NCBI GenBank assembly: GCA_016932575.1
Contig: JAFGCO010000052.1
Location: 1-51,189, forward strand
Length of the DNA stretch: 51,189 nucleotides
Direction of reading: 5' to 3'
From: a bacterium
Lineage (GTDB): Bacteria; Zhuqueibacterota; QNDG01; JAFGCO01
Below, piece by piece: positions 1-51,189 of this stretch. The position numbers were made by a program, and so were the translations under genes. The number at the start of each line of letters is the position of its first letter. The first letter of the stretch is position 1. The notes below the pieces were generated by a model, which saw only the letters and a list, made by a program, of their open reading frames with translations, was not told the DNA's origin and did not search any database.

Positions 1-1141
1 AACCATTGTGGGATTGAAATAGAAAATCGTCAGTTACGACGCGAAGGTCGACGTGGGTTTTAATCGAACCATTGTGGGATTGAAATATGCACATTGATTT
101 ATTGGTCTGAATATTATCAAAGTTTTAATCGAACCATTGTGGGATTGAAATTAGCCTTCAACCTATCCCACAACTTCGGTTGATTTTGTTTTAATCGAAC
201 CATTGTGGGATTGAAATGGGAAATAAATATAACAGAATTCGGAGCCGTAAAAGAGTTTTAATCGAACCATTGTGGGATTGAAATTAAAAATTTCTGCCCG
301 AATTTGCGCCAGGTTGTATTGTTTTAATCGAACCATTGTGGGATTGAAATTCAGAAGCCTACGCACGAAGATACGGAATGCGTGCAGTTTTAATCGAACC
401 ATTGTGGGATTGAAATGAAATGTTGATCATGGAGAATGCAGACGCACCTGTGGGTTTTAATCGAACCATTGTGGGATTGAAATTAAGAACTTCGTTCCAG
501 TCAATTGTTTTCGCGGCAGTTTTAATCGAACCATTGTGGGATTGAAATAGATTTATCTGATCAAAAGCGGCAATCCGGGATTTAGTTTTAATCGAACCAT
601 TGTGGGATTGAAATAAATCTAACCCCTCGCTATCGATTTTCGAATCCGCAGTTTTAATCGAACCATTGTGGGATTGAAATTAAGATTGGGTGCCATTTCT
701 GCCACCTGTACTGCAAGTTTTAATCGAACCATTGTGGGATTGAAATTCGGAATTGTACAACATCAGCAACATTCGTTTTTGTGTTTTAATCGAACCATTG
801 TGGGATTGAAATCACGCTTAAATCATCAACAAACTGATTAGCAATAAAGTTTTAATCGAACCATTGTGGGATTGAAATACACATAAAGCATTTGAGGGCG
901 GTTTTCCAAAAGTGTTTTAATCGAACCATTGTGGGATTGAAATGAAAATAAACGTCGGTGTTGACATGATAACCTCCTAGTTTTAATCGAACCATTGTGG
1001 GATTGAAATTTTTTAAATTCCTTTCTAATTTAAATTGCTTGGTTAGTTTTAATCGAACCATTGTGGGATTGAAATCAAGTGTCAAGAGTAACTGTCAACT
1101 ATGGCGTGGGCGTTTTAATCGAACCATTGTGGGATTGAAAT
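1..1141 (+). CRISPR. CRISPR array, 18 repeats and 17 spacers, cut at the left edge
   Basis: A 30-base repeat, beginning GTTTTAATCG and ending GGGATTGAAAT, recurs with no visible mismatch at 57, 122, 188, 255, 321, 387, 454, 519, 585, 651, 717, 783, 849, 914, 980, 1046 and 1112. Positions 1-20 are the last 20 bases of one more copy. The 17 spacers are 35-37 bases long and all differ. The 3' end ATTGAAAT resembles the 8-base crRNA handle of type I-B and type III repeats, so crRNA is probably read from the plus strand and the leader and cas genes should lie to the left, outside the window. The last repeat is not degenerate, which is unusual for a trailer end. The subtype cannot be decided without cas genes. 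Confidence 0.98.
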
Positions 1142-1570
1142 GAATAAGTGTATTAAGAATTTTATAGCAAATACTATTTGATATCTGCATATGGTTTGAA
1201 TCTTAGGTTTTCGTTGTTTAATGGTCGGCCAGGCCGGCCGAACTACATAAGGGTGATGGATCAGAAGTAGGACGACCAGTCTGGTCGCTTCGGGTTAGTG
1301 GTAAAGACGAAAGTAAAGAAAAGGTATAATCATACGGTTTTATTAAACTTTTTTTATTGCATTTAGATCAAAATTTTCATATAATCAGACATTCATAATT
1401 TTTCAAAAGTGGTTGACAGCTTTCGACGGGGGGGAGTTGTGTGCCTCATATTTTATTGATATGGCACATGCCCCATTCAATAAATAATATCCATTACCTA
1501 TGCTCCGGTTGTTACTTCAATGATAAGTCGCAAGTAATTGACTTTTCTGCAGAGGAAGGAATTGGCTCGG
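1142..1570. other. Intergenic region between CRISPR array and channel gene, with two hairpins
   Basis: No convincing gene is seen. There are two inverted repeats: TCGGCC/GGCCGA around 1225-1241 and CGACCAG-T-CTGGTCG at 1273-1287. Neither is followed by a T-run on the plus strand, so they are not typical intrinsic terminators; they could be structured RNA or operator sites. The stretch from 1330 on is AT-rich. Confidence 0.5.
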
Positions 1571-2656
1571 ATGAAATTACGCAACATTAAAATGAACGCA
1601 CTTGCCGCGTTTGCTTTAATATTCGTTATTGTTTTTATTTTGTCGGGCATCGGATTATACTGTCTTGAGCACAATATTAACAAAAAATGTGAAAATATAT
1701 TTGATGCATTCTGGCTTACGACGGTCTTTTTACTCAGCGGCTTTGAAGAATTCGGTCCGATATCGATGGGGGGAAGATTCATTTCTCTCTTCATTTTTAT
1801 CCTGGGGGCTGCATTGATGGTCCTAATTACGGGTCACATTGCATCTGTTTTTGTTTATAAACGGTTTTGGGAGGCAAAAATGCCAAATCAATATGAAAAG
1901 CATATCGCTATATGCAACTGGAATGAAAGGGGAGATAAAATTATCAATGAGCTTCATGCTGAACAGGCTGAACCGGATACAGATATCATTGTTGTTTCTG
2001 ACAAAATTATCAATGAGGATGAATTACGCAAGCATAAAGCTTATGAAAAGGTTTATTTTGTCAAAGGGGATCCAACACTTCATGAAACTTTAAAAAGTTC
2101 GCGTGTGCATCTTGCAAAAAGTATCATTATTCTGGCGGATGACGATTTCCCGGATTCAGATGCGAAATCCGCACTGATCGCAATAGCCATTAAAAGCCTG
2201 ATGGGTGCTTCTGAGAATAAGCCACACATTGTTGCGGAGGTCATTAATCATCGAAAGATGCTTCATTTGAAGGATGCCGGAGTTGATGAGATCGTTTGTT
2301 CCACAGATTACGGATTGGGTATTCTGGCACAATGTACACTTTATGACAGACTCTCCGAGGCATATGAGCATCTTTTACAATATACGCCTGAAACCAATGA
2401 ACTCTATATTGTCAGCGGTGAAAAATTTCCAAAAGCAGTATATAATAAAACATTTAAGGAAGCTTGTGATCTATTGAACAACAATCGTGATCCGAACAAT
2501 CCGGCCATTCTTCTGGGTGTTCGACGTAATGATCATGTGATTCTGAATCCAATGGAGGGGTGGGAAGGCGAGGGAGACAAATTTGAGACTTTTCAGGAGG
2601 GTGACGCATTGATTGTCATGGCCTATGATCTCCCTGATTTGAGCCATTGGAAGTAA
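1571..2656 (+). CDS. Two-TM potassium-channel-like protein with RCK/TrkA-N domain
   Basis: Predicted inner-membrane ion channel of the MthK-like layout: TM1 (about residues 11-31), re-entrant pore segment (44-64), TM2 (70-96), then a cytoplasmic RCK/TrkA-N Rossmann domain from about 108 (HIAICNWNERGDKI) and a C-terminal portion resembling RCK-C. Family knowledge says the RCK domain gates the pore in response to nucleotides or ions. The pore lacks the standard T-V-G-Y-G filter; the matching place reads SGFEEFGP (residues 56-63), so potassium selectivity is not assured. The ATG at 1571 is chosen because AGGAAGGA lies 10 bases upstream; a TTG at 1538 would add 11 residues. No operon partner is obvious. 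Confidence 0.85.
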   Translation: MKLRNIKMNALAAFALIFVIVFILSGIGLYCLEHNINKKCENIFDAFWLTTVFLLSGFEEFGPISMGGRFISLFIFILGAALMVLITGHIASVFVYKRFWEAKMPNQYEKHIAICNWNERGDKIINELHAEQAEPDTDIIVVSDKIINEDELRKHKAYEKVYFVKGDPTLHETLKSSRVHLAKSIIILADDDFPDSDAKSALIAIAIKSLMGASENKPHIVAEVINHRKMLHLKDAGVDEIVCSTDYGLGILAQCTLYDRLSEAYEHLLQYTPETNELYIVSGEKFPKAVYNKTFKEACDLLNNNRDPNNPAILLGVRRNDHVILNPMEGWEGEGDKFETFQEGDALIVMAYDLPDLSHWK

Positions 2657-3052
2657 AAAAGGAATAAAAGTTACAATTTTCATGAAGGTAAACGAATGAT
2701 AATAAAAAATTGTGTTGCAGCAGCATTTTATTTCCGGCTACACTGTCCTCCGGTTGTTTAATATATCAAAAGATCAATATGCCCAACTGTATCCATAAAA
2801 ATAAGTTTTTTCCCGGGATTTGTAACGATCACGGGTGAAGCTGTTTTTGCCGTTTTATTTAACCTTCAGCCGAATAATTTCTTGCCTTAAAAATAAAATT
2901 TTTGTATGTTGGAACAACTGGTTTTCGGGAGCGAATCCAGATGATCAAACAAATGATTGATTCCAATGGATTATTCAAATTATTTAAGCATGTATTCATC
3001 CGGTGAATAGATGCTTTTTTTTATTATTTCCATCGTACAGGAAGGAGACGCC
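2657..3052. other. Intergenic region upstream of the OPT transporter
   Basis: About 400 AT-rich bases with no supported gene. No clear terminator or consensus promoter is visible. A GGAAGGAG ribosome-binding site at its right end serves the next gene. Confidence 0.5.
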
Positions 3053-5164
3053 ATGGCTTCACAATCATCCGGCCCCGCGAAAGGCCTGCCGGCCAATGCT
3101 TACACGCCCTTAAAAAAAGGTGAAAAATATATTCCCTATATCCCGGCCGACCAGTCACAGCATGAGGTGACCTTGCGCTCTGCGGGCATTGGCGTGATTA
3201 TGGCCGTTGTGTTTTCATTTGCAGCCTGTTATCTGGGTCTGGTGGCGGGTCAGGTGTTTGAAGCGGCCATCCCCATTGCCATTCTCGCAGTCGGTATGGC
3301 TGGATTGTATGCAAGGCGAAGTACCATTTTGGAAAATGTTATCATTCAATCAATCGGTTCCGCTTCAGGTGTGGTGGTTGCCGGGGCAATTTTTACACTG
3401 CCCGCACTCTATATTCTCGGTCTGGAAGTGAATTTACTCCACACATTTGTTGCATGCACTCTGGGAGGATTTCTCGGCATTCTCTTTTTAATCCCGCTGC
3501 GCCGGTTCTTCTGTGCGGAAGAACATGGCAATCTGCCTTTTCCAGAAGCCACTGCCACAACAGAAATCCTGACAACGGGTGAAACCGGAGGTAAATCCGC
3601 CATTGTGCTGGTGATTTCCATGATTGTAGGCGGTATTTATGATTTTTTTGTAGAGGCCATGCATGTATGGCCCAAGGCATTAAGAACTGATGTACTGATA
3701 CCTAAAATTGGTGCTGTTCTTGGAGAAAAAGCCAGATGGGTGTTGAAACTGGACGCCACGGCCGCTTTGTTTGGACTGGGTTATATTGTAGGTGTTAAAT
3801 ATGCATCGATCATAGCGGCAGGCTCTATATTATCATTTCTGGTATTTCTCCCATTGATTTTTCATTTCGGCCAACACATTCCGGCGATTATCCCGCCAGG
3901 CAGTGTGCCCATTGCAGAAATGAATGAATTGCAGATATTTTCAAATTATGTACAAAAGATCGGAATCGGTGCGATTGCCATGGCAGGATTCCTTGGCATT
4001 GCCAAGATGGGTAAAATAATCGTCAGTTCATTTAAGGTCGGATTGCAGGAAATCACCCATGGCACGCATGCGAGCAGCCAGAAACGAACAGATCTGGATA
4101 TGCGGATCAAATGGGTGATTGTCCTGATCGTTTGTACGATTCTGGCTGCCTTTGGCGCCTTTCAGATTTTTGCAGCGCCTGCCGGCGGTGTTGGATTTTC
4201 TTTGAAGGTCGCATTGGTCGGTGTGATTATTATTGCAATTCTGGCGTTTCTTTTTACACCGGTGGCTGCCCGGGCCACTGCCATCGTGGGTGTCAATCCC
4301 GTATCGGGCATGACGCTGATCACATTGATTATTTCTTCTCTGGCTTTATTGGCAGTCGGTTTGTCCGGAACCGTGGGAATGACAGTGGCTTTGATTATGG
4401 GATGCGTTGTATGTACAGCCTTGTCGACATCAGGGGCATTTGTTACAGATCTGAAAATAGGCTACTGGCTGGGAGCAACGCCCAGAAACCAGCAGAGATG
4501 GAAGTTTTTAGGAGTTATTGTTTCTGCGATATCCGTATCTCTGGCTATTTTGTTAATTCACAAAGCATATGGATTTACCGTGGGCGGCGGCATTCTGGAA
4601 GGCGGCGTTGCCAATCCTGCGATTCCGGCACCCCAGGGAAATCTCATGGCTGTGATCATCAAGTCACTGATGATCGAATCCCAGATCCCTTATCTTTTAT
4701 ATGCAATGGGCGCTTTGATTGCGATACTGCTTGAGATGATTGGGATCTCTCCGCTGGCATTTGCCCTGGGCATGTATTTGCCGATTCAGATTAATATGCC
4801 GCTGTTGGTGGGTGGTATTGTGGCGCATAGGGTCAATAAAAAATCAGAACGAATGAAACAAGCAAAGAAGAGCAGTCCCAAAGAGCGCGGAACATTGATT
4901 GCGTCGGGATTTATTGCGGGAGGGGCACTGATGGGTGTGGCGGGTGCTTTTTTAAATTTGAATGAAATCGGCAAACCCATAAGGTTCATATCGATTGGTG
5001 TTAAATTTGTTCAGAAAGTCGTTGAGAATACCGGAAAACCCATCTGGAATATCGGGACGCATTTGCCTTATTATGATTCCATTATTGGTCAGCTGATCAG
5101 CCTGATCGCATTTGCGGGACTCTGTTTCTTCTGTTATTATTATGCGTTGGGAAAGAAGAAATAA
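3053..5164 (+). CDS. OPT-family oligopeptide transporter
   Basis: A 703-residue, very hydrophobic protein matching the OPT superfamily, which moves oligopeptides or metal-chelate conjugates across the inner membrane. After a soluble N-terminus, Gly/Ala-rich membrane segments begin near residue 40 and continue through the protein, with a hydrophilic Lys-rich loop near 600-620. The features fit in length and character the bacterial OPT branch. The start at 3053 is chosen because GGAAGGAG sits just upstream of ATG GCT TCA; an upstream in-frame ATG at 3011 would add 14 residues without a good site. It is the first gene of a tight operon: the next ATG follows its TAA stop directly. The substrate cannot be read from sequence. 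Confidence 0.92.
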   Translation: MASQSSGPAKGLPANAYTPLKKGEKYIPYIPADQSQHEVTLRSAGIGVIMAVVFSFAACYLGLVAGQVFEAAIPIAILAVGMAGLYARRSTILENVIIQSIGSASGVVVAGAIFTLPALYILGLEVNLLHTFVACTLGGFLGILFLIPLRRFFCAEEHGNLPFPEATATTEILTTGETGGKSAIVLVISMIVGGIYDFFVEAMHVWPKALRTDVLIPKIGAVLGEKARWVLKLDATAALFGLGYIVGVKYASIIAAGSILSFLVFLPLIFHFGQHIPAIIPPGSVPIAEMNELQIFSNYVQKIGIGAIAMAGFLGIAKMGKIIVSSFKVGLQEITHGTHASSQKRTDLDMRIKWVIVLIVCTILAAFGAFQIFAAPAGGVGFSLKVALVGVIIIAILAFLFTPVAARATAIVGVNPVSGMTLITLIISSLALLAVGLSGTVGMTVALIMGCVVCTALSTSGAFVTDLKIGYWLGATPRNQQRWKFLGVIVSAISVSLAILLIHKAYGFTVGGGILEGGVANPAIPAPQGNLMAVIIKSLMIESQIPYLLYAMGALIAILLEMIGISPLAFALGMYLPIQINMPLLVGGIVAHRVNKKSERMKQAKKSSPKERGTLIASGFIAGGALMGVAGAFLNLNEIGKPIRFISIGVKFVQKVVENTGKPIWNIGTHLPYYDSIIGQLISLIAFAGLCFFCYYYALGKKK

Positions 5165-5701
5165 ATGATGAAGTATCAACAATTCACTGAACTTTATCAA
5201 AAGGGCCGGCTTTCCATGATTGTGAATCGAAGTATGGCACGGAAATTTTATACGCATATTCCCGCCCCATTGATTAAAAAAGAGACCGGCGAGTCACCAT
5301 ATTTTGAAAAATTGACGATATGGCTGTCCTATCTGTTATCTCCTGTAACCCTGCTGGCAAGCATTGCTCTGGGTTTTATGACGTTTGGCTGCTGGGGCTT
5401 TCTATCGTTATTCGGCTCTCTTTCAATATACGGTCTATTCGCCTCTGCTTCCTTGAAATCCCGTTCGCGATTGCTGGATATCAGCCTGCTTTTTATTGTG
5501 ACGGTAATGATTCATATTTATAGTGATCCGGATCATTTTGAAATGACCCGATTTGCCTGTCTGTTTTTGCTTTCTCTATGGTGTATCCGGTTTGCGTACT
5601 GGGCTTCAGGCTATTTTTTAAAAGCATTCGTTTTGCGGAATGAAAAGGCTTATTCGTATTTATCGAAATATCTTGTTATCAATCGATTGGATGCAGAATA
5701 A
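5165..5701 (+). CDS. Small membrane protein between OPT transporter and Rex
   Basis: A 178-residue protein of unrecognised family. A basic, soluble N-terminus of about 45 residues precedes roughly four hydrophobic segments (about 48-72, 75-95, 100-118 and 125-150). Its ATG follows the transporter stop with no gap and its TAA overlaps the rex ATG by one base (TAATG), so all three genes are probably translationally coupled. It may be an accessory membrane partner of the transporter, which is inferred only from position. It has no visible enzymatic motif. Confidence 0.75.
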   Translation: MMKYQQFTELYQKGRLSMIVNRSMARKFYTHIPAPLIKKETGESPYFEKLTIWLSYLLSPVTLLASIALGFMTFGCWGFLSLFGSLSIYGLFASASLKSRSRLLDISLLFIVTVMIHIYSDPDHFEMTRFACLFLLSLWCIRFAYWASGYFLKAFVLRNEKAYSYLSKYLVINRLDAE

Positions 5702-6324
5702 TGGTTGTATGTAAAAAGTGCGTATCCCGGTTGTCACGATACAGAAAAGTCCTGCTGAGATTCAAGGATTTGGGTTTTGTAAAAGTATTTTCAGATACCG
5801 TAGGAGACGCCACAGGAGTTTCATCTGCTCAGGTAAGAAAAGACTTTTCTCTGTTTGGCATTGCCGGCAACAAACGAGGCGGTTACAATATTGACACTCT
5901 TCTGGATAAAATGCAGATCATCCTTGGAAAAGATCAGGTTCATGGAGTGATTGTCATTGGAGTCGGCAATATAGGACGAGCGCTGATTCAGTATAAAGGG
6001 TTTGAGAAAGAGGGCATCGCCATTGTCGCCGGATTTGATATCAATCCTGCGAAAATCAATCCGAAAGCACAGGTTCCTGTTTTTTCAATAAAAAATATGA
6101 AAGCCTTTATTAAGAATAAACAAATTGAGATTGCCATTCTTTCTGTACCGGAAAGAGCGGCTCAGGAAATTTGTCACAAGCTTGTGGACGCAGGAATCGT
6201 AGGCATTTTAAATTTTGCGCCGATTCGGCTTCAAGCGCCAGAGCATGTGGAAATCAATACAGTCAATCTTCAAGTCGAATTAGAAAATCTGATTTATTTC
6301 ACTAAGATCATGAAAAAAAAATAA
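5701..6324 (+). CDS. rex: Redox-sensing transcriptional repressor Rex
   Basis: A 207-residue protein, normal for Rex. The N-terminal winged helix (about 1-75) contains SRLSRYRKVL, SSAQVRKDFSLFG and KRGGYNIDTLL, all characteristic of the family. A Rossmann domain follows with GVGNIGRALIQY near residue 82, and a C-terminal helix for domain swapping. Known Rex proteins bind DNA when NAD+ dominates and release it when NADH rises, controlling fermentation and respiration genes. It overlaps the upstream gene by one base, so it is co-transcribed with an OPT transporter rather than standing alone. Confidence 0.95.
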   Translation: MVVCKKCVSRLSRYRKVLLRFKDLGFVKVFSDTVGDATGVSSAQVRKDFSLFGIAGNKRGGYNIDTLLDKMQIILGKDQVHGVIVIGVGNIGRALIQYKGFEKEGIAIVAGFDINPAKINPKAQVPVFSIKNMKAFIKNKQIEIAILSVPERAAQEICHKLVDAGIVGILNFAPIRLQAPEHVEINTVNLQVELENLIYFTKIMKKK

Positions 6325-6385
6325 TCGTTCGGAGTTTTCTTATTAAGGGATTTTTCAAGACTTATATTAATTCAGGGAATTCGCC

Positions 6386-9268
6386 ATGTCTATGAGGCTG
6401 ATTTTCAAAAAAATAGTTCCTATGATGCTCCTGTTTTTTGTTGGTTCATTTATCATTGCGAAGGCGAAAAATGAAAACCGGGAATGTATATTGATGGATT
6501 CAGGATGGAAATTTGCTTTCGGCCATCCTTATGATACTGACAAAGATTTTAAACATGCTACCGGATATTTTTCCTATTTTGCCAAAGCAGGATATGGTGA
6601 CGGGCCGGCTTCGGCAAATTTTGATGACCGGGCCTGGAGAATTCTGGATTTGCCTCATGATTGGGCTGTTGAGCAGTCTTTTGAAAGTAGAGGAAGCCAT
6701 AGCCATGGTTATAAGGCGATTGGCAGAAATTTTCCCGAAACCAGTATCGGCTGGTACAGAAAATCCTTTTGGATACCCGAATCAGATCTGGGCCGCCGGA
6801 TTTCTGTTCAATTCGATGGTGTGTTTCGAAATTCATTGGTTTGGGTGAATGGATTCTATTTGGGACACGAGCCCAGTGGGTACAGCGGTTTTTGGTATGA
6901 CATCACCGATTATCTGAATTACGGGGGTGAGAATATTATTGCTGTCAGGGTGGATGTGATTATGGAAGAAGGCTGGTTTTATGAAGGAGCGGGTATTTAC
7001 CGCCATGTCTGGTTAATTAAAATGTCTCCCCTGCATATTGTTCATGACGGCCTGTTTGTTTTCTCAGACGTGTATAAGGACAAGGCGGATGTCACACTGT
7101 GTGCCAAAGTTGTTAATGAGGACACATCTGAAGCCGTGTTTGATATTCAGACGCTGATCATAGATGAACACGGACATACGGTTGCTTCGAAAAAATTGGA
7201 GAATCTGATCTTGACAAGCGGAAAAGAGCAGGAGTATACAGGAATCCTGCCCGTGAAAGAACCTGAACTTTGGTCCTGTGAATCGCCCTTTTTATATCAA
7301 ATGGTTACAAAAGTCATAAAAGATCATTCCCTGGTCGACCGGGTTGAAACCTGTTTCGGGATCCGTTCGGTACGATTTGATCCAGATCAGGGCCTTTTTT
7401 TGAATGGCAAATCCGTTAAATTAAAAGGAACCAATAATCATCAGGATCATGCGGGAGTGGGCACAGCGCTTCCTGATGAGTTGCAGGTATTCAGAATCGA
7501 TCGATTGAAAGCCATGGGATGTAATGCCTACCGCTGCTCCCACAATCCGCCTGCTCCTGAATTGCTCGATGCATGTGACCGGCTTGGTATGCTTGTGATT
7601 GATGAGAATCGCCTGATGGGAAGTTCACCGGAGCCGTTGGATCAACTCAGACGACTGATTGAAAGAGACCGAAATCATCCCAGTGTCATTATTTGGTCTT
7701 TGGGAAATGAAGAATGGGCCATTGAAGGAAATGTGAAGGGCGCCCGGATCGCATCAACCATGCAGGACATAGCCAGAGGGCTGGATCCAACACGCAGGGT
7801 AACAGCGGCAAGCAGCGGAGGATGGGGGCTGGGTATTTCCACGGTCATTGATGTCATGGGATACAATTATATCCGGCATGGAAATACAGACGAACATCAT
7901 GCACGGTTTCCAGGACAACCGGGGATCGGAACGGAAGAAAGCACCACTCAGGGAACACGGGGTGTGTATGTGGATGACAATGAAAATGCCCATATGGCGC
8001 CAACCGACCGCCGGCCCAACGGATCGAGCATTGAAACCGGGTGGAAATATTATGCGGAACGCGATTATTTAGCAGGATTGTTTTACTGGACGGGTTTTGA
8101 TTATCGCGGTGAATCCAATCCTTTCGGTTTTCCGGCAGTCAGCTCACAATTTGGAATTCTGGATCTGTGCGGTTTTCACAAAGATCCGTTTTATTATCTG
8201 AAAGCCTGGTGGACATCTGAACCGGTGCTTCATATCTCGCCCCACTGGAATTGGAAAGGCAGGGAAGGTGAGGAAATCCATGTGTGGATTTACAGCAATT
8301 GCGAGGAAGTGGAATTGCTCTTGAATGGTTCGAGTTTGGGTCGTCAGACGATGGAAAAATATTCACATTTGGAGTGGAAGGTTCTCTATGAGCCCGGTGT
8401 GCTCGAGGCCCGTGGATTTACAGGCGGGAAAACAGTCCTGACATATTGCGTGGAAACAACGGACGGTGCACATACCATCGCACTCAAACCACATAGATCC
8501 ACAATAAAAGCAGATGGCCGGGATATTTCAATAATTGCCGTGCGAATCCAGGACTCAAAGGGCCGGCTTGAACCGGATGCAAATCAAGAAATCACCTTTC
8601 ACCTGAAAGGTCCGGGTAAAATCATCGGAACGGGGAATGGAGATCCTTCATGTCATGAGCCGGATCAATATGTTCAAACTGTGATTCAGGTCAATATCGA
8701 TAGCCTGAAAGCATTGGCGGTGGATGGCATGGACAACCGTCCTGAAGTAGCTTATGATTATGATGATTCGGAATGGCTGTCTGCATTTAGTGATGCATGG
8801 GAAAATCCTGATAAAAAGCAGACGCCAATCAAGGCCAGAGTGATTCGCGGCAAGTTTGACTTGCCGGAATTACCTGATAATGCGAAAGTAACTTTATTCT
8901 CAAAAAGTTTATGTCAGATGCAATCCATTTACATCAACGGCCGGTTTATTGCCGGAGACATACAGCGGGAAGCGCCGGATCAGGCCTATAAGCTGGATCA
9001 TATTATTTTAAAATCCGGAAAAAATAGTTTTGCTGTGGTTGGGCCGCCTCTAATCAAGCGGCATCGATGGGAAAATCTCAACACAGATCCGGGAATTATC
9101 CAGGTGATTGTACCTCCGGCTGGATGGAAACGCAGTGCTTTTCATGGATTGGCTCAAATTATCGTGCAATCGGAACAAACACCGGGAAACCTTGTGTTGA
9201 CTGCCTCTTCTCAGGGATTAATATCGGGCGTTTTGAATATAAAAAGCGTACTGAAAACAGAGGAATAA
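6386..9268 (+). CDS. Secreted glycoside hydrolase family 2 enzyme (beta-galactosidase type)
   Basis: A 960-residue exported enzyme. A signal peptide (about 1-26, hydrophobic MMLLFFVGSFIIA) leads into the GH2 sugar-binding jelly roll with the LPHDW motif, the immunoglobulin-like domain and the TIM barrel. The barrel carries KLKGTNNHQDH, RCSHNPPAPELLDACD, the acid/base motif SLGNEE (E442) and the likely nucleophile in GTEES (E517). A long C-terminal part includes a further Ig-like domain and a beta-rich segment to the end. Retaining hydrolysis of a beta-linked sugar is expected from the family; galactoside, glucuronide or mannoside cannot be chosen safely. It lies 61 bases after rex and may be in the same transcript. 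There is no type IX-type tail, so it is probably periplasmic. Confidence 0.92.
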   Translation: MSMRLIFKKIVPMMLLFFVGSFIIAKAKNENRECILMDSGWKFAFGHPYDTDKDFKHATGYFSYFAKAGYGDGPASANFDDRAWRILDLPHDWAVEQSFESRGSHSHGYKAIGRNFPETSIGWYRKSFWIPESDLGRRISVQFDGVFRNSLVWVNGFYLGHEPSGYSGFWYDITDYLNYGGENIIAVRVDVIMEEGWFYEGAGIYRHVWLIKMSPLHIVHDGLFVFSDVYKDKADVTLCAKVVNEDTSEAVFDIQTLIIDEHGHTVASKKLENLILTSGKEQEYTGILPVKEPELWSCESPFLYQMVTKVIKDHSLVDRVETCFGIRSVRFDPDQGLFLNGKSVKLKGTNNHQDHAGVGTALPDELQVFRIDRLKAMGCNAYRCSHNPPAPELLDACDRLGMLVIDENRLMGSSPEPLDQLRRLIERDRNHPSVIIWSLGNEEWAIEGNVKGARIASTMQDIARGLDPTRRVTAASSGGWGLGISTVIDVMGYNYIRHGNTDEHHARFPGQPGIGTEESTTQGTRGVYVDDNENAHMAPTDRRPNGSSIETGWKYYAERDYLAGLFYWTGFDYRGESNPFGFPAVSSQFGILDLCGFHKDPFYYLKAWWTSEPVLHISPHWNWKGREGEEIHVWIYSNCEEVELLLNGSSLGRQTMEKYSHLEWKVLYEPGVLEARGFTGGKTVLTYCVETTDGAHTIALKPHRSTIKADGRDISIIAVRIQDSKGRLEPDANQEITFHLKGPGKIIGTGNGDPSCHEPDQYVQTVIQVNIDSLKALAVDGMDNRPEVAYDYDDSEWLSAFSDAWENPDKKQTPIKARVIRGKFDLPELPDNAKVTLFSKSLCQMQSIYINGRFIAGDIQREAPDQAYKLDHIILKSGKNSFAVVGPPLIKRHRWENLNTDPGIIQVIVPPAGWKRSAFHGLAQIIVQSEQTPGNLVLTASSQGLISGVLNIKSVLKTEE

Positions 9269-9466
9269 TAAATTCGATTTACTATGTATTGCTAAAAAAA
9301 CAGTTCGGACAGAATGGCTCATCGCAGGCTGTCGGTAAAAAGACATATTAAAAAGGTCAATGTGCAATGATGTTGAATTTATTGCCAAGATTGGGTCAAT
9401 GATACATCATTTAGAGCGATACCCCATTTATTTTCAGGCAATAAAATTGGTAATTGTCAGGTATGT

Positions 9467-11830
9467 TCATTTGCGATCTGTATTATGAATGTTTAATCGA
9501 AACTTTGCCAGTAATTGCTGTTCGCCTACAGCCATATTTTCGAGAGATTGAGCCAGCTCAGACACTTTATCCAGTTCTTTGCTCATTTCTTTGGTGGATT
9601 CGTTTACAATTTCAACGGTTTTTACGTTTTTATCGCTGATACTGGCTACCTTTTCCATGGCTTCGCCCACCTGGTTGGAATACGCCTGCATCTGCATGAC
9701 CATTTCTGCGATTTGCTTTACACGACTTTGATCCACTTCTACGAGCTTTGTGATATCTTCTACTGTTTGTTTCGCACCTTCTGTGGACTGGGTGGTTTCA
9801 TGAAGACGGCGCAGGCTTTCGGACATCATTTTCTGAACCTGTTCAATGCCATTTCTTACTGATACCACCAATTGAATGGCATTTTGTGTGGCATCCCGGG
9901 TGCTTTTTGCCAATGTGCGGACCTCATTGGCAACTACACTGAATCCCTTTCCATATTTTCCGGCTTTGGTGGCTTCTATGGATGCGTTCAGTGCCAGCAC
10001 ATTGACCCTGGAAGCAATATCACTGATTAATTCAACAACATTGTCTATTTTGGTGGAGTGCTCTTCAAGATCTTCTACAATTTTTCCCGTTTCAGTAACA
10101 GAATGCTCCACAGTTTTCATGCTGTCCAGAGTATTCACCATGGCTTTTGAGCCATCGAATACTGCTTGAACCGTACGTTCAGCGGCTTTTGAGCTTTCTT
10201 CGGTTTTCCGATTGACCAGAGAAATATTTTGAAGCAATGCGCCTAAAACGCCTTTGGTTGCACTGATTTCTTGATTCTGAAGTACAGCCCCCTCGGACAT
10301 GCCGCCCATGGCAGCTTTTACACTCTCGGTAGCCTGGGTGGATTGTGTCGCTGAAAATGCCAGTTTCTCACTCAGGTTTTTCAATTTCTCAGCCTGGTCC
10401 TTTACCGTATAAATTAAATTTCCCAAACTGGCTGGTTCTGTATTCCAGGTAACCACAGGCACACCGGCCTGGACGGCTTTGTTAATATAAGGCACCAGAT
10501 CGCTATCCGAAGCCACAACGGCAATGCCGTCGCATTTTTCTTTCACCAGCTTTTCGATCCATGGCCCGTAAACAGCGGCGGAAATATCCCCTTTTTCTTT
10601 ATTTTCTTTGGGGACAATCCATTCCACTTTTGTATTTAACGGTTTTAGAACTGCCGCTGCAGAGACAACCCCTTTACGGGTCTCCTCCCAGAATGTTGCC
10701 TCTGACCGCCCCAGTACAACGATCCGTAAAGGCTTTTTATTTTTTGTCTGGATGACCTTGGCCAGGCGCGTGGTGATTTCGGATGTTTGAATGCTCCCTT
10801 CACCGGGTTTCCAGAATTTTTGATAATTATTTTGCGTGACGACATCCATATGCGTCAATAGACGCGGCGTCTGGGGTATCCAGTTGCTTGTAATATGATT
10901 ATAAAGATAGATGACCGGATTATAACCCTGCGCAATAGGATCCTGACTCAATGAAGCTGTAACGATTCCCTCCTGTAAAAACTCAACTGTGGTGGCCGAC
11001 AGATCATGCGATATGATTTTTAAATAGTCATATTTTTTGTTCTCTTTAATATATTCCACACATCCCTCACTTGAATTGGTATCTGTGAAATAGACCCCCG
11101 AAAGATTGGGATGCTTTTTTAATAATTCCGGCATATAATCATAAACCCGTTTTTTGTTCGTAAGAGATTCAGAAACATCCACAATATGTATATCCGGGTG
11201 TTTGTCAAGAAGATGGGCCTCAAGGCCCTTTCGTCTCAGGTCGTGGCCAATATGCTTGAAACTGCCCAGAACAATGGCAACCTCACCTTTCCCATTTAAT
11301 GTATCTGCCATGACCTCGGCACATCGGTTGCCCTCCAGAAAAGAGTCGGCACCGACAAAGCATAAACGCAAGCAGGGAATACCGGTGACTGAATTAAATT
11401 CCTTAACGCTGTTTTGAAGGTTGATCACGAGACTGTTGATCATTTGTATCATGGGAATGATTTGAGTTGTATTTTTTAATTTTAAGGGTTTTGATTTCAG
11501 TACGAGCTGCTCCGATAGATCTCCCTGTCCCAAGTCGGTTAAGGCTCTTGTCAGCTTTGGACAGTCTTCTGTATTCAGCGTTTTTCCGATTTCCAATACC
11601 CCTTTCATGGGATCGATATGCATTTGTCTTGCAATCCAGAATAGAGTCATTGCGCAAAAGAACGACAGAAATCCGATTATCCGGAAAATCAACGCCACAG
11701 GAAGCCTGTTGCTTAGGGCGTCCTGGAGTGCCATTCCAGATATCTGCAGGGCAAGGAGAATTATAAGAATCAGAAAAACCAGTTGTAACAATTTTTGTTT
11801 TCCAAACAATAGGTTTGGATCGTCTGACAT
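9467..11830 (-). CDS. Chemoreceptor with cytoplasmic, apparently circularly permuted sugar-binding module
   Basis: A 787-residue methyl-accepting chemotaxis protein. Two hydrophobic helices (about 14-36 and 43-68) form an N-terminal hairpin. Residues about 158-345 match the C-terminal lobe of type 1 periplasmic sugar-binding proteins (GKGEVAIVLGSF, SQDPIAQGYNP, VVTQNNYQKFW). Residues about 368-470 match the N-terminal lobe (IVVLGRSEATFWEETRKG, CDGIAVVASDSD, AGVPVVTWN), so the lobes are in reversed order. The MCP signalling coiled coil follows, with its hairpin tip near VNVLALNASIEATKAG. With no later TM segment the sensor should face the cytoplasm. The ATG at 11830 is chosen for its AGGAGA site 7 bases upstream; an upstream in-frame start would add 37 poorly justified residues. 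Confidence 0.9.
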   Translation of the reverse strand: MSDDPNLLFGKQKLLQLVFLILIILLALQISGMALQDALSNRLPVALIFRIIGFLSFFCAMTLFWIARQMHIDPMKGVLEIGKTLNTEDCPKLTRALTDLGQGDLSEQLVLKSKPLKLKNTTQIIPMIQMINSLVINLQNSVKEFNSVTGIPCLRLCFVGADSFLEGNRCAEVMADTLNGKGEVAIVLGSFKHIGHDLRRKGLEAHLLDKHPDIHIVDVSESLTNKKRVYDYMPELLKKHPNLSGVYFTDTNSSEGCVEYIKENKKYDYLKIISHDLSATTVEFLQEGIVTASLSQDPIAQGYNPVIYLYNHITSNWIPQTPRLLTHMDVVTQNNYQKFWKPGEGSIQTSEITTRLAKVIQTKNKKPLRIVVLGRSEATFWEETRKGVVSAAAVLKPLNTKVEWIVPKENKEKGDISAAVYGPWIEKLVKEKCDGIAVVASDSDLVPYINKAVQAGVPVVTWNTEPASLGNLIYTVKDQAEKLKNLSEKLAFSATQSTQATESVKAAMGGMSEGAVLQNQEISATKGVLGALLQNISLVNRKTEESSKAAERTVQAVFDGSKAMVNTLDSMKTVEHSVTETGKIVEDLEEHSTKIDNVVELISDIASRVNVLALNASIEATKAGKYGKGFSVVANEVRTLAKSTRDATQNAIQLVVSVRNGIEQVQKMMSESLRRLHETTQSTEGAKQTVEDITKLVEVDQSRVKQIAEMVMQMQAYSNQVGEAMEKVASISDKNVKTVEIVNESTKEMSKELDKVSELAQSLENMAVGEQQLLAKFRLNIHNTDRK

Positions 11831-12539
11831 CGTCAATCTCCTCATAATACTATGATGTATAATATAATAGGCCTTATTATTAATAATAACAATTTTTGTG
11901 CCAAACAATATACAATTTTTACGACAAGCGATCGTTGTCACAAGAGGTCGTTAAAAAAGAATGATCGTATATTCAATCTGCGGCAGAAAGCCTCTTATGA
12001 CGAATAATATCTTGATATTGCTGGAGATATAAAATCGAATATTTAGAATTATCCGGATTTTGCAATCCATTCAACAAAAGAAAAAATGATTTTAAAGATA
12101 TTCATGTAATAGATTATAGGATGCAGGGAATAAATTTCAGATTGAAATGGCGTTGATGAAAGAATAATGGCGTGCTGGACAGATCGATTCAGTATACAAA
12201 GAATCACTGATGGGATACACGGTCTGCGAATACTCTCAATAATGTCAAGGATTATGATATCTCTAAAATTTTATTGAATCCTTTTTGGAACCATTCCGTA
12301 TTGTATAGTGATCATGAAGCATGCTTAATTCAGCACTCCTTCTTGAAATTGGCTTGCTTTTTCGAAATGGCCCCGGGGCTGCCTCCCTCGGGGCCATAAA
12401 TGCAATATTTCATGAATCGTATATTTTTGATCGGCCCGCTGCGGACGCTCGGGGAAAGCAGATTTGTTATTGTATGTTGAAATTATAAAGAAAGTTGTAA
12501 AAAACAGGTTTTGATTTTTAACTTGGAAATGTCATTTTT
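11831..12539. other. Intergenic region between chemoreceptor and rho, with one hairpin
   Basis: About 700 bases upstream of the chemoreceptor gene and downstream of rho. No supported gene. A 9-base inverted repeat, ATGGCCCCG/CGGGGCCAT, lies at 12367-12397 with a 13-base GC-rich loop. It has no T-run on either side, so it resembles a dispersed palindrome more than a terminator. Confidence 0.5.
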
Positions 12540-13787
12540 TCACGAACTCATTGAATTTAAGAACTCTTTATTATTTTTCGTACCTTTCATTTTATCCAGC
12601 AAAAATTCCATGGCCTCGGTCATGGTTAATTCGTTGAGTAATTTACGTAATATCCAGATACGATTCAGGCTGGGTTCGGGAATGAGCAACTCTTCTTTCC
12701 GTGTGCCCGATTTGTTGATGTCAATGGCCGGGAATATTCTACGGTCGCTCAGAGCGCGATTCAGCTGCAATTCCATATTGCCAGTGCCTTTAAATTCTTC
12801 AAAGATCACTTCGTCCATCCGGCTTCCCGTATCAATTAATGCCGTGGCCATGATGGTTAAGCTGCCGCCTTCTTCAACGTTCCGGGCGGCACCAAAGAAA
12901 CGTTTGGGCCGGTGCAGGGCGTTTGAATCCACACCGCCGGATAGTATTTTTCCTGAATGAGGGACAACAACATTATGTGCACGGGCAAGCCGGGTTATCG
13001 AATCCAGTAAAATGACAACATCATGCCCGTATTCTACCAGACGTTTGGCTTTTTCCAACACCATATCGGCCACCTGTACATGCCGTTCCGCCGGTTCGTC
13101 AAATGTGGAGCTGATGACCTCCGCTTTGACCGATCTTTCCATATCGGTAACTTCTTCCGGACGTTCGTCGATCAGCAGGACCATCATATGTACTTCCGGA
13201 TGATTTTTCGCGATCGCATTGGCGATTCTCTGAAGAATAATGGTTTTTCCTGTCCTGGGCTGTGCGACAATCAGACCACGTTGACCTTTACCGAGAGGGG
13301 TCAAAAGGTCCATGACACGGAGTGTATAGTCGCGGGCGTCAATTTCCAGCTCGAATTTATCTGAGGGATAAAGCGGGGTTAAATTATCAAACAGAATTTT
13401 ACTTTTGGCAATTTCCGGATTTTCGTAATTAATGGCCTCGACCTTGATTAAGGCAAAAAATCGTTCGTTATCCTTCGGTGGCCGAATTTGACCGGAAACC
13501 ACGTCCCCTGTTCGCAGACTGAATCGTTTGATTTGTGACGGTGAAACATAGATATCGTCGGGTCCGGGGAGATAATTGGTATCGGATGATCGTAAGAAAC
13601 CATAACCATCGGGCAGGATTTCCAGTACACCTTCGGAAAAGATGTTGCCATCGGCTTCGGTTTGCGTTTCGAGAATTTTAAAGATTAATTCCTGTTTTCG
13701 CAAACCCGAATAACTGGGAACATTCATTTCCTGAGCCAGATTATTCAGCTCTGAAATTTTCAGCTTTTTTAATTCTGCAATATCCAT
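12540..13787 (-). CDS. rho: Transcription termination factor Rho
   Basis: A 415-residue protein, the usual length for compact Rho. It has the N-terminal Rho-N helical domain ([19 protein letters not shown]), the RNA-binding cold-shock-like domain ([11 protein letters not shown], about 55-125), and the RecA-type ATPase with the P-loop [21 protein letters not shown], the Q-loop region [27 protein letters not shown] and the arginine-finger segment. Rho is a hexameric RNA translocase that ends transcription. The AQP form of the P-loop is one I associate with Bacteroidetes and relatives, where E. coli has APP. AGAGGAA precedes the ATG. The gene stands alone on its strand. Confidence 0.97.
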
Positions 13788-14164
13788 GGGTTCCTCTTAG
13801 ATAACACTTTGTTGATATTATAAATTATTGTATATATTTATTTTAATGGAACATAAGATTATATCGGAGATCTATTTTCTATTGGATTTGATACAAGTGA
13901 TATGAATACAGATATTTTATTGGCTACTTATTTAATAATCCTCATTTAAACAATGGATGGGTGAATCGCAACCTGAGCTTAAATGAAAAGAACACGGATT
14001 TTCTGGCTGGGAATTCACAAAATAATGAGCGGGTTTTATTGATTATCACTCAATCAATACAAACTTCTATTTTGTGATCACTTTAAAATAAGGAATAAAT
14101 GGAATTTTGTCAAGCTTTTTATCTTGAGAAAACCTCATTTTTTTATTAACTTTATCTAACCAGC
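13788..14164. other. Divergent intergenic region between rho and the TPP riboswitch
   Basis: AT-rich DNA that must hold the rho promoter (minus strand) and the promoter of the thiamine operon (plus strand). A TATAAT lies on the minus strand at 13822-13817, but its -35 partner is poor. No gene is seen. Confidence 0.45.
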
Positions 14165-14243
14165 CGTTAGGGGTGTCCCGAGCGAATGGGACTGAGATGA
14201 CACCCTTGGAACCTGATCAGGATGATACCTGCGAAGGGAAACG
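14165..14243 (+). promoter_or_regulatory. TPP riboswitch (THI element)
   Basis: The RNA carries the conserved THI-box elements in order: AGGGGTG, then ACTGAGATGACACCC, then GAACCTGATCAGGATGATAC, then GCGAAGGGAA. P1 can close with CGTT (14165-14168) against AACG (14240-14243). The aptamer binds thiamine pyrophosphate and usually lowers expression when thiamine is plentiful. It sits about 80 bases upstream of the Thi4 start, so it should control that gene and its operon. No T-run terminator is obvious in the linker, so control at the ribosome-binding site (GAAAGGAAC before the ATG) is more likely than premature termination. Confidence 0.96.
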
Positions 14244-14326
14244 AAACAGTTTTTCCATCCAGTTTCTGATTTCTGCTTCCATTCCAGGTAAGAATCAAGG
14301 ACACATATAAATATGAAAGGAACATA

Positions 14327-15121
14327 ATGTTAGATGAAGTTGTCATTTCAAGAGCAATCCTTCAGCGGTTTTATGAAAAATTGTCTGAAAACCTGGAAGC
14401 GGATGTAGCGATTGTCGGCGGCGGTCCCGCCGGGCTTGTGGCCGGTTACTATTTGAGCAAATCGCGAAAAAAGGTTGTTATGTTTGAGCGCAAATTAAGT
14501 ATCGGCGGAGGCATGTGGGGTGGTGGAATGTTATTTAATGAAATTGTGGTTCAACAAGATGCCCTCCCTATTCTGGATGAGTTACAAATTCGATACAGAG
14601 AATTTCAGCCCAATTATTACACGGCTGATTCCGTTGAGGCCGTTTCGACATTGACATCCAAAGCGTCCAAAGCCGGATTGATCGTGTTCAATTGCATGAG
14701 TGCGGAAGATGTCTTGATGAGGAAGGATCGTGTGACCGGGCTGGTGCTGAATTGGTCTGCAGTAGAAATTGCCGGTTTGCATGTAGATCCACTGTCTATG
14801 CGTGCCCGTTATGTCATTGACGCCACAGGACATGCCACGGAAGTGGTTCATGTGGTCAGGAAAAAAGTACCGGGCAGGCTGCTGACTGAATCCGGGGAGA
14901 TAGAGGGAGAAAAGAGCATGTGGTCTGACCGGGCGGAGGCTTTGACATTGGAAAATACACGAGAAGTATTTTCTGGTCTTTATGTTGCAGGCATGGCGGC
15001 CAATGCAACGTTTGGGGGACCAAGAATGGGTCCGATTTTTGGGGGCATGTTGAGATCAGGCAAGAAAGCGGCTTCTCTGATATTAGAGAAATTGGATACG
15101 CAGGCCGGTGAAGGCAGTTGA
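14327..15121 (+). CDS. thi4: Thi4 family thiazole synthase, sulfide-dependent type
   Basis: A 264-residue protein, typical of prokaryotic Thi4, which makes the ADP-thiazole precursor of thiamine from NAD+, glycine and a sulfur source. It has the dinucleotide-binding motif [10 protein letters not shown] (about residues 28-37), [18 protein letters not shown] (54-70) and the C-terminal [21 protein letters not shown]. At the site of the sacrificial cysteine of yeast Thi4 this protein has histidine (DATGHA, H169). From work on archaeal homologues, that marks the catalytic form that uses free sulfide instead of destroying itself. This fits an anaerobic, sulfide-exposed life, which is an inference. 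The TPP riboswitch upstream supports the assignment. Confidence 0.95.
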
Positions 15122-15195
15122 ATGACCGTGCTTGACTGCGGTTGTCCGTCAGGTGCGCATTTAACTGTTTTTTATTTCAAAATAGCGGATAATGT

Positions 15196-15957
15196 ATGAA
15201 GGGGGCAGAGCATAAAGCAGAGTTCCGGTTTTATGAAGAACTCAATGATTTTCTGTCTTCGGAAAGGGTAAAATCCGCATTTTCCTATTGCTTCAGCGGG
15301 CATCCGTCCGTTAAAGATGCGATAGAGGCTATCGGCGTTCCCCACACTGAAGTGGACCTGATTTGTGTGAACGGTCACTCTGTGGATTTCAACTATCAAC
15401 TCCGGCCAGAAGACCGGGTGGCTGTTTATCCGACGTTCGAGGCATTGGATATTTCTCCTGTTATTCGGCTGCGTCCCGAACCGTTAAGGCATCCGGCATA
15501 TATTCTGGATGTCCATTTAGGAAAGCTGGCCCGATGGCTGCGGTTATTGGGGTTCGATGCAGATTATCGCAACAATTTTAAAGATGAAGAAATTGTTGAA
15601 CAGGCTCAAAGGGAACATCGCATTATTCTCACACAGGATCGCGGTATTCTCAAGCGTAAATGTGTGACTCATGGGTACTGGGTGCGTTCGCGTCGGGCCA
15701 ATCAACAAATTATGGAAGTACTCCGTCGATTTGACCTTCACAGACAGATCAAGCCTTTTACCCGTTGTCTGATGTGTAACGGCCTTGTGGAGAGAGTGGA
15801 AAAAACCCGAATTATTCACCGCCTGAAACCAAAAACAAAGGCCTGTTTTGATGTGTTTTATCAATGTCAGGGATGCGGGAAAATTTACTGGCAAGGTTCG
15901 CATTATGACAGAATGTTGGTGAAGATGAAAACATTGATTGATCATATTGAAGTTTAG
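15196..15957 (+). CDS. Mut7-C RNase domain protein with ubiquitin-like N-terminus
   Basis: A 253-residue two-domain protein. Residues about 7-90 match the Mut7-C ubiquitin-like (ThiS/MoaD-fold) domain. Residues about 100-250 match the Mut7-C RNase domain, a PIN-like fold with acidic residues D105 (ILDVHLGKLARWLRLLGFD), D121 and D148 (LTQDRG), and a zinc ribbon with cysteines 191, 194, 224 and 227. The fold suggests a metal-dependent RNase; its substrate is unknown. It lies 74 bases after thi4 on the same strand and could be under the same riboswitch. There is no C-terminal Gly-Gly on the ubiquitin-like part, so it is unlikely to be a sulfur carrier itself. Confidence 0.9.
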   Translation: MKGAEHKAEFRFYEELNDFLSSERVKSAFSYCFSGHPSVKDAIEAIGVPHTEVDLICVNGHSVDFNYQLRPEDRVAVYPTFEALDISPVIRLRPEPLRHPAYILDVHLGKLARWLRLLGFDADYRNNFKDEEIVEQAQREHRIILTQDRGILKRKCVTHGYWVRSRRANQQIMEVLRRFDLHRQIKPFTRCLMCNGLVERVEKTRIIHRLKPKTKACFDVFYQCQGCGKIYWQGSHYDRMLVKMKTLIDHIEV

Positions 15958-15968
15958 GTTGGTGATTT

Positions 15969-16169
15969 ATGCAGAAAATATTGATTCTTTCGGGGGTGAT
16001 TCTTCTGATCATCGGTCTTTTCTGGCCGGTTTTGTCCAAATTGCCCATCGGTCGTCTGCCGGGAGATATTGCTATTGAAAAACCGGGGATAAAAATTTAC
16101 ATTCCTGTAATGACCATGATCAGTATCAGTATTATTCTTAGTGTATTGATACGGCTGTTCAGACGATGA
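15969..16169 (+). CDS. DUF2905 small membrane protein
   Basis: A 66-residue protein with two hydrophobic segments (about 4-22 and 45-62) flanking the conserved stretch KLPIGRLPGDIAIEKPGIKIYIP, diagnostic of the DUF2905 family. Its function is unknown; it is a small inner-membrane protein. It begins 11 bases after the Mut7-C gene, so the two are almost surely co-transcribed. Confidence 0.92.
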   Translation: MQKILILSGVILLIIGLFWPVLSKLPIGRLPGDIAIEKPGIKIYIPVMTMISISIILSVLIRLFRR

Positions 16170-16230
16170 TAATGGTATTTTAAGCATACTCTTATAAGAG
16201 TCACAAACATTGACTTTACTTGAGAAAATC

Positions 16231-17178
16231 ATGAGGCGACTGATATCAGACATTGTCTATTTATTTCCCCTTTGGGCGCTTGTTGCCTCGATACTGGCGT
16301 ATTTACATCCGGAGCTGTTTATTCGTTTCAGGCCTTTGATCGTACCCCTTTTGAGTGTTGTTATGCTTGGCATGGGGTTGACACTGACATGGTCGAACTT
16401 TCGGGATGTATTTAAAAAACCGGGAACGATTCTCCTTGGCGTATTCATGCAGTTTCTTTTAATGCCTCTGCTGGCCTTCATTATTTCCAAAGGACTGCGA
16501 TTGCCCTTGTCTGCTTTTATTGGAATGATCCTCGTCGGATCCAGTCCTGGAGGAACAGCTTCCAATGTTGTCTGCTATCTGGCAGGAGCCAATGTTGCGT
16601 TGTCTATCACACTGACCATGACTTCCACACTTCTATCCGTGCTGGCAACCCCTCTTTTAACATGGATATATGTAAATCAAACAGTGCCTGTGTCTGTAGG
16701 AAAGATGCTGATGAGTGTGTTGCATATTGTATTGGCTCCTGTGCTCATTGGAATTACGTTAAATTCTGTATTTGGAAGACGTTTAAAAAATGTAAAATCT
16801 GTTTTTCCATTGGTATCTGTTGCAGCGATTGTTATCATCATTGCGATTATTGTTTCGGTGAATCAAACACAGATTCAAACAATGGGATGGATATTATGTC
16901 TTGGCGTGATATTACATAATGTATCGGGTTTGTCAGCAGGGTACTGGATCCCGCGATTTTTAAAATTCGATGCCAAGACTGCCAGAACATTAAGTATTGA
17001 AGTCGGCATGCAAAATTCCGGTTTGGGTGTGGCGCTGGCAATTCAGCATTTTTCTGCTGCTGCCGCAATTCCCGGTGCAATCTTCAGCGTCTGGCATAAC
17101 CTGTCGGGATCTATTCTGGCGGGCATCTGGCGATTGTATCCAGAAAGGGATCCACATTTTAAAGAGAATTTAAGTTGA
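16231..17178 (+). CDS. Bile acid:sodium symporter (BASS) family transporter
   Basis: A 315-residue inner-membrane protein with about nine or ten hydrophobic segments and the BASS hallmarks MLGMGLTLTW and GSSPGGTASNVVCYLAGANVALS, plus IEVGMQNSGLGVALA in the second inverted repeat. The family performs sodium-coupled import of organic anions; bacterial members carry varied substrates, not only bile acids. Its place in a TPP-riboswitch operon suggests, but does not prove, uptake of a thiamine precursor or other carboxylate. The start is ambiguous: the ATG at 16231 gives MRRLISDIVY, while a TTG at 16210 would add seven residues. Confidence 0.9.
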   Translation: MRRLISDIVYLFPLWALVASILAYLHPELFIRFRPLIVPLLSVVMLGMGLTLTWSNFRDVFKKPGTILLGVFMQFLLMPLLAFIISKGLRLPLSAFIGMILVGSSPGGTASNVVCYLAGANVALSITLTMTSTLLSVLATPLLTWIYVNQTVPVSVGKMLMSVLHIVLAPVLIGITLNSVFGRRLKNVKSVFPLVSVAAIVIIIAIIVSVNQTQIQTMGWILCLGVILHNVSGLSAGYWIPRFLKFDAKTARTLSIEVGMQNSGLGVALAIQHFSAAAAIPGAIFSVWHNLSGSILAGIWRLYPERDPHFKENLS

Positions 17179-17260
17179 TGGAAGCATAAAAAAATTTCAG
17201 TCATGATTACCGATGCATTGAAGATAAAAATTTGTGATTATTAAAGAAGGAAGACAATCC

Positions 17261-17626
17261 ATGCCTCAGCTGATCAAAAAACCGGCAATAATTCGAGCCT
17301 CAGGGGAACCGCCAAAACAGATCGAAGAATATATCGGACGAATCAGTTGTCATCAGGCGGATGTCAGTATTGCCCGAATGCGCAGCCCTGCCGGTTGGTC
17401 GGAACCGGGTCAGATACCCGATTTTGATGAATATACTGTGGTTCTAAAGGGATCGGTTCTGGTTGAATCCCGGAAGAACACAATCGATGTACATGCAGGT
17501 GAAGCTGTGATTGTAAAAAAGGGGGAGTGGGTGCGTTACAGTACTCCTCATCCGGGTGGCGCGGAGTATATTTCTGTGTGTCTTCCGGCTTTTTCTCCGG
17601 ATCTTGTGAATCGCAATGAATCGTAA
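17261..17626 (+). CDS. Small cupin-domain protein
   Basis: A 121-residue protein with a single cupin barrel. The stretch from PDFDEYTVVLKGSVLVE through DVHAGEAVIVKKGEWVRYSTP matches the two cupin motifs, although the usual histidines of motif 1 are largely missing (DFDEYT instead of H-x-H), so a metal-independent binding role is possible. The ATG at 17261 is chosen because AGAAGGAAG lies just upstream; an alternative GTG at 17234 has no such site. It follows the transporter by about 80 bases on the same strand. The substrate is unknown; a sugar- or ethanolamine-binding cupin type is only a guess. Confidence 0.82.
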   Translation: MPQLIKKPAIIRASGEPPKQIEEYIGRISCHQADVSIARMRSPAGWSEPGQIPDFDEYTVVLKGSVLVESRKNTIDVHAGEAVIVKKGEWVRYSTPHPGGAEYISVCLPAFSPDLVNRNES

Positions 17627-17682
17627 AAATTCATTTTTAACAGTATGATTAAAAAATAATCATTTTTGCCCGGGTTGGATAT

Positions 17683-18258
17683 ATGTATCTATTTTTCGAT
17701 ACAGAGACAAATGGGCTTCCGCTGGATTGGAATGCGCCGATTCATCAGCTGGACAATTGGCCGCGAATGATTCAGCTGGCCTGGAAGCAAGTAGATATCA
17801 ATGGCAATATGCTTCAAGAAGCAGACTATATTATTAAACCTGAGGGTTTTGATATTCCTGAAGACGCTGTAAAAATCCATGGAATTACCACAGAGCAGGC
17901 ACTCAGAGAGGGACTGGATCTGAAAACCGTTCTGATTGAATTTGCTTCAGTTATCGATCGTTCCGATGTTTTGGTGGCGCATAATATCAATTTTGATGAG
18001 AAAATCGTCGGTACGGAATTTTTACGAATGAATGTCTCACATCAGATGTTTCAAAAACAAAAGATCTGCACCATGAAACAATCCACAGATTTTTGCCGGA
18101 TTCCGGGGAATTATGGCTATAAATGGCCCACCCTGTCAGAGCTGTATTTTACCTTGTTTAAAAATCAGTTCACGGAAGCACACAATGCGGCTGTTGATGT
18201 GTCTGCCTGCGTTCAATGCTTTTTTGAATTAAGGAATCGCGGGATTTTAACAGAATGA
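17683..18258 (+). CDS. DEDDh 3'-5' exonuclease, DnaQ-like
   Basis: A 191-residue protein made of one exonuclease domain. ExoI is FFDTETNG (D6, E8), ExoII is AHNINFDEKIVG with its aspartate, and ExoIII is HNAAVDVSAC with the final histidine and aspartate, giving the DEDDh catalytic set. Such proteins remove 3' nucleotides from DNA or RNA; stand-alone forms include DNA polymerase III epsilon-like proofreaders. No polymerase-binding clamp or other domain is visible. A strong bidirectional terminator starts 5 bases after the stop. Confidence 0.9.
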   Translation: MYLFFDTETNGLPLDWNAPIHQLDNWPRMIQLAWKQVDINGNMLQEADYIIKPEGFDIPEDAVKIHGITTEQALREGLDLKTVLIEFASVIDRSDVLVAHNINFDEKIVGTEFLRMNVSHQMFQKQKICTMKQSTDFCRIPGNYGYKWPTLSELYFTLFKNQFTEAHNAAVDVSACVQCFFELRNRGILTE

Positions 18259-18262
18259 AGCT

Positions 18263-18299
18263 AAAAAACCCCGGCAATTGACTTGTCAGGGTTTTTTTT
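18263..18299. terminator. Bidirectional intrinsic terminator between exonuclease and cold-shock genes
   Basis: AAAAAACCC begins the hairpin and GGGTTTTTTTT ends it, with a stem AACCC-C-GGCAA against TTGTC-A-GGGTT (one mismatch, one G-T pair) and a 5-base loop. The A-run on one side and T-run on the other let it stop transcripts from both convergent genes. Confidence 0.88.
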
Positions 18300-18317
18300 A
18301 AATGTCAGCTTTGTATA

Positions 18318-18518
18318 TTACAGTTTTTTTACGCGTGTGGCCTGTAAACCTTTGGGACCTTCACCGATCTCAAATTCGACTTTATCCCCTTCATCGAGGG
18401 TTTTAAATCCCTCTCCTTCGATTGCTTTGAAGTGTACAAACACATCATCGCCTTCGTCTCTGGAAATAAATCCGTAACCCTTGGAGTTGTTAAACCACTT
18501 GACAGTTCCTGTTTCCAT
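18318..18518 (-). CDS. Cold shock protein, CspA family
   Basis: A 66-residue single cold-shock domain. RNP1 is KGYGFIS and RNP2 is DVFVHF, with [18 protein letters not shown] at the start as in bacterial Csp proteins. It binds single-stranded RNA and DNA and acts as an RNA chaperone. A GAAGGA ribosome-binding site lies upstream. The AT-rich 500 bases before it may include a long 5' leader as in other csp genes, but no cold-box is recognised. Confidence 0.97.
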
Positions 18519-19015
18519 TACATCAATCCTTCATTAATGATAAAAGTCACGTACAACATGGCTTCAAACCTATATACTGCTTTAAAAATACAAAGAAAGC
18601 CTCAGTTTCTTTCCGTGATTTCATATTCCGGTTTTAATCGGATATAACAGTATCACCTGGCAAACCGATAGGTTTAAAAACACGGTACATTTAAATCGTG
18701 ATTAAGTTACAATTTCCCGCTAAAAAAAGCAAGTAAAATTTGAACTCATGCCGATTTCATGTGATTTATAAGCACATCAAAGTAAGATTGTATTCTCACA
18801 ATGAATAATTAAGATAACTTTATATATTTTATGGTACTTAGCCTTTTTATTGCTCTTCTTTTGACACTGTAATCTTCGATAATCCGGGTATTCTGTATTT
18901 ATTTTATTGTTGCAGCCTAACCCCTAAAATACTCTGAATTTTAAAATATTGGAAATTCAATCATTTTATTGAGCTGTGTTGTATTTTAATTGTTCAGGAA
19001 AAATGAATAAATAAT
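18519..19015. other. Divergent intergenic region between the cold-shock gene and the DauR-like regulator
   Basis: About 500 AT-rich bases without a supported gene. It must contain the minus-strand cold-shock promoter and leader. No structured RNA family is recognised here. Confidence 0.45.
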
Positions 19016-19044
19016 TTGACAAAAAGTCTAAAATAGATTATATT
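19016..19044 (+). promoter_or_regulatory. Sigma-70 promoter for a leaderless transcript
   Basis: TTGACA at 19016-19021 and TATATT at 19039-19044 are separated by exactly 17 bases. The expected transcription start, about 7 bases after the -10 box, coincides with the ATG at 19051. No Shine-Dalgarno site lies between them. Confidence 0.8.
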
Positions 19045-19050
19045 TATAGT

Positions 19051-19674
19051 ATGAAAATTGAGACCATTAAGAAGAATGCCCAGCTGACACCGTATTTTTC
19101 CACCATCCGCGGTGTGGTTGAACTGTTTTATCCGTTTGTCGAAGGTGCTGTACATGACTTGAAATCAGGACAAATCGTTGCTCTGTTCAATAACTTTTCA
19201 AAACGATCCGTGGGTGACAAGTCTCCCCTCCATGAGCTTAAAGTAAGAGTCGATCAATTCCCGGATGTTTTTCAGCCCTATTACAAGATCAACTGGGACG
19301 GAAAAAAGTTAAAATGCACTTCGATTACAATCCGTGATTCCAAAAATATCCCAATCGGATTGATCTGTTTCAATTTTGATGTGTCGGCTTTCGGCGAGAT
19401 GAGCCATGTTTTGCAGAATTTTCTTTCTGTCGGAATGAAATCCAGCAATCCGGTGGATCTTTACAGCGATAACTGGGAAGAAAAAACCCGGACATTCATA
19501 AAGCACTATCTCTATGAGAAAGGATTGATACTCTCGAAATTATCATCGCAAAACAAAAAAGATCTGGTACAATGCCTTTATGTTAAGGGATATATGAATT
19601 ACAAATATGCAGCAAGGTATATCGCCCGATACCTGAATGTATCCAGAGCAACCATTTACAATTATTTAAAATGA
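19051..19674 (+). CDS. DauR/YheO-like transcriptional regulator
   Basis: A 207-residue regulator. The N-terminal two thirds match the YheO-type PAS-like domain (LFYPFVEGAVHDLKSGQIVALFNNFSKRSVGD, then SITIRDSKNIPIGLICFNFDVS). The C-terminus (about 184-207, YAARYIARYLNVSRATIYNYL) is a helix-turn-helix of the DauR type. Members studied elsewhere control amino-acid catabolism genes such as the D-arginine genes of Pseudomonas. It lies 13 bases upstream of a PLP-dependent dehydratase, which it probably controls together with itself. The start matches the length of the family and lies directly at the predicted transcription start. Confidence 0.9.
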   Translation: MKIETIKKNAQLTPYFSTIRGVVELFYPFVEGAVHDLKSGQIVALFNNFSKRSVGDKSPLHELKVRVDQFPDVFQPYYKINWDGKKLKCTSITIRDSKNIPIGLICFNFDVSAFGEMSHVLQNFLSVGMKSSNPVDLYSDNWEEKTRTFIKHYLYEKGLILSKLSSQNKKDLVQCLYVKGYMNYKYAARYIARYLNVSRATIYNYLK

Positions 19675-19687
19675 GATCCATTTATCT

Positions 19688-20644
19688 GTGTCCTACGTGT
19701 CAAAAATAAAACAGGTCTATCAAAAAATTAGGCCCTATATCCGTGAAACACCCTTGTTGTATTCAGATTTTTTAAGTCAAACGACAGGCAATGAGGTATA
19801 CCTGAAATGTGAGAATTTACAGGTGACCCATGCTTTTAAAATCAGGGGCGCGGTTCATAAAGTACTGTCTATGCCGAAAGGTCAGATTCAAAACAAAATC
19901 CTGGTGACTGCCTCCGGAGGGAATCATGGGCTGGCTGTGGCCCATACCGCCCGTATTCTGGGATTAGATTCCCTGGTCTATCTGCCGGTGACTACACCTG
20001 CTGTTAAAATTAAAGCGATACGATCCGTGGGCAGCCGGGTTGAGTTATCTGGAAATGCCTGGGATGAATCGAATGAACAGGCCATGCTCAGATGCAGGTG
20101 CGATGATTTTTGTTATATCCATCCTTTCGATGATGATATGATTATTCAGGGACAGGCCACGGTCGCCTATGAAATTTTACAGCAGTTGAAAGATGCTGAT
20201 ATCATCATGGCTTCCATTGGCGGGGGCGGTTTAATCTCGGGGATCGCTCAGTATATAAAAGCCAAACATTCAAAAATCAAGGTGTTTGGTGTGGAAACCC
20301 GCGGGGCGGATTCGATGGCACAGAGCATTCATACGGGCAGGATCGTCACCCTGCCACATATTTCATCCAAAGCAGAGTCTCTGGGTGCAAAACGTGTGAC
20401 CGAACGAACCTTTCACATTGTCCGGACATATGTCGATGCCCTGTTTACTGTGGATGATGCAGAAGCAGCCCGGGATCAAATGACAATCCTCAATGAAGAG
20501 AAATTGTGGGTTGAACTGGCTTCTTCCTGCGTGGTTTCGGCTTATCAAAAATTTACAGCGCCCACCTTTAAAAATAAAAAAGTCGTTATTGTGCTCTGCG
20601 GCGGAAACGCCCCGGTGGATTTCGGGCATTCCAATGAAAAATGA
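19688..20644 (+). CDS. PLP-dependent threonine/serine dehydratase-like enzyme
   Basis: A 318-residue fold-type II PLP enzyme. The PLP lysine is K51 in HAFKIRGA, the substrate loop is ASGGNHG (75-81) and the phosphate-binding loop is GGGGLISG near 180. The family includes threonine dehydratase, serine dehydratase and racemases. Length and lack of an ACT regulatory domain favour a catabolic enzyme. It starts with GTG 13 bases after the regulator stop, and pairing with a DauR/YheO regulator points to catabolism of a hydroxy- or other amino acid. The exact substrate is unresolved: ASGGNHG differs slightly from the SxGNHAQG of IlvA. Confidence 0.9.
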   Translation: MSYVSKIKQVYQKIRPYIRETPLLYSDFLSQTTGNEVYLKCENLQVTHAFKIRGAVHKVLSMPKGQIQNKILVTASGGNHGLAVAHTARILGLDSLVYLPVTTPAVKIKAIRSVGSRVELSGNAWDESNEQAMLRCRCDDFCYIHPFDDDMIIQGQATVAYEILQQLKDADIIMASIGGGGLISGIAQYIKAKHSKIKVFGVETRGADSMAQSIHTGRIVTLPHISSKAESLGAKRVTERTFHIVRTYVDALFTVDDAEAARDQMTILNEEKLWVELASSCVVSAYQKFTAPTFKNKKVVIVLCGGNAPVDFGHSNEK

Positions 20645-20827
20645 CCATCCACCTACGTTTTAAAGATACCATTTTACTGCTTTTATCGCTTGCATTTTAT
20701 TGTGTCAGGTTGTAATATGCCTGTTGAATCCAGATTTGAGCTATGACGTTATTTGGAATTTCAATCCATGGATATTCAGCTCTCAATTTCAGCAGTGATT
20801 CAAATCCATTAATGAAAGGGGAGAGAC

Positions 20828-23800
20828 ATGATGAAATCATATGGTCGTCTGTATGGATTGTATATATGTCTTTTTCTTGTCGTCTTCTCAACAGCGGATT
20901 ATGCACAATCTTCAGATTACTTATCCGGAACGGTATTCAGCGGAAACAAACCGGATGAGAATACAAAGATTTCGGGCGTCACTGTAAAATTATACGGATC
21001 CATGAACAGCGGCACGCTGGGCAGCCAGATCGGTAGCACCACCACCGATGGAAACGGCTGGTATTCACTCCTGGCCGTATCCGGATATGAATATTATAAT
21101 ATTGTCGAAACCGATCTTTCAGGATATCAATCCGTAGGTGCGAGTTCGGTCAGCGGCACGGTCATCAACAGCAACCGTATCCAGTACAGCATCGCAAGCC
21201 AGCCCCTTTCGGCGCAGACAAAAACCGGGAACAAATTCTGGGACAAACCGACCGCGCCCGCGAACCATTCACCCGATGCAGTCGATGATAACGCATCCAC
21301 AAAAAAAAATACGGCTGTAACGATTTCTGTGCTTGCCAATGACAGCGATCCGGACGGCGATACGATCACCCTGCAGAGCAAGACCTCGGCCTCGCACGGC
21401 ACGGTGATAAAAAGCGGCAATCAGATCATCTACACGCCGAATACCGGATACACGGGCACAGACCAGTTCAGTTACACCATCAGCGACGGACGCGGGGGGA
21501 CAGATACGGCCACCGTCACCGTCACAGTCACTGAAGGAAGCGTACAAACAGGTTCCATAGGCGATTGGATATGGCTTGATCTCGATCAGGACGGATTGCA
21601 GGATGCCGGAGAACCTGGCATCGCCAATGTGACGGTTTCGCTCTATGATGACAGTGACAACATGCTGGCAAGCACCAGTACGGACGGAAGCGGCTATTAT
21701 TTATTTTCCAATTTAAATCCCGATGATTATTATTTGATCGTCACACCTTCGTCCGGATATCAGTTTGTTCCCCAGGATCAGGGTATGGATGACACAATAG
21801 ACAGCGATGCGGATGCCGCAACCGGAAGGATCGATGTGCTCAGCCTGACGGGCGGAGAAAACCGGGATTATATGGACGCGGGTATGACTGGTCCGGAAGA
21901 CGGTAATTATGATTTCGGGGATGCGCCGAATAACGGATCCACTGATTTATATCCCACCACACTGGCTCAGGATGGAGCGCGTCATCGGATGGATCCGGAT
22001 GTTTATCTTGGAATGCAAATCGATACTGAGCCCGATGGAATTCCCATGTCCAATGCGCTTGGCGACGATACAGATGGTTTTAATGATGAAGACGGCGTGG
22101 TCTTTACGTCACCCCTGATACCCGGTACTGTGGCCGCTGTGAAAGTTACGGCGTCCACATACGGGCTTTTATACGGGTGGATCGATTTTAAACAGGATGG
22201 TCAGTTTGACGTGGCTACGGATCACATCTTCACGGGTCAGGCGCTTTCTCCCGGCTCCAATGTTCTGGGTATTGCTGTTCCGGCTGATGCAATCCTGGGC
22301 TGGACCTATGCGAGGTTCCGTTTTTCAAAAAACTCAATTCTTGATCCGGAGGGTGAAGCACCCGATGGTGAAGTGGAAGATTATGCTATTGAAATTCAAG
22401 AATCCGAAGAAGGCTCTGTTACGATTATCAAAGAAGCCATACCAGCGGATGATACACAATTTATGTTGTGCACACATCATTCAAGCGGCTTCTTTAATAT
22501 TCTATGCAGTTCCTTGTCGGATCCCTCCAATAATCAACTGTTTTTCTTCAATCCCGGTAATCTGCTCAGTGCTCAGGAAGGCACAGCGACAGGATGGGTA
22601 CTGTCAGATATTCAGGTGACCGGTGACCTGGACAATGGATCCGTGGTGAATCTTTCCAACCAAGAGGTGACTATTGATTTTGATCCGGGTGAGAATATTG
22701 TGATTACTTTTAAAAATGAGAAATCCGATGAAGAAGGCTTTGATTTCGGAGACGCGCCCGATCCCAGCTATCCAACACTGCTTGCCAGTAACGGTGCACG
22801 GCATATTATCGATCCTAATTTATATCTGGGTTCCGACATCGACAGCGAACCGGATGGATTGCCCGCAAGCGATGCGAAAGGTGATGATCAGCATGGTTCG
22901 AATGATGAGGATGGTGTGATAATGCCTTCGATCGTGACGCCAGGCCAAACGGTTTCACTTAAGGTCATAGCCTCTGCATCCGGGTACCTGGCAGGCTGGA
23001 TGGATTTTAACATAAACGGTAACTGGCAGGATCAGAATGAACGTATTATTACAATTAGTTCAGTAACGGCAGGGGTGAATCATCTGAGTTTTCAGGTGCC
23101 CGCGAATGCAGCTATAGGACAAACCTATGCGCGATTCAGATTCACCTCCTCTCATCACATCAGTGTTGACGGCGAATTGCCGGACGGTGAAGTGGAAGAT
23201 TATGCAGTTGGCATTCAGGAATCGGGTACCGGATCTATCACCATTATCAAGGATGCCACACCCAAGGATGACACACCCTTCTGGATCACCGTGACATATG
23301 GCATCAATGGAGGGGTGGCACCCTATAGGGATCCGTCTGCCAATACTTCCACGATCACCAACGGTCCTGCCGGAATTTATGGAATCGGTGAATTTGTGAC
23401 TGCAGGCTGGACGCTCAAAGATATTATTGTCGCCGGGGATACGGATAATGGATCGGTAATTAATATCGGGGGACATTCTGTGAATGTGGATCTGGATGAC
23501 GGTGAAAGTATTACGGTGACGTTCAAAAATGAAAAATCCGATGACGCTGCATATGATTTCGGGGATGCGCCCTCGGGCTATCCAAGCGCCAGTCATCTCC
23601 TGGACGGGCCGTATCTGGGATGGCTGACGGGTGCGCCCGATGCGGAAGGCGGCATGCAGCATACTTCAGATGCGTCCGGCGATGACCAGGACGGATATGA
23701 TGATGAGCAGGGATTCAACGTTTTTACAAGCACAACGCATGTTCCCGGCGGGTATTGGGGTGTGGATCTGGATATTACGCTGAATCAATGCAAGGGTTTT

Positions 23801-25861
23801 ACCGTTGCTTTATGGATCGACTGGAACCGGGATTTCGACTGGAACGACACCCAGGAAGAAATTTTCAGTTACAGCACCTCCACAGCGTGGATGGGTCAGA
23901 CTTTTCAGATTTTATCGATTACGGCCAATATTCCCTCGACAGTTTCTCCTGGCGATCTGTTTGCACGCGTGCGCCTTGCGGACGGCGAGAATGTCGCGCT
24001 GACGCCTGACGGTGCATTCGGAAAAGGTGAAATTCAGGATCATGTCATCCATATCGTGGAGGGACCTGTACCGGATCCGTCCGGCGGCCGTATATACGGA
24101 ATGAAGTGGGATGATAAGAACGGCAATAAAATCTGGGATATGACTGAATCTGTTCTTTCGGGATGGACCATCTGGCTCGATCTCAATCAGAATGGCGTGG
24201 AAGATTCAGGAGACGCCTATGATATTACGAACGGTTCCGGTCAATTCGAGTTTTCCGGTCTGAATGCCGGTCAATATATTGTGGGAGAGAAATTGAAACC
24301 CGGCTGGATTCAGACCTGGCCCGGCAGTCCGGCCACGCATACCATGACTGTCGATCCCCAAAAGCCCGGTCTCGGGATTATGTTCGGCAATCAGCAGACC
24401 GGTCCCGATTCCGGAAGTAGTGCAGTCAAGTGGGATCAGTCCCTTCTGTTCGATATCATGAGTGACGATACCACCTGTTACCGGTCCAGGCGCGAGCCAT
24501 CGGTTCTGTCCGAGTCGATCATGGCGGACAACTGGTTCTGCAACAATCCGAAGCCGGTCACGTGTATTCGCTGGTGGGGCGCTTATGAAGACTGGGAAAG
24601 CCTCGTGCCGCCAGAAAATGCACCGGATTATTTTCATATCGGCATATGGACACATACAACCGAGGATGAATCGTATGAATTCAGCCATCCCGGCGAGCTG
24701 ATACTGGAATGGTTCCTTGAACGGAGTCAGGTCCAGGAAATGGGTATAAAATCTTATCACGATTCTGAGACTATGGAAAAACCCGGATCCGTTTTTCAAT
24801 ATCAGTTCAATATTGAACCAGCGGCCTGGTTTTATCAGGAGGGAGAGTCAAACATCTACTGGATTCACATTGCAGCCGCTTATGAAGAAATCCCGTCTGC
24901 CCATTCATGGGGCTGGCTGACCCGGGAGCACTATTATCATGAAGATGCGATGCGGATCAATCTGCCCAGCGATCCTCATCCGGGCGCAGTGTTTGAAGAG
25001 GGCATGCCGATCGGTTCTTATTGGGATATGGCATATATTCTGTTTACAAACGAAATGGAATCTGATTTTGATTTCGGAGATGCGCCGGATATCGGTTTCG
25101 GCACCACCACAGCGAAAAACGGAGCACTGCACCTGATCCGTCCTGATATTTATCTCGGCGAACAGATTGATGCCGATTATGACGGCCAGCCGCATTCCCG
25201 GGCAACAGGGGATGATGAGGACAACCTGGATGACGAAGACGGTGTCGAAATCATTTATCCTGCGGTTGTGGGCGGGAAACCACAGATTCAGGTTCAGGTT
25301 TCCGCGCATGGTTTTTTAAACGCCTGGATGGACGTCAATCAGAATGGGCAATGGATTGAATCAGATGATCATATTATTCAGAATGCCGAGCTGGAAGCCG
25401 GTACCCATATATTTGAGATTCCGGTTATTGACAATATTCAGGCGGGTGAATATATGAGCCGGTTCCGTTTCGGAAGCGAACCCTATCTGTGGTTCAGGGG
25501 ATTTGCAATCGATGGAGAAGTGGAAGATCATCTGCTACATCTTGACTTTACCGGAGTGAATCAGACGGAATCCGTCATCCCGACAGAGTACCGGTTATAT
25601 CAGAATCATCCGAATCCATTTAATCCATATACCGCCATCACTTATGATATTTCGGAAAAAACGGCTGTAGAAATCGCGGTATATAATCTGGCCGGTCAGC
25701 GAATCGCATGCTTGATCAATCAGGAACAGACACCTGGCATGTACCGGGTGATCTGGCAGGGATTGGACATGCATGGACGGGCTGTATCATCGGGTGTGTA
25801 TCTCTGCCGCATGAAAGCACGATCGTTCCAGAAGACGACAAAGCTGATTTTTATGAGATGA
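20828..25861 (+). CDS. Giant secreted surface protein with GEVED repeats and type IX-like tail
   Basis: A 1677-residue exported protein (signal peptide about 1-26). In order: a CnaB-like beta domain (about 31-115); a cadherin-like Big_9 domain (149-235, VLANDSDPDGD); an SdrD-B-like domain (241-345); four modules running from DFGDAP to a GEVEDY-type end (about 361-520, 638-793, 910-1070 and 1416-1570); two linking domains beginning GSVTIIK and GSITIIK; a second SdrD-B-like domain (1086-1195); an unassigned WWGAYEDW-containing region (1197-1400); and a sorting module with NHPNPFNP (1590-1677). No catalytic motif is seen, so adhesion or matrix building is the best inference. Acidic calcium-type motifs are frequent. 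GGGGAGAG precedes the start, and its stop overlaps recQ. Confidence 0.93.
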   Translation: MMKSYGRLYGLYICLFLVVFSTADYAQSSDYLSGTVFSGNKPDENTKISGVTVKLYGSMNSGTLGSQIGSTTTDGNGWYSLLAVSGYEYYNIVETDLSGYQSVGASSVSGTVINSNRIQYSIASQPLSAQTKTGNKFWDKPTAPANHSPDAVDDNASTKKNTAVTISVLANDSDPDGDTITLQSKTSASHGTVIKSGNQIIYTPNTGYTGTDQFSYTISDGRGGTDTATVTVTVTEGSVQTGSIGDWIWLDLDQDGLQDAGEPGIANVTVSLYDDSDNMLASTSTDGSGYYLFSNLNPDDYYLIVTPSSGYQFVPQDQGMDDTIDSDADAATGRIDVLSLTGGENRDYMDAGMTGPEDGNYDFGDAPNNGSTDLYPTTLAQDGARHRMDPDVYLGMQIDTEPDGIPMSNALGDDTDGFNDEDGVVFTSPLIPGTVAAVKVTASTYGLLYGWIDFKQDGQFDVATDHIFTGQALSPGSNVLGIAVPADAILGWTYARFRFSKNSILDPEGEAPDGEVEDYAIEIQESEEGSVTIIKEAIPADDTQFMLCTHHSSGFFNILCSSLSDPSNNQLFFFNPGNLLSAQEGTATGWVLSDIQVTGDLDNGSVVNLSNQEVTIDFDPGENIVITFKNEKSDEEGFDFGDAPDPSYPTLLASNGARHIIDPNLYLGSDIDSEPDGLPASDAKGDDQHGSNDEDGVIMPSIVTPGQTVSLKVIASASGYLAGWMDFNINGNWQDQNERIITISSVTAGVNHLSFQVPANAAIGQTYARFRFTSSHHISVDGELPDGEVEDYAVGIQESGTGSITIIKDATPKDDTPFWITVTYGINGGVAPYRDPSANTSTITNGPAGIYGIGEFVTAGWTLKDIIVAGDTDNGSVINIGGHSVNVDLDDGESITVTFKNEKSDDAAYDFGDAPSGYPSASHLLDGPYLGWLTGAPDAEGGMQHTSDASGDDQDGYDDEQGFNVFTSTTHVPGGYWGVDLDITLNQCKGFTVALWIDWNRDFDWNDTQEEIFSYSTSTAWMGQTFQILSITANIPSTVSPGDLFARVRLADGENVALTPDGAFGKGEIQDHVIHIVEGPVPDPSGGRIYGMKWDDKNGNKIWDMTESVLSGWTIWLDLNQNGVEDSGDAYDITNGSGQFEFSGLNAGQYIVGEKLKPGWIQTWPGSPATHTMTVDPQKPGLGIMFGNQQTGPDSGSSAVKWDQSLLFDIMSDDTTCYRSRREPSVLSESIMADNWFCNNPKPVTCIRWWGAYEDWESLVPPENAPDYFHIGIWTHTTEDESYEFSHPGELILEWFLERSQVQEMGIKSYHDSETMEKPGSVFQYQFNIEPAAWFYQEGESNIYWIHIAAAYEEIPSAHSWGWLTREHYYHEDAMRINLPSDPHPGAVFEEGMPIGSYWDMAYILFTNEMESDFDFGDAPDIGFGTTTAKNGALHLIRPDIYLGEQIDADYDGQPHSRATGDDEDNLDDEDGVEIIYPAVVGGKPQIQVQVSAHGFLNAWMDVNQNGQWIESDDHIIQNAELEAGTHIFEIPVIDNIQAGEYMSRFRFGSEPYLWFRGFAIDGEVEDHLLHLDFTGVNQTESVIPTEYRLYQNHPNPFNPYTAITYDISEKTAVEIAVYNLAGQRIACLINQEQTPGMYRVIWQGLDMHGRAVSSGVYLCRMKARSFQKTTKLIFMR

Positions 25862-28038
25862 TTTCCAGAGCGAAAACATTACTAAAGAAAATATTTGGAT
25901 ATGCGGATTTCCGTCCGCTTCAGGAAAATATTATCTCCAATGTACTGTTGAAAAAGGACACGTTGGTCATCATGCCCACGGGTGCGGGAAAATCATTGTG
26001 TTATCAGATTCCCGCGTTAATATTCGATGGCCTGACCATTGTGGTCTCCCCCTTGATTTCCCTCATGAATGATCAGGTTGAGCAACTGAGAGCGTGGGGA
26101 ATTTCCGCGGTTTATCTGAACAGCAGTCTGCCGAAAAAAGAATATCAATCCACAAAAGTCCGGATCCGCCGCGGTGAAGTGAAATTGCTTTATATGGCTC
26201 CGGAAACGTTATTGATGCCGGGCATTCTAACCTTTCTGCAGCATTTGACGGTTTCATGCATCACCATCGATGAAGCCCATTGCATCTCGGAATGGGGACA
26301 TGAATTCCGGCCGGAATACCGGCAGCTGATTGAAATTCGCAGACAGTTTCCCAAAGCGGTGTGCATCGCATTAACAGCAACGGCCACTCCACGGGTTCAG
26401 CAAGATATTAAAACGTCTCTGGGTTTTGAATCAGACAATTCGTTTATTGCCAGTTTCAATCGGGAAAACCTCTTTCTGCAAATCATTCCAAAGACCGATC
26501 CCTATTTTCAGATCATCGATTTTCTTAAAAAATATCCGGATCAATCCGGTATCATCTACTGCTTTTCGCGACGTCAAGTGGATGACCTGAGTGCGGACCT
26601 GGCATCCGATGGAGTTTCAGTTTTACCCTATCACGCCGGTCTGGATGACACAATCCGTAAAAACAATCAAGAGGCCTTTATACGGGATAATGTCCGTATT
26701 ATTGTGGCGACCATTGCATTCGGTATGGGCATCAACAAGCCCAATGTTCGGTTTGTGATTCATCACGATCTGCCAAAGAATATTGAATCGTATTATCAGC
26801 AAATCGGCCGGGCCGGCCGGGACGGACTCCGGGCACATTGTCTGCTGCTTTTCAGTTACGGGGATTTGCAGAAGATCAATTACTTTATCCGTCAAATGTC
26901 CGGACAAGAAAAACGGGCGGCCAAACAGCAGCTCAATGCACTGGTCAAGTTCGCTGAAAGCCGCACATGCCGCCGACAGCGGCTTTTGTCTTATTTCGGT
27001 GAAACGGTATCCTTTCAAAAATGCGGCATGTGCGATAATTGTCTGGGTCCGGGGAAACCTCTTGAAGACATTACGGCTCAGGCTCAGATGTTTCTTTCCT
27101 GTGTGAAACGGACCGGAGAATCATTCGGCGCCGGGCATATCATCGACATTCTACGGGGCTCCGAATGCAAAAAAGTCAAGCGGTTCGGTCACGATCGATT
27201 GAGCACATACGGGGTAGGCGAGGATTACAGCAAAAAAGCCTGGCAGCATTATTCCCGTCAGTTCATTGCTTTGGATCTTCTGAATCAAGACTCTGAACAT
27301 TTGACGCTTCAGCTGACCGATAAAGCATGGCAGGTGCTCAAAAACCGGGAGCCGGTTATGGGAGCCCACATTCCCGTGGCTGCCGATTATTCCAAATTTA
27401 ACAGCGCTGAGCCGGATTATGATCCGGAGTTATTCGATATTTTACGGAAAAAGAGAAAAGAGCTGGCCGACGATGCGGATGTGCCTCCCTATGTGATTTT
27501 CCCCGACCGCACATTAATGCAAATGGCGTCCTTTTATCCTTGCACCAAGGAGGCATTGGGACGCATTCACGGCGTGGGCAGGGTCAAAATGGAAAGCTAC
27601 GGATCGATATTTATCTACTTGATCAATCGATACTGCGACAAGAAAAATATCCCGCTCAACCGGACATTTCAGCAATCCGAACGTGAAATGCGGCCATCGC
27701 GCAAAATGCGCCGATTTTTTATCGTGGGTGAAGCGTATAATAACGGCGAATCGATTGCGGCCCTCATGGAGCGGTACCGTGTGAAAAAAACGACAATTAT
27801 CCAGCACCTTTATCGTTATCTGCAAAGCGGCGGGATGGTTTCGATCAACGGACTGATCGACCACTCCAGCCTGAATCCGTCCGATCGGCAGCGGGTTTTG
27901 GAAGCCTTTCATTCCCTGGGAACCGAACGTCTCGGGCCGGTTTATGACGCCCTGGATGGAGAGATATCATTTGATGAATTGCATTTGCTGAGGATTGTCT
28001 ATTTGGCTGATGCCATGAATACCGTCGAAAGCGAGTAA
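25858..28038 (+). CDS. recQ: ATP-dependent DNA helicase RecQ
   Basis: A 726-residue superfamily 2 helicase that unwinds DNA 3' to 5' in recombination repair. It shows the Walker A TGAGKS (41-46), DEAH (138-141), TATATPRV, the motif VI QIGRAGRDG (315-323), the RecQ zinc site (C371, C389, C392, C395), an RQC winged helix, an HRDC domain (about 530-600, PYVIFPDRTLMQMA) and a C-terminal HTH_40-type helix-turn-helix (about 620-715). The start is taken as the ATG at 25858, whose ATGA overlaps the stop of the upstream gene; the longer open frame to 25708 runs inside that gene. Coupling to a surface-protein gene is odd for recQ. Confidence 0.94.
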   Translation: MISRAKTLLKKIFGYADFRPLQENIISNVLLKKDTLVIMPTGAGKSLCYQIPALIFDGLTIVVSPLISLMNDQVEQLRAWGISAVYLNSSLPKKEYQSTKVRIRRGEVKLLYMAPETLLMPGILTFLQHLTVSCITIDEAHCISEWGHEFRPEYRQLIEIRRQFPKAVCIALTATATPRVQQDIKTSLGFESDNSFIASFNRENLFLQIIPKTDPYFQIIDFLKKYPDQSGIIYCFSRRQVDDLSADLASDGVSVLPYHAGLDDTIRKNNQEAFIRDNVRIIVATIAFGMGINKPNVRFVIHHDLPKNIESYYQQIGRAGRDGLRAHCLLLFSYGDLQKINYFIRQMSGQEKRAAKQQLNALVKFAESRTCRRQRLLSYFGETVSFQKCGMCDNCLGPGKPLEDITAQAQMFLSCVKRTGESFGAGHIIDILRGSECKKVKRFGHDRLSTYGVGEDYSKKAWQHYSRQFIALDLLNQDSEHLTLQLTDKAWQVLKNREPVMGAHIPVAADYSKFNSAEPDYDPELFDILRKKRKELADDADVPPYVIFPDRTLMQMASFYPCTKEALGRIHGVGRVKMESYGSIFIYLINRYCDKKNIPLNRTFQQSEREMRPSRKMRRFFIVGEAYNNGESIAALMERYRVKKTTIIQHLYRYLQSGGMVSINGLIDHSSLNPSDRQRVLEAFHSLGTERLGPVYDALDGEISFDELHLLRIVYLADAMNTVESE

Positions 28039-28663
28039 GCATATATTCCGCGAAAGCATCAATCGGTTTTCTTGTCATTTCGATCCGCCGTTTTTTTGCG
28101 GAGAGAAATCTTGAATGATTCATAAAACAATATATGGTTAAGTCAATTTGTTTGTATGCGGTTGATAAAAAGCGGATTATGTTTGATTGTAAAAATTATA
28201 TCAAAGATTGAAGAACTTTCCCCGAAAAATATATAAAATATCGCTTGACTTTAATAGCATCTTTTTATTAACTCAAATAAACTCCTTGAAATTTTTTATT
28301 TTTGCGAAATATAGCAAATAAAAGTGGGTTATAAAGAAAATCTATTGATGAGTTCAATCATCTAATACACAGACATTCGCCCTTAGCCATTTGATAAAGT
28401 CCCCCACCCGAATAGTTATTGGCGAGCGCATTCCGGTGAGGGAAGCTGCCTGCCGAAACGATGCAACGAGTGAATCGCGGACAGGACACCATCGGATTTT
28501 TGCGACATTTGAATATTTCGTTTTAAAAATCACAATAACCAAAGTCAATTTTATTTGAAAAGAAGGATTCAAATGCAAAGATTTATCTTGTATTGGCACA
28601 TAATCGCATTTTTTTTGTTATTAACGGTTTAACTTCATTGATATCAAGAAAGGAAGGAGTTCT
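28039..28663. other. Intergenic region downstream of recQ
   Basis: About 620 bases, AT-rich in the middle. TCCGC/GCGGA around 28065-28083 enclose a T-run rather than precede it, so this is not a clear terminator. A minus-strand open frame at 28354-28599 (81 codons) has no recognisable domain and is not called as a gene. The right end carries AAAGGAAGGAG before the next start. Confidence 0.45.
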
Positions 28664-29368
28664 ATGAAGAAATCAATCAAACGACTGATTTTGTATAAAG
28701 GTCTTTTGTTATTCTCAATTTTATTTGCCCTTTCAGCAAATGCTCGATATAATTTCGGGATTGGGATGAATATATCTTCGTTGCAAAAAGACAAGACCGC
28801 ATGGGAGCCTTCTTACTTAATCTCTGTTGGAAGAATCTGGCATCTTTGGGATCGGGTTTGTCTGAGTGGTGATATAAGATATTTACATATTAAATCTATG
28901 TTGAAAGACAAGACAATCGGTCCCTATCCAGGTGGAACAATGGGTTATGTTTCATTTAATAATATATCGGTTAGTATACGATGTCTTGAATTTCCACTGG
29001 GTATTATATACAGCATCCCTTTTAATAAAATGAAATTGAATCTATTATTCAATACAGGCACGTCGTTTGTAATTGCAGACAATTCAAAATTTCATTATTT
29101 ATATGAAATAAAGATTGATCCGGACAGCGAATTGTTGGATTCCTATGGAAATTACAAATACTACGATTACAGTGTTAATGAGGATGGTGAGAGCCTTTTG
29201 TCCCTGAATTCAGGATTTATTACTTCAGCCGGATTTGGCCTGGAATACGGACCTGCCGTTATAGTTTTACTCTACCAAATTCATCAGGATAAATTGAATC
29301 TTGTAAATCATGCGCTTATCAATGAAAAATTAAATTCAGTTATAATTTTACTGAAATATAATTTTTAA
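28664..29368 (+). CDS. Predicted outer-membrane beta-barrel protein
   Basis: A 234-residue protein with a signal peptide (about 1-27, LLLFSILFALSANA) followed by alternating hydrophobic strands with aromatic residues and a terminal LLKYNF ending in phenylalanine, as in PorT-like or OmpA-like barrels. No lipid anchor or peptidoglycan-binding domain. The role cannot be stated. It lies 28 bases upstream of the broken beta-helix gene and shares its direction, so the two may have been one transcript. Confidence 0.75.
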   Translation: MKKSIKRLILYKGLLLFSILFALSANARYNFGIGMNISSLQKDKTAWEPSYLISVGRIWHLWDRVCLSGDIRYLHIKSMLKDKTIGPYPGGTMGYVSFNNISVSIRCLEFPLGIIYSIPFNKMKLNLLFNTGTSFVIADNSKFHYLYEIKIDPDSELLDSYGNYKYYDYSVNEDGESLLSLNSGFITSAGFGLEYGPAVIVLLYQIHQDKLNLVNHALINEKLNSVIILLKYNF

Positions 29369-29396
29369 TTTTATTTTTACAACTCGGGAGGGAAAA

Positions 29397-32300
29397 ATGA
29401 AAAATTTAATTGTCATTTTATCTGTGATTGTATTAAATGGTCAATGTTTAAAAGTTCATTGTCAGCCAATCGTACCAGCACCATATGAGTTGAGTTCTGA
29501 TAGAATGGTTGACTGGCAAAATGCCGGTTTGTTATCTGCCGATTAATTGTATGCTGTGCGCGTTTTTAATGTTAACGATTATAGTTCAATCCAGAATGCA
29601 ATAGATGCGGCAGTTCAACAAAATACTGGGTTAACCATTATATATTTTCCTGTGGGTACTTATTATATAAATACACCGATTATATTGAACCAGAACAGCA
29701 ATCCTTTACTTGATGGAAGTAATATTTTATTTCAGGGAGAAGGGTCTGATAGAACATTTCTGAAATTTACTGTGGGCAACAATAATCCTTGTTTCAAATT
29801 TTCTGGAAAAGTGGATCCATCGATAAACGAACAAGTTATTAATGCTGATATTCCAAAAAAAGCAAAGAGAATTTTGTGTAATAATGTTTTTACTAACAAT
29901 GATTGTATTCATTTCTATGAATTCAATTTTGATGATTCCTATCAAGGAGGAAATAAAAAGTATGTAGGCCAGATTAATCGTATTGCAAGTTCATATAATA
30001 ATTCCGGGTATGACTTGGTTTATGAGGCTTCAAAAGACTATAGCCAGAGCATGTTAAAAATCGTTAGGATCTTACGGATATGGCGCTATAACTGAACATA
30101 GCACAACAAATTGTTTAATTGTAAACAATATTTTCAGAAAATTAAGACATTCTATAGCGACTTGCTGTGGTGCGAACTGTAATGTCATTGCTTATAATTA
30201 TTCCAGGGAGCAGGACTGGGATGAATGGGCATTAAATCCAGGGCTAGATATTTGTTTACATGGAACTTATTCATTTGGCGATTTGTTTGAAGGTAATGTT
30301 GTTGACAGGATAATGGCAGACGCCACACATGGCATGAATGGTCCGTATAACACATTCTTACGAAATCGGCATAACAATCAAAAAAGCGCTGCTTTTTTGA
30401 ATTGCCATTACGTGAATTTTATTGGAAATGATAACATAAGTACTGTTGGCTATGAACAAGCTCTGGTAGCGCAATGGATTATTAACCTGATAGTCCCTTG
30501 TACTATATTAGGTGATTCAGAACATTACTTTGATTGCCATTTCTGGATGTATGATACGCCACCCAATTGGTCTGTATATCAAGGCATAACTCATGATGGC
30601 TGGTATGCTTATCAGGAATTGGGTGATGAATGGGCCAGTTATGTATTTTATCATTCATTTTTAAATGATATTTCATATTTTTATAATTCGCGTCCAGAAT
30701 TTATTCCAGAGAGCTCCTATACTTGGCCGCCTAATGGTCCATGCTACAATCTTAACTATGATTTAACATTTAAACCAACAGGTTGGAGGATACCAGCAGA
30801 AGATCGATATCTTTTATCAAAGAAAACTTATTTTATTGATCCAACCCCCCATCCAAAGCCTGTCAGCGGCACCCAATACGGAGATTGGTACGGATGTAAA
30901 ATAGTCAAAGGTGATGTGACTGTTCCAAGTGGTTCGACTTTAAATATAGAACATGGAACGGTTGTTGTGTTTGATGGCTATTATCAAATTACAGTTGCAA
31001 GCGGCGCAAAGATTATCGCCAATGGGACTGCTGAATCGCCAATTCTTTTTACAAACGCCTCTCAAAACCTTGACAACAAATGGAAATATATACGGCTTTT
31101 TGGCGGGGACAATGAATTCAAACACTGCACCTTCGAATACGGCCTTTATCCAGTATACTTGTATTATTGCACAAGCAGTGAAGGTGCGCCCAATCTGTTT
31201 GAAAACTGTGTTTTTCGAAATAATGCCAATTATGGAATTCGCTTCTATCGAAGTGTTGCGGAAGTGGTGGAATGTGAGTTTAAAAACAGTGGTTATATCG
31301 GCTTGCGCAGTTACTGCTCGGATGTCAATTTTACGGGAAATAGAATATATGACAACGACTCTTGCGGCGTATATTCAACCATAAGCAGCAATCTTGATTT
31401 TTACAGAAATGTGATCGAGAGCAACGGCAGCCACGGTCTCAGAACCAGCAATGCGGATCATGTCAATCTCGGTGAACCATACACTTGGCAGGGAAAAAAT
31501 ACCGTTCGAGACAATATCGGTTATGAACTCTACGCCGCGTCCGGAAATTCCACATTGGATCTCTGCCACAGCTCGGTTCACGGTTCAGGCGGCACGGATT
31601 ATGAAGTTTACAATTATGCGTCCAATACCGAAGATGTCGATACCCTGGATTGCTGGCGCGGCGCGGACAATACCTGGCAGTATTCCGGATCGTTTTCTTT
31701 TGTGTACTGCAACAACGGTTTGCCGACCTGGGACGGCGATATTTTTACCAGCGGTCCACTGAGCAAGGTCTCCTTCCCGGTGGTCGAAAAGGATGATTTC
31801 CTGATCGATCCGTCTTTACCTGAAACCGAACAGATCGGGCAATGCCGAACTATCATTGAAGCCGCCCCGGATATAAAAGAAGCCGTGGAAGCGTTAACGA
31901 TTCTTTACGGCATTCTTCGATCCGATTTCATCGAGAATGAATCGGGCTGGCGGGATGAATTCTACAATTATCTTGAGAATCTCTGGAACTCACATTCCAG
32001 TAAAAAACTGGGCCAGCGCGCGCTTCGTTATTTGATTAAATGGCATATGCTGGGCGGAAACGACGACCGGGTGATTGAACTCTCGAAAAAAGCCGTTAAA
32101 GTGCTGAGCAAAGAAGAAGGCGGTCTGGTGCTGGGCGATCTGGCAATGACATACTTGCATCAGGGAAATCTTGAAGACGCAAAAATATGTCTGGGCGCAT
32201 TAAAAAAATCGTTCAGATGCGGATGCTGATTTTCTCTGGTTGCTGGAAGAAGATATTCTGGATGTGGAAAATCAGAACCGCAAGAAAGATCAAAATTTGA

Positions 32301-32596
32301 ATAAAACCACTTTGGCTGAGAATACCGGTTCTATGCAAACCTATCCGAATCCAGGGAATCCGACGACATCCATTCATTACAGGTTGTCAAAAATAGGAAG
32401 AGTTAAGATTTATGTTTTTAATATGCTGGGTCAGGAGATTCAAGTGCTTGTCAATGAATAAAAAGAATCGGGAAATTATTTCGTTACCTGGCACGGTTTG
32501 GACCGATCTGGCAATGCCGTATCAAGCGGATTGTATCTGATTCGTATGGAATGCGCAGAAGATGTGATGACACGGAAAGTCGCGATTTTGAGATAA
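29397..32596 (+). pseudogene. Broken secreted beta-helix (pectate-lyase-like) protein with type IX-like tail
   Basis: The reading frame can be followed for about 1065 codons across four lesions: an in-frame TAA at 29544, a +1 shift in the A-run at 30056-30060, a +1 shift in the A-run at 32202-32208, and an in-frame TAA at 32459. Joined, it reads as a signal peptide (MKNLIVILSVIVLNG), a pectate-lyase-superfamily N-terminus (YAVRVFNVNDYSSIQNAIDAA), a parallel beta-helix of N-x-x-F/I repeats (about 31100-31650), an alpha-helical region and a sorting module (TYPNPGNPTTSIHY, then SSGLYLIRMEC after the last stop). The intact ancestor would have bound or cut a polysaccharide. Both shifts remove cleanly with one A, so assembly error is possible for those, but not for the two stops. 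Confidence 0.85.
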
Positions 32597-32713
32597 TTTA
32601 CTTAATTCTATTTGATTTGAATGAATGATTATGGTCCAGCTTTTCAAGAGAACGTCAATACCAATATAAAGGACTTGATTGTTAAACTTGTTATGTGCAT
32701 CTTTTGTATACAT
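32597..32713 (-). mobile_element. Remnant of an IS110-family transposase, N-terminal end only
   Basis: On the minus strand an open frame starting MYTKDAHNKFNNQ continues with VLYIGIDVLLKSWTIIIHSNQIE and LSQ, closely resembling the start of IS110-family transposases, where YVGIDVHKKSW contains the first aspartate of the DEDD site. After about 40 residues the similarity ends and the frame runs antisense into the preceding pseudogene. The histidine normally after GIDV is replaced by leucine. It is therefore a fragment, not a working element. IS110 elements encode a guide (bridge) RNA near the transposase, which would lie to the right (32714-32890). Confidence 0.65.
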
Positions 32714-32894
32714 GATGACTCCTTTTTTCATTAGATTGTGGCAGTCTTGTTTAGTGAAGGATGTCGTCACGTGTTGTCCTTTTTTATTATAATGTCTCAT
32801 GATGAGTTGATAAAAACTTTTGATACATCTCTGTTTGAAGGGGTTGAAATTGAATAAAAGTGTGAAAATTACTCTTTTTCAGGAGTGAAATCTT

Positions 32895-33896
32895 ATGAAA
32901 TGTTTTATTCAGGGGGTGCTTGTCTTATTCGTTTTATTCGATATGCCGACATTGTATTCCCAGGTGATTTACTGCCGCAACGGCAGCACTGAAATCGGCA
33001 TTCTGCCGGATGTGGGCGGACGTATAGTGATCTTGCGTCGGGACGGATGTGAAAATCTGCTCAAATCCGTTCCGGAAACCTGGAATGAACCGGAGTCGGA
33101 ACGTCCCGTCCCGGATGCGCTTCATCCGGTTATGAAGGCCTATATGGGTCAGATTGTCTGGCTGGGTCCTCAATCTGACTGGTGGATTCAGCAGAATGTG
33201 AACCAAACGCTGAAAGATCAGGCTGCACAGTGGCCCCCGGATCCCTACCTGATTTACGGGAAGTATCGGATTCTTTCTCAGAGTGATTCCTCCATTCTCA
33301 TACAGGGTTCAGAGAGCCCGGTGTCCGGTTTGCAGCTTCAGAAAGAAATCCGGATTGATTGTGATGGAAAGGTCCATTTTCTGGTCACAGGTCAAAATGT
33401 TCGGGATGAAAACGTGTGCTGGGATTTATGGTGCAACCTGCGGACATCCGGTTTCAACCGGTGTTATGTGCCTGTCCTGGACACGTCCGATATTCGGATC
33501 AGCCATGAGTACGTTGCAAAAAAAACAGTGCCTTATGCCATATTGAACGGGTATTTTACATTTATACCTGACATTTCATCGAAGGAGCGCCAAACCGCCA
33601 AGGCATTTATCTATCCAAATACCGGAAAGATTGCCGCTTTTCAGAATAATCAGGTCCTGCTGATCCATTTCGAAAGACTGAATCGTTCGCAAATTCATCC
33701 CAATCAGGGGCACGTGGAAATATATCAGGATACAGGCCCGTTTTCTGATGCACTTTTAGAACTGGAACATCACGCGGCGTATCTGTGCCTGTCACCCGGA
33801 GATTCCTTGTCGGCTGAAGAAGTCTGGGAAATTGTTCCTTACATGGGGGAGGCTTCACCGGATGCGCATACGGTGTTTTTACGATCGATCGAATAA
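32895..33896 (+). CDS. DUF4380-like exported protein
   Basis: A 333-residue protein with a signal peptide (about 1-22, GVLVLFVLFDMPTLYS). The mature part begins with TEIGILPDVGGRIVILRRDGCENLL, like aldose-epimerase-type folds and the DUF4380 family, and continues with WLGPQSDWW and many beta strands; no catalytic residues are certain. A periplasmic carbohydrate-related role is likely from fold resemblance only. AGGAGTG sits upstream. It is apparently a single gene, flanked on the left by the IS remnant. Confidence 0.8.
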   Translation: MKCFIQGVLVLFVLFDMPTLYSQVIYCRNGSTEIGILPDVGGRIVILRRDGCENLLKSVPETWNEPESERPVPDALHPVMKAYMGQIVWLGPQSDWWIQQNVNQTLKDQAAQWPPDPYLIYGKYRILSQSDSSILIQGSESPVSGLQLQKEIRIDCDGKVHFLVTGQNVRDENVCWDLWCNLRTSGFNRCYVPVLDTSDIRISHEYVAKKTVPYAILNGYFTFIPDISSKERQTAKAFIYPNTGKIAAFQNNQVLLIHFERLNRSQIHPNQGHVEIYQDTGPFSDALLELEHHAAYLCLSPGDSLSAEEVWEIVPYMGEASPDAHTVFLRSIE

Positions 33897-34049
33897 GAAT
33901 CGGGAATGCCAGGACACTTTTTTCATATATTCCACAAGTTATCCCAATGTGATTTTATCAGCCATAAAGCCTTTTCGTGATTTTTCAGCTCTCTTTCGTT
34001 CATAATGATGACAAATATGTGTCTTTAATTTTGGATTCTTGCAGCGATT

Positions 34050-35819
34050 TCAGCCGGAAGAGTCATCCTTACTGTTTAAAAAAGAAAGTTTATTTATGTC
34101 CGAAATTCTTACCATCCGATAGATGACCTTTCGCTTGTCATCCATAATTTCAGGATTTAAAAATTCCCACACAATTTCTCCGTCCCGCGTTACCGAGAAA
34201 ACCCTGCCGGTCGAGGATTCGCAAATGAGCGTGTTTCCATTGGAAAGACGCTGATTGAATCCCCTTAAATCCGAAAAGAAATCTGTGGGCGGATCAGCTT
34301 TGTATTTCCAGACAATTTCATTGTTGACAGGATTGATTTCCAATATTCTGGAATAATTTCGGTTTGTCCCGTTGTCATAAATAAGAATATTGCCATTATT
34401 CAGCATGGTTGGTATATGCGGCTGGTCAAGTATGCCCGGCCCCCAGCTCCAGACGACCTCCCTGGTCTCTTTGTCCAATATAAAAATTGTATCTGTATTT
34501 CTTAGACAAATCAGATGATTGCCCTTTTGAAATCTTTTATCGGTCTCACCCAGGGGAGTTTCCGGTAAAATCTTAATTGTATTCAGATGATAATACTCCA
34601 TAAATCCATTCAATCCAATGAAATTGTCGATTCTTTCAGAAAATATATTATGAAATTTGCTTATTGGAAAAGGTTTGTCAGAATCAAAAGAGTCTGTATA
34701 TACCTTTTTCGATCTTCTGATTTCATATTCATTGGTTTTTTTAAATTTAAAATATAATTTTTTTACAGCAGAATGAATATTGACGATGATTTTGGAAAGA
34801 CCATACTGCTGATCACAAAATCTTGGGGGATGCAGTGTCTGTAATTTATCCAGATTTGCGTAGCATGACCATTCGTCCAGTACCTTTCCATCTTCTGAAA
34901 GCCGTAATATTGCATCAAATCTTATTTTTCTTAATTTGTATATCACAGGCGGAAGAAATACGGGAACAAGATAAGTTCCGTCTGATAAAACTTCAACATC
35001 GTGGTGGGCAGGAACATGTTTTATCCAGAGCACATTTGAATTTTTGTCAATTTTTGCAATGCATTTTCCGGTACATACAGCCAGGATTTTTCCTTCGTCC
35101 AAAAGGTGAGCATATAACCAGTTTCCCTTAATTGGAGGGAATTGCCAGGAATGGATGATTTTTCCGTTCATATCAATTAAATGCGCATATTTTTCATAAT
35201 CCGTATAAAGGTTATATCCAGGCTGCGTTTTATTTCTCTTGTTTGTAATCACACCGCCTTTTTTGGTTTCAACCGGATGCTTTGTCCATGACATATAGGG
35301 GAGTGCCCTTAATTTGCTTAATGCAATTTGTCTGTCCAACTCCTGGCTGGCTGGATTCTCTGATGACGAATGTATTACGATCAGCGTACCGATGAATACC
35401 AGAAAAACAGAGAAAAATATCAAAAAATATTTTTTGCTGGATTTGATGAGGCTCCACCCGAAAGAAATGGTAAAAAGAAGAAAGATAAAATTACTGACAA
35501 GACTCAAGGGATGGAATAAGCGGGGCGTCAGGTGATGATTGATCAGAAAACCGGCAACGACAAAGAATGTGATACATATAAAAATAATCCGATTGAATTT
35601 CCGGTTCGATGTCCGGATCTCTTCTCTTATATTTGGAGGAAGTACCCTGATAATAAAATGGCTTGCAATCATGGATGTCCATAATAAAATTGAAAAAATG
35701 AACATCAGCAGGGAAATACCAAAAAAAATATTAAAAAATGTAAAATTTAATATCAGACCCTTTATAAACACAAGCGCCGTTATCATCGTGAATATGAGTG
35801 AATTTTTTTTCAGATTCAT
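34050..35819 (-). CDS. Membrane-anchored arylsulfotransferase (ASST)-like protein
   Basis: A 589-residue protein. The first 165 residues hold about five hydrophobic segments, then a large domain (about 195-575) shows beta-propeller repeats of the arylsulfotransferase type: YAHLIDMNGKIIHSWQFPP, HDVEVLSDGTYLVPVF, FILDKETREVVWSWGPG, PHIPTMLNNGNILIYDNG and FNQRLSNGNTLICESSTGRVFSVTRDGEIVWEF. Bacterial ASST enzymes move sulfate between phenols in the periplasm using a histidine; PAHHDVEVL and PHIPTML supply conserved histidines, but the sulfotransferase activity is unproven for this branch. The multi-TM anchor differs from soluble ASST. It stands alone on the minus strand. Confidence 0.82.
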   Translation of the reverse strand: MNLKKNSLIFTMITALVFIKGLILNFTFFNIFFGISLLMFIFSILLWTSMIASHFIIRVLPPNIREEIRTSNRKFNRIIFICITFFVVAGFLINHHLTPRLFHPLSLVSNFIFLLFTISFGWSLIKSSKKYFLIFFSVFLVFIGTLIVIHSSSENPASQELDRQIALSKLRALPYMSWTKHPVETKKGGVITNKRNKTQPGYNLYTDYEKYAHLIDMNGKIIHSWQFPPIKGNWLYAHLLDEGKILAVCTGKCIAKIDKNSNVLWIKHVPAHHDVEVLSDGTYLVPVFLPPVIYKLRKIRFDAILRLSEDGKVLDEWSCYANLDKLQTLHPPRFCDQQYGLSKIIVNIHSAVKKLYFKFKKTNEYEIRRSKKVYTDSFDSDKPFPISKFHNIFSERIDNFIGLNGFMEYYHLNTIKILPETPLGETDKRFQKGNHLICLRNTDTIFILDKETREVVWSWGPGILDQPHIPTMLNNGNILIYDNGTNRNYSRILEINPVNNEIVWKYKADPPTDFFSDLRGFNQRLSNGNTLICESSTGRVFSVTRDGEIVWEFLNPEIMDDKRKVIYRMVRISDINKLSFLNSKDDSSG

Positions 35820-36023
35820 TCGAATGCCCCTATCATGAGAATGATAATCATATCTTGATCCATATTGAATTTTGTCCTACGTGTTTACTTAATTCAATTT
35901 ATCAATCCGATTCAATATTTGCAATCAATTATTTATCGAACGTTTTTAAAAAGATATTTTGTCGGCATAAAATTTAATCAAATTTTTATCCTCCTTTGTT
36001 CATTCAAAATCCGATGATTAATT

Positions 36024-36617
36024 CTAATGATAAATCCGGTTTACTCTTTTCTCTATGTACCCATCAGATTCAGTATGGGCGTCAGCCTCGTTTATTTCTA
36101 TTTTATTAAGTGTCTTGGCTGCTTGATCACAGTTTGTATTCACCAAAACAGTGTCAAACATCCATTTTGAACCACTTGACATGCTGAGAAAAATATTGCC
36201 CGAGCCACCGGATGTTTTTTGAACTTTCAGTGAAAAAGAGCCCTCACCTTTTGAATGAATCTCATAGTGTTCATAAACAGCATATTGCGTGCTTCCTCCC
36301 CAATTCAGATCAATTTCAGCATTGGAATAGGTTGAAAGTTTATAAGTTCCTGCGCAATAATAAGTTCCGTTTTTTTGGTTTGAGACAGTCGCGCCTTCCG
36401 GACCGACCAAACAATCCACTGTAATAACATCCTCACCCGGAACGCCATATCCTGCCTCGTAGTGGTCGACTTGCCTGCAGAATTCCACAGGGAATCCTTT
36501 GCCTTCGCCACAGGTCTGACGAGAGGTATCAGGCTCATTTGTATTTTTCTTACTGCAGCCGATAAATGTGCTTATGAATATCAAAGCAACCAGAGATATA
36601 CTTGACAGCCTTTTCAT
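36024..36617 (-). CDS. Small secreted lipoprotein
   Basis: A 197-residue protein with a lipoprotein signal (MKRLSSISLVALIFISTFIGC, lipobox FIGC) and an Asn/Asp/Thr-rich linker after the cysteine. The rest is beta-rich without a recognised domain; four further cysteines suggest disulfides. The ATG at 36617 is preferred to an upstream frame that would add 31 residues, because AAGGAGT precedes it and the signal starts there. It is last in the run esterase, YD-repeat lipoprotein, lipoprotein, with gaps near 50 bases, so one operon is likely. Confidence 0.75.
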   Translation of the reverse strand: MKRLSSISLVALIFISTFIGCSKKNTNEPDTSRQTCGEGKGFPVEFCRQVDHYEAGYGVPGEDVITVDCLVGPEGATVSNQKNGTYYCAGTYKLSTYSNAEIDLNWGGSTQYAVYEHYEIHSKGEGSFSLKVQKTSGGSGNIFLSMSSGSKWMFDTVLVNTNCDQAAKTLNKIEINEADAHTESDGYIEKRVNRIYH

Positions 36618-36666
36618 AATCGTACTCCTTTCAGTTATTGGATTTATACCCACAAAGCGGCCGGCA

Positions 36667-37605
36667 TTATATTTTTTCGTATTCAAAAATATAAGTCTGT
36701 ATTCCACCAAATGAAAAATCCCAATGAATCTTTATCAGATTTTTATTATTGTCGTAAGTAAAATATATTTTTGCGTTAAAATCATTTGCCCCATGAAAAT
36801 ATCCTTCACATATATTCCCGTTCTCATGATACTTCAATTCAATAATTCCCGTAAGCCATGAATCAACATTCTCCCAATTTGCTTTGACTAATTTTGAATT
36901 TTCATCATATTCATAAGATTCATTTCCAGCAGCGCCGTCAGTCCGTTTAAAAAATCTTTTCGTTAATTGTCCAAAATGATTGAATTCATAGGTAAAAACA
37001 GCACAAAGTCCATTTGAATATTTTCGATAGGATTTGGTCAACTTTCCCTGATGATCGTATAAATAGGTCGTTTCAGTTGAGAAATCGTCTGAACGTTCAA
37101 AACGTTTTGTTAACAACTTGCCGGTTTCATCATAAACATAGGTTATTTCTCCATAAAACCATCCGTTTAGTCCCTTGCAATTTGCTTTTATTAATTTTCC
37201 ATTGTCGTCATATTCGTAGTTTGTAATACCATATACACTGTCTGATCTTTCAAAATGTTCTGCGACTAAATGACCTTGATTATCATATTCATAAATTTGG
37301 TTAGATGTCAAACTGTCAGAAAATTCACGATACTTGGCGATAAGATTTCCGTTGATATCATGTGTGTAAAAATTCAATGAGGCCCGGCTTCCGTCGTCCA
37401 GCTCCCAAATCGCTTTATCCAGAATGCCGTCTTCATTGTAATTAAATGTGGTCAATCCCTTTTCTCCGCTCGAATTTTCATAATAAAGCTGGAACAATTG
37501 ATATCCTGTATTTTCAGGTTTATTTTTTAAGTAATATAAATGAGAGAAGCAAGATAAACACAAAATAGAAAAGATTAGTATAAAATAAAGTTTTATTTTT
37601 TTCAT
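36667..37605 (-). CDS. Lipoprotein with YD-like tandem repeats
   Basis: A 312-residue protein with a lipoprotein signal (IFSILCLSC) followed by about nine repeats of some 27 residues, each with a YEYD-x-x-GKL-x-K pattern (for example YEYDNQGHLVAEHFERSD, YEYDDNGKLIKANCKGLN, YVYDETGKLLTKRFERSD). This resembles RHS/YD repeats, which form beta-sheet shells or bind carbohydrate, but there is no toxin domain and the length is small. It starts about 55 bases after the esterase gene and ends 49 bases before the next lipoprotein gene. Confidence 0.78.
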   Translation of the reverse strand: MKKIKLYFILIFSILCLSCFSHLYYLKNKPENTGYQLFQLYYENSSGEKGLTTFNYNEDGILDKAIWELDDGSRASLNFYTHDINGNLIAKYREFSDSLTSNQIYEYDNQGHLVAEHFERSDSVYGITNYEYDDNGKLIKANCKGLNGWFYGEITYVYDETGKLLTKRFERSDDFSTETTYLYDHQGKLTKSYRKYSNGLCAVFTYEFNHFGQLTKRFFKRTDGAAGNESYEYDENSKLVKANWENVDSWLTGIIELKYHENGNICEGYFHGANDFNAKIYFTYDNNKNLIKIHWDFSFGGIQTYIFEYEKI

Positions 37606-37659
37606 GTTCAGTTCTCGGCGTAAAATCTGATTAAAATTGTCAGGGAATATTATAACAGA

Positions 37660-40005
37660 TTATTTCATTAACATCATTTTTTTAGATTGAATGAAATCTC
37701 CTGATTGAATTCTGTATATATAGACTCCGCTTGATATATTATTTGCATCGATATTCATTTCATGAAAGCCCGCCTGTAACTTTTTATTTACCAGTGTCAT
37801 GATTTCTCTTCCGAGAAGATCGTAAATGGCTATTTTTGTTAGTGCCGTTTCCGGCAAGGTAAACATTATTGTTGTCGTGGGATTGAATGGATTGGGATTG
37901 TTCTGGCTTATTGAATATTCTGTTGGCATGTCTTCTTCTTGAATACCTGTCATATTGATAGAAATTTCGTTGCTATAGTCTGATTCTGCAGAACCTTTAT
38001 ATGCTTTGATTCTGTAAATATAGGCTTGACCTGGCGCCGCAGTTTTATCAATATATTCATTCCCGCTTCCTTTTAAGGTATCGAGTACTTTAAATTCTGT
38101 GTCCCCACTCAATTTCCGTTCAATCACATATCCATCTTCAACATCTGAGTTGTCTGTCCACGTGAGCGTGATTTCGGTCGATCCGCTTTGCCGTAGTTTA
38201 AAGCTTGTCGGCTTGAGAATGATCGTAAAATTCCACACATCACTCCAGGGTCCAGAGCCTCCAATGTTCCTTGCCGCAACTCTCCAGTAATATTTTTGCC
38301 CTTCCACAGTCCCGTTTATGCTTTCGATTGTGTCTGATGTTGCAGCTGATAATAATATCCTGGCAAAGCCCGGCTCGTCTGATATCTGGACTAAATATTC
38401 GTCAGCGTTTATTACTTTTCTCCACTGTAATTGAATACTGGTTGCCCGTCTTGAATATTTTATGGCAGAAACCAGTTGCGTCCTGGCCGGTAAAGTGATA
38501 AATGTCGCAAAGCTCGATAACTCGCTCCATGGGCCCAAAGAACCTTCATTGTTTTTAACCTGAATCCGCCAATAGTATTTTTGTGCAAATGACAAACCTG
38601 TGACTGCTTTTGTCGTGTCCATTAATGAATCACTTACGAGAGTTGTTTGAAATGTCGGATCTGCGGATAATTGGTAAAAATACTTATCGGCATTTTCCAC
38701 CCGGGTCCATTGAAAGGTAATAGCAGTATCCAGTTGTGTTTGATGATTGGAGGGATGGATTAAAGATGCCCATCCGAGAAAAGAAGTGTCGTTGCCAAGT
38801 ATCGGTGTGGTCCATGAAATCCAGGGAGTAAGGTCGGTATGATATGGACTGGTCGAGATGTTCGTATCCACATTATTGTTTCCCAGAAGGAATTTTTCCA
38901 CAAATGCTTCTATTTCCGATATCTGGCTTTCCGGAACCGCGCAGTGCATATGTCCGCCGATGATGCTGAAGCCGAACCTGTCCGGGACTCCGAGTGCTTT
39001 CCAGACTTCCTTCGCGGCTTGACTGCTCACATATCCCGATTCATCCGCCAGCCATTCATAATCCGGATTTCCTGTCACCAGCAGTGCTCGGGGTGCTACC
39101 ATAGCCAGCAACTCGTGATGATCGTGCGGGAGTTTAGAAACCGCATTAGCAAACCGGAACATATCCTCGATAAACCATGCCCGACTTGTACTGCCCAGCG
39201 TTTCCACATTCCCCAGGGTCTCCGAAACACGCCAGGCCGGGTAGCCTCCGCCGCCCGATTCCTGAGCAACCGTCAGTGCGATCCGTTCGTCAAAGGCCCC
39301 TGCAAATAGTGCCATTTTGCCGGCAAAGGAGCATCCGGTGACTGCCAGGTGCTTCAAATCTATGTTGAGATTCTCCGAAACCAGCTCCAGACCGTCGATG
39401 AGACGGCTTATTCCCCAGGACCATGCGCTGTAGGCGCCGATATAAGTAAGATCAGGATAAAGACTGTTGATCGGTTCATTGCCCCGGATCTGCGTATGGG
39501 CCATGACCTGTGTAAAGTCATAAGGAATTTGTGCAATACCGCGACTGGTGAATATCTCAGCCGGAAGACTGCCTGTACCAGAGCCGATTCCGATCATGGC
39601 AGGGAATGGGCCGTCCCCCTCGGGCAGGGTGACAGCCGAAGTCAGTGTGAGCGTGTTTCCATTTACAGTGATATTCACGGTGAGTGTGTTATCGGTATAG
39701 CTGGCCGTTATGTCGTCCGGGCGAACAGGCTTTTCTCCAATTTCATAATACTGGATCTCGGCTCCGATCTCTGCCCGCCGGTACTGCCAGTCTGACTTGT
39801 TCGAAATACGGCCTCTTCCATCGGACCACTCGAACGGATCGGGCAATGCCTCAATGGTCGGGAGGTCATCGATCGTAAGCATGTTAGGTGTCGGCCAGTC
39901 TGTGCCTGTGTTCTCAACTTCATAAACAGGAGGCATTTCCTGAGCAAATAACCCAGTAAATAAAAAGGCATTCAATAGAATGGTTAATGAGGGTTTTATT
40001 CTCAT
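37660..40005 (-). CDS. Secreted CE15-like esterase with three fibronectin-III domains and type IX-like tail
   Basis: A 781-residue exported protein: signal peptide (about 1-22), an alpha/beta hydrolase domain like glucuronoyl esterase CE15 (about 30-375), three FnIII-type domains (about 410-690) and a sorting module with NPFNPTTTI. The nucleophile serine is S226 in GCSFAGK, the CE15 signature; acid E249 (AQESGGGG) and a histidine in GGHMHC near 352 complete the triad. CE15 enzymes cleave the ester between glucuronoxylan and lignin. AGGAGG lies 5 bases before the ATG at 40005; a GTG directly before it is not needed. It heads a run with two lipoproteins. Confidence 0.87.
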   Translation of the reverse strand: MRIKPSLTILLNAFLFTGLFAQEMPPVYEVENTGTDWPTPNMLTIDDLPTIEALPDPFEWSDGRGRISNKSDWQYRRAEIGAEIQYYEIGEKPVRPDDITASYTDNTLTVNITVNGNTLTLTSAVTLPEGDGPFPAMIGIGSGTGSLPAEIFTSRGIAQIPYDFTQVMAHTQIRGNEPINSLYPDLTYIGAYSAWSWGISRLIDGLELVSENLNIDLKHLAVTGCSFAGKMALFAGAFDERIALTVAQESGGGGYPAWRVSETLGNVETLGSTSRAWFIEDMFRFANAVSKLPHDHHELLAMVAPRALLVTGNPDYEWLADESGYVSSQAAKEVWKALGVPDRFGFSIIGGHMHCAVPESQISEIEAFVEKFLLGNNNVDTNISTSPYHTDLTPWISWTTPILGNDTSFLGWASLIHPSNHQTQLDTAITFQWTRVENADKYFYQLSADPTFQTTLVSDSLMDTTKAVTGLSFAQKYYWRIQVKNNEGSLGPWSELSSFATFITLPARTQLVSAIKYSRRATSIQLQWRKVINADEYLVQISDEPGFARILLSAATSDTIESINGTVEGQKYYWRVAARNIGGSGPWSDVWNFTIILKPTSFKLRQSGSTEITLTWTDNSDVEDGYVIERKLSGDTEFKVLDTLKGSGNEYIDKTAAPGQAYIYRIKAYKGSAESDYSNEISINMTGIQEEDMPTEYSISQNNPNPFNPTTTIMFTLPETALTKIAIYDLLGREIMTLVNKKLQAGFHEMNIDANNISSGVYIYRIQSGDFIQSKKMMLMK

Positions 40006-40284
40006 CACAGCCTCCTAAAATGACATTATTGTCTAATTGTTATTGAATATAATCATATATTTTTAATAGATAAATAAAATTTTTATAGATAAGACAGGCT
40101 GCTGACGGGGCTGCAATCACCGTGTATTAAAGCATCCGGACCAGGATCGAAGTTAAATTTATATATCATGTGAATTGGCTGCTGAAGCCTGTGTTGTACA
40201 AATTTTGGGATAAAATAATTATTAGATATGTGAATTTTAATGATCGGTTTGACACGGAGCGGTTTCAGTCAGTCTGATTCATAG

Positions 40285-41130
40285 TCAGGCACTTACATTT
40301 TTATAAAGCAGAAGGCGATATGATTTGTATATGGAAAAATTCCTGGCATTTCTTGCTCCACTAAAATATTTTCGGTTTATCTTTTTGATTTTCCTGTTAT
40401 ATTTCCAATGAATTAACCTGGAAATGAAATGATAATTTGTATCTAAAAAATGGATCAATGTTTTCCAGATGGGAAATCCAACATTTGAAAGAAATCCGTT
40501 GATAATATCCAGATTGGGAGCCGTTTCTTTTGTTATATCCATATCTTTTATGGGGATTAAGGGATATTGGGAGATGAATTCATAAAATTTTGCTAATTTA
40601 TGTCCTCCTCCCAGAACGCTTTTTCCCTTTGCATCTGTTTTGAAAAAATCACATATCAGAAGATAACCATCTTTATTTAGCAATTTAACGGAATTTTGTA
40701 ATGCTTTTTCTAATTTGATATATTGAAAGCTTTCGCTAAATAATATCATGTCATAACGATTTTCCGTCTGTATATTCTCAAAATCACATTCAAAGATATG
40801 ACTTTGTTCTCCCAGTAACATACGAGCGCGTTCAGTAAGCACCGGGCTCGGTGATACGCAATCAACGCGATATCCTTTGTTTATCAACTCGAATGCCGAT
40901 CTGCCAACACCGCATCCGACATCCAAAATCGTTTTAATCCCCTCTGGAATTTGGGAAATGATGAAATGACAATAATTTTTTTGAGCTTGAGGTAAATTTT
41001 TAAGATTGATATCGAGATCACCGGCCCAATAGCCATAGTGTAAATGTTCAGTATTAAAAAAATATTGACCAAGAATTAAACCAATCTCCAGACCTATATC
41101 TCTTGAATCGATTTTTTTTTGCTTATTCAT
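40285..41130 (-). CDS. Class I SAM-dependent methyltransferase
   Basis: A 281-residue protein with a Rossmann-like methyltransferase core. Motif I is ILDVGCGVGRSAF (about 68-80), the acidic end of strand 2 lies near YRVDCVSPSP, and MILFSESFQYI and GYLLICDFF follow. The N-terminus (FFNTEHLHYGYWAGD) resembles methyltransferases acting on lipids or small metabolites such as sarcosine or sterol types. A C-terminal basic stretch is present. Substrate unknown; it appears monocistronic, with about 280 bases to the esterase. Confidence 0.85.
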   Translation of the reverse strand: MNKQKKIDSRDIGLEIGLILGQYFFNTEHLHYGYWAGDLDINLKNLPQAQKNYCHFIISQIPEGIKTILDVGCGVGRSAFELINKGYRVDCVSPSPVLTERARMLLGEQSHIFECDFENIQTENRYDMILFSESFQYIKLEKALQNSVKLLNKDGYLLICDFFKTDAKGKSVLGGGHKLAKFYEFISQYPLIPIKDMDITKETAPNLDIINGFLSNVGFPIWKTLIHFLDTNYHFISRLIHWKYNRKIKKINRKYFSGARNARNFSIYKSYRLLLYKNVSA

Positions 41131-41558
41131 TCGCCAGATTTTATAATAAATTAAAAATTTCTTAAACAGAATTTCATCAGGATGAATTTGATGAATTTTT
41201 ACCGATTTTTTTAAAGTTGAATGATATTATAATGAAGAAAAGTTAATACATTGCGTCAATAATGTCAAGTGTTAATATGTTTAAAATGTATCCTCTGAGA
41301 ATAACGCTGATCAATGGGTTCAGATACCAACGATAATTTTAATCACAAACACTTACATTTTTCCCGGCAGACGTGGCTTATATGTGCAGATTATCATATT
41401 GTGATATATGCTGATTTTTACTTGATCGTTCAGGGGTTTTTCCCCTGGACGGATAAACAAGGGGGCTCTGCCCCCGTTAATCATAATTATGATATAAGTG
41501 ATGACACGGGGGCTGAGCCCTCCGGGTTTCACCCTCCGGGGTTCCCGGCGAGTCGTTT
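41131..41558. repeat. Intergenic region with a cluster of strong palindromes (REP-like)
   Basis: CAGGGG-TTTTT-CCCCTG at 41431-41447, GGGGGC-TCT-GCCCCC at 41461-41475, the perfect 14-base palindrome ATCATAATTATGAT at 41480-41493, and GGGCTGAGCCC with two copies of CCCTCCGGG between about 41510 and 41545 follow each other. No gene is supported. They may be a dispersed palindromic repeat or act as a terminator for the flanking minus-strand STAS gene. Confidence 0.6.
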
Positions 41559-41927
41559 CTAGTCAAGCAGCCAGGCCAATGCTTTATCTTTGTCTTGAAA
41601 TACAGAGATTTGATATCCCTGATTAAAACACACCGTTTCCAAGAATTTGAAGTGTCCCACATGCTCCGGCTTGATGATTTCCGCAATCTTGATTCTCATG
41701 ATGGCTCCGATGAGCCGGAAGACCTTCGGTCGATGATAGACATCCGTAGTATTACCAATCACGCTTTCGATATTGCGATGATCAATTAAAGCATTTTTAA
41801 TCCGATGGGTTCGCATTGTATGCGCTATGTCCTTGGCCATATTCAGCGAACCATCTCCGTCTGCAATGCCACTTGTAATGACTTCAATGTAATTGTCTTT
41901 ATCATTTATAAGGATTTTCCACTTCAT
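41559..41927 (-). CDS. Small STAS/SpoIIAA-like protein
   Basis: A 122-residue protein that fits the alternating strand and helix order of SpoIIAA-like/STAS proteins (MKWKILINDKDNYIEVITSGIADGDG, then ALIDHRNIESVIG). Similar small proteins occur alone in environmental genomes; some bind hydrophobic ligands, while anti-sigma antagonists carry a phosphorylatable serine that is not apparent here. Role unknown. It stands alone, with a palindrome cluster directly downstream. Confidence 0.68.
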   Translation of the reverse strand: MKWKILINDKDNYIEVITSGIADGDGSLNMAKDIAHTMRTHRIKNALIDHRNIESVIGNTTDVYHRPKVFRLIGAIMRIKIAEIIKPEHVGHFKFLETVCFNQGYQISVFQDKDKALAWLLD

Positions 41928-42099
41928 ATCACACTGATTTCATTCTATTCGTTGTATTGATAAAATTATTGGTTGATTTTGGATTTAACAAGGGCGATTA
42001 AATATACTGAATTATTAAAATAAGCAAAATGCTTGAAAAAGTTATGGATACAAGGTTTATCAGGCATTGCTCAAACTCCTGTCTGGCTGACATCTTGCG

Positions 42100-44100
42100 T
42101 TACTTGAGCAACAACATTTGACGTGATTGGCTGGCTATTTCCCTGCCTGTATTTATTTCCATTCTGTATATATAAATACCGGAAGCTACATGGTCGTTGT
42201 TATCATTGCACCCGTTCCAGCTGATTTCAAAGATGCCTGTCGATTGATGCTGATTAATGAGCGTACGCACCTTTTCTCCCTTCAGATTGTAAATGTTCAA
42301 CCTGATATCGGCGGAAGCCGGTAAAGAGTAGCCAATGGTGGTTAATGGATTAAAGGGATTGGGATAATTCGCAAAAAGTGTAAAAGTATCCGGGATATCA
42401 CCATTGCTGCGCTCGACAACCGTGTTGGTATTATCTATTATTTGAATTAACTCAATACCTCCACCGGTACCCAGATTGCGGCTGTACTGTTTGTCCGTAG
42501 AATTGTTCCAGTGCTCGTGTACGCCCAGACTCTGCAAGGGGATGCCGTCGTTTTCCGGATCATAGACCGTGCCCGAAGGCGGATTGTCGGCCTGGGCCGC
42601 TTCGTGCAGATAATTATCGGGCGTACCTGAAGGCACGGCTCCCTCGGACCGTAAAAAGTCCAGCAGAACCGACTCAATGGCAACGCCATCCTGGCTCATG
42701 AACAAACTTGAGGCCGGCCCGCCATTGAAGGGCGCGGCCGACCAGTAGCGATAGCGAATACATTCGCCTATAAACAGCAGGGTCTTGCCGCCCAGGTCCT
42801 TATGACCCAGAAGATCGACCAGGGCATTGTAGGTTCCCATGGGGCGCATGGGAATGTCGGGGGCGAAATTGAGGGCGGATACGGCTTTATGCATATAGAA
42901 CGGGCACCAGCCATGGTAATAATAAGCATTCCCCGGGGGGGGATCGGGATGCCAGACCGAGCCGAAGAAGTTCTTGGCGCAGAAGGTGACACCTGCCAGT
43001 TCATGGGGGCGAGGCAGGGCGATGTTGATGAGATACCTGGCCTCTGAGACCACAGTGGGCAGGCAGACCGTACCGCTGCCCGGAACGAGGTTCGGATCGC
43101 CATAATGGACCACACAGTCGGGATCTGGCACCACTTTTTCCCGGGTACCGGGATCACTGCCGGGACCGGATCCATAACCACTGCGGTCCGTGGCATCGCC
43201 TTCCGCCCAGCGTACGCCGGGAAAGTCTGAATGGCAGTACTGGTAGACCGGGTCGCCATGATAAAAGATGCAATCATAAAGGGTGATGTCTTCTTCCGGT
43301 ACCCCGGCCTTGTTTACCAGTTGCCAGAGCAGGGCATGAACCGTTTGCGGACAGGGCCGGTTATCCTGACTGTCGGTCCATCGGTAGTAACGGGAGAAGA
43401 TGTTGTTGACCTTGATGGCGATCCTGTCACCAGCCTGGTAGCCCACATCGTTTTGGTCGTAATGCGTTTGGTTGAAGTGCTTGAAGAGGGCTTCCCAGGA
43501 CTCAACCGGATCATCAATGCCGGTGAGGTTGAGCAGTGCCTGCGTCATCATCCGCTGGGCCACTTCCGGATCAGTGCGCTCGTCTTCCCACCACCAGCCC
43601 CTTGTGCTGCCTTGATCACAGAGCTGGCTGTCATAGATCCACACCACGCGTCCGGGATGTATTCCTTTGGCAGTACCTACAGGAGTGTTGGCCGGATCTG
43701 TGGGGACAAAACTTGTGGTAGACGCAGCCACATCACGTGTATCAATCAAGGTGACAGCAAAGCAAAGCAGGACCGCTGTTGCAAAACAGATCGCCCCCAC
43801 CACATACCGTTGTCTTTGAAACAGGCGACGGGCCCGATGCAAGATCAGGGAGGATCCGGCCAGTCCCAGCAACCAGGCAATAAAGCCGGCGGCCAGCGGT
43901 TGAGCCACCTTCTGGCAGGGATAGGTCGCGCGGCTGGGCTTTGGTACAACCCGGATGAGTACCCAAATAACAGAGGCCAGACCAAGAACAATCCAAAGCC
44001 ATAAAGTTTTTCTTTTCGCTATTTCAAGTCTGGTTATTTTACCGGTTCGGGGGCACACAGTGAGCGGTTTCATTGCCAGTCGTCTGATTTTTGAAAACAT
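42100..44100 (-). CDS. Membrane-anchored DUF362 protein with type IX-like tail
   Basis: A 666-residue protein. The N-terminus has about three TM segments (residues about 32-52, 68-88 and 99-121). A DUF362 domain follows (about 145-480), with VWIYDSQLCD, AIKVNNIF, DITLYDCIFYHGDP, ARYLINIALPRPHELAGVTFCAKNFFGSVWHP and QDGVAIESVLLDFLRSEGA; this family often works with iron-sulfur ferredoxins. The C-terminal 80 residues form a sorting module (YPNPFNPLTTIGYS to GIYIYRMEI). TM segments and an export tail in one protein are an odd combination. Function unknown. An AAGGGTG sits before the ATG. Confidence 0.82.
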   Translation of the reverse strand: MFSKIRRLAMKPLTVCPRTGKITRLEIAKRKTLWLWIVLGLASVIWVLIRVVPKPSRATYPCQKVAQPLAAGFIAWLLGLAGSSLILHRARRLFQRQRYVVGAICFATAVLLCFAVTLIDTRDVAASTTSFVPTDPANTPVGTAKGIHPGRVVWIYDSQLCDQGSTRGWWWEDERTDPEVAQRMMTQALLNLTGIDDPVESWEALFKHFNQTHYDQNDVGYQAGDRIAIKVNNIFSRYYRWTDSQDNRPCPQTVHALLWQLVNKAGVPEEDITLYDCIFYHGDPVYQYCHSDFPGVRWAEGDATDRSGYGSGPGSDPGTREKVVPDPDCVVHYGDPNLVPGSGTVCLPTVVSEARYLINIALPRPHELAGVTFCAKNFFGSVWHPDPPPGNAYYYHGWCPFYMHKAVSALNFAPDIPMRPMGTYNALVDLLGHKDLGGKTLLFIGECIRYRYWSAAPFNGGPASSLFMSQDGVAIESVLLDFLRSEGAVPSGTPDNYLHEAAQADNPPSGTVYDPENDGIPLQSLGVHEHWNNSTDKQYSRNLGTGGGIELIQIIDNTNTVVERSNGDIPDTFTLFANYPNPFNPLTTIGYSLPASADIRLNIYNLKGEKVRTLINQHQSTGIFEISWNGCNDNNDHVASGIYIYRMEINTGREIASQSRQMLLLK

Positions 44101-44477
44101 GGGTCACCCTTGTTTAAATAATATTTTCGGTCATATTTCAAGTGTAACAAATATTTGTATTAAGTACAAGTTTTTTATCAATGAATTGAAATAGAGGGAT
44201 CAAACCTTTAAGGATTTCTTGATTGATCTTCAAACTGTCAGAACGGGGATACCTGAAACCACCCGCTCTGCTAGCGGTCTTCGACCCAAAGAATCACAGA
44301 GCCGCCATTTTTGTGAATTTAATATTTCAAACCGAAGATTTCAACAAATACTTATTCAAGATATCGCCGCGAACAAAATTCAACTCAATTTTGCGCGAGA
44401 TGAGCCTTGAATAACCCGATTATTATTGTGCCCCAAAATAAAACGTTTTTTCATCCGCTGCAGACTTTGTTATGCTG
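44101..44477. other. Intergenic region left of the deacylase fragment
   Basis: Short open frames around 44219-44414 overlap in two frames and show no known domain, so they are not called. No repeats or terminators are clear. Confidence 0.4.
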
Positions 44478-44960
44478 TTATTTTTTAAATTTAACTCCCA
44501 AATACATTCCTTTACCATTTGATATATGCAAATGCCTCACACCAAATATTAAAATTACTTTTTTATTTAATGGAATGTTCGTTCCAAAGCCATATCTTTG
44601 TGTGAAATTTAATAGGGTTCCTAATGGAGGAAATTTGTGTGAAGTCATTAAAATACCCGGACCCATTTCAGCATACAGATTATGACCATATAGCTTAATA
44701 AATTCATACCTGATCATTCCGGACATTCCAATTCCAAATGTTTTTCGTACTTCAAATTCTTGATTATCAGAAAACCTAAATCCATGAGGGTACATAACAA
44801 ATAAATTTCCAACTATCGCAAAGCCATTGAGTAAATAATATGATTTTTCTGTATTAAATTGATAAATCGCAATGGGTGTTGCAATATCTTCACTGTCATA
44901 TAATCCGGGGTGGTCAAAATTATTTTCTGATTTTATTAAGATCGCATTGGCAAGTAGCCG
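44478..44960 (-). pseudogene. 5'-truncated lipid A deacylase (PagL/acyloxyacyl hydrolase) fragment
   Basis: Read on the minus strand from about 44960, an open frame of about 160 codons without a start runs HPGLYDSEDIATPIAIYQF through to GVKFKK. Its C-terminal half (YAEMGPGILMTSHKFPPLG, NFTQRYGFGTNIPL, FGVRHLHISNGKGMYLG) matches the PagL family, including the HxSN catalytic motif. PagL removes a 3-O acyl chain of lipid A in the outer membrane. A stop lies in frame at 44964-44966 and no signal peptide or initiation codon precedes it; the internal ATG at 44795 would give only 105 residues. The 5' end has apparently been lost; the junction point is near 44960. Confidence 0.65.
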
Positions 44961-45068
44961 CGCTCACCAGATTCGAATGCCCCGCGTTTTTGTATTTTGC
45001 GGGATATATCCTTGATCCCAAGAGCGAAGCGGCGGTGGTGGCATTACAGCTCCCTGTTGAACCGGATA

Positions 45069-45806
45069 TCAATCGACAGAATCCCCGCTCAGCGCGAATA
45101 ATGCGATGCCTGCGGCGACGGAGGCGTTCAGAGAATTGATCCGGCCGGATTGGGGGATGGATGTGATAAAATCTGCCTGGTTTAAGATATACTGGCCTAC
45201 GGACCGGTCCTCTCCGCCGATGATGACCAGAATTTTATCCGTGCATTTCTGCCGCAGTTTTCGGATATCCGTGTCTCCGCTTGCATCCAGAGCAATAATC
45301 TGATATCCTCTGGCTTTGGCGGTTTTTACATACTGGTTGGCGGATGCGTCCTTGGCGATTTCCAGGAATTCCGTAGCGCCGGCCGAGACTTTTACCACGG
45401 ACGGATAAATGTCCGGCACGCCTTTGAGAGAGAGCAGCACCGTGTGAAATCCGAAAATCTCGGCGCTTCGCAAAATACCGCCGACGTTGTGCGGATCCTC
45501 CACATTGTCCAGAAGCAGAATACGCTGCCGGTCCCAGAGATCCCCGGACGCGCAATAGGGATACGGTCTGGTTTTCAGCACAACCCCCTGATGCTCCCTG
45601 CTGGAGGACAGTTCGCTGATCCGGCCCTTGTTTACCCACTGTACCGGGATGTTCATGCGCTGCAGATAATCGGCGAGTTTGCGCATACGGGGGTGACCGG
45701 ACGCGGATGTGTTCAGATAGGCTTCATAAACACGCCGCCTGCCCGCCCGGATTACTTCAAAAGCGGGATTGATGCCATAAATGTATTCCCGACCGGGCTT
45801 TGCCAT
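45069..45806 (-). CDS. rlmB: 23S rRNA 2'-O-methyltransferase RlmB (TrmH/SpoU family)
   Basis: A 245-residue protein: an L30e-like substrate-binding domain (about 6-77, YIYGINPAFEVIRAGRRRVYEAYL) and the SpoU knot domain with LLLDNVEDPHNVGGILRSAEIFG, IIGGEDRSVGQYI and IPQSGRINSLNASVAAGIALF (motifs 1-3). RlmB methylates G2251 of 23S rRNA (E. coli numbering). The family includes TrmH, but the order and N-terminal domain point to RlmB. It appears to be the only intact gene in this stretch. Confidence 0.95.
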   Translation of the reverse strand: MAKPGREYIYGINPAFEVIRAGRRRVYEAYLNTSASGHPRMRKLADYLQRMNIPVQWVNKGRISELSSSREHQGVVLKTRPYPYCASGDLWDRQRILLLDNVEDPHNVGGILRSAEIFGFHTVLLSLKGVPDIYPSVVKVSAGATEFLEIAKDASANQYVKTAKARGYQIIALDASGDTDIRKLRQKCTDKILVIIGGEDRSVGQYILNQADFITSIPQSGRINSLNASVAAGIALFALSGDSVD

Positions 45807-46514
45807 CGTCGAATTCCGTATGACGGGTGAGGATGATTTCTGTAAATACGGTTCAGCACACAGAGTTTACAAACAAAACATGTAAATATCAAGCAGATCC
45901 TGCATGCCTGTCTGTATTTAGGACGTCCTGCAAATGCATGCGGACTGATATTCTCTGTCATCAGTGATTCTATTTTCTGAAGCCGGAAAAATATCTGCCA
46001 TATTATTTTTTGCTTGCTTTTTATGTTTATAAGAATGATTTTATAAAAATGATAAATCTGATTTCGATAAATGCTCGTAATAATAAATGCATGCTTTCTG
46101 AACAACCCCAGGAAAAATTGCTGCCAGTCGTGAGGGATAAAGACCGCTTCATGAATACGGAACAGTTGCATGCGCATGTTAATGCTTTCGAGTAACTGTT
46201 AATTCACAGTTATTCACTCAAATATTGTGATTGAAATTATGTATTTTTATTTTATATTAATCTATATAACTATAATATTCTCAAAATGAATCGAGGGCAG
46301 CCGATTCAGTGCGCCCTTTTCAAATGGGGAAGACCACCCAGTCCTTGAAGTTTATTTTTGTCCTGTAACAATATTCATGCATCAGTGATGTCAGATGTCC
46401 ATATGATTTTTTCATGAGGCCATCAATGTGTTTTAAGTGGCCGATCACAAATTTTCACATTCCGTAGATTTTTATTCGAATGATCCTGAAATTTATCCAG
46501 ATAAGGAGGAATTT
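45807..46514. other. Divergent intergenic region upstream of the TonB locus
   Basis: About 700 bases, AT-rich in the middle (46200-46280). No gene is supported; overlapping small frames on both strands appear random. It should hold the promoter of the lipoprotein-receptor operon. AAGGAGG lies at its right end. Confidence 0.45.
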
Positions 46515-47774
46515 ATGAAGCAGGTTCGGGGATTTATCAGTTTCGTTGTACTGATCTGTGCTCTTCTGTTATTGATGACTTCGTGTGAGTATGAAGGGCC
46601 GGATCCGGTGTGGAATCCCAATTATGATTTGGGGGGGAAGCCGGAAATCGACAGCTTGTATCCGAACGACATGGCAGTGGCCGGTATTTCACAAATTGTG
46701 ATCAACGGACGAAATTTTTCTGCAGATATCAGTAAAAACACGGTTTATTTCGGCAATGCCGAAGTGGTCATCAAAAAGGCCGAGCCTGAACAGTTGATCG
46801 TATACCGACCCAACCTGGCTGCGGAAGATTTCGCTGTGAAAGTGGCGGTCGAGGGATCTGTTTTGCATGCGGAATATTCGCCGTACACGGTGGAATCGAT
46901 CGGCGGATTGCTGACACAGGCCAAAGACGTTGGCTTACCCAATGCGCTCGCTGTGGATGCGAATGGCACGTTGTATCTGCATGTCAACAAAAAAGATCTT
47001 TACCGGGTGACCGAACTCGGGGATCTTGAATTGTTAATAGGCAATACCAAGCCCAGATCCGTGAATGACATGAAAGCCGGACCCGATGGATATCTCTATT
47101 TAGCCAGAGACCGGAATTTCATTTACCGGGTACAGTTAACGGGCGAAGAGGCGGGCGAGGAAAAAGAATTTGAAGAATTTGCAGCCGGTGCGCCGGGAAA
47201 CATCAAGTCCTTCGATTTCACTGAGGATCTGAATATTTTGGCCGGTGGTGCGAAAACCGGATTGATTCGTATTTATCCGGACGGAACCTCTGAAGCCCTG
47301 GGTGTTTTTGAGGACCTTGACATTCAATCCCTTCGTGTTTACGACCAGTCGGTTTATGTGGCCGCGCTGTACGGCGGAGATGATCCAGCTGTTCCGGACG
47401 CAGGGATCTGGAAAACTGATATCCCGGGTAACGGCAGTGGTGCTGGCGAACAGATTTTGGTTTTGGATTGGGCAGAGACCGGTGATTTTTCGGAAACCCA
47501 GTTTTCAGATATCAATTTTGATATAAACGGTACGATGTATGTGGCTACGGACGGCGGTCCCGATCGTTCTCTGGATCCGATATTAATGCTTACCAAGGAC
47601 GGAGAAGTCGACACATTTTATAAAGGCGGATTGCTTCATGGAGCCGCTTATGATCTGGTTTGGGGCCAGGATGCCAGGCTTTATTATCTGATAGATATCG
47701 GAGATGTTACCGTGTATGAAATCTATCGTCTTGGCATGGCTGCGGGCGGTGCCCCCCAGTACGGGCGGCAATAG
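46515..47774 (+). CDS. TIG-domain lipoprotein with beta-propeller
   Basis: A 419-residue surface or periplasmic lipoprotein (signal about 1-24, ICALLLLMTSC, lipobox MTSC). A TIG/IPT domain covers about residues 37-117 (PEIDSLYPNDMAVAGISQIVINGRNF). The rest looks like an NHL-type propeller with LAVDANGTLYLHVN, DMKAGPDGYLYLARD and INFDINGTMYVATD blades. The start at 46515 is set by AAGGAGG five bases upstream. It sits 43 bases before a TonB-dependent receptor and plausibly acts as its surface partner, in the place SusD-like proteins take in Bacteroidetes; that is inference. Confidence 0.88.
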   Translation: MKQVRGFISFVVLICALLLLMTSCEYEGPDPVWNPNYDLGGKPEIDSLYPNDMAVAGISQIVINGRNFSADISKNTVYFGNAEVVIKKAEPEQLIVYRPNLAAEDFAVKVAVEGSVLHAEYSPYTVESIGGLLTQAKDVGLPNALAVDANGTLYLHVNKKDLYRVTELGDLELLIGNTKPRSVNDMKAGPDGYLYLARDRNFIYRVQLTGEEAGEEKEFEEFAAGAPGNIKSFDFTEDLNILAGGAKTGLIRIYPDGTSEALGVFEDLDIQSLRVYDQSVYVAALYGGDDPAVPDAGIWKTDIPGNGSGAGEQILVLDWAETGDFSETQFSDINFDINGTMYVATDGGPDRSLDPILMLTKDGEVDTFYKGGLLHGAAYDLVWGQDARLYYLIDIGDVTVYEIYRLGMAAGGAPQYGRQ

Positions 47775-47817
47775 GCCTCTTTTCAATCCATTGGAAAAAA
47801 AGCATAAGGAGAACTCT

Positions 47818-50800
47818 ATGCGCTGGATTAAATATATTCGAATTTTCATGATCATTGCGTGTCTCTGTTTGGTCGTGCAAATCGGCGTGGCCGGTACCAC
47901 AGGGAAAATTGCCGGCCGGGTGACCGATAAAGAAAGCGGGGATCCGCTGCCGGGTGCAAATATTCTTGTTACAGGGACCACGCTGGGTGCTGCAGCGGAT
48001 ATAGACGGCCAGTTTACGATTCTTCATGTTCCCCCCGGATTGCATACTGTTCAGATTTCTGTGATCGGATATGCAAAGGTGACGCTGAATGATGTGCGTG
48101 TACGTATCGATCAGACGGCCCGGGTGGATGTTCCCATGCAGCTGGAAGCCCTGGAGGGGGAAGCAGTCACGGTTGTGGCTGAACGCAATGTCATCAGGGA
48201 AGATGTAGCCACCAGTGTGGTTGCGTTTTCGGGGGAAGAGGTTTCTGAACTGCCCTTGTCCAATGTTCAGGAAGCGGTTGAATTGAATGCGGGTGTTGAA
48301 GACGGTATGGTTATTCGCGGTGGTGGCTCTGATGAAGCACTGTTTATGGTGGATGGTGTTACTATGCGCGATCCGCGTAACAATCAACCCATCACAGGAA
48401 TTGCCCTGAGTGCTGTTCAGGAAGTTTCGATCGAACGGGGCGGATTCAATGCTGAATACGGCCAGGTTCGGTCCGGGATCGTGAATATTGTGACCAAGGA
48501 AGGGAGCAAAACCAGTTACCATGGCAATATCAACCTGAAATACAGTCCTCCGGCGCCCAAACATTTTGGTCCGTCTCCCTTCAGCCGGGAATCGATGTGG
48601 ATCAAGCCCTTTGTGGATGATGATGTCTGCTGGACCGGTACCAAAGACGGAGCGTGGGATCAGTATGAATATCGGCAATATGCCGATTTTAAGGGCTGGA
48701 ACCAGGTTTCCCAGGATTTGTTCAGTAATGACAATCCCGATGATGATTTGACACCAGAAGCATGTCAGCAGTTATTTTTATGGGAGCACCGCAGAGAACC
48801 CGTCACAGATCAGCCCGATTACAACATTGACGCCGGATTGGGCGGTCCGATACCGCTGATCGGAGATCCGTTGGGCAATCTCCGCTTTTTTGCCAGTTAC
48901 AGGCGCGAGCGTGAAATGCTTCTGGTTCCACTGTGCCGCGATGATTATCTGGATTATGACGGCAGCCTGCAGCTGGTGTCGGATATCACCGGATCCATGA
49001 AGCTCCGGATTACAGGCATGAAAGGTAAAAGTTATAATGTTGTGATCAATGATGATGATCAGCGGTATTACGGCAACGAATTTGGTCCGAGCGGTGTGAT
49101 CGGATGGTATCCGACCCAATTTGTGCGAACGCCGTATCAAATCGCCAAGGTGAGCGATGAACAACGGGCGGGTCGTATTTTTTCAGACGCCTGGTACAGT
49201 CATGCGGATGTGGATTATGAGTCGTATGCCATGAAATTGACCCATATGATAACACCGCAAACATTTTATGAAGTCAGTGTGGAGCATCTGGCCCGGCAAT
49301 ATGAAACCGGCCCGATCGCAGACCGGGATACGTCGCGGATTTATGAACCGATTCCCGGATATTTTGTGGATGAATTTCCTTACGGTTTTGTTACCCTGGG
49401 AGGCAATGCGATCGGCGGCACTTTCTTTGCGGATGGTCACATGGCCGAAGCACTCGATTCAAGCCGGATTTCCTCCACCACCCTGAAGTTCGATCTTACC
49501 AGCCAAATCAATTTTACCCATCTGTTGAAAGCAGGCGCAGAATTTGTCTACAATGATCTCGATCTGAATCACGGGCAGGCGAATTATTTTACCGGCAAGG
49601 TCATCAATGTGAAAGAGCATCAATTTCCCATCCGGGGTGCTGTTTATGTTCAGGACAAGCTGGAGACCAAGGGATTCATTATGAATATCGGTCTGCGAAT
49701 GGATTTCAGCGACGCCAATATGGAATGGGTTGAGCTGGAAAATCCGTTTGATAAGAGGTACCTGACTACAGATTATGATCCGGATTCGCTATATAGCACC
49801 AAGGAAACAAAAATAGATATTGCATTCAGCCCGCGACTGGGTATCTCGCATCCCATTACGGAAAATTCCAAGCTCTTTTTCAATTACGGACATTTCAAAC
49901 AGCTGCCTTCATACGACGAATTGCTTCGCGTGGGCCGTAATCCGGGCGGGGCCATGGTCGATTACGGAAATCCCAATCTCTCTCTTGCAAAAACTGTCTC
50001 TTATGAATTGGGATATGACCATGTGCTGTTTAATAATTACCTGTTTCAAGTCGCCGCGTTCTATCATGATATCACGGATCAGCAGTCTTATACCAATTAT
50101 GCAAGTGCAAGGGGCGATATTACATATTCTGCGCTACAGGCGAACAGTTATGAAGATATTCGTGGATTTGAAGTGTCACTGCGAAAAACGGCCGGTCGGT
50201 GGTGGACCGGTTTCATGAATTATACGTATCAGGTCAATACATCAGGCTATTTTGGAAAGCAAAGCATTTTTGAGGATCCTTCAGAGCAGCGAACCTATGA
50301 TGACAATACAAGGCGGCTTTATCAAAAGAAACCGATTCCCCAGCCTTACGCCCGGGTCAGCCTGATGTTTCATTCTCCCCAGGATTTCGGGCCTTCGCTT
50401 TTAAACATGCATTTGCTGGGCGGCTGGAATTGTAATTTGATTTATCACTGGAGAGCCGGTGAATTCATCGACTGGAATCCCAAAAAACAGCCGGATATTT
50501 ATGATAATGTTCAGGTGAAGGATATTCACGACGCGAGACTGCGTTTTTCAAAAGTGTTTCCAATCAGGAACTTCCGTCTGATCGCTTTCTGTGAAATCGA
50601 GAATGTATTTAATCTTAAACGCCTTTCCGGTGCCAGTTTTTATGACTATAATGATTTTCTGTATTATATGGAATCATTGCATCTGCCGAAAAGCGACGAT
50701 TATGACAATATTGTCGGTGATGACCGCGCAGGGGAATACCGTAAAAAGGGCGTTTCTTATCAGCCTATCGAACGTGTGGGAAATATTTACGATATTATCA

Positions 50801-51015
50801 ACCCCGCCGGCAGAGCGGTTTATTATGACCAGAACACCGAACAATATTGCCAATATATAAGCGATGCAGATGCATGGGTCATTGTCGATCCGGCCAGGAT
50901 GGACAAAATTCTGGAAGACAAGGCCTATATTGATATGCCCAATCAAAATTCATTCAATTTTCTTAATCCGAGACAATGGTTCTTTGGAGTTGAATTGTCA
51001 TTTGATCTGAAATAA
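47818..51015 (+). CDS. TonB-dependent outer-membrane receptor with carboxypeptidase-regulatory domain
   Basis: A 1065-residue protein: signal peptide (about 1-27), a CarboxypepD_reg-like domain (about 28-112, GKIAGRVTDKESGDPLPGANILVTGTTLGAAADIDGQF), a plug domain (about 115-235, EALFMVDGVTMRDPRNN, EYGQVRSGIVNIVTKEG) and a long barrel ending FFGVELSFDLK. Such receptors take up large substrates using TonB energy. The start at 47818 is chosen by AAGGAGA just upstream; a longer frame begins at 47704 inside the previous gene and is not convincing. Same strand and spacing as the lipoprotein indicate an operon. Substrate unknown. Confidence 0.93.
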   Translation: MRWIKYIRIFMIIACLCLVVQIGVAGTTGKIAGRVTDKESGDPLPGANILVTGTTLGAAADIDGQFTILHVPPGLHTVQISVIGYAKVTLNDVRVRIDQTARVDVPMQLEALEGEAVTVVAERNVIREDVATSVVAFSGEEVSELPLSNVQEAVELNAGVEDGMVIRGGGSDEALFMVDGVTMRDPRNNQPITGIALSAVQEVSIERGGFNAEYGQVRSGIVNIVTKEGSKTSYHGNINLKYSPPAPKHFGPSPFSRESMWIKPFVDDDVCWTGTKDGAWDQYEYRQYADFKGWNQVSQDLFSNDNPDDDLTPEACQQLFLWEHRREPVTDQPDYNIDAGLGGPIPLIGDPLGNLRFFASYRREREMLLVPLCRDDYLDYDGSLQLVSDITGSMKLRITGMKGKSYNVVINDDDQRYYGNEFGPSGVIGWYPTQFVRTPYQIAKVSDEQRAGRIFSDAWYSHADVDYESYAMKLTHMITPQTFYEVSVEHLARQYETGPIADRDTSRIYEPIPGYFVDEFPYGFVTLGGNAIGGTFFADGHMAEALDSSRISSTTLKFDLTSQINFTHLLKAGAEFVYNDLDLNHGQANYFTGKVINVKEHQFPIRGAVYVQDKLETKGFIMNIGLRMDFSDANMEWVELENPFDKRYLTTDYDPDSLYSTKETKIDIAFSPRLGISHPITENSKLFFNYGHFKQLPSYDELLRVGRNPGGAMVDYGNPNLSLAKTVSYELGYDHVLFNNYLFQVAAFYHDITDQQSYTNYASARGDITYSALQANSYEDIRGFEVSLRKTAGRWWTGFMNYTYQVNTSGYFGKQSIFEDPSEQRTYDDNTRRLYQKKPIPQPYARVSLMFHSPQDFGPSLLNMHLLGGWNCNLIYHWRAGEFIDWNPKKQPDIYDNVQVKDIHDARLRFSKVFPIRNFRLIAFCEIENVFNLKRLSGASFYDYNDFLYYMESLHLPKSDDYDNIVGDDRAGEYRKKGVSYQPIERVGNIYDIINPAGRAVYYDQNTEQYCQYISDADAWVIVDPARMDKILEDKAYIDMPNQNSFNFLNPRQWFFGVELSFDLK

Positions 51016-51055
51016 AAACCAATTTGAAAAATCTCATAGACGAGAGAGGTTATTT

Positions 51056-51189
51056 ATGAAAGTATACGCGAAGCATTTATTCTATAAACTGTTGGCCGGT
51101 GCACTGCTCTTCAGCCTGTCTGCTGTTCAGGGGCAAGAGGTGACCGGATCTCACAGAATCAAGTGGATACGTGTCGGATCCCTGCAAAG
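51056..51189 (+). CDS. Start of an exported protein, cut by the window edge
   Basis: ATG at 51056 after GAGAGAGG opens a frame that runs to the right edge: a basic start, hydrophobic LLAGALLFSLSAVQGQ as a signal peptide, then VTGSHRIKWIRVGSLQ. It is 40 bases downstream of the receptor and presumably belongs to the same operon. Only about 44 codons are visible, so no family can be assigned. Confidence 0.8.
   Translation, partial: MKVYAKHLFYKLLAGALLFSLSAVQGQEVTGSHRIKWIRVGSLQ

Follow-up and report, generated by a model that had tools for sequence, protein, structure and literature searches.

The gene at positions 9467 to 11830 (minus strand) of the window, by which we mean the whole 51,189-nucleotide stretch analyzed, encodes a chemoreceptor whose sensor consists of type I sugar-binding lobes in reversed order. 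By its sequence, this sensor is cytoplasmic and lies on the MCP side of both transmembrane (TM) segments. The protein is probably a membrane-anchored chemoreceptor with a cytoplasmic, circularly permuted type I sugar-binding protein (SBP) as its sensor, in which closure on a ligand would alter CheA activity. MCP receptors, type I SBPs and one permuted SBP (TpMglB-2) are known already; what appears to be new is a permuted SBP used as the in-line cytoplasmic sensor of a chemoreceptor. We found no report of such a sensor in searches of open-access papers.

Domain layout and lobe order of the chemoreceptor

Counted from its ATG, the chemoreceptor has 787 residues, and the frame stays open further upstream as far as a GTG at 11941. 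Two TM segments stand near the N-terminus. TM1 (residues ≈ 14–35; 11726–11791) reached hydropathy values of 2.8–3.0 and falls within a helix of residues 5–38 in the full-length model, and TM2 (residues ≈ 45–66; 11633–11698), likewise seen by hydropathy, falls within a helix of residues 43–101. A HAMP-like helix–connector–helix follows (residues ≈ 74–148; 11387–11611), assigned from models that place linker helices up to residue 101 and at 125–148 and from a match common to the whole family; Pfam HAMP gave no match in this linker at E values up to 10. The sensor opens with a copy of the hinge-1 motif at its new N-terminal end (residues 145–154, FNSVTGIPCL; 11369–11398). The C-lobe (residues 155–341; 10808–11368) and the N-lobe (residues 365–464; 10439–10738), both of sugar-binding fold, are connected by the new joint (residues 342–364; 10739–10807), where the native SBP C-terminus is fused to the native SBP N-terminus. 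The signaling helix and MCP hairpin complete the protein (residues 469–774; 9509–10426; all features on the minus strand). Pfam MCPsignal matched residues 573–731 with 110.6 bits (cut-off 34.6), and the CheA/CheW-binding hairpin tip has columns invariant across 25 family members. The neighboring genes encode a GH2 glycosidase and rho, with no transporter partner there; hence the chemoreceptor gene belongs to no obvious operon.

The Peripla_BP_4 profile scored 126.2 bits (cut-off 35.1) in two stretches. The best of these aligned residues 153–313 to profile positions 93–254, so that the C-terminal part of the profile comes first. A PDB search matched the C-lobe (155–323) to TmGBP (2h3h) and the N-lobe (372–462) to the beginning of 4wut, and a family-profile alignment placed residues 95–255 of 2h3h, the Thermotoga glucose-binding protein, at the sensor start and residues 2–92 at the sensor end. 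Finally, separate HMMs for the two lobes gave C-then-N in all 38 family receptors and N-then-C in every secreted relative. Each chain contains one C-lobe and one N-lobe, both complete, and the spacing between them is constant in the 38 proteins. Since the C-then-N order recurs in 38 proteins, three paralogues of the same genome included, it is not due to chance. The initial annotation had placed the C-lobe (158–345) ahead of the N-lobe (368–470), after the only two TM segments and before the MCP domain. All of this is borne out by the searches, by hydropathy and by the MCPsignal match, and the lobe bounds that we found (≈ 150–341 and ≈ 363–465) differ from the earlier ones by a few residues. 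The normal lobe order, which the same annotation had set against its own reading, was searched for by HMM and profile and was not seen.

A third TM segment between residues 345 and 500 had been named there as contrary evidence too. Past residue 100, hydropathy peaked at 1.26 (19-residue window), and no third TM segment was found. The extracytoplasmic loop between TM1 and TM2 is ≈ 14 residues long. A TM hairpin of this kind was present in 34 of 36 members examined, with loops of 4–29 residues, and three translated spirochaete members have a single N-terminal TM segment. In the 34 hairpin members, the mean number of Lys and Arg residues was 2.8 on the N-terminal side, 0.8 in the loop and 2.7 on the C-terminal side, a distribution that fits the positive-inside rule with both the N-terminus and the sensor inside. 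MCP hairpins operate in the cytoplasm; with no TM segment after TM2, the sensor should share that compartment.

Predicted fold and putative ligand-binding cleft

AlphaFold2 modeled residues 61–497 as a single bilobed domain (pLDDT 88, pTM 0.81), a predicted fold that draws on an alignment of only 33 related sequences. In a structure search of the PDB, the permuted TpMglB-2 (6bgc_B) matched this model over 280 residues (3.5 Å, Z 22.8) with both lobes colinear, from model residues 88–394 to chain residues 29–377. By comparison, 49 other entries among the matches listed covered 177–212 residues, about one half of the model, and nearly all stopped near model residue 290; ordinary sugar-binding proteins mostly matched model residues ≈ 87–290. 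These comparisons with the PDB were made with Foldseek and VIA-align, and Foldseek agreed with the two-lobe match to TpMglB-2. Of the two possibilities raised in the initial annotation, a circularly permuted domain or two decayed copies, the one two-lobed fold from AlphaFold2 and the colinear TpMglB-2 match favor the former.

Entry 5er3 of the PDB (Rhodopirellula baltica) was likewise colinear over much of both lobes. This SBP aligned in permuted order as well (profile 146–390 to chain 32–266), with a cut point apparently unlike that of TpMglB-2. We know of no remark on the permuted order of 5er3.

The circular permutation of TpMglB-2 (Tp0684 of Treponema pallidum; PDB 5jx2, 6bgc) was shown by crystallography (PMC4990184). 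It shares with the chemoreceptor sensor the type I (cluster B) sugar-binding fold with the first N-lobe strands placed last, and the permutation point is the same, namely the first hinge, after the third N-lobe strand (colinear alignment; PMC4990184). In contrast to the chemoreceptor, TpMglB-2 is a secreted lipoprotein without a signaling domain, and it has an extra strand and a Ca site (PMC4990184). The sensor is 13–15% identical to TpMglB-2 and 22–25% identical to many ordinary SBPs. Because the identity to TpMglB-2 is the lower of the two, the permutation in the chemoreceptor probably arose separately. These values count against descent from TpMglB-2 but are no proof.

Cleft positions were defined as the equivalents of the ligand contacts of E. 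coli RBP, mapped by our own motif alignment to the RBP sequence. In the C-lobe they include D162, R199, H275, D276 and Q296, and in the N-lobe F380, W381 and N463. Apart from W381, all of these were invariant in 33 sequences that are 30–46% identical to the query. This makes 7 of 14 cleft positions invariant; over all positions, the figure is 18 of 315 (hypergeometric P = 1.5 × 10−6; 33 sequences). The equivalent of RBP F214 is an invariant His in the family (H275, before D276), the equivalents of RBP N190 and N64 vary among members, and D276 is replaced by Glu in two of three spirochaete members. The His in place of the usual Phe and the Glu of the spirochaete members indicate that specificity probably differs, and the ligand may be something other than a plain sugar. 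In the CUT2-type ABC operons of the canonical relatives, the best NCBIfam names were mixed (arabinose, xylose, ribose), all below equivalog cut-offs, and so point to no particular sugar.

Such invariance on the two lobes is consistent with a functional cleft between them. It also speaks against a clamp that no longer binds a small ligand and is a decayed, structural or protein-docking module, with sensing left to the membrane or the HAMP-like part. Many receptors carry inert linker domains, and the variation at the N190 and N64 equivalents would suit such a module; we nevertheless regard it as unlikely in view of the cleft residues kept at this level of divergence and of an extracytoplasmic part that is 4–29 residues long and is missing in spirochaete members. 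Pairing of lobes between protomers, the C-lobe of one with the N-lobe of the other in two shared clefts, has in its favor that chemoreceptors are dimers and that every protomer contributes a single C-lobe and a single N-lobe. This is an improbable arrangement, since one chain already forms a closed clamp in the high-confidence monomer model, the joint of ≈ 22 residues is long enough for pairing within a chain and the comparable TpMglB-2 forms its clamp inside one chain (PMC4990184). The decayed copies of the initial annotation would be two incomplete domains left from tandem sugar-binding proteins. Such tandems occur in Chloroflexota, making remnants of this kind conceivable, but they are very unlikely here: each lobe is complete, is present once and keeps its cleft residues, the spacing is constant in 38 proteins, and there is one bilobed model with a full two-lobe match to TpMglB-2. 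An artificial fusion of two gene fragments, through misassembly or a frameshift in this 72-contig draft genome, can practically be dismissed, because the order recurs in three paralogues, in isolates (Leptolinea tardivitalis among them) and on a complete plasmid from Leptolinea.

Origin and distribution of the permuted sensor

The permuted domain was likely born by in-frame tandem duplication of an SBP gene, as suggested by three sequence features: native termini at the joint, a hinge motif at both ends of the sensor and the existence of tandem SBPs. In such a scheme, the SBP gene would have been duplicated in frame (N–C–N–C) and the central C–N piece kept. Comparison with the termini of secreted SBPs (L052, L053, L056, L057 and L060) showed that an SBP C-terminus (N..FW.P) runs into an SBP N-terminus (P.D..P..PLRIAVL) at the joint. 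The hinge motif FNxET..xNxRLFFVGAD occurs twice, as FNxxTxxPxxRLxYVGAD at the sensor start and as TFNSEP at the sensor end. The upstream copy, which lies outside the C-lobe proper, ranked among the best 1% of windows by its register-fixed score in 28 of the 36 members; these members are related, and the scoring matrix was small, being built from three sequences. Each of the relatives L045 and L046, which come from MAGs and belong to the near canonical clade, holds two nearly identical SBP copies in frame (99 and 98% identity over 289 residues).

Another tandem is found in the complete genome of Leptolinea sp. HRD-7 (L068:1042–3108, plus strand), where a 688-residue lipoprotein contains two apparently identical in-frame SBPs. 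It derives from a different SBP than the L045 and L046 copies.

Among ordinary SBPs, the nearest relatives are secreted proteins from Anaerolineae and spirochaetes, and their genes adjoin CUT2-type ABC transporter genes. SBPs of this near clade are 39–47% identical to the chemoreceptor in the N-lobe and 32–38% in the C-lobe. In a tree of the rearranged lobes, the receptors and the near SBPs group together, apart from other SBPs. This tree replaced an earlier one with LacI outgroups, which had long-branch trouble. The permuted group was not recovered as one clade (10% of bootstraps), but a single origin of the order was not rejected (AU p 0.48). Two near canonical SBP operons, from a UASB270 bacterium (L070:2117–8501) and from a spirochaete (L071:197–6500), have in common an NtrC-type sigma-54 regulator and, next to the permease, SBP and main ATPase, one additional single ABC ATPase.

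The C-then-N order was found in at least 37 further proteins besides the chemoreceptor, from at least five phyla (KSB1-type bacteria, Chloroflexota, Acidobacteriota, Fibrobacterota and Spirochaetota). In the genome of the window there are four paralogues, of which two are neighbors, and 10 of 82 genomes of its own phylum have the family. Among sampled genomes, the family was present in 4 of 301 Chloroflexota and in 4 of 247 Spirochaetota, the latter count including one spirochaete (L090) by search match alone. Members were also found in MAGs labeled Acidobacteria and Chitinivibrionales and in isolates such as Leptolinea tardivitalis. The initial annotation had mentioned similar receptors in Spirochaetes and Clostridia. 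For Spirochaetes this agrees with these counts; for Clostridia it is not supported, as no permuted match at E ≤ 1 × 10−70, a threshold that weaker relatives could escape, came from 348 genomes in the phylum to which L055, a MAG labeled Bacillota, belongs. One member, annotated as a hypothetical protein, is encoded on a 212-kb Leptolinea plasmid (AP024711.1; L048:4001–5218).

Proposed signaling mechanism

In an ordinary SBP, the residues that form the sensor ends are ≈ 10 residues apart and flank the first hinge, and these ends should therefore be neighbors in space. As the permutation opens the chain at the first inter-lobe hinge, both ends of the clamp would be adjacent there. The HAMP-like helix would thus enter at the hinge and the signaling helix leave from it. 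A monosaccharide-like cytoplasmic ligand would close the two lobes, and closure would rotate them about the first hinge. The HAMP-like and signaling helices would then shift or twist relative to each other in the receptor dimer and so change CheA activity.

An intracellular sugar would be relayed in this way through a CheA pathway, probably to type IV pili and not to flagella. The genome of the window has only one Che cluster (L086:2946–11239, contig C62), in the order CheW, CheR-TPR, CheW, MCP with HAMP, Hpt, CheA-CheW-REC and CheB. There are several T2SSE-type ATPases in the genome, and one of PilT size is encoded ≈ 4 kb upstream of the Che cluster. FliG, the one family searched, had no match in this genome, which is ≈ 94% complete. 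With the PilT-size ATPase near the Che cluster and no FliG match, the chemoreceptor probably drives surface movement through type IV pili rather than swimming. Glycosidases adjoin two of the paralogues (GH2 here, GH31 and alpha-amylase at L002), and this gene context hints weakly at a sugar signal. Taken as a whole, we lean towards a clamp that arose by tandem duplication, sits in the cytoplasmic stalk and, on closing around an imported sugar, would act on the signaling helices via the hinge, so that in at least five phyla the amount of sugar inside the cell would be tied to movement over surfaces.

Ordinary secreted Peripla_BP_4 SBPs (L052–L058, L060 and L061; GanP, AraP and TmGBP) are homologous to the chemoreceptor in each lobe but have the normal N-to-C order and a signal peptide, and their genes stand beside those for an ABC permease and ATPase. 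SBPs usually take part in signaling outside the cell, where they dock with a distinct receptor protein. Canonical chemoreceptors with a periplasmic ligand-binding domain (dCache type, for example L085 of the same genome) have the MCP hairpin and its conserved tip in common with the present receptor, whose sensor instead lies after both TM segments, between the HAMP-like linker and the signaling helix. LacI-type regulators use the type I fold inside the cell for imported sugar; unlike the chemoreceptor, they have the normal lobe order, a helix–turn–helix output and no membrane anchor (L010 and L065–L067 are LacI-type relatives). A covalent, cytoplasmic clamp with its ends at the hinge is a design otherwise familiar from engineered biosensors. 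As outlined for permuted binding-protein and enzyme constructs, permutation couples binding to the new chain ends (PMC6335823, PMC8831504); those sensors are man-made, whereas the chemoreceptor sensor is natural. The natural series from single SBP through tandem SBP to permuted sensor would show how circular permutation arises, and the receptor family is suited to direct tests of intracellular metabolite sensing by chemotaxis-type pathways.

The genome of the window also encodes two chemoreceptors of 1158 and 1139 residues (L083:2611–6084 and L084:1602–5018, both minus strand), each of which joins an MCP signaling domain to a sensor of Reg_prop beta-propeller and Y_Y_Y type, like that of hybrid two-component systems in Bacteroides. 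The window itself contains a CRISPR array (57–1141) with 17 CRISPR-DR2 repeats ≈ 66 bases apart, a TPP riboswitch (14159–14256; 73 bits) a short way upstream of the Thi4-family gene at 14327, and a gene (20828–25861) for a 1677-residue surface-type protein with GEVED repeats, SdrD_B and cadherin-like domains.
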